DNA of 43,451 nt from Anaerolineales bacterium. GTDB taxonomy: Bacteria; Chloroflexota; Anaerolineae; Anaerolineales; UBA4823. Both the position numbers and the translations under genes were made by a program. Position 1 is the first letter of the stretch. Each line of letters begins with the position of its first letter. The DNA lies in assembly GCA_020354045.1 (NCBI GenBank), contig CP070639.1:44733-88183 (forward strand), given 5' to 3'. Below are positions 1 through 43,451 of the stretch, one piece after another. A model generated the notes under the pieces. It did no database searches. It saw only the letters and a program-made list of their open reading frames with translations, and was not told where the DNA came from.

Positions 1-578
1 TGGGCATTATCCAAAGGATCACCACCGCCACCACCATCACCTGTCGCAATATACAGGTAGCCATCCGGACCAAAAGCAATCTGGCCTCCGTTGTGGTTTT
101 CGTAAACCGGGTGATTCAGGTAGAGGATGAGTTCTTCGCTGTCTGGATCGGCCAGGTTGGGATCTTGGCTCAGACGGAAGCGTGACACCTGATTATCACC
201 GCTTTTATTGGTGTAATAGACATAGAAATGCCCCTTTGAGGCATAATCAGGAGGGAAGGCGATACTGAGCAGACCTTCTTCTCCGGTGCCGGCTTTGATC
301 CTATCGCTGATATCCAGGAAAGCCTTGTTTTGTAAGGAGCCTTCGAAAATCCGGACTCGCCCCGTTTGTTCGACGATGAACATGCGACCACTGCCATCAC
401 CCGCATTGGTGATATGCACTGGACGATTTAGTCCCTGGACAACCAGGGAGTAGTTAATGGCTGGCCAGCCATTTTCGGGTTGGGCCTTGGCGAAATGCCC
501 AGGTGTATTAGCAATAAAGTTGACCCCAAGAGCACAGGTCAAAATTGTGAATTTAACAATACTTTTGACAATTTTCAT
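1..578 (-). CDS. PQQ-dependent sugar dehydrogenase family protein (glucose/sorbosone dehydrogenase), C-terminus cut by window edge
   Basis: I translated the reverse strand from the ATG at 578; 192 codons are visible and the frame runs open off the left edge. The N-terminus has a short basic stretch followed by a hydrophobic run (about residues 5-25), as expected of an exported or lipid-anchored protein. The mature part shows the six-bladed beta-propeller signature of the GSDH family: a segment reading LNRPVHITNAGDGSGRMFIVEQ, then EEGLLSIAF, then NHNGGQIAFGPDGYLYIATGDG with a glycine run before DPLDNA. This family oxidises sugars or related alcohols outside the cytoplasm using PQQ, although many members have no proven substrate. 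It lies 40 bp downstream of mltG on the same strand and is probably co-transcribed with it. The PQQ ligands and the C-terminus are outside the window, so activity cannot be judged. Confidence 0.85.
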   Translation of the reverse strand, partial: MKIVKSIVKFTILTCALGVNFIANTPGHFAKAQPENGWPAINYSLVVQGLNRPVHITNAGDGSGRMFIVEQTGRVRIFEGSLQNKAFLDISDRIKAGTGEEGLLSIAFPPDYASKGHFYVYYTNKSGDNQVSRFRLSQDPNLADPDSEELILYLNHPVYENHNGGQIAFGPDGYLYIATGDGGGGGDPLDNA

Positions 579-618
579 GACATTTATCTGAACCGTTAAC
601 ACATGTGGCTGGTACTGA

Positions 619-1767
619 TCATGGACAGGCGTTTTGTAGCTGTTCCTCAAAAGTCACCGCAAAGCGGTGTTTTCCGGATCCATCACAATCAGCACGGAAA
701 TAAAAATAGGGTGATTGGGCGGGAAAGGCAACTGCCTTGAGCGCATTTATGCCCGGATTGGCAATCGGCCCGGGAGGCAAACCTGCGTAGAGGTAGGTGT
801 TGTAAGGGGAGTCGTACGCCAGATCTTGCCAACTCAAAGGATTGGTCCACCAGGTACTTTGCGCCGAATTATAACCTAGGGCATATTGTACGGTTGAATC
901 GGCATCGAGTTTTATGCCAACCTTCAGCCGATTGAAAAACACTGAAGCGATCAGAGGCATTTCCTCCTCCAGGACAGATTCGCGTTGGAGGATAGATGCC
1001 AGAGTTACTGCCTGATATATGTCCAATCCCTGACTGGTGAACCCTTCTCGAAGATCAGGAGTCACGATGCTCTCAAAGTTCATCAGGATGGCGTGGATGA
1101 ATTTCTCTAAGGTGATGTTCCTCTCGAATGAATAACTGCCTGGCGGTAAAAAGCCCTCCAGCGAGGCAAACGAAGGCATGCCTGGGGAAAATATATACCC
1201 TTCAAACGATTGGCTTGTGTATTCCAGAAAGTTTTCGGTCGTGATTGATAAACCCGAGGTGGGAAAGGCTTGAGCGATCTCCTCGAGACGCCATCCCGGT
1301 AGGATGTTGAAGTCTACATGTGTAGGCGTGGCATCTTGGAGGGCTAAAGCAATCTGGATGGGCGACATGTTGGCATTTAAGGTGTATTCTCCAGCCTGGA
1401 TGCCTGTGTCTAAGCCACTATATTGCATGTAGTTACGAAAACTGCCAGGATCAGGTATCAACCCAGCAATTAATAGTCTTTGAATGACCAAACCAGTTGC
1501 TTCGCCAAACTGTACTTGAAAGCTTTGCGGTAATCCATTTGGATCAGTGGGTGAAGTCAAGGTTTCTTCCTGGAGGATCAATCTGACAGACAGGTAAATT
1601 CTATCTACTGTACCCAGTTTCTGGTTTGGTGGTCCGAAGATGCGTTCAACTTGGATGGGAACCACAAAAAAAAGTGTAACGGCAAAAGCGATCGATACGC
1701 ACAAGCCGAAGGTGACCAAGAAGAGCACCAACTTTAGCCAAGGATTGGGTCGTTTGTTTTTATCCAC
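619..1767 (-). CDS. mltG: Endolytic murein transglycosylase MltG (YceG-like)
   Basis: Membrane-anchored lytic transglycosylase that cleaves nascent glycan strands and so sets glycan length during peptidoglycan synthesis. The 382-residue product has one transmembrane helix near the N-terminus (about residues 11-36) and an extracytoplasmic C-terminal YceG domain. The segment LEGFLPPGSYSF (about 203-214) and the stretch SILQRESVLEEEMPLIASVFFNRL contain the family hallmarks, and E263 in QRES is the expected catalytic glutamate. The start is a GTG with AGGA upstream. It follows ruvX by 11 bp; the yceG-ruvX pairing is common in bacteria and supports both calls. Confidence 0.93.
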   Translation of the reverse strand: MDKNKRPNPWLKLVLFLVTFGLCVSIAFAVTLFFVVPIQVERIFGPPNQKLGTVDRIYLSVRLILQEETLTSPTDPNGLPQSFQVQFGEATGLVIQRLLIAGLIPDPGSFRNYMQYSGLDTGIQAGEYTLNANMSPIQIALALQDATPTHVDFNILPGWRLEEIAQAFPTSGLSITTENFLEYTSQSFEGYIFSPGMPSFASLEGFLPPGSYSFERNITLEKFIHAILMNFESIVTPDLREGFTSQGLDIYQAVTLASILQRESVLEEEMPLIASVFFNRLKVGIKLDADSTVQYALGYNSAQSTWWTNPLSWQDLAYDSPYNTYLYAGLPPGPIANPGINALKAVAFPAQSPYFYFRADCDGSGKHRFAVTFEEQLQNACP

Positions 1768-1778
1768 TGCTAATGATC

Positions 1779-2189
1779 CTATGCATGGTGATCCAGGTAA
1801 TCCTGGAGTATATACGTTGCGGCGATATCATCCAGATGTCCGCCTCGCTTGCGACGGGTGGCACCCATGGCAAGACGAGCTGCTTTGGCAGCCTGAGTGC
1901 TGCCACTCTCATCCCAAAGAATAGTTGGAATTGGAGTCAGCGACATGATTTCTCTGGCTAACCGTGCGGCTCGACGGCTTTGCGCCGTGGGATGCCCCTC
2001 TGTATCTAAGGCTTGTCCGACAATGATTAAACCGACATCGTATTGGCTGGCAATTTGAACAATTGAGGAGGCATCTGATTGACGGGAGACATGCTTGATT
2101 ATATTCAGTGGATTGGCAATCGTTCCTGTAGGATCGCTGATAGCTACACCGATATTCTTTTCACCCGGGTCAATAGCGAGTATCCGCAT
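1779..2189 (-). CDS. ruvX: Holliday junction resolvase-like nuclease RuvX/YqgF
   Basis: 136-residue RNase-H-fold protein of the YqgF family, linked in other bacteria to 16S rRNA 5'-end processing and to Holliday-junction resolution. The N-terminal LAIDPGEKNIGVAISD carries the first acidic residue (D7) of the usual DPG motif. The C-terminal GGHLDDIAATYILQDYL carries the last acidic residue (D120/D121). The middle motif, normally DERxTT, reads DESGST (D93, E94, S95), so the acidic residues are kept but the arginine is lost. Length is normal. It sits between the baseplate-J-like gene (59 bp upstream) and mltG (11 bp downstream) on one strand. Confidence 0.92.
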   Translation of the reverse strand: MRILAIDPGEKNIGVAISDPTGTIANPLNIIKHVSRQSDASSIVQIASQYDVGLIIVGQALDTEGHPTAQSRRAARLAREIMSLTPIPTILWDESGSTQAAKAARLAMGATRRKRGGHLDDIAATYILQDYLDHHA

Positions 2190-2248
2190 GTCAAATCAAA
2201 CTCGGACAATTTTCTTCCAGCACCGGTATCTCGCTATACAAGAAATGG

Positions 2249-3763
2249 TCACTCATTAGAACCTATATGTATGCGAAAAGGAAGATATGGTAGCCTGGAC
2301 CACCATTCCGGTGTGATCGAAATCTGTGGTTGCCCGTCGATAGGCAGGGCAGCAGCCAATCTTTCCCGCGCATATTCCAGTGGCAACCCGATCACAAGGC
2401 TGATCAGCTGTGCTTCTGAGACATGAGCTTCTAAGGATCTTTCAGCGTTTAGTTTCCAGGTGATCAAATTATCCTTATGAACCTGTGGTGTGGAGAGATG
2501 GGAAATCTCGAGCGTATTTTCGACGGGATAATAACCTACCTCGAGATTAGCATCTAAAACAGCGTCAGCCAGGGTGCGTAGGTCTTGTGAGATGATGACT
2601 GGAGCCTGGAATTCAAGCCTTAAGAGCAGTCTGATTTCTTCAGCAGGAAGCACAGCAGGAGGATCAAAGGTTTTTTCAATAACCTGGGTGGGTTCCAATC
2701 CATTTTTTATGATGAGATCACCGTCTGAACTCTGCGCCTGTAATTGATCCAAAGCGGATTCGAGAAGGGTTTTTTCAAGGATTTCGTATAGTCTATCCTG
2801 GTCGGCAGCAGATGGGGCTGGGACGGTGATATCGCTGCCACCATTTGTTGGGACTTGATTGATTGCTACCAGGTTGATTCCTATTGCGCCTTCAATTACA
2901 TTTAATTTTCCGGCAGGCAGATTGCCAGCACTTCCGGGATGCAGCGCACGGATGGGGAAGGAGGCCGTTTCTCCGACACCAGCTGGCACCTCCCCGGACT
3001 CAGTGATGATAAACCGAACAGGATCAGCATCGCCAGTTCGTACGACCATGCCTTCTGTTATGGCTAGGCTTTGGTCGTTAAGATTTGTAAGCAAGATATT
3101 CCCAGTGGCATAATTCTGAGCTACACGTGTAGAACCGCTGACGGGTAATACAGCCCTTCCTTCCACAATGATTGTTCGATATTGAGCTGGCAGATTACCG
3201 GCAATATTTACGCTCTTTATGTTTGGACTGGCATTCACTGTGAGGTTAACCGCTTGGACCTGAGTATGGGGGTAAATTATGATTCGAGCTTCGGGCAGCA
3301 GAAACAAAGCTAGAGCCAAAATTGCAAGAACGCCCAATGTAAATACTATACTCCGGAAGAGCAGGAGCTGTGTCCATTCAGGTCTCTGAAAATGGGTTTC
3401 GGCATGAAGTTTTTCGAAATTTAGGGCAGGCCTGTTCTGAGTATTGGGATGAAGGTGAATACGGGAACGTAGCCGCTGACCTGGTCTCCACTTGGAGCGC
3501 TGTGCGACTGCCAGGTTATTAAAAACCGGGATATTGAGCTGGCGCGCATGATGCTGTACCTGATTATCCCGGGTGACGAGAGCGAGTTGTGCACCCAATC
3601 GTGAGGTATGGCGTGACAATAGGACCAGATCAAGGTATCTGTTCAATACTTGCCCATGTTCAGGCCAGACAAGTATTATGCGCCCGGCTTGCGTCCAGGA
3701 TATCTTATCCCGCGCTGAGATGTAATCATCGTGTGCGTCCAGGGTAAGAATTTGAGTTTTCAT
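2249..3763 (-). CDS. Membrane-anchored baseplate J/gp47-like domain protein
   Basis: 504-residue protein of unknown function. Residues 1-95 form a Rossmann-like domain with alternating hydrophobic strands (RIILVWPEHG, QLALVTRDNQV, NIPVF). A basic linker follows, then a single transmembrane helix at about 135-156. The remaining 350 residues are beta-rich and extracytoplasmic. Within them, a stretch at about 255-295 (ETASFPIRALHPGSAGNLPA) matches the wedge motif of baseplate J proteins. There are no other phage genes nearby, so this is the chromosomal, membrane-bound form seen in Chloroflexota and some other bacteria rather than a prophage part. Position upstream of ruvX and mltG hints at a cell-envelope role, which is inference only. 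No clear Shine-Dalgarno sequence precedes the ATG. Confidence 0.75.
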   Translation of the reverse strand: MKTQILTLDAHDDYISARDKISWTQAGRIILVWPEHGQVLNRYLDLVLLSRHTSRLGAQLALVTRDNQVQHHARQLNIPVFNNLAVAQRSKWRPGQRLRSRIHLHPNTQNRPALNFEKLHAETHFQRPEWTQLLLFRSIVFTLGVLAILALALFLLPEARIIIYPHTQVQAVNLTVNASPNIKSVNIAGNLPAQYRTIIVEGRAVLPVSGSTRVAQNYATGNILLTNLNDQSLAITEGMVVRTGDADPVRFIITESGEVPAGVGETASFPIRALHPGSAGNLPAGKLNVIEGAIGINLVAINQVPTNGGSDITVPAPSAADQDRLYEILEKTLLESALDQLQAQSSDGDLIIKNGLEPTQVIEKTFDPPAVLPAEEIRLLLRLEFQAPVIISQDLRTLADAVLDANLEVGYYPVENTLEISHLSTPQVHKDNLITWKLNAERSLEAHVSEAQLISLVIGLPLEYARERLAAALPIDGQPQISITPEWWSRLPYLPFRIHIGSNE

Positions 3764-3858
3764 GGGTAAATCGTGTATACAAGCCCTTTGTCATGATCAA
3801 TTGAGATTTTACCATCAGGGCGAGCAGTGAAAATTGAGCGTTGAATATTGTTTAAGTC

Positions 3859-5403
3859 CTAGCTACTGGCTTTAGAAGGGCATCCTGGTCGATTATCGTT
3901 ATATTGTTGGAACTCATAGGGTGATTCATATTGTGAGTAATAGCTTGTATCTTCGAGCAGAGGCAAATCCGCATTGAAATAAAGGTTGAAGATGAGCCGA
4001 AAGGTATTCACTGGGCTAATACTGCTATAAAGATCCTGGGTTGATCTATCGGGAAGGTAGTATGCATTCAGGATGCTCATGCGTTGTTGGGGCGATTCGA
4101 TCACCGATCCATGGTCACCTTGAAGAATAATGATTGGAGGAATCGCAGATCTTGTGATAATGGTGTTCAGGATGGGTTCGATTTGCCGGTTGATAAATAC
4201 AACCTGATTTCTATAGCCACTGACTGAGTCATTATGCTCATGCACGGCTTCACCGTTAGGACCGAAGACATGTGGCCAGTGCGGGGTGATAAGATGTGCG
4301 AATACAAATTTTGGGCCGGAGATGTCCGGTACTTTGCTAAGGTTTTTCAGGGAGAATAGAATGCGTTCCCTGTGTAACTGGTCACGTTTCTCCCAATCCG
4401 GGGGAATATCCAGGAAAACAACACCCTCAGTAATGAGCCGGGCTGCGGTTGTCCGGATGAACATCTCTTCAAAGCCGTCAATATCTGCTACCACACGAGG
4501 GGTAAGATAAAGATCAGCATCTTTCCAGCGGGTAGACTCATAACCGGTATCGAATGCAATCACCTGGTAACCAAGTTGCTCAAACAACCGGCGTGTCTCA
4601 CTGTGCTGGATTAAATCGGATAAACCGATCCGGCTGGTATTTCCGGCGATGTAATGGCCTCCGAGTGATTCAAGGTATGAAAGGTTCAAGGAGGATGCCA
4701 GGGATAATTGTGTCTGGGCGTAGTTACTCAAAGTGCATTCAGGGATATAGAATCCTTTTTCGCTTAGATAATCCAGGAATAACTGGTTGTCATATTGGTA
4801 ATATTTTTGAAGGACATCATCACGAGCATACCCATCTAGGATAAGGTAGTAAACATCTCTCAGACCATCCTGCGAGTGAAGGTTCAGGTTAGCAGGTTGG
4901 ATGGGCTTTCCTTGGCTTTCGGCGTATGATTGGAAGAGGCGTATCTGAAATAAACCAAGCTGCATGATCGGTATGAGAAGTAAAACAATTGTGCATACAT
5001 TCAGCAAGTAAGTCATCCGGGGAAGCTTAGCAGCCTGAGTCATAATCCAGAAAATACTCAGGGCCATAATGATCAAATATATGACAGCAAGGTAACGGTG
5101 CCTGCCCAGAATGTCCCCAAAGTATTCACTGCCTTCGAAAAATTCATAAATGTGCCCGTAGGAGAAGAGCAGGAGCAGGAATATAGTGGTAACAATGCCA
5201 GCTTTGTGCTTTTCATGGAAAATGACATTGAACAGGGCAAACATGCCTAGGGAGATGAGAATTGATATGATTAAAGGTCTCCAGACGACCTTTAATTGAA
5301 CCTCTTCAATATTGTGTGCAAGAAGGGCAATGACTGGGTAGACAGAGATTAAGAATGGATGGAGTACAGGATGGCGAATACCTTGATCTTTACTCGAGAC
5401 CAT
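3859..5403 (-). CDS. Polytopic membrane protein with extracytoplasmic sulfatase-like (alkaline phosphatase superfamily) domain
   Basis: About 514 residues from the chosen start. The first 190 residues contain four or five hydrophobic helices. The C-terminal half has an alkaline-phosphatase-superfamily fold: YYLILDGYARDDVL (first metal Asp), a loop SNYAQTQLSLASSLN where the nucleophile would lie, FAHLITPHWPHVFGP, and ILQGDHGSVIE (Asp-His metal pair). Such proteins usually move or remove sulfate, phosphate or phospho-alcohol groups on surface glycans or lipids; the substrate is unknown here. The frame is open up to 5526, but the ATG at 5403 overlaps the end of the upstream methyltransferase by only 14 bp and has GGAGG just before it, so I prefer it. 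Genes upstream: methyltransferase, small membrane protein, alaS. Confidence 0.8.
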   Translation of the reverse strand: MVSSKDQGIRHPVLHPFLISVYPVIALLAHNIEEVQLKVVWRPLIISILISLGMFALFNVIFHEKHKAGIVTTIFLLLLFSYGHIYEFFEGSEYFGDILGRHRYLAVIYLIIMALSIFWIMTQAAKLPRMTYLLNVCTIVLLLIPIMQLGLFQIRLFQSYAESQGKPIQPANLNLHSQDGLRDVYYLILDGYARDDVLQKYYQYDNQLFLDYLSEKGFYIPECTLSNYAQTQLSLASSLNLSYLESLGGHYIAGNTSRIGLSDLIQHSETRRLFEQLGYQVIAFDTGYESTRWKDADLYLTPRVVADIDGFEEMFIRTTAARLITEGVVFLDIPPDWEKRDQLHRERILFSLKNLSKVPDISGPKFVFAHLITPHWPHVFGPNGEAVHEHNDSVSGYRNQVVFINRQIEPILNTIITRSAIPPIIILQGDHGSVIESPQQRMSILNAYYLPDRSTQDLYSSISPVNTFRLIFNLYFNADLPLLEDTSYYSQYESPYEFQQYNDNRPGCPSKASS

Positions 5404-6790
5404 GCGCCTCCATGAGGTATAGCCAGCGCTCGGAATCGCGAATGGGTGTTTTACGGTGTATGTAGAAACAGGTGGAGAACGCTTGCTCAAAACTTGCCTG
5501 GGTGTATTCTGTAAAAATGTCCGCACGGCTGGCGAGCAAACGCTGCACCTGGGTGTCGCTCTTGGGTATGAATTCGATCACCAGCCATTTTGAAAGGTCC
5601 CGGAAATATAGTGCAAGGTGATGGATGGGTACATTGTGAGTAATGGCCAGATGGTGAATCAAGGCTAAGGCCAGAACAGCACCCGCAGGTCCACGTTGGG
5701 TTAGTGAGATGCGCTCGTTGGAGTGCCAGCCAAGATCAGGGCTGGGGTTAGAGAGGTCCTGTACTAAGGGCAGTAAATTGTTTTCTCCATTTTGCTTGCA
5801 CTGCAAATAGTTTCGTTCCACCGCAACTGGATCGATATCAAATGCTATAGTCGGTATGCCACGATCGCTCGCCAGACGACTGAATAACCCCACATTGGCG
5901 CCTAAATCCCAAATAGAAGCAGGATTGATCTGATCAATGTACTCACCCACAAGGTCTTTTTTATGTTCAAGTGCTTGTAGTGAGTAGTTGTGGTCCGAAT
6001 AGTATTCAGCCCATTCTGTGCCGGTAGCCTTCCAATGCAGCGCATTGATCCCACCCTCCAGGCTATCAATCAGTCCTAATAACGCAACCTTGCTCATAGT
6101 GCGCGAAGTATCAATTCTGGAAGCAGAATAGCGCCTTTGGCTGGCAGCATGTAGGTGTACATGCAGCAAGAGGGGGAGTTTAATGATTGTCCTGAAGGGT
6201 AAAAGTTTGCTGGCTAAATCAAGCGGAATTCCATCCAGGAGGGCTTTGTATAACTGATTGAGGCGAATGTCTCGATACGCCATCAGGCTCAGAGGCGCCA
6301 AAAAGTGCTGACATAGTTGGCGATATGCTATCCAGGGGCTGCCTTCTTGATAAATCTCGAAGGATAATGTATCAATGAGTATGGGTCGACCATGGTGAAA
6401 TTGGATATTGTAAGCACTGCTGTCTTTCAGGGTCATCCCGAAATCCAAAGCTAATTTTTGGATCTGCAATGTGAGCAAAGCCGCATCCTTGAGCTGTGTA
6501 AATGACCATTCATAAGGGTAAGATATGAACCTTACCAGCTCTGGCTCGAGGACTTTATACCCATTTTCTCCTGCGATTCCAGGATGCTCTATTTCGTTGT
6601 GGGGGATCAACAGTTCTTGTTTTACGAGCTCCTGATACAGACCGGAGTTCATCAAACGGTCGTAATGCTCCTGGTAAATCGAGTTTACCTGACGCAGTAA
6701 CTTACCGGCAGATAAAAACAAGAAACCACTGGGATCCCTAAACGAAGCGCCCAGTGGAAGGTCTTGAGTATGTTTTCTGCCAGGAGTCAT
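5390..6790 (-). CDS. Two-part class I SAM-dependent methyltransferase with kinase-like N-terminal region
   Basis: 466 residues. The C-terminal half is a class I methyltransferase with motif I as SIWDLGANVGLFSRLA (about 297-312) and an acidic residue after the second strand (AFDIDPVAVERN). Later strands include AVLALALIHHLA and KWLVIEFIPKSD. The N-terminal 200 residues do not look like a methyltransferase. They contain LKDSSAYNIQF followed by ILIDTLSFE, which has the D-x4-N then Asp spacing of an aminoglycoside-kinase-like catalytic loop, possibly degenerate. The gene overlaps its upstream neighbour by one base (TAATG) and its downstream sulfatase-like neighbour by 14 bp, so the three are translationally coupled. 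The family recurs in surface-polysaccharide loci. The substrate cannot be told from the sequence. Confidence 0.78.
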   Translation of the reverse strand: MTPGRKHTQDLPLGASFRDPSGFLFLSAGKLLRQVNSIYQEHYDRLMNSGLYQELVKQELLIPHNEIEHPGIAGENGYKVLEPELVRFISYPYEWSFTQLKDAALLTLQIQKLALDFGMTLKDSSAYNIQFHHGRPILIDTLSFEIYQEGSPWIAYRQLCQHFLAPLSLMAYRDIRLNQLYKALLDGIPLDLASKLLPFRTIIKLPLLLHVHLHAASQRRYSASRIDTSRTMSKVALLGLIDSLEGGINALHWKATGTEWAEYYSDHNYSLQALEHKKDLVGEYIDQINPASIWDLGANVGLFSRLASDRGIPTIAFDIDPVAVERNYLQCKQNGENNLLPLVQDLSNPSPDLGWHSNERISLTQRGPAGAVLALALIHHLAITHNVPIHHLALYFRDLSKWLVIEFIPKSDTQVQRLLASRADIFTEYTQASFEQAFSTCFYIHRKTPIRDSERWLYLMEAHGLE

Positions 6791-7005
6791 TACTCTTTAT
6801 TGCTCTGATCTCTTGAGAAGATACCCCGAAAAAATGAAACGACTCGTTTCCAAAAGTTCTTAAATACGAACAAACTACCAACCAGGGAGGCTAGGATCAA
6901 TTGCAAAATAAAGCTGCCAGAACCTGGATCCAGGTATGCCAAGATACTTCCAGAGAATACAAAATGTTTTAATAAAATGTTGGATATAAGTGAGGTATGT
7001 TCCAT
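6790..7005 (-). CDS. Small membrane protein (YLDPGSGS-type), function unknown
   Basis: 71 residues with two hydrophobic stretches. The first is interrupted by the conserved AYLDPGSGSFILQLI motif, and the second (LASLVGSLFVFKNFW) is followed by a basic amphipathic tail. Small proteins with a YLDPGSGS core are commonly coded beside sulfatase-like and methyltransferase genes, as here, which makes this a real gene despite its size. It starts 11 bp after alaS and ends in a TAATG overlap with the methyltransferase start. It may act as a partner or membrane anchor for the two downstream proteins; that is inference. Confidence 0.75.
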   Translation of the reverse strand: MEHTSLISNILLKHFVFSGSILAYLDPGSGSFILQLILASLVGSLFVFKNFWKRVVSFFRGIFSRDQSNKE

Positions 7006-7016
7006 TTTTTACTCCA

Positions 7017-9755
7017 TCAGGAAATCAGTTTCGCCTTGACCCATTCAGGCACTAGGGCAAGGGCTTCATCCACTTTTTCCCCATTTTTACCACCTGCTTG
7101 TGCAAGAGTAGGTTTGCCCCCGCCACTACCACCGAGTGGTTGAGCGATATGTTTGATCAGATTGCCAGCATGCAAACCTCGTTTTACCAAATCATCCGTG
7201 ATGGCAGCGATAAGTGAGGGCTTTCCCTCTACGAGGGTGGCGAGGACAACCACGCCGCTAGAGAAGCGCTGACGAAATATATCAGTCATCTGGCGTAATG
7301 TGTCTACATTTGAGGCGGGGATTACAGCGGTCACAACAGGTGTAGATTCTACCAAAGGTGGTTTTTCTAGCAGTTCGTTAAATTGACGAGTTGCCAATTC
7401 CCGGCGCAGTGAGGAAATCAGTTTGCGAGTGGTTTCCAGTTCATGCAATAGGGCTTCAGTTTTTACGGGAATATCATCGGGTGTTATCCCTAATAAGCTG
7501 GCTGTTTTGCGTGTGCTCTGAAAGCGCTGACGGATCAAGTCATAAGCAGCGCGTCCTGTGATCGCTTCAATACGGCGTATTCCGGCAGCGGCACTGCCTT
7601 CACTGGTAATGACAAATGTACCAATCTCCCCCGTTGAATCCACATGTGTGCCACCACATAATTCATTGGAAAACATCACTGGTTCTCCAATCGTGATATT
7701 CCGCACCGTCTCTCCGTACTTTTCACCGAAAAGTGCCGTAGCGCCTTCAGAAATGGCTTGTTTGAGCGGTTTGTAAGCGATATGCAGGTGATAATCATCC
7801 AAGATCTTTTCGTTGACCGCAGCTTCAATTTGATGCAGCATTTCCGGTTCAATGGCTTCAGGATGGGTGAAGTCGAATCGCAAGCGGTCAGGAGCTACTA
7901 AAGATCCAGCCTGCCGGGCGTGATCACCGAGAAAAGCTTGAAGTTCGTGGTGGAGTAGGTGGGTGGCAGTATGGTTGCGCATAATATCACGCCGGCGCTG
8001 GATATCTACCCGCACAAAGGCTTTATCACCCTGACGAGGAGTTCCTGATAAGACTTCGCCAATATGGGTGATCACACCTGCAACTGGTTTGTAGGTATCT
8101 CTTACCTGTATCACCCAATCCCGGTCTGGGAGAGACTCGATCCTGCCAGTATCAGAGACCTGTCCACCTGCCTCAACATAAAAACCTGTCTTTGGCAGGA
8201 TAATTTCCACTGTTTCACCTGTTTGAGCCTCTTCCACGTGCTGACCGTCTACAAGTATTGCAAGCACTGGTCCTTCGACTTCGAGGGCATCATAGGGGTC
8301 GTAGATCACCCCATCTTTAGTAAGCAACCCATCCTTCTGCAAATCTTCCAGAATCTGCTGGTATACCGAAACACCTTCACTATTGAATTCGCCAAAGGCT
8401 TCGCCTGCACCCGAGGCGATACGGTGATCTTCCATAGCCATTTGGAAGCCAGCTTCATCAACCTCCAAATTTTGTTCGCGGGCTATATCGCGAGTGATCT
8501 CCAGGGGTAGCCCATAGGTGGCATAAAGATCGAATGCCTTGTCGCCAGGTAGGACAAGCTCACTCTCAGATCTGAGTCTGGATAGCTGGCTTTCCAACTT
8601 GGCAACACCTGCTTCGACTGTACGTTGAAACCTGATCTCCTCACGAGTCAGATTATCCAGAATTGTTTTGCGATTGCGCAGGAGCTCAGGATAAAAGTCG
8701 CCATAGTGATCGATGACGGTACCTGCAATGGCTGCCAGGAAAGGGTCCTGCAGGTTGATTTTGCTACCGAAACGAGCAGCTCTACGAATGATCATGCGGC
8801 AAACATAATTTCGACCAGCATTCCCAGGGACGACTCCATCGGCGATTAAGAAGGCGGCTGCTCTGGCATGGTCTGCAATCACACGATAGGGCGTCACATG
8901 GGCTTCACGTTCCTGGTTGGTATGCCCTGTGAGTCTTTGGACAGCATCCATCATCGGGCTAAGCAGGTCGGTTTTGTAATTTGAGTCGACATCTTGTAAA
9001 ACTGAGACAATGCGCTCCAGCCCCATACCTGTATCAACGTGTTTCGCAGGTAGTGGTTCCAACACCGTGGGGCTATGCCGATTGTACTGGATAAATACCA
9101 GGTTCCAGAGTTCTAGGAAGCGTTCACAATTATGGTTTACATGGCAGACATGCCCGGCCTGGTCTTGCTTATCACAGTACTTAGGACCACGGTCAAAGTG
9201 AATTTCACTGCATGGGCCACATGGTCCTGTTTCCGCCATCTCCCAGAAGTTTTCTTTGCGACCAAAGAAAAGCACGTGCGAGGGATCAAATCCTGGCTGC
9301 TGCTGCCAGGCTTCAGCAGCTTCATCATCCTGCGGAATATCGCCATGCTCATCACGAAAACAGGTAGCCCATAAACGCTCTTTAGGCAATCCCCATACAT
9401 CTGTTAGAAGTTGCCAAGCCCAGGTTATGGCTTCCTGTTTGTAGTAATCACCAAACGACCAGTTGCCGAGCATTTCAAAGAAGGTGTGATGGGTGTTATC
9501 GCGACCGACATCATCCAGGTCATTGTGTTTCCCCGCAACTCGCATGCACTTTTGCGAATTGACAGCACGCGTGTAGGGGCGCTTATCGGTCCCAAGGAAG
9601 ACATCCTTAAATTGCACCATGCCCGCATTGGTGAAAAGCAGGGTAGCATCCCCACCGGGAACAAGGGACGAAGAAGGCACAAAGGTGTGTCTGTGTTCGT
9701 TGAAGAAATCTATAAAGTCCTGGCGAATTTTTTCGCCGGTAATTTTCTGGGTCAT
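7017..9755 (-). CDS. alaS: Alanyl-tRNA synthetase
   Basis: 912 residues, full length for a bacterial AlaRS. The class II catalytic core begins at once (IRQDFIDFFNEHRHTFVPSSSLVP; FTNAGMVQFKDVFLG). The editing domain has both zinc-ligand motifs, HTATHLLHH (about 593) and CGGTHV (about 698). The C-terminal DHHA1 domain ends with GGSGGGKPTLAQAGG. It charges tRNA-Ala and clears Ser/Gly mischarging. It is the first gene of a minus-strand run reaching at least to the sulfatase-like gene. A good sigma-A promoter lies 45-80 bp upstream (9807-9835). The leader is too short for a T-box. Confidence 0.98.
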   Translation of the reverse strand: MTQKITGEKIRQDFIDFFNEHRHTFVPSSSLVPGGDATLLFTNAGMVQFKDVFLGTDKRPYTRAVNSQKCMRVAGKHNDLDDVGRDNTHHTFFEMLGNWSFGDYYKQEAITWAWQLLTDVWGLPKERLWATCFRDEHGDIPQDDEAAEAWQQQPGFDPSHVLFFGRKENFWEMAETGPCGPCSEIHFDRGPKYCDKQDQAGHVCHVNHNCERFLELWNLVFIQYNRHSPTVLEPLPAKHVDTGMGLERIVSVLQDVDSNYKTDLLSPMMDAVQRLTGHTNQEREAHVTPYRVIADHARAAAFLIADGVVPGNAGRNYVCRMIIRRAARFGSKINLQDPFLAAIAGTVIDHYGDFYPELLRNRKTILDNLTREEIRFQRTVEAGVAKLESQLSRLRSESELVLPGDKAFDLYATYGLPLEITRDIAREQNLEVDEAGFQMAMEDHRIASGAGEAFGEFNSEGVSVYQQILEDLQKDGLLTKDGVIYDPYDALEVEGPVLAILVDGQHVEEAQTGETVEIILPKTGFYVEAGGQVSDTGRIESLPDRDWVIQVRDTYKPVAGVITHIGEVLSGTPRQGDKAFVRVDIQRRRDIMRNHTATHLLHHELQAFLGDHARQAGSLVAPDRLRFDFTHPEAIEPEMLHQIEAAVNEKILDDYHLHIAYKPLKQAISEGATALFGEKYGETVRNITIGEPVMFSNELCGGTHVDSTGEIGTFVITSEGSAAAGIRRIEAITGRAAYDLIRQRFQSTRKTASLLGITPDDIPVKTEALLHELETTRKLISSLRRELATRQFNELLEKPPLVESTPVVTAVIPASNVDTLRQMTDIFRQRFSSGVVVLATLVEGKPSLIAAITDDLVKRGLHAGNLIKHIAQPLGGSGGGKPTLAQAGGKNGEKVDEALALVPEWVKAKLIS

Positions 9756-9806
9756 ATTTCTCGTATCATCCTAAACCATATCTTAATCTGCGAGATCGCA
9801 AGCCCA

Positions 9807-9835
9807 ATTATACGCAATCCGGCTAATGAGAGCAA
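9807..9835 (-). promoter_or_regulatory. Probable sigma-A promoter of alaS
   Basis: On the minus strand TTGCTC (9835-9830) is followed after 17 bp by a perfect TATAAT (9812-9807). Predicted transcription start near 9800, leaving a leader of about 45 nt before the alaS ATG at 9755. Confidence 0.6.
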
Positions 9836-9867
9836 CTATATAAAATTATTGGTTTGTCGAGACGGGT

Positions 9868-9897
9868 AGGACATGATGTGCCTTTCTGAGATATAAT
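9868..9897 (+). promoter_or_regulatory. Probable sigma-A promoter of the spermidine-synthase-like gene
   Basis: Perfect TATAAT at 9892-9897 with AGGACA (4 of 6 to the -35 consensus) 18 bp upstream at 9868-9873. Start expected near 9904, about 100 nt before the ATG at 10007. It is divergent from the alaS promoter about 30 bp away. Confidence 0.5.
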
Positions 9898-10006
9898 CCT
9901 CCCGTTTCACGAGTTGCTTTGTGGTGTTGCTACTCAGATCGGTGAAGAAATACACCTATTCTCCGATACGAATCTAAAAAGGTTCCATAGAACCAAAGTC
10001 AATTAT

Positions 10007-11560
10007 ATGAATAGGTATCTATATTTCACAGTATTTATGTCTGGGATGACAACGCTGGCGATTGAGCTTTCTGCTTCACGCTTGATCGGCAGTGTATTCG
10101 GCACCAGCAATCTGGTGTGGGCCAGTATTATTGGTTTAATCTTGATATACCTGTCTCTGGGATATTTCTTGGGAGGACGCTGGGCAGATCGCTTACCGTA
10201 CTCTCGCACAATGTACCTGATCCTGGCTTGGGGGGCATTTACGTCTGGGTTGGTGCCGCTCATCTCAAAACCAGTACTTCGACTGGCTGCAAATGCATTT
10301 GACCAGCTCGAGATTGGCATATTGTTTGGCTCATTTTCGGTTGTTCTCATCCTGTTTATCATTCCCGTGACATTATTAGGAACTGTTACACCTTTCGCTA
10401 TCCGAATCGCAATCACAAATCCTGAACAAGCAGGTCGTGTTTCTGGGCGTATCTATGCCGTTTCAACCATAGGATCCTTTGTGGGTACATTCCTACCGGT
10501 GCTGATATTCATCCCATTGATAGGTACCTACCAGACTTTTATGCTGTTCAGTGAGACTCTGATCCTGGTAGGATTGATCGGTTTGTGGAAAGTAGAGGGC
10601 TGGCGCATTGCAATTCGCTGGATTTGGATGCCGATAATCATCGCATTGCTTGCTTTGTCTACGGGCAGTGGAAGCATAAAGAACTCGACTGGACAGATCT
10701 ACGAGAATGAGTCAGCTTATAACTACATCCAGGTTCTCCAAGTTGGTGAGTATCGATATTTGCGTTTGAATGAGGGGCAGGGCATTCACTCCATGTGGCA
10801 TCCAACTCAAATTAATTTCGATGGTCCCTGGAAGCAATTCCTGGTAGCACCTTTTTTTAATCCTTCAGGATATGAACCCGAGAGCGTACAAAGCATGGCG
10901 ATTATAGGTCTGGCAGCTGGGACCAGTGCCAGACAGGCAACGGAGGTTTTTGGACCAATTAAAATCGATGGCTTCGAAATCGATCATGAGATTATTGAGG
11001 TAGGTCGGAAATATTTTGGTATGGATATGCCGAATCTCAATGCTATTGCCAGAGATGGACGAATAGGATTACAGCTTAGCAAGCAACGCTACTCAATCAT
11101 CGGTGTGGACGCCTATCGACCCCCATATATCCCCTGGCACCTAACGACGATGGAGTTTTTTCAGATCGTTAGAGATCACCTTCTCGAAGATGGAACAGTC
11201 GTTATCAACGTTGGCAGATCTCCCACTGACCGGCGCTTGATCGATGGATTGGCAGCAACCATGCAAACGATTTTCCCATCTATCTATATAATGGATGTAC
11301 CGGGGACTTTTAACTCGATTATTTACGCTACAGTACAGCCCAGCACAATCGAAAATTTGTATGGGAATTTGCTCTATCTGTATACGCGTTACGATGTCCA
11401 TCCCTTATTGCTCCAGGCAATTGAGGTTGCCGTTGCGAACCAACAACCTGTACATCCCGCGAGTCAGGTTTTTACAGACGATCTTGCTCCAATCGAGTGG
11501 ATCACCAACAGAATGGTATTGAATTTTATCTTACGAGGGGATCTGGAGGAATTGGAATGA
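10007..11560 (+). CDS. Membrane protein fused to spermidine-synthase-like methyltransferase-fold domain
   Basis: About 517 residues from the ATG at 10007. The reading frame is open back to a TTG at 9914, but that extension is hydrophilic and lacks the family N-terminus. The first 230 residues hold six or more hydrophobic helices, including MTTLAIELSASRLIG and SLGYFLGGRWADR, typical of fused spermidine-synthase-like transporters. The C-terminal part has a Rossmann SAM-type core: MAIIGLAAGTSARQ (about 297), the acidic FEIDHEIIEVGRKYF, and VDAYRPPYIPWHLTT where polyamine synthases have their catalytic acidic region. It ends with FTDDLAPIEW. Proteins with this architecture often lack proven polyamine synthase activity. 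Its stop overlaps the start of the next gene (ATGA). Confidence 0.82.
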   Translation: MNRYLYFTVFMSGMTTLAIELSASRLIGSVFGTSNLVWASIIGLILIYLSLGYFLGGRWADRLPYSRTMYLILAWGAFTSGLVPLISKPVLRLAANAFDQLEIGILFGSFSVVLILFIIPVTLLGTVTPFAIRIAITNPEQAGRVSGRIYAVSTIGSFVGTFLPVLIFIPLIGTYQTFMLFSETLILVGLIGLWKVEGWRIAIRWIWMPIIIALLALSTGSGSIKNSTGQIYENESAYNYIQVLQVGEYRYLRLNEGQGIHSMWHPTQINFDGPWKQFLVAPFFNPSGYEPESVQSMAIIGLAAGTSARQATEVFGPIKIDGFEIDHEIIEVGRKYFGMDMPNLNAIARDGRIGLQLSKQRYSIIGVDAYRPPYIPWHLTTMEFFQIVRDHLLEDGTVVINVGRSPTDRRLIDGLAATMQTIFPSIYIMDVPGTFNSIIYATVQPSTIENLYGNLLYLYTRYDVHPLLLQAIEVAVANQQPVHPASQVFTDDLAPIEWITNRMVLNFILRGDLEELE

Positions 11561-12273
11561 ATGTGGGATTGCCGCTTAAAATTGCCAGCTGGACTGTCAC
11601 TCTTTTGGTGCCAATTGTGCTCGTGCTCACGGCGGTTCGAGTTCTTCTTACACCAGCATTTGTTTTTATAGAATATAACACTCCAGGATTTCCATCTGAC
11701 CCGTACGGATTTTCAAAAGACGATCGACTTAATTACGCAAATATCGCCTTGGATTATCTTCTGAATGATGAGGACATATCGTTTTTAGCTAATTTGAGTT
11801 TTCCAGATGGTCAAACTGCTCCGCCCCAGTCGTGCCAAGCTATGGATGACTGTTCGCGGCTTTATAACAATCGTGAGCTACAACATATGCTGGATGTAAA
11901 AAATGTGGTCCAGGGGGCGCTACGCACGTGGGTGGTGGCAATAGTTTTGATCGCCGTTTTGGGGCTCATGTCCTGGCGCCTAGACTGGATGGGTAGTTTT
12001 CGATTTGCCTTGGGACGAGGTGGTTGGCTGACAGTGATTTTGTTGGGTGGGATCATCCTATTTGTATTGCTAGCTTTTGGTGTGATTTTTGTGGCTTTTC
12101 ATGAAGTCTTTTTTGATCCTGGAACTTGGACTTTCTATTATAGTGACACTCTGATCAGATTGTTTCCAGAACGATTTTGGCGGGATACCTTTATTGCAGT
12201 TGGTGTTCTGGCAGGGTTGCCAGGTTTTCTTTTTGGCAGGTTCTTCCAGCGAAACGGTAACCGGGAAACATAG
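11557..12273 (+). CDS. TIGR01906/DUF1461 family integral membrane protein
   Basis: 238 residues from the ATG at 11557, which overlaps the preceding stop by four bases (ATGA) and has GGAGG 7 bp upstream. There are four hydrophobic helices: one at the N-terminus, two in the middle (about 121-141 and 155-180) and one near the C-terminus. Between helices 1 and 2 lies an extracytoplasmic stretch with LYNNRELQHMLDVKNVVQ, the hallmark of the DUF1461 family (usual form near ExxHMxDVK). The family signature FxxxFFDPGTWTF followed by DTLIRLFPERFW is near the C-terminus. No biochemical role is established for the family. Coupling to the upstream membrane protein suggests a joint role. Confidence 0.78.
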   Translation: MNVGLPLKIASWTVTLLVPIVLVLTAVRVLLTPAFVFIEYNTPGFPSDPYGFSKDDRLNYANIALDYLLNDEDISFLANLSFPDGQTAPPQSCQAMDDCSRLYNNRELQHMLDVKNVVQGALRTWVVAIVLIAVLGLMSWRLDWMGSFRFALGRGGWLTVILLGGIILFVLLAFGVIFVAFHEVFFDPGTWTFYYSDTLIRLFPERFWRDTFIAVGVLAGLPGFLFGRFFQRNGNRET

Positions 12274-12294
12274 AAGTACAAGATACAAAGAAAT

Positions 12295-12326
12295 ATCACC
12301 CCTCGCAGTTACCTTGGAGGGGTGAT
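12295..12326. terminator. Bidirectional rho-independent terminator
   Basis: Perfect 10-bp stem ATCACCCCTC / GAGGGGTGAT with a 12-nt loop, between the convergent DUF1461 gene (ends 12273) and apgM (ends 12343). Short T-rich flanks follow on each strand. Confidence 0.75.
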
Positions 12327-12342
12327 TTCGTTGTAGTTGGAA

Positions 12343-13551
12343 TCAAGCTCCATATTTACCCAAGCGCAAGGCATGGGCTAAAGCCAATGGCATGGTGTCT
12401 AAGGCGGAAAACGTGCCTAACCCACCTTTGGCACACGATCTTTCTCCGAATTTCTCCTGATCATCAGGTCGTGCTGTAGCTGGAGCCCAAAGCAAGAAAG
12501 GAACAGGATGCCAGGAATGGGTGCGCAGTCTGGTTGGAGTGGAATGGTCTCCCGTGATGATAAGCACATCTGGTTGAAGCGCTAACAGCCTGGGTAAAGC
12601 CCTGTCAACGCTCTCAATGACGCCAACCTTACCATTGAAATCCCCATCTTCCCCTTTGCTGTCCGTCTTCTTAATATGTATGAAAAAGAAATCATGTTGA
12701 TCCCAGACAGATGCCATGGCATTAAATTCATCTTCTGGCGTTTCTCCCTTGAATTCAATAACCTGCATGCCCACCAAACTGGATACACCGCGGTACATGG
12801 GGTAGCTGGCGATGCAGGCTGCATTAAGCCCATAGACCTCTTGATAGGAAGGCAATCCGGGATGGGTTGCAAAACCGCGCAAAGTAAGACCATTTGCTTT
12901 TAATTGGCTTTTGAGCAAGGCATGAGCAGCACTTATCCACTGGTTGAACAATTCGGCAGTATGCTCAGCTGATTTCTCTTGAGCTCTGGCTGGAAGTGGT
13001 GGTACGCCTGTTTTTTGTGGATCGGTATCTTCAATTTCTGGACTTAAACCGTCTCCGCGCATAACCACTGCGAAACGGTACTCTTTTACATGCCTGACTT
13101 CTGTTTCTATTCCTGGAATGGTGATGTATTTAAGGCTTTCTACAACGGGAATCGCCTCCGGAGTGGGAATACGACCAGCTCGGCGGTCTATGATATTCCC
13201 TTGTGCATCCAATGTACAGAAATTGCCTCGGGCAGCTACATCCCCCTTACCCACGCTTAATCCTACGCCTGCTGATTCTAATGCACCACGCCCGATATCA
13301 TAAACCAATGGGTCGTATCCAAATAATGCCAGGTGCGCTGGACCTGAACCGGGGGTGATACCTGGTCTGATAGGGTTAGTCTGCCCCAAGGTGCCTTCTG
13401 TGGCAAGACGATCCATATTTGGCGTATGGGCAGCTTCTAGTTCAGTGAGACCACCAGGCTGGATCGGTAAGCCTCCCAAGCCATCCATGACCATTAAGAC
13501 AATTTTCGTGTCTGCGGGATTGAGTAGTGATTTAAGGTATTCTGCGGGCAT
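12343..13551 (-). CDS. apgM: 2,3-bisphosphoglycerate-independent phosphoglycerate mutase, archaeal type
   Basis: Interconverts 3- and 2-phosphoglycerate in glycolysis and gluconeogenesis. The 402-residue length fits the archaeal-type ApgM family rather than the 510-residue bacterial GpmI. Metal-binding residues of the alkaline phosphatase superfamily are visible: VLMVMDGLGG at the N-terminus, the nucleophile region PGSGPAHLALFGYDP, DQHDFFFIHIKKTD in the middle, and LIITGDHSTP with RTHSWHPVPFLLW near the C-terminus. The start ATG has GAAAGGA upstream. It lies downstream of the ABC ATPase gene but a strong terminator (13576-13613) separates them, so it probably has its own promoter or relies on readthrough. 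Confidence 0.94.
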   Translation of the reverse strand: MPAEYLKSLLNPADTKIVLMVMDGLGGLPIQPGGLTELEAAHTPNMDRLATEGTLGQTNPIRPGITPGSGPAHLALFGYDPLVYDIGRGALESAGVGLSVGKGDVAARGNFCTLDAQGNIIDRRAGRIPTPEAIPVVESLKYITIPGIETEVRHVKEYRFAVVMRGDGLSPEIEDTDPQKTGVPPLPARAQEKSAEHTAELFNQWISAAHALLKSQLKANGLTLRGFATHPGLPSYQEVYGLNAACIASYPMYRGVSSLVGMQVIEFKGETPEDEFNAMASVWDQHDFFFIHIKKTDSKGEDGDFNGKVGVIESVDRALPRLLALQPDVLIITGDHSTPTRLRTHSWHPVPFLLWAPATARPDDQEKFGERSCAKGGLGTFSALDTMPLALAHALRLGKYGA

Positions 13552-13575
13552 AAAAATATATCCTTTCTACAAAAA

Positions 13576-13613
13576 TAGTCTCCCCGCTATATAACAAATC
13601 TACGGGGAGACTA
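13576..13613 (-). terminator. Rho-independent terminator of the ABC ATPase gene
   Basis: Perfect 11-bp stem TAGTCTCCCCG / CGGGGAGACTA with a 16-nt loop. On the minus strand the stem is followed at once by TTTTT (13575-13571). It begins 23 bp past the ATPase stop codon. Confidence 0.85.
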
Positions 13614-13635
13614 AATAACATATTAAATCCAGAAT

Positions 13636-14736
13636 TTAGCGTATGGCAAGTTCGCTATCCCGATCAAATACGTGCATATTTTCCATGTTGAAAACAACCT
13701 GGACATCATCGGCAATCTGGTAGCGTGAACGCGGGTCCACTCGAGCGACAAAATTGTGGTCTCCATTTTTCAAATACACGAAAATCTCGTTACCCATCAA
13801 TTCGGTCACATCAATCTTAGCCTGGACAGGTTGAGCAGAGATGCCGGGCGGTGCAAACTCTGGATTGTGAATATCTTCGGGCCGTATACCGAAGATCACG
13901 GATTTGCCGTTGTAGGGCATATAGACATCAGTTCGGCTACCTGGGATCTTGACTGAGAAGGTATTGCCATTGATGATCAACCCATCACCATCCTTAGTGA
14001 TCTTGGCAGGGAAAAAGTTCATTGCTGGAGAACCGATAAAGCCAGCCACGAATAAATTTGCAGGGGTGTCATACAATGTTTGCGGTGTGTCAATTTGCTG
14101 TAAGATACCTTTATTAATCACTGCAATCCGGCTTGCCATGGTCATGGCTTCAACCTGGTCGTGAGTGACATAAATAAATGTGGTTTTGAGCTGCTGATGG
14201 AGCTTGCTGATATTGGCACGAGTTTCAACTCGTAATTTGGCATCCAGATTGGAAAGCGGCTCGTCGAAGAGAAAAACCTTTGGCTCTCGTACGATCGCTC
14301 GTCCAACAGCTACGCGCTGGCGCTGTCCGCCGGAAAGTTGGCGAGGCTTGCGTTCCAACAGGTCGCTAATTCCAAGTATTTGTGCAGCATCGCTAACCCG
14401 GCGTTTAATTTCGTCTTTGGGTGTCTTCCGCAGCTTGAGACCAAAAGCCATGTTGTCATAGACGGACATATGTGGGTAAAGCGCGTAAGACTGAAATACC
14501 ATAGCGATATCCCTGTCTTTCGGAGCAACATCATTGACAACTTGATCTCCAATTAAAATTTTTCCATCGCTGATATCCTCCAGACCAGCCAACAGGCGTA
14601 AAGCGGTGGATTTACCGCATCCAGAGGGACCGACAAGGACAAGAAACTCCTTATCCTCGATTTGGATATTGAGGTCATTTACAGCCGTCACATCCCCAAA
14701 TCTTTTATAGACATGGTCGTACGTAACACTTGCCAT
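13636..14736 (-). CDS. Carbohydrate ABC transporter ATP-binding protein (UgpC/MalK/MsmK type)
   Basis: 366 residues. The nucleotide-binding domain shows Walker [10 protein letters not shown] (about 37-45), Q-loop [15 protein letters not shown] signature LSGGQRQR, Walker [14 protein letters not shown] and the switch histidine in VTHDQVEAM. The C-terminal 130 residues form an MalK-like regulatory/TOBE region with FGIRPEDI. This subfamily powers import of oligosaccharides or glycerol-3-phosphate. No permease or binding-protein gene is next to it, which fits a shared ATPase serving several sugar transporters (MsmK/MsmX style). The gene stands alone between its own promoter (14773-14801) and a terminator. 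SD is AAAGGAG. Confidence 0.92.
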
Positions 14737-14772
14737 TAGTTTTTCTCCTTTCGTCGAATGTATGGTGACAGT

Positions 14773-14801
14773 ATTATATTCGCAGCAGCTGAAATTTGCA
14801 A
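14773..14801 (-). promoter_or_regulatory. Probable sigma-A promoter of the ABC ATPase gene
   Basis: On the minus strand TTGCAA (14801-14796), 17 bp, then perfect TATAAT (14778-14773). Start expected near 14766, 30 nt before the ATG. Confidence 0.6.
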
Positions 14802-14834
14802 TTTTTATTTATGCAATTTATTGAGCTAAATTAC

Positions 14835-14863
14835 TTGCCGGATTTCATTTCAACCCTTACAAT
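14835..14863 (+). promoter_or_regulatory. Possible promoter of mutS giving a leaderless transcript
   Basis: TTGCCG (14835-14840), 17 bp, then TACAAT (14858-14863). The expected start coincides with the mutS ATG at 14870, and no Shine-Dalgarno sequence precedes that ATG, which fits leaderless translation. Confidence 0.35.
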
Positions 14864-14869
14864 CAGAGC

Positions 14870-17461
14870 ATGAGTTCTGCTGAAAAAGTCAGCCCTATCC
14901 GTAAGCAGTACCTGGAAATCAAGCGGGAATACCCGGACACTATACTTTTCTTTCGCCTGGGTGATTTTTACGAAACTTTTGACCAGGATGCTGAAATTGC
15001 TTCGAGGGAATTGGACATTGTTTTGACTTCCCGTAATGTTGCCAAGGGTGTCCGAATTCCCATGGCGGGTATACCCCATCACGCAGTGGAAAATTATCTT
15101 GCTCGCTTGATAGAACGCGGCTATCACGTAGCAATTTGTGAGCAAGTTGGTGATCAACCGTTGAAGGGTATATTTCCCCGGAAAGTTGTGCGGGTTGTCA
15201 CACCGGGAACTGTGGTGGAACCAGGTTTGCTGCCAGGTGATGCGAATAATTATCTGATGTGTGTAGTTGTTGAGACAGAGAATGAGAGCTCTCATCTTGG
15301 TGTGGCTTTTGTGGATATCACCACCGGTGAATTCAGCTCAACGGAGATCCGTGGCGGAGATGTCCGGATGAGCATTAAAGCGGAAGTCACGCGCCTGAAA
15401 CCAGCTGAGGTCTTGCATCCGGATACTATCCAGTTTAGTGATGATTTACCTGGCTACAGAACTGCCTGGCCTGGCTGGAGATTTGAAGAGGGGCGGTGCC
15501 GCGATATTTTATTAAATCAATTCCAGGTAGCAACGCTGGATGGCTTTGGATTAGCTGGGAAGCATTTATCGATCAGAGCTGCAGGGGCGATTTTGCAATA
15601 TCTTTCAGAGACTCAACCAGCAGCACTAAAATTGCTCACCCAGCTAAACACATACAACCTGAACGAATTTATGACCCTGGATGCTGCCACCAGACGTAAC
15701 CTGGAACTGACTGAGACCATTCGGAGTGGATCGACCAAGGGCTCGTTGCTGGGTATTCTCGATAACACGGTTACTCCGATGGGCAAGCGCTTGATTCGGC
15801 AGTGGGTCAGCAAGCCACTCTTGGATGTGGATCGCATCAGGCAACGACAGGATGAAATCAACCATTTCTATCAGCAAGGGTTATTACGGGCTGAAATCAG
15901 GAAGGCATTAAAGGGTTTGGCTGATTTGGAGCGGCTGGCAAATCGTGTAGTAGCCGGGACCGCCTTACCACGCGATCTGGTCGCGTTGCGCTCCACTCTG
16001 CGCCAATTACCGAATTTGCGTGACAAACTATCTGAAACAACTGAGCTTGAATCCGTCTTAAAGGATTTTCATGTTTGCCATACTGAACTGCAGCTGTTGG
16101 AGGCCGCTATTCAGGAGGAACCACCAGCAACCTTGCAGAATGTTGGTGTGATCCAACCCGGTTATTCTGTTGAGCTGGATGGTGTTCTGGAGCGTTCAAA
16201 ACATGCCCGGGATTGGATTGCTAACCTGGAACCCGGGGAGCGCAAGAGGACTGGTATTAAGTCTCTAAAAGTTGGCTACAATAAAGTCTTTGGATACTAT
16301 CTGGAAGTAACCAAAGCCAATGTCAATATGGTGCCAGAAGAATATATCCGCAAGCAGACACTGGTGAATGCAGAACGCTACATAACACCAGAGCTTAAAG
16401 AGTATGAAACACTGGTGCTTAACGCAGAAGAACGTATCCGAGAAATTGAAGGTCGATTATTTAGTGAGGTGTGTACTACCATCGGGTCTTCTGTGGCACT
16501 CTTGTTGAACACAGCCCGGGCTTTGGCGAGGCTGGATGTGGTGGCCTCTCTGGCTGAGGTAGCAGCATTGGGTGATTACATCCGCCCAGAAGTAGTCAAC
16601 CAGGATGTACATTCAATCACTGCTGGACGGCATCCTGTCGTTGAGCAATCACTGCGTGGAGAGAGATTTGTTCCAAACGACCTTGTGTTTGAGCCTGAGG
16701 AGCGCATACGTATTATCACCGGTCCGAATATGAGTGGAAAGTCCACCTACTTACGACAAGTTGCTTTGATAACGCTGATGGCTCAAATTGGCAGCTTTGT
16801 ACCCGCCAGACAGGCACGTTTGGGAGTGGTGGACCGGATCTTCACGCGCATCGGCGCTCAAGACGAAATTCACGCCGGGCAATCTACATTTATGGTTGAA
16901 ATGATTGAAACCGCGAACATATTGAACCATGCTACTCCGCAGAGCCTGCTGATCCTGGATGAGATCGGGCGAGGCACCAGCACTTATGATGGGGTATCCA
17001 TCGCCTGGGCAGTGGTTGAGTTTATTCACAACCACCCCCAATTGCGTTCAAAAACACTTTTTGCGACTCATTACCACGAGCTTACCCAACTCTCGGAGTT
17101 GTTGCCTGGGGTTCGAAATTATAATGTTGCAGTGAGCGAAGCGGATGGCAAAGTGGTGTTTCTTCACCGGATTATCCCAGGGGGTGCAGACCGATCATAT
17201 GGCATCCATGTTGGCCAGTTAGCCGGATTACCGCGCCCCGTGATTCAAAGGGCTGCTGAGATCATGAAACAGCTGGAGACCTCAACTGGGAAAGCTGTGA
17301 GGCTAAATCCGCAGGTACCCAAGCAAATGGCATTGTTTCCAGATACTAACCCTTTATTACAAGAGCTCAAAGGGTTAGATCTCAACGCTTTGTCTCCCAT
17401 CGAAGCTTTGAATAAGTTATATGAGTGGAGAAAAAAGTTCCTCCATGAGGAGGGTGATTAG
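14870..17461 (+). CDS. mutS: DNA mismatch repair protein MutS
   Basis: 863 residues, full-length bacterial MutS1. The mismatch-reading F-x-E motif is F33-Y34-E35 in LGDFYETF. The ATPase has Walker A GPNMSGKST (about 616-624), signature STFMVEM and Walker B LLILDEIGRGTST (about 692-704). The next helix carries ATHYHEL. It recognises mismatches and small loops and recruits downstream repair factors; no mutL is in this window. The gene diverges from the ABC ATPase and its TAG stop abuts the TTG start of the DUF3786 gene. No Shine-Dalgarno precedes the ATG at 14870. Confidence 0.98.
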   Translation: MSSAEKVSPIRKQYLEIKREYPDTILFFRLGDFYETFDQDAEIASRELDIVLTSRNVAKGVRIPMAGIPHHAVENYLARLIERGYHVAICEQVGDQPLKGIFPRKVVRVVTPGTVVEPGLLPGDANNYLMCVVVETENESSHLGVAFVDITTGEFSSTEIRGGDVRMSIKAEVTRLKPAEVLHPDTIQFSDDLPGYRTAWPGWRFEEGRCRDILLNQFQVATLDGFGLAGKHLSIRAAGAILQYLSETQPAALKLLTQLNTYNLNEFMTLDAATRRNLELTETIRSGSTKGSLLGILDNTVTPMGKRLIRQWVSKPLLDVDRIRQRQDEINHFYQQGLLRAEIRKALKGLADLERLANRVVAGTALPRDLVALRSTLRQLPNLRDKLSETTELESVLKDFHVCHTELQLLEAAIQEEPPATLQNVGVIQPGYSVELDGVLERSKHARDWIANLEPGERKRTGIKSLKVGYNKVFGYYLEVTKANVNMVPEEYIRKQTLVNAERYITPELKEYETLVLNAEERIREIEGRLFSEVCTTIGSSVALLLNTARALARLDVVASLAEVAALGDYIRPEVVNQDVHSITAGRHPVVEQSLRGERFVPNDLVFEPEERIRIITGPNMSGKSTYLRQVALITLMAQIGSFVPARQARLGVVDRIFTRIGAQDEIHAGQSTFMVEMIETANILNHATPQSLLILDEIGRGTSTYDGVSIAWAVVEFIHNHPQLRSKTLFATHYHELTQLSELLPGVRNYNVAVSEADGKVVFLHRIIPGGADRSYGIHVGQLAGLPRPVIQRAAEIMKQLETSTGKAVRLNPQVPKQMALFPDTNPLLQELKGLDLNALSPIEALNKLYEWRKKFLHEEGD

Positions 17462-18103
17462 TTGAACGAGAATATCCTCGTGGAAAGACGCAAACCATTA
17501 GCTGAGCGGGTTGAGGATTTGAGGAAACAGTTGGCAGGCTTTGATGCGGAACAGCTTGCCATCCGATCTGGGGGGCAGTATAAGGAAGGGTCTGAACAAG
17601 TAAAAGAAATCCACTTTGAGATGTGGGGTGAGGATGTCTATTTAAACACGCAGGATTTTGTGGCGTGCAAATACCATGACAAAACTGAATTCGAGCTGGC
17701 ATCTCAAGCGCTCGTTATGTATTACCTGCTAACCGCGGACGGGGTGCTGCCCGCAGAGAGTTGGATATCATTTTCCGAGTTGCCAGATGGCAGGTTCTAT
17801 GCCCAGGCTTTTCAAGGATACACAGGTAAAGAATTGGGTAACTTCTTTGAGGATAGCTTAGAGAAATTTGTAATTGCTGCCAGGAAAGCAGGCGGCACAA
17901 CCTATCCTTTGGGAGATGAGGCATGCCGTTTTGAATTGTTCCCCAGGGTCTCCTTATTGGTAGTCAGCTGGTTAGGGGACGAAGATTTTCCTTCCACATA
18001 CCAGGTGTTGTTTAATAGCACAACCAGTCATTATCTACCCACGGATGCCTGTGCGATTGCCGGAAGTATGCTAACTCGAAGAATTATTGCTGCTGCTTTG
18101 TAG
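17462..18103 (+). CDS. DUF3786 domain protein
   Basis: 213 residues starting with TTG directly after the mutS stop; AGGAGG at 17448-17453 lies 8 bp upstream, supporting this start. The pattern is that of DUF3786: an N-terminal helical segment, a central ALVMYYLLTADG then WISFSELPDGRFYAQAF, and a C-terminal FELFPRVSLLVVSWLGDEDFPSTYQVLFN with YLPTDACAIAGSM. No catalytic residues are recognised and no role is proven. DUF3786 proteins are most often met in anaerobes, sometimes near corrinoid-related genes. Here it is coupled to mutS, which may only reflect readthrough. Confidence 0.75.
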   Translation: MNENILVERRKPLAERVEDLRKQLAGFDAEQLAIRSGGQYKEGSEQVKEIHFEMWGEDVYLNTQDFVACKYHDKTEFELASQALVMYYLLTADGVLPAESWISFSELPDGRFYAQAFQGYTGKELGNFFEDSLEKFVIAARKAGGTTYPLGDEACRFELFPRVSLLVVSWLGDEDFPSTYQVLFNSTTSHYLPTDACAIAGSMLTRRIIAAAL

Positions 18104-18120
18104 AACCTATTGAAGAAAAA

Positions 18121-18993
18121 TTATCCAAGCCCGAAGCTATTTGCGAAGGTCTTAATAGCGTCTATATGCTCGTTGGGCGTGTAAAACCCGCAACTCATAG
18201 TGTTAATTGAAAAATGGGTGGCTCGCATTGCTTTCCATTCGTCTACTTGTGTCTGCCAAACAACTGGATTGCCTTCACCATAGGGCAGCCTGGCTTCTAT
18301 ACCTACCGAAGATGGATCTCTGTACTCTTCTTGCAGGAATCGATCTAATTTCGCCAGGGATTTTTTGGCTTCCTCGGCTGACCTGTAGGTAGGCATCCAT
18401 CCATCACCAATCCTTGCTACCCTGCGTAAAACAGGTTCTGCATGACCTCCAAACCAGATGGGGATAGGTTGTTGAATAGGTAGAGGATTCAAACCAGCAT
18501 CAGGAATGTTGTGCCAGCGTCCGCGGTAGGTCACCAGTGGCTTTGTCCAGAGCAAGCGTAGTATCTCTACCTGCTCTTCAATACGCCTGCCACGGTTATG
18601 AAAATTCTCATCCAGGGCTTCATATTCAACCTTATTCCAACCCAAACCTACACCAAGCCGAAGGCGTCCATGACTTAATATATCCAGGGTCGCGGCTTGC
18701 TTGGCGACCAGGGCGGTTTGTCGTTGGGGGAGGATGATGATGCTGGTGGTAAAACCAATCTTTTCAGTTATTCCTGCCAGGTAGCTAAAGAGTGTAAATG
18801 GTTCAAAGAATGAATCCTGATAAGTGTAGGGACCTCGAAAACCACCAGGACGATCCGGATTTGCTCCTAAAACATGATCGTAGGCCAGGATATAGGAATA
18901 CCCCAACCCTTCAGCAGTTTGCGCATAGTCACGAATAGCATATGGATCGCTGCCAAACTCAGTTTGTGGGTATACAACACCAAAGATGTTCAT
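18121..18993 (-). CDS. Luciferase-like (LLM class) F420-dependent oxidoreductase
   Basis: 290 residues with a luciferase-like TIM barrel: an N-terminal FGVVYPQTEFG, ILAYDHVLG, TSIIILPQRQTALVAKQAATLDILSHGRLRLGVGLGW, then PIWFGGHAEPVLRRVARIGDGWMP. This segment order fits F420-dependent rather than FMN-dependent members, but the cofactor is inferred from family resemblance only. It is the last gene of the minus-strand run that begins with the T-box leader and lies 55 bp after the hydrolase gene. SD AGGAG. Substrate unknown; no F420 biosynthesis genes are in the window. Confidence 0.85.
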   Translation of the reverse strand: MNIFGVVYPQTEFGSDPYAIRDYAQTAEGLGYSYILAYDHVLGANPDRPGGFRGPYTYQDSFFEPFTLFSYLAGITEKIGFTTSIIILPQRQTALVAKQAATLDILSHGRLRLGVGLGWNKVEYEALDENFHNRGRRIEEQVEILRLLWTKPLVTYRGRWHNIPDAGLNPLPIQQPIPIWFGGHAEPVLRRVARIGDGWMPTYRSAEEAKKSLAKLDRFLQEEYRDPSSVGIEARLPYGEGNPVVWQTQVDEWKAMRATHFSINTMSCGFYTPNEHIDAIKTFANSFGLG

Positions 18994-19048
18994 ATTAATT
19001 CTCCTATCTTGGAGAGGGTTATTACCAGGGAGATGCGCTCTAATTTAC

Positions 19049-19852
19049 TTACAATGAACGTAAGAAACGTTGCAATACCTGATTATAAGTGTCAGGTTGT
19101 TCCAAATTTGGCAGGTGGCCAGCTTTTTCAATGATCACCAATTCTGCCTCTGGTATGCTGTTATGCATGGATTGAGCTTCCGTGATTGGTATGATCTGGT
19201 CATCAGCACCGTGGATGATCAAGGATGGGCAGGTGATATTGGGCAGCAAGAGGGTGGAATCCGGTCTGGTTTTCATTGCCAGCAAGGAAGCGACTATACC
19301 TTCATGGGTGGCTTCATCCATGATTCCCTCAACTCTTTTAACGAGTTCAGGTTTGTTTGCATATGCACTGGGTGATATGAGCTTCGGAAGCATAGCTTCA
19401 AATATTGCCCGCGAGCCAGAATGGGTGACAGTATCTACTGCCTTATCTCTGTTGTTTTGTGCTTCAAGTGAGTCGGCACCGGCGCGCGTGGCGGTCAGAA
19501 CCAGAGAACGCACTCTGTTTGGATAGAGCCTGTAAAATGCAAGGCTTATATAGCCGCCCATCGAGAGACCTGTGACCACAACGGGTTCCCTGATGCCTAA
19601 ATCTGTGAGCAGATTGGCACAATCCTCAGCGAACATATCCATAGAGAAGTGTTGTTTCTCAACCTGCGCCGCGAGAAGAGCTGATTGACCATATCCGCGT
19701 AAATCCGGAGCAATACAGCGGAATTGTGAGGATAAGCCCTCGATCTGTTCTTCCCAAAGTTTTTTACTCAGGGGATAGCCATGGATGAAGAGAATCGGGG
19801 TGCCTTGACCCTGATCGATATATGATAATTGATTGTGTTTATTATTTTGCAT
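19049..19852 (-). CDS. Alpha/beta-fold hydrolase
   Basis: 267 residues with a complete catalytic triad in typical order: oxyanion-hole HGYP near residue 25, nucleophile Ser in VVTGLSMGGYISL (about 97), acid in IIHGADDQIIP and His in KAGHLPNLEQP near the C-terminus. No signal peptide. It resembles soluble esterases and 3-oxoadipate-enol-lactonase-like enzymes, but the substrate cannot be assigned. It starts 31 bp after the canonical valS with GGAGG before the ATG, so it is probably in the T-box-controlled transcript. Confidence 0.88.
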   Translation of the reverse strand: MQNNKHNQLSYIDQGQGTPILFIHGYPLSKKLWEEQIEGLSSQFRCIAPDLRGYGQSALLAAQVEKQHFSMDMFAEDCANLLTDLGIREPVVVTGLSMGGYISLAFYRLYPNRVRSLVLTATRAGADSLEAQNNRDKAVDTVTHSGSRAIFEAMLPKLISPSAYANKPELVKRVEGIMDEATHEGIVASLLAMKTRPDSTLLLPNITCPSLIIHGADDQIIPITEAQSMHNSIPEAELVIIEKAGHLPNLEQPDTYNQVLQRFLRSL

Positions 19853-19883
19853 GGGACCTCCGGTTTACTCCGAATTAGGGTAA

Positions 19884-22589
19884 CTATACGAATCCATTTA
19901 ACTGTTGCTGCAGCTTGGTAGCTGTCTCTTGAAAGGCTGCCAGTTTTTCCCTTTCTTTTTGAACAATCTCTGGCGGTGCTTTCTGTGAAAAAGGACCTGA
20001 CAATAGGTTTTGCAAGCGCGCTACTTGTGATTGAGTAAGGGCTAGTTCTTTCTCCAGGCGGATTCGTTCTTCGTGGGTATCAACCAGACCAGCCAAAGGT
20101 AAATAAATTTCAACTGGCCCTACAATGAGGGCAATATGACCTTCAGGTTTTCCATCAACTGAATTTAAGATCTCTGTTGAGCTACTGTCCAACTGGGCTA
20201 ATGAGGTTATGGGTGCAAACAATTCTTTCATAACAGTCGCATGAGATTGGGAAACCAGTAAAGCAGGAATCTGCCTGCCCGGTACGACATTTTTCTCTGA
20301 GCGCAAGTTTCGTATAGCACGAACAACCTCTTGAATAATGGTGAAATCGGCGATTTTCTCGGCTTCCCAGCCTTCTTCTTGTCGCGGCTCGGGCCAACGG
20401 GCGACTATCAAGGCTTCTGGCCAACCTTCTCCAGGAGCCAGGTGCTTGGAGCAGGATTGAGCTGCATTTTTTAGGTGCCTCCATAACTCCTCAGTAATGA
20501 ATGGAATGAACGGGTGGAGTAATCTCAGGCTAAAATCAATCACTCTAGTCAGAGTGTAGGCAGTGTAAAAGGCACGATCACCACCCTCGGCAAGTTGGAG
20601 CTTGGCAATTTCAATATACCAATCCGCAAAATCGCTCCAGAAGAAGTCGTAAATATGGCGCCCAGCTTCGCCATATTGGTAATTTTGAAATAGGCGCTCA
20701 ACATCGCGGATAATGGTTTGCAGCCTGGCCCAAATCCACGAATCAGCAAGCGTCCATTCAGGTTCGTTAGAAGGCTCACCTGGTAGGTTGGGATATGTGT
20801 TGATCACAAATCGCCCGGCATTCCAAATTTTATTTGCAAAATTGCGATTGGCCTCGACCTTTTTTACACTCAGATTCATATCATTACCGGGTGTTGAACC
20901 GACGAGTAAAGTGAAACGTAATGCATCTGTGCCTAATTCATCCATGACTACCAGGGGATCAATCACGTTACCATATGTCTTACTCATTTTGCGACCCTGT
21001 TCGTCCCTGATCAAACCGTGTAAATATACGGTCTCAAATGGGACAGTACCAGTAAATTCAATCCCGAACATGATCATGCGCGCAACCCAGAAAAAGAGGA
21101 TGTCATAGCCAGTTTCCATCATGGAAGTTGGATAGAAATATTTGAAGTCTGGTGTTTCTTCAGGCCAACCCAGGGTGGAGAAAGGCCAAAGACCGGAGGA
21201 AAACCACGTGTCCAACACATCTGGATCTTGTGTAATTGTGTGGCTACCACATTGTGAACAAGCGCTGGGATCTTCCCGGGATACGGTCATTTCATGACAT
21301 TCGTCGCAGTACCATACTGGGATACGATGCCCCCACCATAGTTGCCGGCTTATACACCAATCCTGAATATTTTCAAGCCAGTTGTAATACACCTTTGTAA
21401 ATCGTTCGGGTACGATTTTAATTTTCCCTTGTTGCACCGCGGTGAGAGCTGCTTCAGCTAATGGTTGGATCGCTATAAACCATTGGGTTGAGATCATGGG
21501 CTCAACGATCTCACCCCCGCGTTGTGAACGGGGAATACTTAGCGTGTATGGTTCTTCTTTAAGCGTCAGACCTGCTTTGCGCATGTCCTCCCACAGGTTC
21601 TTGCGTGCCACAAAACGATCCTGTCCAGCGTAAGGCCCGCCATGTTCATTAATGTGGGCTGACTGATCAAGAATGGAAATTATCTCTAGCCCGTGGCGTG
21701 TTCCAATTTCGTAATCATTTGGATCATGCCCCGGCGTGATTTTCAGGGCCCCGGTTCCGAACTCGCGGTCAACATATTCGTCAGCTAAAACGGGGATTTC
21801 TCGCCCGAGGATAGGTACCAGGACTTTTTTTCCTACAAATTTTTTATAACGATCATCTTCAGGATGTACAGCAACTGCAGTGTCTCCTAAGATGGTTTCA
21901 GGGCGTGTTGTTGCAACAGGGATATACTCACCATTGTGATCAACGAGCATGTATTTAAAATAATATAAAAAGCCGGGCTCCTCCGAATATTCCACCTCTA
22001 AATCAGAGACGGCAGTCTTCAAGCCTGGAGACCAATTGATCAGGCGAGGGCCACGATATACCAAACCTTTCTCATATAGTCTCACAAACGCTTCTCGAAC
22101 GGCGTGCGATAGCCCCTCGTCGAGTGTAAAACGCTCTCTATCCCAATCACACGAAGCCCCAAGGCGGCGGATTTGCTGGGTGATGATACCTCCAAATCTC
22201 TCCTTCCAAGCCCAGGTGCGCTCCAAAAATGCTTCACGCCCGATTTGTTCACGGCTTGTTCCTTCTCGCAACAAAGATTTTTCTACCTGCAATTGCGTGG
22301 CAATGCCGGCGTGATCTGTCCCTGGCACCCACAGGGTAGAGTAACCTTTCATACGATGGTATCGGATCATAAGATCCTCCATCGAAACAAACATGGCATG
22401 CCCGAGATGCAACTCACCGGTAACATTGGGTGGCGGGATTGATATAACATAAGTTTTCGCATAAGGGTCAAAGCCGGATTGGTGCGGATCATTCGTAGGA
22501 GCGAAATAACCCATCCTCTGCCACCATTCATAAATTCGTTGTTCTGTTACTTTGAAATCGTATGTCTTCGGAAGCGTATAATCTGTCAT
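19884..22589 (-). CDS. valS: Valyl-tRNA synthetase, canonical bacterial type
   Basis: About 901 residues. I prefer the ATG at 22589 over the one at 22595 because GGAG then lies 7 bp upstream instead of 1. Class I features: PNVTGELHLGHAM (HIGH box, residues 60s), GTDHAGIATQ which is diagnostic of ValRS, an editing domain with ATTRPETILGDTAVAV, a zinc-type cluster (WYCDECHE and CSQCGS, about 425-450) and GRKMSKTYGN (KMSKS, about 537). The C-terminus has the valyl-specific coiled-coil tRNA-binding arm (VDTHEERIRLEKEL to the end). It lies 27 bp after a second, structurally different ValRS gene. Both are presumably controlled by the upstream tRNA-Val T-box. Confidence 0.96.
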   Translation of the reverse strand: MTDYTLPKTYDFKVTEQRIYEWWQRMGYFAPTNDPHQSGFDPYAKTYVISIPPPNVTGELHLGHAMFVSMEDLMIRYHRMKGYSTLWVPGTDHAGIATQLQVEKSLLREGTSREQIGREAFLERTWAWKERFGGIITQQIRRLGASCDWDRERFTLDEGLSHAVREAFVRLYEKGLVYRGPRLINWSPGLKTAVSDLEVEYSEEPGFLYYFKYMLVDHNGEYIPVATTRPETILGDTAVAVHPEDDRYKKFVGKKVLVPILGREIPVLADEYVDREFGTGALKITPGHDPNDYEIGTRHGLEIISILDQSAHINEHGGPYAGQDRFVARKNLWEDMRKAGLTLKEEPYTLSIPRSQRGGEIVEPMISTQWFIAIQPLAEAALTAVQQGKIKIVPERFTKVYYNWLENIQDWCISRQLWWGHRIPVWYCDECHEMTVSREDPSACSQCGSHTITQDPDVLDTWFSSGLWPFSTLGWPEETPDFKYFYPTSMMETGYDILFFWVARMIMFGIEFTGTVPFETVYLHGLIRDEQGRKMSKTYGNVIDPLVVMDELGTDALRFTLLVGSTPGNDMNLSVKKVEANRNFANKIWNAGRFVINTYPNLPGEPSNEPEWTLADSWIWARLQTIIRDVERLFQNYQYGEAGRHIYDFFWSDFADWYIEIAKLQLAEGGDRAFYTAYTLTRVIDFSLRLLHPFIPFITEELWRHLKNAAQSCSKHLAPGEGWPEALIVARWPEPRQEEGWEAEKIADFTIIQEVVRAIRNLRSEKNVVPGRQIPALLVSQSHATVMKELFAPITSLAQLDSSSTEILNSVDGKPEGHIALIVGPVEIYLPLAGLVDTHEERIRLEKELALTQSQVARLQNLLSGPFSQKAPPEIVQKEREKLAAFQETATKLQQQLNGFV

Positions 22590-22616
22590 GCTCATACTCC
22601 ATATTTACAATTTTTA

Positions 22617-25139
22617 TCACTCTTTACGGTTATTCAGCATAGGAGGGTTATTATTTTCTATAGCGCCAGCCACGGTGAGTAATTCCGTATTCAGTAATGT
22701 TTCCAATGAATTGTCTATCACGGATACAAGTTCAATTTCCTGTGCACGCGTGATGCTCATCAAGTCGTCTTGTGCAGCAGAAAGCCCGAGCAATAGCTCA
22801 GGATTTTGAGTGAACAATTGTAATCTAACCAATTCGGTAGCTAAGGGAAGGTTCAGATTACTTTTAAAACGCCGGACTGCTGTGGCGATATTCACCAGGT
22901 TTTCTCCAAGTTGCTCAGCTTGGGTATCAATAAAAGCCTGTTCTGGAACAGGCCAGCTTGCCAGGTGAATGGATGATTTTCTTTTAGATGGCAGAAACAC
23001 AGTATGGTAGATTTGCTCGGTGATAAATGGCATGTAAGGTGCCAGCAGCTTTATGACAGATAGAAGTAATTTGTGCAAGCTGTATGTGGCAGCCTGATGA
23101 GATGGTATTTCGGTGTTATATAGGCGTTGTTTACACATCTCGAGATAATTATCCGCAAATTCGGTCCACAGAAATGTCTCAATTTCACTTTTAGCTGAGG
23201 CATACTCATATTGTTCAAGCAAGTAAGTGGTGCGGACTATTAGTCCTTGAAGCCGTGAAAGAATCCATTTATCTGCAGGTGTGAGCGTGTTCTTAATTCC
23301 ATGGTTTTCAGATTGAGTCTGCGAGGGTATGTATCCATTAAGAAAACTAGCAGAGAAACGAGCAATATTCCACAGTTTGGTAGCAAACTTAGCCCCGTTT
23401 TGGATTTTTTCTTCACTGATGACTGAATCTTTTCCCGGGGCTGTGCTCGCAGCCCAGTAACGTACAGCATCTGCTGAATAGCGATCTATCATTTCCAAAG
23501 GTGGCATGGGTCCACCACCACGACTCTTGCTGATTTTGCCCATACCTTCACCAGCGATACCCCAACCAGAGATTAGGACATCCATCCAGGGAAGTGTTTT
23601 AAAATGATGAAAAGACTTCACAATGGTGTAAAAGGCCCAGGTGCGGATGATTTCATGCGCCTGTGGTCGAAGTGAGAATGGGAAAACTTTAGAATACAGG
23701 TCGCTCTCCAAATTCATTTGCTGATTGGTTAACCATTGACCCACGATTTGGGGTGTCATGGACGAGGTAGCCCAAGTGTCGAGCACATCTTCTTCCGGTG
23801 AAAAAGCTTGTGAGCCACAATTTGGACAAGAAGTTTGAGGTTTTTCTACGGTAGGGTCTACGGGTAACTGTTGTTCATCTGCCAACAAAACTTGATCGCA
23901 TTCCTGACAATACCATACTGGAATAGGGATCCCAAAATAGCGTTGTCGTGAGATGCACCAATCCCAGTTAAGATTTTGAACCCAGGATACGTAACGTGAT
24001 TTCATTTGTTCGGGGTACCAGCGAATACTATCACCGGCGTTCAATAAGGCTTCTTTATAATCTAATACACGGATAAACCACTGGTGAGTGGTGATGTATT
24101 CAACGGGTGTGTCGCAGCGCTCATGGACTCTTATTGAATGTCTGGTAGGTTGCTGATCTAGTAGATAGCCTGCGTCCAGCAAGGCAGCTTTAATTTGATG
24201 GCGAGCCTGAGAAACCGAAAAACCCGAGAAATTACCAGCTGCGCTGGTAAGCGTTCCATCCCGATCGATCGCCTCAATTTTTGGTAGATTATATGAAAGC
24301 CACCAGTTTACATCAGCAACATCTCCGAAGGTGCAGCACATGACCGCACCTGTGCCTTTACCAGGATCAGCTGAGTTATCCACAAGGATTGGAACTTGAT
24401 GCCCGAACAGAGGCACCTTCGCCTGATGACTCTGGGCATAGGTAAATCTTTGATCTTCAGGATGAACGAAAATAGCAACACAGGCTGGTAGGAGCTCAGG
24501 GCGCGTGGTTGCTATGGGAAGGTGCTCTCCATTCTCGAGCGTAAAATTGATGGTGATATATTCACTATCCCTGTGGTGGTCATTTAATTCTGCCTGTGCA
24601 ATCGCGGTTTGGCATTCAGGGCACCAAAGAGTAGGCGCTTCACGCCGATAGACTTTGCCGTTTAAATATAATTCCAGGAAGGATTTTTGGGAAATCAATT
24701 GTGAAGTCCGATCGATGGTGCGATAAGAATATCTCCAGTCAATCGAAAGTCCTAATCGCTGCCATAATGTGATGTACTCAGCTTCCATGGTTTCACTCAG
24801 TTCAAGACACTTTTCGATAAAAGCGCGACGCCCGATGGTTTTTGCTCGAACACCTAGCTGTTTTTCTACCAGACGTTCGGTAGGCAAACCATTATCATCA
24901 AATCCCATAGGATAGAATACACGATACCCGCGCATTCGCCAGAAACGGGCAAAAATGTCTGGATGTGTGTAAGAGTAAATGTGACCGAGATGTAACAATC
25001 CAGAGACCGTCGGAGGGGGGGTATCGATTGAGTAAATCTGATCATTCGGTCCGGCTTGAAAGACATACGTCTCATCTTCTGCCCAGTTTGAGATTATCTC
25101 GATTTCCTGGGTTTTGTGATCATATCTTTTGGGTAGCAT
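22617..25139 (-). CDS. valS: Second valyl-tRNA synthetase, archaeal/rickettsial-like (type 2)
   Basis: 840 residues. HLGH is at residues 50-53 and KISKS lies in GEGMGKISKSRGGG (about 533-538). The motif FDDNGLPTERLVEK is the type-2 ValRS form of the region reading GTDHAGIATQ in bacterial ValRS; IleRS would have a DCHGLP motif. Editing-domain ATTRPELLPACVAIFV is present, plus two Cys clusters (LWCPECQ; WYCQEC with CPNCGS). ERCDTPVEY followed by QWFI also fits ValRS type 2. It lacks the long C-terminal coiled-coil arm of the downstream bacterial-type ValRS. The ATG at 25139 has GGAG 8 bp upstream and follows the T-box terminator by 29 nt. Whether both enzymes are expressed and active is not known. 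Confidence 0.9.
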   Translation of the reverse strand: MLPKRYDHKTQEIEIISNWAEDETYVFQAGPNDQIYSIDTPPPTVSGLLHLGHIYSYTHPDIFARFWRMRGYRVFYPMGFDDNGLPTERLVEKQLGVRAKTIGRRAFIEKCLELSETMEAEYITLWQRLGLSIDWRYSYRTIDRTSQLISQKSFLELYLNGKVYRREAPTLWCPECQTAIAQAELNDHHRDSEYITINFTLENGEHLPIATTRPELLPACVAIFVHPEDQRFTYAQSHQAKVPLFGHQVPILVDNSADPGKGTGAVMCCTFGDVADVNWWLSYNLPKIEAIDRDGTLTSAAGNFSGFSVSQARHQIKAALLDAGYLLDQQPTRHSIRVHERCDTPVEYITTHQWFIRVLDYKEALLNAGDSIRWYPEQMKSRYVSWVQNLNWDWCISRQRYFGIPIPVWYCQECDQVLLADEQQLPVDPTVEKPQTSCPNCGSQAFSPEEDVLDTWATSSMTPQIVGQWLTNQQMNLESDLYSKVFPFSLRPQAHEIIRTWAFYTIVKSFHHFKTLPWMDVLISGWGIAGEGMGKISKSRGGGPMPPLEMIDRYSADAVRYWAASTAPGKDSVISEEKIQNGAKFATKLWNIARFSASFLNGYIPSQTQSENHGIKNTLTPADKWILSRLQGLIVRTTYLLEQYEYASAKSEIETFLWTEFADNYLEMCKQRLYNTEIPSHQAATYSLHKLLLSVIKLLAPYMPFITEQIYHTVFLPSKRKSSIHLASWPVPEQAFIDTQAEQLGENLVNIATAVRRFKSNLNLPLATELVRLQLFTQNPELLLGLSAAQDDLMSITRAQEIELVSVIDNSLETLLNTELLTVAGAIENNNPPMLNNRKE

Positions 25140-25168
25140 ACATATTTCTCCAATGACTTATGCAATCG

Positions 25169-25203
25169 AAAAATCCCTTTCATCCTGGTTAAGGACGAAA
25201 GGG
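25169..25203 (-). terminator. Conditional terminator of the T-box leader
   Basis: An 11-bp stem (CCCTTTCGTCC / GGATGAAAGGG, one G-U pair) with a 7-nt loop, followed by ATTTTT on the minus strand. Its left arm and loop contain the CCTTAA needed for the antiterminator, so the two structures exclude each other. Confidence 0.88.
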
Positions 25204-25493
25204 CAATCCTTCCGCGGTACCACCTTAATTCACCTGGTATTATTTTGCCGGTGCTCTTATCCCTGGCGAGACTTATGAAATGGCTAGCCAGAGTTACGCG
25301 CTAACGGGCTTACCCGTGCTGTTCTAATGGAGCATGGCTGACTTAATAAATATGCACGCTCTTTCTTCAGCAGATATCACCGGACGACGTTCGGCAGCAT
25401 ACTTCTGCGGGGGCTCTCAGCCTTTGGCCTTCCCTTCTCTGCCAGTGTACTGACTGCCTACTCCTCCCGGCATGTTTTATTGATGTGAATTGT
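25169..25493 (-). promoter_or_regulatory. T-box riboswitch leader, tRNA-Val specific (GUC specifier)
   Basis: Minus-strand leader of the tandem valS operon. Lower Stem I pairs CCGGG (25470-25466) with TCCGG (25384-25380), and the upper stem pairs GGCAG (25458-25454) with CTGCC (25397-25393). The internal loop between them has AGTA on one side (AGGAGTA) and GAAC-GTC-G on the other, the classic specifier-loop layout, placing GTC (Val) at 25388-25386. A GGCTGAGAGCC apical motif follows the form of Stem I tips. The T-box proper, AATTAAGGTGGTACCGCG, runs 25230-25213; its TGGT bulge matches a tRNA acceptor with A73, as in tRNA-Val. TTAAGG can pair with CCTTAA (25194-25189) as antiterminator, competing with the terminator at 25203-25175. 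Uncharged tRNA-Val should permit readthrough. Confidence 0.93.
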
Positions 25494-25499
25494 AGGAAA

Positions 25500-25528
25500 A
25501 TTATAACGAACAACGGTTAATTGGTCAA
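25500..25528 (-). promoter_or_regulatory. Sigma-A promoter of the T-box/valS operon
   Basis: On the minus strand TTGACC (25528-25523), 17 bp, perfect TATAAT (25505-25500). Start expected near 25493, so the T-box leader is about 355 nt to the first valS codon. Confidence 0.75.
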
Positions 25529-25610
25529 CTTGAAAATATTCCAATCAATCTCAACGAGCAACTTTGCGCCTTGAAAAAAATATCAAATCAACAAAATGAG
25601 TAAGATCTGC

Positions 25611-25640
25611 TTGACTTTCATAGGCGCCTTGTGCTATCCT
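25611..25640 (+). promoter_or_regulatory. Probable promoter of the MBL-fold hydrolase gene
   Basis: TTGACT (25611-25616) and TATCCT (25635-25640) with 18 bp spacing; start near 25647, 25 nt before the ATG at 25672. Divergent from the valS promoter about 80 bp away. Confidence 0.5.
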
Positions 25641-25671
25641 TCTTCAGCAGAAATAAATTGGGAAAAGGAAT

Positions 25672-26574
25672 ATGATACAAAGGGAACGTATCGCTGAGAA
25701 TGTTTATTCTTTTCAGAGTGAGGTATACGCTCAGGTAACTGCTGGTGCTGTGATTGGTCCTAATTGGGCAGTGGTTATAGACACACTTGCACTACCTGAG
25801 GAAACACTCTCCATCCGAGATTTTATCGAACAGGAACTTGGAGTTCCTGTTCGATATGTCATTAATACACATTATCACGCTGACCATGCCTGGGGAAATT
25901 ACTACTTTCCAGGTGCCACAGTGATTGGCTCAGAATTGTGTCGGAAGTTACTGGAGGAACGAGGCACTTCATCCCTAGAGAATGTACGGAAACAGAATCT
26001 CGCATTTCGGAATGCAAAAATTGTTCCGCCACACTTATCTTTTGAGAGTGGAAACCTTAGCCTGAGGATCGGAAAAAAAACCTTGAATTTGTCCATGCTT
26101 CCAGGTCATAGCCATGATAATGTTGCTATACTGGTTGAAGAGGACCGGGTATTGTTTTCAGGAGATGCCTGCATGCCTCTACCGTACATAGTGGACGGTG
26201 ACATGGATGATCTGGTGGCGTCGTTAAAAAAAGTTGGGAAATTGGGTCTTGAAAATATCGTGCAGGGTCATGGTGATATTATCCTGCGGGGAGAGATTGA
26301 GGGGTATATCAAGGACAACCTGAATTACCTATCTGCCATACGCAAAGCTGTACGAAAATCCAGCAAACGTAAATATCCAATGGACCTTCTGGAAGAAGTC
26401 GATGTTGAATCGTGTGGAAAGAGCCGTGTATTGATTGGGGGACTAGCTGAGGAGTTACATCACCGCAACCTGCGGGCGCTTTATCATCAGATGTATGGGG
26501 AGTATCCAAAAGCCTCTGAGGATGAGTATGATGACTATGAAGAGGAAGAATTTGATGATGAAGTGGAGGATTGA
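25672..26574 (+). CDS. MBL-fold metallo-hydrolase with acidic C-terminal tail
   Basis: 300 residues. Metallo-beta-lactamase fold with the dinuclear metal motif THYHADH (H67, H69, D71, H72), a third-site His in MLPGHSHDN (about 145), Asp in VLFSGDACM and a last His in IVQGHGD. The domain ends near residue 210. A helical tail follows and finishes in a run of Asp/Glu residues (about 283-300) that is unlike the rest of the protein and probably disordered. No signal peptide. Many related proteins hydrolyse thioesters or lactones; the substrate here is unknown. It has its own promoter and AAGGA before the ATG, and is a single-gene unit facing convergent plsY. Confidence 0.85.
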   Translation: MIQRERIAENVYSFQSEVYAQVTAGAVIGPNWAVVIDTLALPEETLSIRDFIEQELGVPVRYVINTHYHADHAWGNYYFPGATVIGSELCRKLLEERGTSSLENVRKQNLAFRNAKIVPPHLSFESGNLSLRIGKKTLNLSMLPGHSHDNVAILVEEDRVLFSGDACMPLPYIVDGDMDDLVASLKKVGKLGLENIVQGHGDIILRGEIEGYIKDNLNYLSAIRKAVRKSSKRKYPMDLLEEVDVESCGKSRVLIGGLAEELHHRNLRALYHQMYGEYPKASEDEYDDYEEEEFDDEVED

Positions 26575-26618
26575 TTTCGTGTAGCGAAATTCATGACTGC
26601 AGACTATTGGCTGGCGAC

Positions 26619-27266
26619 TTACTTTTTGGCACGGTAACCAACCAGACGCTCATTTCCACTGAGGAGACGACGAATATTCGGGCGCAAAGCCCAAATCAAT
26701 AGCACTGCAGAAATTAGCCCATACATCGCATATTGCCAGGGGGAAATCCCTATCCATGCCCTGTAAGCAAATATAATTGTGGAAAGAAAGGCGATACTCA
26801 AAGTAGCAATAGAGGCATAGCCGATAAAATATAAAATCAATGCTCCCATTGGAACTATTATTAAAATACTGGGAGCCCATAATCCAAAAGAACCTCCCAC
26901 ACACGGGGCTCCGCCAGCCCCGCCACGCAATCGAAGGCGTCCTGTTTCATTCCTTTCAACAAGGAATATCGAATAGTTATGTCCAAGGATAGCTAAAATT
27001 GGGGCGAAAATTTCTATCCAGATGTTCTCAGAAAACCAGATTTGGGCTAACCAGACGCATACCGCACTTTTCAAAATGTCTAATATCGCGGTAAGCAAAC
27101 CTGCCCAAAATCCAGCTGCTCGCATGGCATTGGTCCCCCCGGTTCGTCCACTTTCGACATGCCGTATGTCTCTGCCAGTTGACAACTTTACAATTAGAAG
27201 ACCAACTGGGATGGATCCTATTAGATAGCATAACACTAGAAATGGAATGATGAAAATTGTTAGCAT
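26619..27266 (-). CDS. plsY: Glycerol-3-phosphate acyltransferase PlsY, divergent
   Basis: 215 residues with about five to six hydrophobic helices. PlsY transfers acyl groups from acyl-phosphate to glycerol-3-phosphate, the first step of phospholipid synthesis. Motif 1 is present as VESGRTGGTNAMRAAG (usual SGNIGATN) and motif 3 as RPNIRRLLSGNE. Motif 2, usually GGKGVAT, reads GGAGGAPCVGG, so its lysine is absent. LAILGHNYSIF before it matches the conserved helix. The divergence at motif 2 may be a lineage form or reflect altered activity. It lies 60 bp after the JAMM peptidase gene on the same strand. Confidence 0.85.
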   Translation of the reverse strand: MLTIFIIPFLVLCYLIGSIPVGLLIVKLSTGRDIRHVESGRTGGTNAMRAAGFWAGLLTAILDILKSAVCVWLAQIWFSENIWIEIFAPILAILGHNYSIFLVERNETGRLRLRGGAGGAPCVGGSFGLWAPSILIIVPMGALILYFIGYASIATLSIAFLSTIIFAYRAWIGISPWQYAMYGLISAVLLIWALRPNIRRLLSGNERLVGYRAKK

Positions 27267-27326
27267 ATGGGCGAAATCCTCGTGGCTATACTTTCATGAT
27301 AAAAAAACACACAATCGTAATGGAAG

Positions 27327-27761
27327 TTACTGGTTTTCCAGGATTTCAACTTCAACAGGAGTTACCAGACCAGATTGAATGTAGTAACCTTTACAAGACC
27401 AGGCACTTAATTTTTTGAACCAGATAAGCTGAATTACATCGGGGTAATAGCACTCATCGATATCAGTCCTAGAAGGTTTTTCAGGTCCGTTTGGATGTGA
27501 GTGGTAGATGGCGGTCAATTCCCAACGATTTTCTTCAATTGTTTTAAAAAAATGCAGTTGTTCATGGGGATCCATCCGGTAGCGGACTGGACTGCGAAGG
27601 ATATTGGTAACTGGTGAAACCGATTGCACCCTTCCTGCCAACCCAGCAACCAGACCACAAGCTTCCTCAGGGAATCGCAAGGCAACATCTGCTCTCATGA
27701 TGTCAAACTGTTCTCGGGTGAGCTGAATTGAGTGTTGATGGTATCTGTTCAATTGATCCAA
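27327..27761 (-). CDS. JAMM/MPN (Mov34, M67-family) metallopeptidase
   Basis: 144 residues, a stand-alone JAB1/MPN domain. The zinc motif is complete: E33 in PEEACGLVAG, then HSHPNGPEKPSRTD giving H87, H89, S97 and D100. Prokaryotic JAMM proteins remove small ubiquitin-like or sulfur-carrier proteins from partners or release cysteine in sulfur metabolism; no ThiS/MoaD-like or E1-like gene is in the window. The TTG at 27761 overlaps the previous gene by 13 bp. A second TTG at 27752 forms a TTGA overlap with that gene's stop and is also plausible. Confidence 0.85.
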   Translation of the reverse strand: MDQLNRYHQHSIQLTREQFDIMRADVALRFPEEACGLVAGLAGRVQSVSPVTNILRSPVRYRMDPHEQLHFFKTIEENRWELTAIYHSHPNGPEKPSRTDIDECYYPDVIQLIWFKKLSAWSCKGYYIQSGLVTPVEVEILENQ

Positions 27762-28558
27762 ATAGCAGTTCCAATCACAAGGGATAAGACAATTAATGGC
27801 TCGATAAGAGATGCCCGTATGGTTTTGTTTTCAGCTAAATTAGAGATTGCACTTGTGAATGCATAGGATGGTGCCAGCAAGAATAGACCAAAGGAAACCG
27901 GGGATACAGGCATGTAGTGTAACGCGGCGGTTATTTGGGCACAGGTCAAGGCAATAGTTGCAGATTGAATGATTGCCCAACGACCATGCAAGCGCAAATG
28001 GAGTGTTCGTAAACTAATGAGGCCTACACCTAGTGATAAAGCTGGTAAGGTTAAGAAGAGGCGAAATCCAGCAAAACGCAGTGATATCGCCAAGCTTAAA
28101 AATAATGCGAACGACAGAGCAGTCAATCCTGCTGCAGCCAACGGATGCCTTTCATCCTCTGGATCGATGGTTATGTATTCCGCGATCAAAACACATGTCA
28201 GTAGAATTCCCCCAATAATAAAACCCAACCACCATTGGGGACTGAGGGATAATTGGAACAATGGAATACCAATTACCCAGGAGGTGAGAGATGGAAGCAA
28301 CCAGTGATCAAATATACTGTGTTCCTTAGCAGACGGATGCTGTCTGAGCAACCAATCTGCACCTGTTGCGGTAAGCCCTGCTACCAGGAACGCGACAATG
28401 GTATTTATGTTTAAAGTGATCTCAAAGTATACTCCAGGAAATTGAACTGCCAGGTCCCGCCCAGGGATATCGATAAATCGCGCCAGAGCATATGCTAACA
28501 AAATAATAGCAACAAGTACACTGAGGCGGTTTGTATCTGGCAAGTGGTGTTGTTTCAT
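27749..28558 (-). CDS. Polytopic membrane protein, unknown function (possibly DUF5656-like)
   Basis: 269 residues with about eight hydrophobic helices (for example LSVLVAIILLAYALARFI, TIVAFLVAGLTATGADWLL, WWLGFIIGGILLTCVLIAEYI) and short polar loops. No catalytic motif recognised. The layout resembles membrane proteins of the DUF5656 type reported from Chloroflexota, but that assignment is from memory and weak. It is the first gene of a minus-strand set with the JAMM peptidase (overlapping by 3-13 bp) and plsY. A promoter is predicted at 28657-28685. Confidence 0.65.
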   Translation of the reverse strand: MKQHHLPDTNRLSVLVAIILLAYALARFIDIPGRDLAVQFPGVYFEITLNINTIVAFLVAGLTATGADWLLRQHPSAKEHSIFDHWLLPSLTSWVIGIPLFQLSLSPQWWLGFIIGGILLTCVLIAEYITIDPEDERHPLAAAGLTALSFALFLSLAISLRFAGFRLFLTLPALSLGVGLISLRTLHLRLHGRWAIIQSATIALTCAQITAALHYMPVSPVSFGLFLLAPSYAFTSAISNLAENKTIRASLIEPLIVLSLVIGTAIWIN

Positions 28559-28656
28559 CTAAGCAGATTTTACTCGCCTATTGTCTAACTGCCAAGTTGG
28601 GGGAGTTCATAACTGCTCAGCACGGCTCCCATACGATTGGACATGCTGCACAGATT

Positions 28657-28685
28657 CTTATAAGTTGTAGCAGATCTTAAATCAA
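28657..28685 (-). promoter_or_regulatory. Probable promoter of the membrane protein-JAMM-plsY set
   Basis: On the minus strand TTGATT (28685-28680), 17 bp, TATAAG (28662-28657). Start near 28650, about 90 nt before the ATG at 28558. The leader contains a loose hairpin (GGGAG / CTCCC) of uncertain meaning. Confidence 0.45.
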
Positions 28686-28697
28686 TCCTAAAAATGC

Positions 28698-28726
28698 TTG
28701 ACGGAATTGACCGTCTCACGTAGTAT
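28698..28726 (+). promoter_or_regulatory. Probable promoter of the glycosyltransferase-yraN-miaA operon
   Basis: TTGACG (28698-28703), 17 bp, TAGTAT (28721-28726). The -35 box overlaps a small palindrome GACGG-N6-CCGTC (28700-28715). Start near 28733, about 98 nt before the ATG at 28831. Confidence 0.45.
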
Positions 28727-28755
28727 ACATAACTAAGATAATGATGCCCATAGGT

Positions 28756-28786
28756 GGAATTAACCTTTAGCTCTACGGTTAATCCC
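28756..28786 (+). other. Inverted repeat in the 5' leader of the glycosyltransferase gene
   Basis: ATTAACC (28759-28765) pairs with GGTTAAT (28777-28783) around an 11-nt loop, with two further G-C pairs beyond one mismatch. TTTT follows within a few bases. It could be a weak attenuator or a protein site; nothing in the sequence decides between them. Confidence 0.35.
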
Positions 28787-28830
28787 TTTTCCCACTGATA
28801 AGGTTCCTAATTTGAGTGAAAGGGAAAATT

Positions 28831-30033
28831 ATGCGTATTGGTATGATGACCGATATTTATAAACCACATATTAGTGGGGTAACCAATTATATTTCGTTGA
28901 ATAAGTCCATATTAAGCGATCAAGGGCATGAAATATATGTCTTCACCTTTGGTGATTCTGATTATATAGATAATGAACCAAATATTTACCGCTCACCTGG
29001 ATTGCCGTTGTTAGATACCGGTTTTCACTTGAATCTGGGATATAGCCAGGAAGCTCGAACTAAATTAGTAACTATGGATGTCGTGCATGTCCACCACCCT
29101 TTCTTAAGTGGTTCGATTGCACTACGTTACTGCCGGCCCAGAGGTTTACCAATTGTATTCACAAATCACACTCGCTATGATCTTTACGCCCAGGCTTATA
29201 TTCCAGGCCTGCCTGAGGTTTTTGGCGTTACGGCTTTAGAAGCAATCATGCCAGCTTTCTGCCGGGCATGTGACCTAGTCATCGCTCCTTCGCCGGGAAT
29301 GAAGAGTGTGTTGGAGAAATTTGGAGTTACTTCCCATATTGACGTTGTCCCAAACGGCGTTAATCTAGCACCCTTTAAAAAGCCAACTCAGCCCAAAGAT
29401 CGCTCAGAATTTGGATTTCAACCCGATGATATCTTACTCATCTATGTGGGCCGCCTCGGACCCGAGAAGAACTTGCCTTTCTTGCTGCGTTCATTTGCGG
29501 GAGCAGCCCAGGCGTATGACAATATTCGATTAATTTTAGTTGGAGATGGCCCTGAAAAGGACAATTTGCAAGATCGCGTCCGGCATATGCAACTCTCCCA
29601 TAGTGTTTTTTTCACTGGCATGCTCGAATACGCTCAACTGCCGGGGTATTTGACCATGGCAGACGCATTTGTTACAGCCTCAGTAACAGAAGTTCACCCT
29701 TTATCTGTGATCGAAGCGATGGCTTCTGGATTGCCCGTCTTGGGAATTCAATCGCCTGGAGTTGGTGATACGATTGTAGATGGCATCACCGGTTTTTTGG
29801 TGCCTGAGCAAGATTTTGCTTCTTATACTGCTAAGCTAGTACGCTTGGCTACTGACCATGATAAACGTAAGTATATGGGGCAGGAAGCTTCCCTTGCTTC
29901 TGAGAAATACGCGATTGAACATACATCAAAAATAATGGTTGATCGCTATGCAGAGGTCATTCAGGATTCTCGTGAGAAAAAACGTGGATTGCGAACGCGA
30001 TTTATACGAATGATGGATAAATGGCGAAATTAA
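28831..30033 (+). CDS. Glycosyltransferase family 4 (GT-B)
   Basis: About 400 residues from the ATG at 28831, chosen over the in-frame GTG at 28816 because AAAGGG lies just before the ATG. The N-terminal domain starts MRIGMMTDIYKPHISGVTNYI, the usual donor/acceptor loop of GT4 enzymes. The C-terminal domain has LIYVGRLGPEKNLPFLL and the E-x7-E-type motif in SVTEVHPLSVIEAMASGLPVLG. Such enzymes add sugars to lipids such as diacylglycerol or phosphatidylinositol, or to polysaccharides; the substrate is unknown. Cytoplasmic or membrane-associated, with a very basic C-terminus. It overlaps yraN by 13 bp. Confidence 0.9.
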   Translation: MRIGMMTDIYKPHISGVTNYISLNKSILSDQGHEIYVFTFGDSDYIDNEPNIYRSPGLPLLDTGFHLNLGYSQEARTKLVTMDVVHVHHPFLSGSIALRYCRPRGLPIVFTNHTRYDLYAQAYIPGLPEVFGVTALEAIMPAFCRACDLVIAPSPGMKSVLEKFGVTSHIDVVPNGVNLAPFKKPTQPKDRSEFGFQPDDILLIYVGRLGPEKNLPFLLRSFAGAAQAYDNIRLILVGDGPEKDNLQDRVRHMQLSHSVFFTGMLEYAQLPGYLTMADAFVTASVTEVHPLSVIEAMASGLPVLGIQSPGVGDTIVDGITGFLVPEQDFASYTAKLVRLATDHDKRKYMGQEASLASEKYAIEHTSKIMVDRYAEVIQDSREKKRGLRTRFIRMMDKWRN

Positions 30034-30392
30034 AAGCGAACTACCAAGTAATCGGAAGATGGGGAGAAGAAATTGCTGCAAATTATCTGCAAGGGCAAGG
30101 ATATGAAATTCTTGATCGCAATGTGCGTACCGCGTATGGTGAACTAGATCTGATTGCCCGCTTCAATGATGTGTTAGTGTTTGTAGAGGTAAAAACACGC
30201 AGATCTACTGCGTACGGATTGGCGGAAGAAGCAATCACACAAAAGAAAGCCACCCATATTCTTCAATCTGCACAAGCGTATATACTTTCAAATAATTTTC
30301 CTGATATTGATTGGCGGATTGATATGATTAGCATTTATCAAGCTAAGGGAAAAAAGCCTGTCATCTCTCACATTGAGAATGCCATCCACTGA
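30021..30392 (+). CDS. YraN family (UPF0102) endonuclease-like protein
   Basis: 123 residues, full length. Restriction-endonuclease-like core: GRWGEEIAANYLQGQGYEILDRNVRTAYGELDLIA followed by VLVFVEVKTRRS, giving the E..D..ExK active-site layout. Function is unproven; the family is near-universal in bacteria and found near rnhB, trmD or dprA in many genomes. Here it overlaps the glycosyltransferase upstream (13 bp) and miaA downstream (14 bp). Confidence 0.9.
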   Translation: MAKLKANYQVIGRWGEEIAANYLQGQGYEILDRNVRTAYGELDLIARFNDVLVFVEVKTRRSTAYGLAEEAITQKKATHILQSAQAYILSNNFPDIDWRIDMISIYQAKGKKPVISHIENAIH

Positions 30393-31359
30393 AGAGGCCA
30401 TTACGGTTGTGGATAAGGCTGGAGATAATAGCGCGGTCACACGACCACTGGTTGCAGTGGTTGGACCTACCGCGGTTGGTAAAACTGAAACTGCTATTCA
30501 ACTTGCTGAAAAATTAAATGGTGAAATAGTTTCGGCTGACTCTCGCTTACTTTACCGAGGTATGGATATTGGAACCGCGAAACCCACTCAAGAAGATTTG
30601 CAGCGTGTACCGCATCATCTGATTGATGTTGCACAACTTGATGAAGTTTGGTCGCTCGCAACTTACAAAACTGCTGCCATGCAAGCAATTGAAGAGATCC
30701 ATTCTAATAAGCATCTGCCATTTCTGGTGGGCGGCACTGGTCAATACATACGGGCCATATTAGAGCAATGGGATGTCCCTCAAGCCCAACCTAATCAGCA
30801 ATTAAGAAGCATATTGCAGGCGTGGGCTCACAAAGAGTCTAGAGAAAGATTGCATGAACGCTTAGCAATCTTGGACTTAGAAGCTGCCAAACAAATTGAT
30901 CCGAGGAATCTACGGCGTACAATTCGGGCACTAGAGGTGATACTTACCACTGGCAAGCGTTTTTCGAGTCTCCGTACCAGCGCTCCGAGCAAATATCAGG
31001 TATTCATGGTAGGTTTGATCCGCCCGCGCCCGGAGCTCTATACTCGCATTGATGAGCGTATCCATCAAATGATAAAAATGGGTGTGATTGAAGAAGTGCA
31101 GACTTTACTCGATATGGGTTACCATCCCGATTTGCCCCCTTTGTCCGCGATCGGGTATAGAGAAGTGATTGCTTACCTGAAAGGTAAAATTTCCCTGGAT
31201 GAAGCTGTAGAACAAATGAAACGCAGAACGAGAGTATTTGTCCGTAGACAAGCGAACTGGTTTAAGTTGGAGAATCCAGATATCCACTGGTACGGTATGA
31301 AAGCCAATGTTGTGGATGAAATTGAAGCTGCTATCCGCGAGTGGTTGAGAGCGAGATAG
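30379..31359 (+). CDS. miaA: tRNA dimethylallyltransferase MiaA
   Basis: Adds a dimethylallyl group to A37 of tRNAs reading UNN codons. About 326 residues from the ATG at 30379; a TTG at 30373 and a GTG at 30409 (with GAGG upstream) are alternatives. P-loop GPTAVGKTE, then SADSRLLYRGMDIGTAKP, LVGGTGQYIRAIL, RRTIRALEV and the C-terminal RRTRVFVRRQANWFK are all standard MiaA motifs. Translationally coupled to yraN. Confidence 0.96.
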   Translation: MPSTEEAITVVDKAGDNSAVTRPLVAVVGPTAVGKTETAIQLAEKLNGEIVSADSRLLYRGMDIGTAKPTQEDLQRVPHHLIDVAQLDEVWSLATYKTAAMQAIEEIHSNKHLPFLVGGTGQYIRAILEQWDVPQAQPNQQLRSILQAWAHKESRERLHERLAILDLEAAKQIDPRNLRRTIRALEVILTTGKRFSSLRTSAPSKYQVFMVGLIRPRPELYTRIDERIHQMIKMGVIEEVQTLLDMGYHPDLPPLSAIGYREVIAYLKGKISLDEAVEQMKRRTRVFVRRQANWFKLENPDIHWYGMKANVVDEIEAAIREWLRAR

Positions 31360-31483
31360 GTTAAGTTTTATCAAAAGATAAAATAGGCCTCAATCTTGTT
31401 AGCGACATTTATAATATTGACGTAGGCTATACAAATGAACGAGATAGATAGCTTTGAGAAATATTTGATCTCTAGGAGTGAAG

Positions 31484-32545
31484 ATGAAGAAGTTTCGTGT
31501 TGCACTTTTAGCAAATTTGAAGGTGAACGCTCCAAAATTTGAGGGGATGCCTGAGGATCAATGGGATGATCTGGATTCCGAGAAAACAATAAATTCGCTC
31601 TTGGAGGCCATACGAGCCGGTGGTAATACCTGTGAATTCCTGGAGGGCGATACCAGCCTGCTTGATACCGTTCGCAAGATGAAACCGGATATTTGTTTTA
31701 ATATCTGTGAGGGGCATTTTGGTGATGCCAGGGAAGCCCAAGTACCGGCAATCTTGGAAATGCTGCAGATACCTTATACCGGGTCAAAAGTACTGACTCT
31801 GGCACTGGCACTTGACAAGCCAATGACCAAGCGTGTCCTCCACTACCACGATTTACCCACTCCGGCATTTCAATCCTTTGAGCGAGTCAATGAGCCCCTT
31901 AACGAGGAGATGATCTTCCCTTTGTTCGTTAAACCTAGTCGTGAGGGAACGGGAATGGGTGTCTCAGCTAAATCCATTGTGCATAACGAGCAGGAGTTAA
32001 TAGAGCAGGTGGAGTTTATTCTTAACCGTTATAAGCAACCTGCTCTGGTTGAGCGATATATTGAAGGTCGGGAAGTAACAGTTGGTGTGGTTGGTAATTT
32101 GATTGGACCAGTTGCTCGACGATTACCAGAAGATGAGGAGGCGCCGAGGGTTCAAGCTGGCTTACGTTTCTTTCCACCCATGGAGGTCAATCTTAAGCCT
32201 TTTGAGACGACAGATGTAGTTTACAGCAACCGATTGAAAGTTGCTCTGGCAGACCAGTTGGATTATTTATGTCCAGCTCCGCTGGATGCTGAAATGGTTG
32301 ATGAACTCAATTGGTTGACTGCAGCAGTGTTTCGCGTGACGGGCGCACAGGATGTCTCACGGGTGGATTTCCGATTAAATGTTCATGAAGATTGGAAGCC
32401 ATATATTTTGGAAATTAACCCGTTGCCGGGTCTCTCTCCGGGAGTTTCAGACCTGGTTATCGAGGCGGCTGCCGAAGGGGTAGACCATACCTATCTAGTA
32501 AACATGATCCTGGATACAGCATTAAAACGTTATGGAATGATTTAA
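31484..32545 (+). CDS. D-alanine--D-alanine ligase-like ATP-grasp protein
   Basis: About 353 residues from the ATG at 31484, which has AGGAG 5 bp upstream; the in-frame GTG at 31478 is too close to that site. ATP-grasp features: LFVKPSREGTGMGVSAKS (phosphate-binding loop), LVERYIEGREVTVGVVGN, and the metal-site stretch DVSRVDFRLN with LEINPLPGLSPG. The C-terminal NPLPGLSP is close to the NTLPGLTP of Ddl. The N-terminus lacks the usual GGxSxEHxVS and instead has a long DSEKTINSLLEAIRAGG region with ICFNICEGHFGDAREAQVPAILE. It may make D-Ala-D-Ala or join other amino acids. No murein genes are adjacent. Confidence 0.8.
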   Translation: MKKFRVALLANLKVNAPKFEGMPEDQWDDLDSEKTINSLLEAIRAGGNTCEFLEGDTSLLDTVRKMKPDICFNICEGHFGDAREAQVPAILEMLQIPYTGSKVLTLALALDKPMTKRVLHYHDLPTPAFQSFERVNEPLNEEMIFPLFVKPSREGTGMGVSAKSIVHNEQELIEQVEFILNRYKQPALVERYIEGREVTVGVVGNLIGPVARRLPEDEEAPRVQAGLRFFPPMEVNLKPFETTDVVYSNRLKVALADQLDYLCPAPLDAEMVDELNWLTAAVFRVTGAQDVSRVDFRLNVHEDWKPYILEINPLPGLSPGVSDLVIEAAAEGVDHTYLVNMILDTALKRYGMI

Positions 32546-32563
32546 ATTGGAACATGCAGAACA

Positions 32564-32606
32564 GTAATAATAAAGAACCTTTGATGTGATCGAGGTTTTA
32601 TTATTG
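32564..32606. terminator. Bidirectional terminator-like hairpin
   Basis: Stem AGGTT...TATTATTG (32593-32606) pairs with the region 32564-32580, with a 2-nt bulge (GA) and a 12-nt loop, giving about 15 pairs, mostly A-T. It lies between convergent genes (stops at 32545 and 32624); on the plus strand TTTC follows. Confidence 0.6.
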
Positions 32607-32623
32607 TTTCTATACCAGGTTGG

Positions 32624-33391
32624 TTATTCTTCCAGTTGAGAATCTCCCAGGACTCTGCCGTTTGTCGTACCCCAATCTTCATCGCTGACCAAGGTGACGA
32701 CACGGAAAGCCTCTGCAAAGCTCATTTCTTTACCTTTGGCACGTTCGGCTGCCCATTCTTTAATGCGTGGCTCTGGGTCCCAATCTTTCATTTGACTTTT
32801 ATGGGCACGCAAGGCAGCAATTTTTTTGTCAATGGTATCAGTGATGTTGATGTAATGGTCGGTTTGAGACCAGCCACTTACAAATACTTTGCGAGGTTTG
32901 TGGGCATAGAAGCCTTCTTGTTCTAATTCTTCAAACAGGTTCGGTTGTCCTGCGGCTGGAAATGTGGCATCGATTGCAGCCGTGGCAGCTGCGCGGTGGT
33001 CTGGATGGTTGATATAACTATCACCTGCCCAAACAATTGTCGGGTCTCCACAAATTACGACTTCAGGTCTAAGGCGGCGAATTTCACGTACTAATTTCTT
33101 GCGGAGTTCCATAGTAGGTTGCAGCATTCCATCTGGTTCACGTAAAAAGACTACTTCGTCCGCGCCGATGACCTTAGCAGCCTCCAGCTGTTCTTCTTCT
33201 CGGATCTGGGCTGCTTTCTTTTTGCTCATACCAGATTCGGCGATACCAACCTCTCCGCTGGTGCACAATATGTAATAAATGCGAGTTCCCGCAGAAGCCC
33301 AGCGAGCTAGTGTACCTGCACAAGAAAATTCAATGTCATCTGGATGGGCGACAATTGCCATGGCGCTCTCGGGTATGTATTGATTATTCAA
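32624..33391 (-). CDS. PIG-L/LmbE family deacetylase
   Basis: About 255 residues. Zinc-dependent N-acetyl-sugar deacetylase fold with [21 protein letters not shown] (metal motif AHPDD) and [18 protein letters not shown] supplying the third His ligand. The family deacetylates GlcNAc-inositol, GlcNAc-malate and similar conjugates in thiol, glycolipid or antibiotic pathways; which one applies here is unknown. The frame is open to an ATG at 33418, but that ATG has no ribosome site. AAGGAGGAGG sits just before a TTG at 33391, which I take as the start. It diverges from the acyl-CoA ligase gene. Confidence 0.88.
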
Positions 33392-33492
33392 ATCCACCTC
33401 CTCCTTGGTGTTATTCATTCAAGACAGTAATTACACCAGTGGGTTTTCATCTGAGATTTCCAACATTCCGTATTTTGCTAATGATTACCGAA

Positions 33493-33522
33493 ATTCTACC
33501 TAATAATACCGTCGATTGGCAA
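33493..33522 (-). promoter_or_regulatory. Probable promoter of the PIG-L deacetylase gene
   Basis: On the minus strand TTGCCA (33522-33517), 18 bp, TAGAAT (33498-33493). Start near 33486. Confidence 0.45.
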
Positions 33523-33593
33523 TAGAAAATTTATGGTTTAATGGATAGCAGTGTGCGTAATTCCATTGAGTTGATAAAGATTAAATAAATCAT

Positions 33594-33622
33594 TTGACTC
33601 TTGGACTACTTATATCTATACT
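33594..33622 (+). promoter_or_regulatory. Sigma-A promoter of the acyl-CoA ligase gene
   Basis: TTGACT (33594-33599), 17 bp, TATACT (33617-33622). Start near 33629, 45 nt before the chosen ATG at 33675. It rules out the in-frame ATG at 33594 as a start from this promoter. Confidence 0.65.
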
Positions 33623-33674
33623 TACACATAGAGTGTGCGCATATCCATTTGAGAAGACCTTTATGGAGGAGCTG

Positions 33675-35360
33675 ATGGAAGACCGACCTTGGATAAAAAA
33701 TTATGATGCAGGCGTACCACACCATATTGAATATCCTCAAGTTCCATTTGTCAGAGTATTCGAGAACGCCGTGAACAAGTATCCAGAGACGCCCTGTACT
33801 ATCTTCAAAGGTGCAAAAATTACCTATCGTGAGATGAATGAACTGACAGATCGCCTCGCCGCAGGTCTATCCAGCATTGGGATTAAGAAAGGAGATCGAG
33901 TAGGGATCTTCATGCCCAATACGCCCCAATTTGTGATGGCTTTTTTCGCAGTTGTCAAGCTTGGAGCGATTGCAGTTGCCACAAACCCGCTGTATAGTGC
34001 ACGCGAAATCGAACATCAGGTAAATGATGCTGCTGTCGAAGTGATGATTGTGATGAGCAATTTTTACAATTTGATCAAAGAAGTGCAGCCAAAAACAAAA
34101 ATACGCACCGTTGTTGTCACTAACCTAAAAGAGACTTTGCCTCCAATACTTGGATTTTTATTTACATTAACAGGTAAAGAAAAAAAGGGCGGCTTCAGTG
34201 TTCAATTGGGAGAAGGAGATCTCTGGATGCAGGATTTGATCAACCGCTTCAAGGCTGAAGATCGACCGAAGGTGGAGGTTAGTTCCAATGATGTGGCCCT
34301 GTTCCAATACAGTGGTGGTACAACGGGTTTATCTAAAGGTGCGATTGCTCTCCATTCCAACCTGGTTGCCAATGCTTTGCAAATACGACATTGGATGGTG
34401 GATGCCGAGGAAGGCAATGAGATTGTTCTCATGGCAATCCCACTTTTCCATGTTTATGGGTTGGTAGCTGGCATGTGTTTCGCAATACAGATAGGCGCCT
34501 CAATGGTGATGATACCAAACCCTCGTGATTTGAAGGATGTGTTAGAAAATATCCAAAAATACAAGGCAACTCTCTTCCCTGGTGTACCCACACTTTATAA
34601 TGCCATCAATAATCATCCAGATGTGCTGGCAGGAAAATACAACTTGGAATCGATAAAAGCCTGCATATCTGGTTCTGCTCCATTGATGCGTGAAACTAAG
34701 GAGAAATTTGAAGGCTTGACAGGCGGGGTGGTGTTCGAGGGTTTTGGGATGTCAGAAACACCGACTGCAACACATTGCAATCCGTTAAAGGGTGAGAATA
34801 GAACCGGGTCAATTGGTATGCCATTATCGGATGTAGATGCCCGCATAATCAGCCTGGACGATGAAGTCACTGTGCTTGGACCGGGTGAAGTAGGTGAATT
34901 GGTAATTAAAGGGCCTCAGGTTTTCAAAGGCTACCACAATATGCCCACAGAAACGGCAAATGCCTTACGGGATGGGTGGTTATACACCGGTGATATTGCC
35001 CGCATGGACGAAGATGGTTATTTCTATATTGTGGATCGTAAAAAAGAATTAATTAAGCCGGGTGGCTACCAGGTTTGGCCACGTGAGGTTGAGGAAGTAA
35101 TTTCAGATCATCCAAAAGTTCTAGAGGTTGGCGTTGCTGGCATACCAGACCCTTACCGAGGGGAGACCGTAAAGGCCTGGGTAGTGGTCAAGCCAGGTGA
35201 AAGTCTTAGTGAAGAGGAAGTAAAAGAATGGTGCAAGGACCGCTTAGCCAAATTCAAAGTGCCAACTCACGTAGAGTTTCGCGGTGAATTACCCAAGACA
35301 ACCGTAGGGAAAATTTTAAGGCGAGAACTGGTGCGCCAGCATAAAGAAGTGAATACTTGA
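33675..35360 (+). CDS. Long-chain fatty acid--CoA ligase (acyl-adenylate-forming family)
   Basis: About 561 residues from the ATG at 33675, which has GGAGGAG upstream and lies after the mapped promoter. Motifs of ANL enzymes in order: YSGGTTGLSKGAI (P-loop, about 211), GFGMSETPTATHCNP, GWLYTGDIARMDEDGYFYIVDRKKELIKPGGYQVWP (hinge region) and the catalytic Lys near the end in KTTVGKILRREL. It activates fatty acids to acyl-CoA for beta-oxidation or lipid synthesis. Closest in feel to FadD-type long-chain ligases; chain length is not determinable here. Followed by a terminator at 35387-35420. Confidence 0.92.
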   Translation: MEDRPWIKNYDAGVPHHIEYPQVPFVRVFENAVNKYPETPCTIFKGAKITYREMNELTDRLAAGLSSIGIKKGDRVGIFMPNTPQFVMAFFAVVKLGAIAVATNPLYSAREIEHQVNDAAVEVMIVMSNFYNLIKEVQPKTKIRTVVVTNLKETLPPILGFLFTLTGKEKKGGFSVQLGEGDLWMQDLINRFKAEDRPKVEVSSNDVALFQYSGGTTGLSKGAIALHSNLVANALQIRHWMVDAEEGNEIVLMAIPLFHVYGLVAGMCFAIQIGASMVMIPNPRDLKDVLENIQKYKATLFPGVPTLYNAINNHPDVLAGKYNLESIKACISGSAPLMRETKEKFEGLTGGVVFEGFGMSETPTATHCNPLKGENRTGSIGMPLSDVDARIISLDDEVTVLGPGEVGELVIKGPQVFKGYHNMPTETANALRDGWLYTGDIARMDEDGYFYIVDRKKELIKPGGYQVWPREVEEVISDHPKVLEVGVAGIPDPYRGETVKAWVVVKPGESLSEEEVKEWCKDRLAKFKVPTHVEFRGELPKTTVGKILRRELVRQHKEVNT

Positions 35361-35386
35361 CGGTTGCTACAGTACTAAAAAAATAA

Positions 35387-35420
35387 AACAGGGAGCAACT
35401 CTTGGAGCTTGCTCCCTGTT
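35387..35420 (-). terminator. Rho-independent terminator, strongest for the minus strand
   Basis: Perfect 12-bp stem AACAGGGAGCAA / TTGCTCCCTGTT with a 10-nt loop. On the minus strand it is followed by TTATTTTTTT, ending the gene at 35481. On the plus strand it can also stop the acyl-CoA ligase transcript, with a weaker U tract. Confidence 0.82.
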
Positions 35421-35480
35421 ATTCCTTAAATCATTGGAACCATATTTCTGGTGCGATAACTCAAAGTGTGTGTTAATTTA

Positions 35481-36815
35481 TCATTTCTTTAGAGCTTTTT
35501 CTTCCGGTTTTGTACCTGTAGAGCGGATATTAATTATCTTTTGCAGAATTTGGAACCAAAAGGGTGCGCCTTGAACTGTGGCTAAGCCAGTGACAAGTAT
35601 GCCAATTAACTTTGTCACGAAACCCCAACCCTGAGGTGCATTCGACCACACTTTACACTGTCCGTTTATTGCAAGACCGAAAACATCCTTGCCATCTTCC
35701 TGGAAAGATTCCGCACGAGGGAACAGTGTACAACGGTCATATACAGGGTCATATGTATCAACCCCTAGAGGTTCAAAAGTCCACCCAATGGGGATGTTAA
35801 GTCCTGTAAACGTTGAGCGTAGCTGGCGAATCGCATCCTGCGCATTGGCAACCTCTTCTCCAGAGGACAAATCAGTCTCCGGAAGTTGGAAATCTTCAGC
35901 CGCTGCAACCAGACTCTGTCTCAGCAGAGGTTGGCGCCAGAGCTCTGTAGCGATCTGAACGGTATCTACATTGAAGATTAAAGCTAAACCCAAACCCAAG
36001 CCGAAAGCCCATTTTTGAGCATTGCGCTTATACCAACCGCTCGCCCGATCCATTGTGTCATTAAACCAGTTTTCAGCATTGGTGCGCGCCAGTTCAAGTA
36101 TGCTTTCTCCCCGCTTAACATAAGTTTCGGCTTGCAAGATAAGGCTATCAATTGTTTGCCTTAATTCTGGATTGTAAACAATCAGATTGCCAGCACCCGT
36201 TTTTAATTGTTTGATTATTTCATCGTCTTTGGTAGGTAACTTTGTCTGAAGTAAAGCATCGAACATTTCTCCAAGCTTGAGTTGCGGAAATTTCCTGGCA
36301 AACTCATAGATTTTGTTCTGAAGTTCAGCCAGCTTTGCTGCGTTGTCTTTAATTTCTTTGGAAGTTTCTATCAACTCATCCAAGCCAAGTTTTACTTCGT
36401 TGATTACCGCATCAGGCAAATTGGATTTTAATTCGACCAGTGTTCTTTGTATTGTGGATGAATCTGTGCCTGCAGTCATGACTGCATCGAACAACGCCAG
36501 CGCAAATTTGTCCGCAGGTATATATGATGGACGCTTTCCCTGGCGTGATAGAGATCTGATCAAGGGGTGGTTATACATCCTGGAGACGATGCTTAATCCT
36601 TGATGTTTTGGAGTTGGTTTTTCGGAAGAGTCATCCGCTGATTTTGCGGTCTGTGATTTTTCAGCCAACATCTTCCTTAAGATGTCTTCAAGGAATATAG
36701 CTCGTTTATCGAGCAAACCAGATATCCACTCCTGAAATTGGAGCACTGTTAAGCTCATGACGATATACACTAAAATTAAACCGATTGTTACTTCAATCAG
36801 CTCTTCCAGGTACAT
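35481..36815 (-). CDS. Conserved membrane protein of unknown function with central coiled-coil region
   Basis: 444 residues. An N-terminal hydrophobic helix (about 7-28) is followed by LQFQEWISGLLDKRAIFLEDILRKML. The middle 150 residues are charged and helical, likely coiled coil (SKEIKDNAAKLAELQNKIYEFARKF region). Next is the recognisable motif NWFNDTMDRASGWYKRNAQKW leading into a second helix (about 272-292). An extracytoplasmic loop rich in Asp follows, then a C-terminal helix. The DRxSGWYKR motif recurs in a widespread bacterial family without known function. No enzyme motif. AAGGAGGAG precedes the ATG and a promoter lies at 36882-36909. Confidence 0.72.
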   Translation of the reverse strand: MYLEELIEVTIGLILVYIVMSLTVLQFQEWISGLLDKRAIFLEDILRKMLAEKSQTAKSADDSSEKPTPKHQGLSIVSRMYNHPLIRSLSRQGKRPSYIPADKFALALFDAVMTAGTDSSTIQRTLVELKSNLPDAVINEVKLGLDELIETSKEIKDNAAKLAELQNKIYEFARKFPQLKLGEMFDALLQTKLPTKDDEIIKQLKTGAGNLIVYNPELRQTIDSLILQAETYVKRGESILELARTNAENWFNDTMDRASGWYKRNAQKWAFGLGLGLALIFNVDTVQIATELWRQPLLRQSLVAAAEDFQLPETDLSSGEEVANAQDAIRQLRSTFTGLNIPIGWTFEPLGVDTYDPVYDRCTLFPRAESFQEDGKDVFGLAINGQCKVWSNAPQGWGFVTKLIGILVTGLATVQGAPFWFQILQKIINIRSTGTKPEEKALKK

Positions 36816-36881
36816 ATTCTCCTCCTTGTTATCCAGTTTGCCAGGATTTCAACTCACGGTGATAGGCAAAATTCAATTCTT

Positions 36882-36909
36882 AGTATAGTGACAAATAAAC
36901 GTCCGTCAA
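36882..36909 (-). promoter_or_regulatory. Probable promoter of the coiled-coil membrane protein gene
   Basis: On the minus strand TTGACG (36909-36904), 16 bp, TATACT (36887-36882). Start near 36875, about 60 nt before the ATG at 36815. Confidence 0.55.
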
Positions 36910-36927
36910 GTAGTCTTTCTTTGACGG
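36903..36927. repeat. Inverted repeat CCGTCAA / TTGACGG overlapping a -35 box
   Basis: Perfect 7-bp arms (36903-36909 and 36921-36927) separated by 11 bp. The left arm contains the -35 hexamer of the minus-strand promoter. It could be an operator or a small terminator for the metalloenzyme gene ending at 36959. Confidence 0.4.
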
Positions 36928-36958
36928 TCAGCGATTTTCATTGCTTGATGCAGGAGGT

Positions 36959-37870
36959 CTACAGAAGCTCGAGAAGTGATGGTGCAATATCAGTTAGCGA
37001 GCTTAATTTTGGTCGGAGAATATTTCTGGTTGATCGAGATCCAATAAGCAGAGCAGGCACGGGATTGCTGGTATGCCGCCGAGTAGACAAGTCTTCTAGG
37101 TTGCCGTGATCTGATGTGATGATTATCAAGCCTTCATCATTGTCCCAAGAGGCAACAAGGCTCCCAAGAACCTGGTCGAAAGTCTCTAAAATTGAGCAAG
37201 CAGCTTGCATGTCCTGACGGTGACCAACAAGATCGCTAAGCCAATATTCGAAAAAGGTGAAATCATATTTTCTGCTTAAATAGGCTAAGCGGGCTCCAGC
37301 TTGTTGAGGTGTCAATGTAGGTGTGTCTTCTAATTTCAGGTGTTCTCTCCACCCCTGAGCGGTGAAGTCGGCAGCAATTGCGCGCCGTCTATAAAGATCG
37401 TTTGCGGTCATCAAGTTTAAACCGGCGCTTGTAACCGCTAAAGGTATAGCGGAATAAATCCGCCTTCCAGAATTAATGGATTCAAAATAACCATCTGGAT
37501 ATGCATTAATTAATGCAGCGGTCTTCCCTTGAGCGTTTAGCTTGCCAAATATCGTGCCATTTTTTAAGAAATAGGCGATGGCCGGGTTGGGTTTCGGTCC
37601 ATAGTGGTATCCGAGCCTGGCTGGGACATTTATACCGGTCAGCAGGGTTGCCTGTCCCGTGGCTGACTGTGGCAAACCATCAACACCCAAGCAAGCATCG
37701 AGTGCCAGAAGGGTGGCACGCTCGCCAACAAAAGGGGGAGTCTCTGCTACTAAGGCATTACCCTGTAATAGAGACCTTAAATTAGGTAAGGTCGCATGTG
37801 CGAATGGGTTAGTTGTGTGATCTGCGGAACCCAGTCCCACTCCGTCTAAAAATAAAAATAAAATCTTCAT
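36959..37870 (-). CDS. Alkaline phosphatase superfamily metalloenzyme (phosphoglycerate/phosphopentomutase-like)
   Basis: 303 residues, short for the superfamily but with all metal-ligand segments in order: ILFLFLDGVGLGSAD, nucleophile region LPQSATGQATLLTG, YWLSDLVGHRQD (Asp and His), IIITSDHGNLEDLSTRRHTSNPVPALL (Asp-His pair and final His). It lacks the inserted cap of GpmI and of phosphopentomutase, so the substrate is unknown. Probably a cytosolic phosphatase or mutase. AGGA precedes the ATG. It lies 71 bp after a methyltransferase gene on the same strand. Confidence 0.8.
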   Translation of the reverse strand: MKILFLFLDGVGLGSADHTTNPFAHATLPNLRSLLQGNALVAETPPFVGERATLLALDACLGVDGLPQSATGQATLLTGINVPARLGYHYGPKPNPAIAYFLKNGTIFGKLNAQGKTAALINAYPDGYFESINSGRRIYSAIPLAVTSAGLNLMTANDLYRRRAIAADFTAQGWREHLKLEDTPTLTPQQAGARLAYLSRKYDFTFFEYWLSDLVGHRQDMQAACSILETFDQVLGSLVASWDNDEGLIIITSDHGNLEDLSTRRHTSNPVPALLIGSRSTRNILRPKLSSLTDIAPSLLELL

Positions 37871-37941
37871 CTTAATCCTAATATCTAATGTTCATATCAG
37901 AATTGGATAGCAATAGGGATTTTCCTTGAATGGGAACAGTA

Positions 37942-38523
37942 TTATTGGCCTTGAAGCATTTGGTGTCGATAAGTTAACCATAACGAGGTGCGCTGCCCGC
38001 GCTCAGTACCTTCAACCCGGTTTACCAAGTGAAAGTGTTTGGATAAATTAGCCAGATCCGACTGCAACAGCCCATTTCCGGATTCCCCTGGTCTCTTAAG
38101 AAATGCATAGCATAGGAAGGTGCCGTTTTCAGCCAGGAGATGGATAAGATTGCTGACATAAACCCGTTTCTCTAGCTCTGACAAGGTGTGGAAACATCCG
38201 ATGTCTAAGATCAGGTCAAACGTACCTGAAATATTACAACGATCTGTTACATCTCCGATGCGTAAATCCACCTGAACCTCAGCACGCCTGGCTTTTTTAC
38301 GACCTATGCGAATTGCCCGCGGCGAGAAGTCAATACCAACTACTTGCCAACCATTTTTAGCAAGAGTGATCGCATTGGTACCCGTTCCACAGCCCAGATC
38401 AAGTGCTTTTCCATGGGCATGGGATTCAATAAACTCAACCAGCTCAGGTGGGGAAATGCCTGTATCCCAAGGAGGTGAAAGGAAATACCAGAAATTAAAC
38501 AGCAGTCTGCTGATGAAACTCAT
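37942..38523 (-). CDS. Class I SAM-dependent methyltransferase
   Basis: 193 residues with a full class I core: ALDLGCGTGTNAITLA (motif I, SAM-binding glycines), VVGIDFSPRAIRIGRKKA (acidic end of strand 2), VDLRIGDVTD, and FDLILDIGCFHTL (motif IV region). Resembles small-molecule methyltransferases of the tellurite/thiopurine type, but the substrate is unknown. No Shine-Dalgarno precedes the ATG at 38523. A TACAAT at 38543-38538 would give a transcript starting about 8 nt upstream. Confidence 0.85.
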   Translation of the reverse strand: MSFISRLLFNFWYFLSPPWDTGISPPELVEFIESHAHGKALDLGCGTGTNAITLAKNGWQVVGIDFSPRAIRIGRKKARRAEVQVDLRIGDVTDRCNISGTFDLILDIGCFHTLSELEKRVYVSNLIHLLAENGTFLCYAFLKRPGESGNGLLQSDLANLSKHFHLVNRVEGTERGQRTSLWLTYRHQMLQGQ

Positions 38524-38537
38524 CGAAAAGTGAGAGG

Positions 38538-38543
38538 ATTGTA
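38538..38543 (-). promoter_or_regulatory. Possible -10 box of the methyltransferase gene
   Basis: TACAAT on the minus strand, 14 nt upstream of the ATG at 38523, with no good -35 box. If used, the 5' leader is about 8 nt, that is nearly leaderless. Confidence 0.3.
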
Positions 38544-38684
38544 CCCCAAAATATCTTATGTGATTAAACTGGTATGAATAGACTACCGAAAAACAAGAGG
38601 GAAATAATGATAAGCTAGAGATGATTTATTTTCATGATTTTATCCCCTGATTGGGTTATTATCGAAACAATCAGAAAACATGCT

Positions 38685-38713
38685 TTGACAAGGATGAAGA
38701 GATAACTTAAAAT
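38685..38713 (+). promoter_or_regulatory. Sigma-A promoter of the EF-G-like gene
   Basis: Perfect TTGACA (38685-38690), 17 bp, TAAAAT (38708-38713). Start near 38720, 36 nt before the ATG at 38756. Confidence 0.72.
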
Positions 38714-38755
38714 CAAGTGCTGTCTGAATTAATCAACCGGAGGAAGAGTTCACAA

Positions 38756-40828
38756 ATGAAAGAGTATACGACTGAATTTATTCGAAATATTGCTTTGGCT
38801 TCGCATAGCGGTTCTGGAAAAACGATGCTTGCTGAGGCGTTTTTACATTACACAGGTGCGATCACTCGTTTGGGTAAGGTAGAGGATGGAACAACAGTTT
38901 CCGATTTTGAGGAGGAAGAACAGAGGCGCAATCTATCTCTATCTACATCGATAATCCCCGTAGAGTTCAAAGACCACAAAATAAACTTCTTGGATACACC
39001 AGGTTATACGGATTTCGTGGGAGAAGTCATATCGGCACTACGAGTTTCTGATGGCGCGATTCTTCTCATTGATTCTGTAGCCGGGGTTGAAGTTGGTACA
39101 GAAATCGCCTGGAATTATTGTGATGAATATAATTTGCCCCGTTTCGTGGTTGTCAACAAGATGAACCGTGATAACGCGAATTTCAAGAAAGCGCTTGATT
39201 CTGTACAGCAGATATCTGAAAAACGACTAATAAATGTGCAATTGCCATGGGGTGAAAAACTGGAATTCAAGGGTGTAATTGATCTGCTCACGATGAAAGC
39301 ATATGCTGGTGATGGTGCAAAATCTCAAGATATCCCCGCTGAGTACATGGAAGAGGTGGAAAACGCCCGTATGGAACTGATTGAGGCTGCCGCAGAAGGC
39401 GAGGACGCGCTGTTAGAGAAATACCTGGAGGGAGAAGAACTCACCGCGGAAGAGATTCAACGCGGCCTACGGAATGTAATCCTGTCTGGAGAATTTGTAC
39501 CCGTTTTTGTGGCTGCTGGTTCGGCTGAGATCGGGCTAGAATCTTTACTGGATGCCGTGATCAATCTCTTTCCTTCCCCCAAAGATACTACACCTGCTAA
39601 AGCTCAAGGCAAGGATGGAGAAGAAATTCTTGAACCTGTTGACTCGGGCCCACTTGCCGCCTTTGTTTGGAAAACAACAGCCGATCCGTTTGTAGGGAAG
39701 ATCACCTATTTCCGGGTTTATTCAGGTAGCATGGCTTCAGATTCTCGAGTTTGGAACCATGGAAAGGGCACCGAGGAACGTTTAGGTACATTACATATCC
39801 AACGAGGCAAGGATCAAATAGGTGTCAAAGTGGTGCATGTTGGAGATATCGCTACTGTCTCGAAGCTTGGCGAAACATCTACTGGTGATACGCTGTGTGA
39901 TAAAGGTCATCCATTGGAATTAACTGTGCCATCCTATCCCAATGCGCTGTACCAGGTGGCGGTTATTCCGAAAACCCAATCTGACTCAGCTAAAATCAGC
40001 CCTACACTTACCCGTCTGTGTGAAGAGGATATGACTTTGTCCTGGCATCAGGAACCAAGTACGAACCAGACGATTCTGCAAGGGATGGGTGATCAACATC
40101 TGGATGTGGCGATACGAAAAGCAGAAAACAAATTTCAGACTGGTTTGAATACGGAACTACCAAAAGTGCCCTATCTTGAAACAATTACGAAACAAGGTCA
40201 AGCCATGTATCGGCACAAGAAACAAACAGGTGGCGCTGGCCAGTTTGGTGAAGTACACATGCGTATTGAGCCTCTGAAAGAACAGGATTACGAGTTCTCG
40301 AATGATGTATTTGGTGGTGCGATTTCAAGCAATTATATGCCCGCAATCGAGAAAGGAATTAAGGCAGTAATGAAGGATGGGGTGGTAGCTGGTTTCCCTG
40401 TATTAAATGTTAAGGTTTCTGTTTATGATGGGAAAGAACACGCGGTAGATTCAAAACCTGTAGCGTTCGAGATTGCGGGTCGGGAGGCATTCAAGCTAGC
40501 TGTTCATGACGCTTCACCAGTATTGATGGAGCCAATCATGAATGTGCGTATTACCGTTCCTGAGATCAATATGGGTGATGTTTTAGGTGATCTAAATACT
40601 CGCCGGGCTCGGGTTCAGGGGATGGAGACAGAGAAAGGCAGGTCCATTGTCACTGCACACGTACCACTGGCAGAAATGCTACGTTACACGACTGATTTAA
40701 GATCCATCACCGGTGGTAGAGGGGTATTTGAGATGGAATTTTCAAATTATGAGGTTGTTCCAACTCATCTTGCCCAGGACATTATTTCAAATCGCCAGAA
40801 AGAGCTAGCTGCTGCAAGGGAAAATTAA
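38756..40828 (+). CDS. EF-G-like translation factor GTPase (EF-G2 family)
   Basis: About 690 residues from the ATG at 38756, preceded by GGAGGA; the in-frame TTG at 38717 is upstream of the ribosome site. Five-domain EF-G layout with G1 HSGSGKT, G3 DTPGYTDF, G4 NKMNRDNA, and C-terminal EF-G domains IV and V (GGAGQFGEVHMRI; EPIMNVRITVPEINMGDVLGDLNTRRARVQGM). It differs from canonical EF-G: GHIDAGKTT is replaced by SHSGSGKTM, the RGITI switch I reads RRNLSLS, and the catalytic His of DTPGHVDF is Tyr. These marks fit the EF-G2 paralogue group, whose role is not settled. A canonical fusA is presumably elsewhere. Strong promoter and terminator, single-gene unit. Confidence 0.88.
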   Translation: MKEYTTEFIRNIALASHSGSGKTMLAEAFLHYTGAITRLGKVEDGTTVSDFEEEEQRRNLSLSTSIIPVEFKDHKINFLDTPGYTDFVGEVISALRVSDGAILLIDSVAGVEVGTEIAWNYCDEYNLPRFVVVNKMNRDNANFKKALDSVQQISEKRLINVQLPWGEKLEFKGVIDLLTMKAYAGDGAKSQDIPAEYMEEVENARMELIEAAAEGEDALLEKYLEGEELTAEEIQRGLRNVILSGEFVPVFVAAGSAEIGLESLLDAVINLFPSPKDTTPAKAQGKDGEEILEPVDSGPLAAFVWKTTADPFVGKITYFRVYSGSMASDSRVWNHGKGTEERLGTLHIQRGKDQIGVKVVHVGDIATVSKLGETSTGDTLCDKGHPLELTVPSYPNALYQVAVIPKTQSDSAKISPTLTRLCEEDMTLSWHQEPSTNQTILQGMGDQHLDVAIRKAENKFQTGLNTELPKVPYLETITKQGQAMYRHKKQTGGAGQFGEVHMRIEPLKEQDYEFSNDVFGGAISSNYMPAIEKGIKAVMKDGVVAGFPVLNVKVSVYDGKEHAVDSKPVAFEIAGREAFKLAVHDASPVLMEPIMNVRITVPEINMGDVLGDLNTRRARVQGMETEKGRSIVTAHVPLAEMLRYTTDLRSITGGRGVFEMEFSNYEVVPTHLAQDIISNRQKELAAAREN

Positions 40829-40864
40829 ACAGAATAATTTCGGCAACAGGAGAGTATGCCCAGT

Positions 40865-40904
40865 AAGTGGGTGTTGTAATAGCAATTTCGTACAATACCC
40901 ACTT
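40865..40904 (+). terminator. Rho-independent terminator after the EF-G-like gene
   Basis: 14-bp stem AAGTGGGTGTTGTA / TACAATACCCACTT with one G-U pair and a 12-nt loop, followed by TTCATTTT. It may also serve the convergent MFS gene ending at 40940. Confidence 0.82.
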
Positions 40905-40939
40905 TTCATTTTAGGAAATAATGATACTACTTTTGAGTT

Positions 40940-42088
40940 TTAACTATAGATTGAGATATTCGAGGATGGAGTGACCTTTGGAGAGCGCAGGATTATGAGA
41001 TTCAGCAGGATGGATGTAAAAATCATACCCACACTTACAGGATAAATTGAGACGGGATTATATTCATATAAATATCCGGCTAGAAGTGGTGCCAAAAAAG
41101 TGGAGAAAGCGGTGGCTGTTTCAGCCAACCCATAGGCGAGACCCATATTAGCACTGTTCACAAGGGAACGGATGTGAGCTGTGGCTAGAGAGCGGGAGCT
41201 CCGAAAACCCCCTAGCCAAAAATAGGCGAGGGCATACGTATAGTAATTCCTGCCGATCCAGAGAAAAAATGAAAAGAGTCCGACACCTATTTGCCCTAAC
41301 AGATACCCCTTACGGGCATTCAGTTGTCCTAAGCCAAGATTTAAGATCACTATTCCTAATCCACCGATAGAGTAAAGTTGCCCGATCCGTATCAGGTCAA
41401 TACCGCGCTCGTTTTGTAAATAATTAGGTGACAAAGGCTGGGGCAAATACATGGCAAATGTCGCCAGTGAAAACGCTAAAACGAAGCTGATATATCCTGA
41501 ATTCTTGAATAAAGATTTGCCGGGTTCTGCTTCCGTGTAGTTATCCACGGGTTGTTTGCGAATCAACAAGATGAAGAGAGTAGATACGGCAAATATGGCT
41601 GCTGAAATTGAGAATATCCCCCTGAAACCTACACGATTGCCGATTAGGCCACCTAACATCGGACCTAATATTGTGCCTAAATTGAAGGCAGCTGATATGA
41701 GGGTGATTGCCCTGCCAACCGACCATTTCCCTCGTGCAGCGGTGATATAGCTATTTAAAGGTGCCAATACAAAAAGGGTCACACTATACAACAGCATACC
41801 CGGGACAAATAAAGTTAATGAACGTGAAATTGCCATGATGCCAGTGGCAGCCAAACCCAAAAACCATGCTAACCACATCATCGGGCGGCGACCAATTTTG
41901 TCTGCCATATAACCAGCTGGTATATGTGCTAAAGTCGCTGCGATCCCATAGGCTCCGAAAATAGCACCAATGTTAAGCGGGGTAGCACCAAGTTGTTGTA
42001 AATACAGGGGTTGAAAGGGCAGAAAAGTGCTTTCACCCAAGCCCCAGGTGAATAAAGAGATCGCTACAAAAATGATGTCACGATTCAT
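40940..42088 (-). CDS. Major facilitator superfamily transporter
   Basis: 382 residues with about 12 hydrophobic helices. The A-motif between helices 2 and 3 reads GYMADKIGRRPMMW. Helix 5 has GTILGPMLGGLIG, the signature of drug:proton antiporters and related exporters. N-terminus WGLGESTFLPFQPLYLQQLGA. It is probably an efflux permease, but substrate and direction cannot be told. No good Shine-Dalgarno precedes the ATG. It lies 118 bp after the M24 peptidase gene; that gap shows no clear feature. Confidence 0.85.
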   Translation of the reverse strand: MNRDIIFVAISLFTWGLGESTFLPFQPLYLQQLGATPLNIGAIFGAYGIAATLAHIPAGYMADKIGRRPMMWLAWFLGLAATGIMAISRSLTLFVPGMLLYSVTLFVLAPLNSYITAARGKWSVGRAITLISAAFNLGTILGPMLGGLIGNRVGFRGIFSISAAIFAVSTLFILLIRKQPVDNYTEAEPGKSLFKNSGYISFVLAFSLATFAMYLPQPLSPNYLQNERGIDLIRIGQLYSIGGLGIVILNLGLGQLNARKGYLLGQIGVGLFSFFLWIGRNYYTYALAYFWLGGFRSSRSLATAHIRSLVNSANMGLAYGLAETATAFSTFLAPLLAGYLYEYNPVSIYPVSVGMIFTSILLNLIILRSPKVTPSSNISIYS

Positions 42089-42206
42089 TGGTTTTTTCTT
42101 ATGGGGAAGTTATCAGACCTATGTTCAGCTTCGGTGAAATGATCAACGACTGTGACCACATTCACTTGATGGCCAACAATTCGTCTTTATTCACGAGATG
42201 CCAATT

Positions 42207-43334
42207 TTAAAGTGCAATAACCTGTAAATCCCTGGGTAGATCTGTAAGACAAATGGCTCCATCTTGGGTAATCACCACATTATCCTCGATGCGAACTCCA
42301 TTTTGCTCCGGTAAATATATGCCTGGTTCAATCGTCAAAGTCATGCCTGGATCGATAAATTGCTCATTATCGCTGCGAATATAAGGTGGTTCATGAGCTT
42401 CCATACCCAAACCATGACCAGTGCGGTGAATGAAGAACTTTCCATAACCCGCCTGATCGATGACAGTTCTGGCTACCAGGTCTATTTGATTAGCCTTGGT
42501 TCCTGGTCTTGTTGCCTGGCGGGCAGCAAGATTGGCATTACGAACAATATTGGCAATACGCGCTTCTTCATCTCCAGGTTCACCGATTGCGAAGGTGCGG
42601 GTAATATCTGAGCAATAACCTTGATATGAGGCGCCCCAATCAATGACTAACAAGTCGCCTGCACTTATCCGTCTATCTGTAGGAGAGGCATGTGGATTGG
42701 CACTGTTTGGACCAGAAGAGACTATTGGGTGGAAGGGTAAATGAGGATCACTGCCAGCCGTGAACAATTGAAGCACCAACTCGGAAGCCAACTCACGTTC
42801 CGTCATCCCTGGTTTTATTAGGGGAAGAGTAGATCGCAAAGCAGTTTGGGCGATATCTACTGCTTTACGCATAGCCAAAATTTCTTTTTCATCCTTTCTT
42901 ATCCTGAGTTCGGCTATCTCTGCCTCGGCGGATACAAATAGCGAATCTTTGGCAGCCGCTCTTAAATATTGATACTCAAGAAATCGAAGACCTCTGGGTT
43001 CGACACCTACTTTTTTGCCTGCTTCGATCTTTGCAGATTTTATCGCCTGGTAGAAAGCTGATTTCCAGTCTGTTGGGTCTTCTCCATAAGTGAAGACCTG
43101 GATTGGATCGGAGAGGTTGGTAGTTTTAGCCGCCTCTAACTCAGGTAGAACAATGGTGAGGAGTGTCTGGGGAACGAAAATCAGTACAATTGGTCTTTCG
43201 GAGAGGTGAAAGTCTAAACCAGTCAGGTACTTCAAGCTGGCACCTGGGTTGAGAACTAGAGCATCCAATGATGCGTTTTGAATATATGTTGCCAGCCGTG
43301 CTTGGCGGTCGGTGTATGGTGTTTCATTTCTCAT
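42207..43334 (-). CDS. M24 family aminopeptidase (Xaa-Pro peptidase type)
   Basis: 375 residues. The creatinase-like N-terminal domain (about 1-135) is followed by a pita-bread metallopeptidase domain. All five metal ligands are seen: Asp in VIDWGASYQGYCSDITRTF (first and second Asp), His in IHRTGHGLGMEAHEPP, Glu in LTIEPGIYLPEQNG and Glu in VRIEDNVVIT. Length and architecture fit Xaa-Pro aminopeptidase or dipeptidase PepQ-like enzymes, which release residues before proline. Cytosolic. SD GGAG 8 bp before the ATG. Confidence 0.92.
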   Translation of the reverse strand: MRNETPYTDRQARLATYIQNASLDALVLNPGASLKYLTGLDFHLSERPIVLIFVPQTLLTIVLPELEAAKTTNLSDPIQVFTYGEDPTDWKSAFYQAIKSAKIEAGKKVGVEPRGLRFLEYQYLRAAAKDSLFVSAEAEIAELRIRKDEKEILAMRKAVDIAQTALRSTLPLIKPGMTERELASELVLQLFTAGSDPHLPFHPIVSSGPNSANPHASPTDRRISAGDLLVIDWGASYQGYCSDITRTFAIGEPGDEEARIANIVRNANLAARQATRPGTKANQIDLVARTVIDQAGYGKFFIHRTGHGLGMEAHEPPYIRSDNEQFIDPGMTLTIEPGIYLPEQNGVRIEDNVVITQDGAICLTDLPRDLQVIAL

Positions 43335-43365
43335 TGTAGTAGCTCCAGGGTAAGGAATAAAGCCG

Positions 43366-43371
43366 ATTATA
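43366..43371 (-). promoter_or_regulatory. Probable -10 box of the M24 peptidase gene
   Basis: Perfect TATAAT on the minus strand, 32 nt upstream of the ATG at 43334; no good -35 hexamer at 16-18 bp. The rest of the right edge to 43451 shows no gene. Confidence 0.4.
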
Positions 43372-43451
43372 GCCTAACATTTGCTCTAATAACTCTGCCA
43401 GTCCCAATGGAACAAAAACCCGTGTGTGCTAGAATAGCTGAGTGATCTCTT

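Follow-up and report, generated by a model that had tools for sequence, protein, structure and literature searches.

Organization of the locus

On the minus strand of the window, the whole 43,451-nucleotide stretch of Anaerolineales DNA that was analysed, two valine–tRNA ligase genes lie in tandem behind a T-box leader. The first gene, valS1 (22617–25139), encodes an archaeal-type enzyme of 840 residues that matches the family model NF009687 with 1019.5 bits (cut-off 738), and the second, valS2 (19884–22595), encodes a bacterial-type enzyme of 903 residues that matches NF004349 with 1170 bits (cut-off 704). valS2 starts 21 bp after valS1, and the two proteins are 31% identical. In 14 control genomes NF009687 (PRK13208) matched four archaea and Thermotoga only, with four of these five over the cut-off, and the HLGH and KISKS motifs are both present in the valS1 sequence. 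The valyl identity predicted for valS1 rests on this family match. Antibiotic self-resistance was considered as a possible reason for the presence of two ValRS genes. The preliminary description of this DNA had proposed the promoter TTGACC-17-TATAAT; this sigma-70 type promoter (25528–25500, minus strand) agrees with the consensus at 11 of 12 positions and is the best match in the region.

The same description had proposed a T-box, and a match to the T-box covariance model RF00230 was indeed obtained at 25188–25478 of the minus strand, spanning model positions 1–219 of 219 with a score of 65.7 bits and an E-value of 6.5e-14 in a scan of the window at an E-value threshold with all 4227 families. 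The leader scores the same 65.7 bits in a genome-wide search with RF00230. The default Rfam scan of the window at gathering thresholds reports no T-box, because this score lies below the RF00230 gathering score of 93 bits, which is a reporting threshold and not a biological feature. The covariance search suggested earlier thus gave the anticipated minus-strand match, although at a score under the curated one. None of the valS T-boxes of 22 relatives reaches 93 bits either (range 38–86 bits), and gathering-threshold Rfam scans of the named relatives found no T-box. The plain folding energy of the leader is mildly better than that of shuffled sequences (z −1.66); the case for a T-box rests on the covariance score together with the comparison among relatives, not on plain folding. 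With these data the T-box leader on the minus strand is confirmed, and as a synthetase operon under T-box control the element is ordinary in kind.

Stem I, the specifier and the cognate tRNA

Stem I (25380–25470) has as its lowest helix CCGGG (25470–25466) paired with UCCGG (25384–25380), with no K-turn and no further base helix beneath, and in the RF00230 alignment its apex (25412–25440) carries the AGAGA and UGAGA T-loop motifs for contact with the tRNA elbow. The pairs of lower Stem I covary, with changes on both sides across relatives. The specifier loop consists of the strands AGGAGUA and GAACGUCG, and the specifier GUC (25388–25386) lies in the context GAA-C-GUC-G, read in the register GAA-N-codon-purine-helix. 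It had been stated beforehand that the AGTA/GAAC loop holds GTC in register and that a non-valine triplet in the specifier position would speak against the assignment; the triplet found there is GUC, and the same codon is present in all 22 readable leaders among the 23 valS leaders compared (that of the window and those of 22 relatives). The remaining leader, L013, is unreadable where its specifier stretch is masked as N, and its classification as a leader without a specifier was rejected on that ground. The base preceding GUC varies among these leaders (C, U, G or missing), so that what is conserved is the codon. Specifier calls made with regular expressions included false GUG, GUU and GUA hits in apical loops, which were settled by locating the lower Stem I helix and reading the sequence.

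Read in this register, the T-boxes before a TrpB-like gene and before trpS of this genome have UGG, that before thrS has ACC and that before an ileS-type synthetase match has AUC; UUC precedes a partly masked open reading frame that was read by eye as pheS, without family-match support. The preliminary description had also taken the specifier as independent support for the valyl identity of the first gene. GUC does support a valine-related operon, but it is not specific evidence for valS1, because the same T-box precedes a lone bacterial-type valS in relatives.

The genome encodes a tRNA-Val(GAC) with A73 followed by CCA. The other tRNA-Val found has the anticodon UAC, and no tRNA-Val(CAC) was found in the genome by pattern search. 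The CCA end of the tRNA-Val(GAC) gene abuts the Thr (ACC) T-box of thrS with no gap (L002 1425–1759; genome C1:657954–658288), and the tRNA therefore probably comes off the same transcript as that T-box.

Stem II, antiterminator and terminator

The consensus fold of 27 leaders runs from the lower Stem I helix through about 6 unpaired bases into Stem II, upper Stem II and the IIA/B element. In the window these correspond to the single-stranded linker UGAUAUC (25373–25379), Stem II (25317–25372), with the helix UGCUG/CAGCA and the S-turn strands AAGAAA and UUAGAA, and the Stem IIA/B element CGGGUAAGCCCGUUA (25302–25316), which is placed by the RF00230 alignment as well. The consensus S-turn strands are GAAGAAA and AGUAGA, and the 3' strand in the window, AUUAGA, is one base off the usual AGUAGA. 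The pairs of lower Stem II and IIA/B hold in 26–27 of the 27 leaders, and the lower pairs of Stem II also show two-sided changes. Stem III (CACC...GGUG) is found at 25231–25253 in the RF00230 alignment.

The antiterminator, AAGG-UGGUACC-GCGGAAGG...CCUUUCGU-CCUU (25191–25226), contains the bulge UGGU (25222–25219), which is predicted from sequence to pair with the ACCA of tRNA-Val; the acceptor bulge matching A73 that had been described earlier is thus borne out, as is the competing terminator with its U tract. The latter is an intrinsic terminator (25169–25203) with a 12-bp stem and a U5 tract (25173–25169) that overlaps the 3' half of the antiterminator, so that only one of the two structures can form. 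The antiterminator, if formed, has a folding energy of −10.5 kcal/mol versus −17.9 kcal/mol for the competing terminator stem (25203–25175). In relatives the A1/A2 complementarity is kept through exchange of A-U for G-C, the bulge is intact and the terminators are mostly intact.

Absence of a K-turn

The canonical K-turn of a T-box lies under the lower Stem I helix and consists, in order, of a base helix, a 3-nt bulge, GA and the helix on the 5' side, and of the helix, GA and the base helix on the 3' side. According to a 2020 review K-turns occur in nearly all T-boxes and are likely required where Stem II is present, and whether any T-box works without one was listed as an open question (PMC7583486). 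In the Val T-box of the window, CAAUAAAACAUG precedes the lower Stem I helix and UGAUAUC follows it, and the motif is absent; the word "complete" in the preliminary description was therefore too strong. The test applied here asks for a 3-nt bulge together with tandem GA and for three or more pairs in the base helix; a divergent kink could escape it, and shuffled flanks pass a looser form of it in 0–15% of trials. It replaced a stricter earlier version, which had failed to detect the K-turns known from three T-boxes of this genome (Trp, Thr and Phe).

By this test none of the 30 Val leaders of this lineage (that of the window and 29 related ones) has a K-turn. In the same genome, five of the six other T-boxes do (two Trp, Thr, Phe and Ile), the leuS-operon T-box being the one that does not; this comparison is small. 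Of the 29 best-scoring T-boxes from the order, the scan was possible for 22, of which 21 have a K-turn; this sample favours K-turn holders because it was drawn mostly from the best covariance matches, a bias that does not affect the comparison within the genome. Below the CCGGG helix the consensus fold of the 27 leaders contains one weak pair and is otherwise unpaired, and the sequences flanking this helix on either side are neither complementary nor conserved. The architecture without a K-turn is found in more than 20 genera and shows compensatory changes.

To judge from their sequences, the window leader and its relatives have Stem II but no recognisable K-turn. We lean towards the view that these Val T-boxes with Stem II form a natural lineage that would work without any K-turn, a short single-stranded hinge taking its place, contrary to the expectation that Stem II is positioned by means of the K-turn. 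Leaders in which Stem II and the S-turn occur without the K-turn provide a natural test of the supposed requirement, and since K-turn-bearing T-boxes of the same genome can serve as internal controls, the question is directly testable. A full-text literature search for T-boxes without a K-turn returned PMC7583486 alone; the surveys of Vitreschak 2008 and Gutierrez-Preciado 2009 lie outside it, and earlier notice is possible.

At L060 (3814–10384, minus strand) the leuS-operon T-box lies together with two tRNA-Ala genes, ilvE and a tandem pair of bacterial-type leuS genes that are 48% identical; in the usual register its specifier cannot be read as Leu, GUG being one possible reading. At L090 (genome G026), a locus of the same order as the window, a lone bacterial-type valS has a K-turn-bearing T-box with the specifier GUA.

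Distribution of the T-box and origin of the gene pair

T-boxes were found in all 41 genomes searched, namely that of the window and 40 others from its family and order, with 1–9 in each, and genomes of another family (f40) contain 10–20 each. T-boxes of Chloroflexi have been on record since 2008 (PMC2494555) and again in 2013 (PMC3766115), so the earlier remark that they are less common in this phylum carries little weight. Many T-box matches in Chloroflexota genomes fall below the Rfam gathering score. As the default cut-off misses the whole valS T-box group, Chloroflexota T-boxes are under-annotated.

In most related genomes this T-box is carried by a lone bacterial-type valS, and in those related genomes that have valS1 the order is T-box, valS1, valS2. 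The simplest inference from these two arrangements is that the native valS already had this T-box and that valS1 was most likely inserted between the two. In the tree of valS1 proteins the group of the window forms one clade (99% SH-aLRT) beside the sequences of Ktedonobacteria-like genomes, one of which (G337) is identical to that of Tengunoibacter tsumagoiensis. The valS1 T-boxes of G154, G337, G131 and G194 have no K-turn and a GUC specifier, like those of the order of the window, and at valS2 of these genomes the K-turn test is positive for the T-boxes of G154, G337 and G194 and negative for that of G131. This pattern and the valS1 protein tree together suggest that T-box and valS1 moved as one cassette. 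The tree of leader DNA agrees with such movement, with 6 starred branches of 44; because this support is weak, no history was based on that tree alone.

Several Chloroflexota genomes (families f70, f59 and others) have an archaeal-type ValRS only, with no bacterial-type match over the cut-off, which suggests that the native ValRS was replaced by the archaeal type in families such as f70 and f59. An unlinked T-box of its own, with the specifier GUG, precedes the archaeal-type valS in the Ktedonobacteria-like genomes (f40), and the bacterial-type valS of those genomes has GUC; two f58 genomes show the reverse, with GUC at the archaeal-type and GUG at the bacterial-type valS. The loci compared were L132, L136, L138, L139, L149 and L150 for valS1 and L152–L154 and L159 for valS2, as well as L134, L148, L157 and L160. 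GUG accounts for only 2% of the Val specifiers listed in TBDB and is an exception to the 'C rule'. All five genomes of this set that were checked have a tRNA-Val(CAC), and in view of the two specifiers within one genome the two synthetases may answer to different tRNA-Val isoacceptors.

Alternative interpretations

The absence of the motif could also mean that a working Val T-box still bends at the base of Stem I through a non-canonical kink, be it a divergent K-turn or a junction involving the 5' end, in which case the leader would be a sequence variant and not K-turn-free. A GA does directly follow the helix in the window (UCCGG-UGA), but the tandem GA and base helix are missing from all 30 leaders, and both the nearly unpaired consensus below the CCGGG helix and its non-complementary, unconserved flanks argue against such a kink, which we consider unlikely. 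That the T-box is in decay, having lost its K-turn together with its response to tRNA, would account for the missing motif and for a score under the curated cut-off; it is very hard to reconcile with an architecture maintained by compensatory changes over so many genera, with a near-invariant GUC, an intact bulge and mostly intact terminators, and we give it almost no credence. We retain the lineage without a K-turn as the preferred interpretation.

A similar weighing applies to what the leader senses and to what it controls. Neighbouring frames of the specifier (ACG for Thr, CGU for Arg or UCG for Ser) occur in any T-box, and alternative specifier frames are on record (PMC7778990), but the GUC frame alone is conserved among relatives and its register also yields the correct amino acid when applied to the genome's other T-boxes, so that a reading in another frame can practically be dismissed. 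As for the genes, valS2 is the housekeeping-type enzyme, and some relatives have a further gene or 270 bp between it and valS1; the T-box might accordingly control valS1 only, with valS2 depending on a promoter of its own or on constitutive read-through. We think this improbable given the 21-bp spacing here, a similar gap in L010, the presence of this T-box on the bacterial-type gene in relatives with one valS, and the lack of a second T-box beside valS2 in this genome. As the preliminary description had proposed for the gene pair, the T-box most likely controls both valS1 and valS2, co-transcription of valS2 being judged from spacing alone.

Proposed mechanism

Taken as a whole, the locus is probably a transcriptional T-box of a K-turn-less Val lineage that senses uncharged tRNA-Val(GAC) and acts through one terminator on a valS1–valS2 operon, into which valS1 was inserted later. 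During valine shortage the anticodon of uncharged tRNA-Val(GAC) would pair with GUC, its elbow would stack on the apex of Stem I and its ACCA end would pair with UGGU, so that the antiterminator is stabilised and RNA polymerase could read into valS1 and valS2. Charged tRNA would be unable to pair its ACCA with UGGU, and the terminator would form. The flexible single strand of about 6 nt between Stem I and Stem II may let Stem II fold back onto the specifier–anticodon duplex, and we infer that the freedom which this linker gives to Stem II would replace what the K-turn gives elsewhere.

Comparison with known systems

The leader shares with the transcriptional type of RF00230 that has a long Stem I and Stem II the AGUA/GAA specifier loop, the T-loop apex, the Stem II S-turn, IIA/B, Stem III, the UGGN bulge, the antiterminator/terminator switch and an aminoacyl-tRNA synthetase target. 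It differs from this type in having no K-turn, no base helix under lower Stem I and a score below the curated cut-off of the family. A Stem I without a K-turn has likewise been proposed for the ileS T-box of Staphylococcus aureus (cited in PMC7583486), which is likened here by its description; the lineage of the window differs from it in being valine-specific and conserved over many Chloroflexota genera. Within the same phylum, the T-boxes of Dehalococcoides stand before ileS and trp genes, likewise synthetase and trp targets, and the portion of that report drawn on here names no valS case and does not discuss K-turn status (PMC2494555). The gene content of the operon resembles that of the lysK T-box (class I LysRS) of Bacillus cereus, in which an extra synthetase of archaeal kind is under T-box control and the usual enzyme is also present (PMC2916919). 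The lysK T-box serves the extra gene, whereas the T-box of the window precedes both of the tandem valine enzymes.
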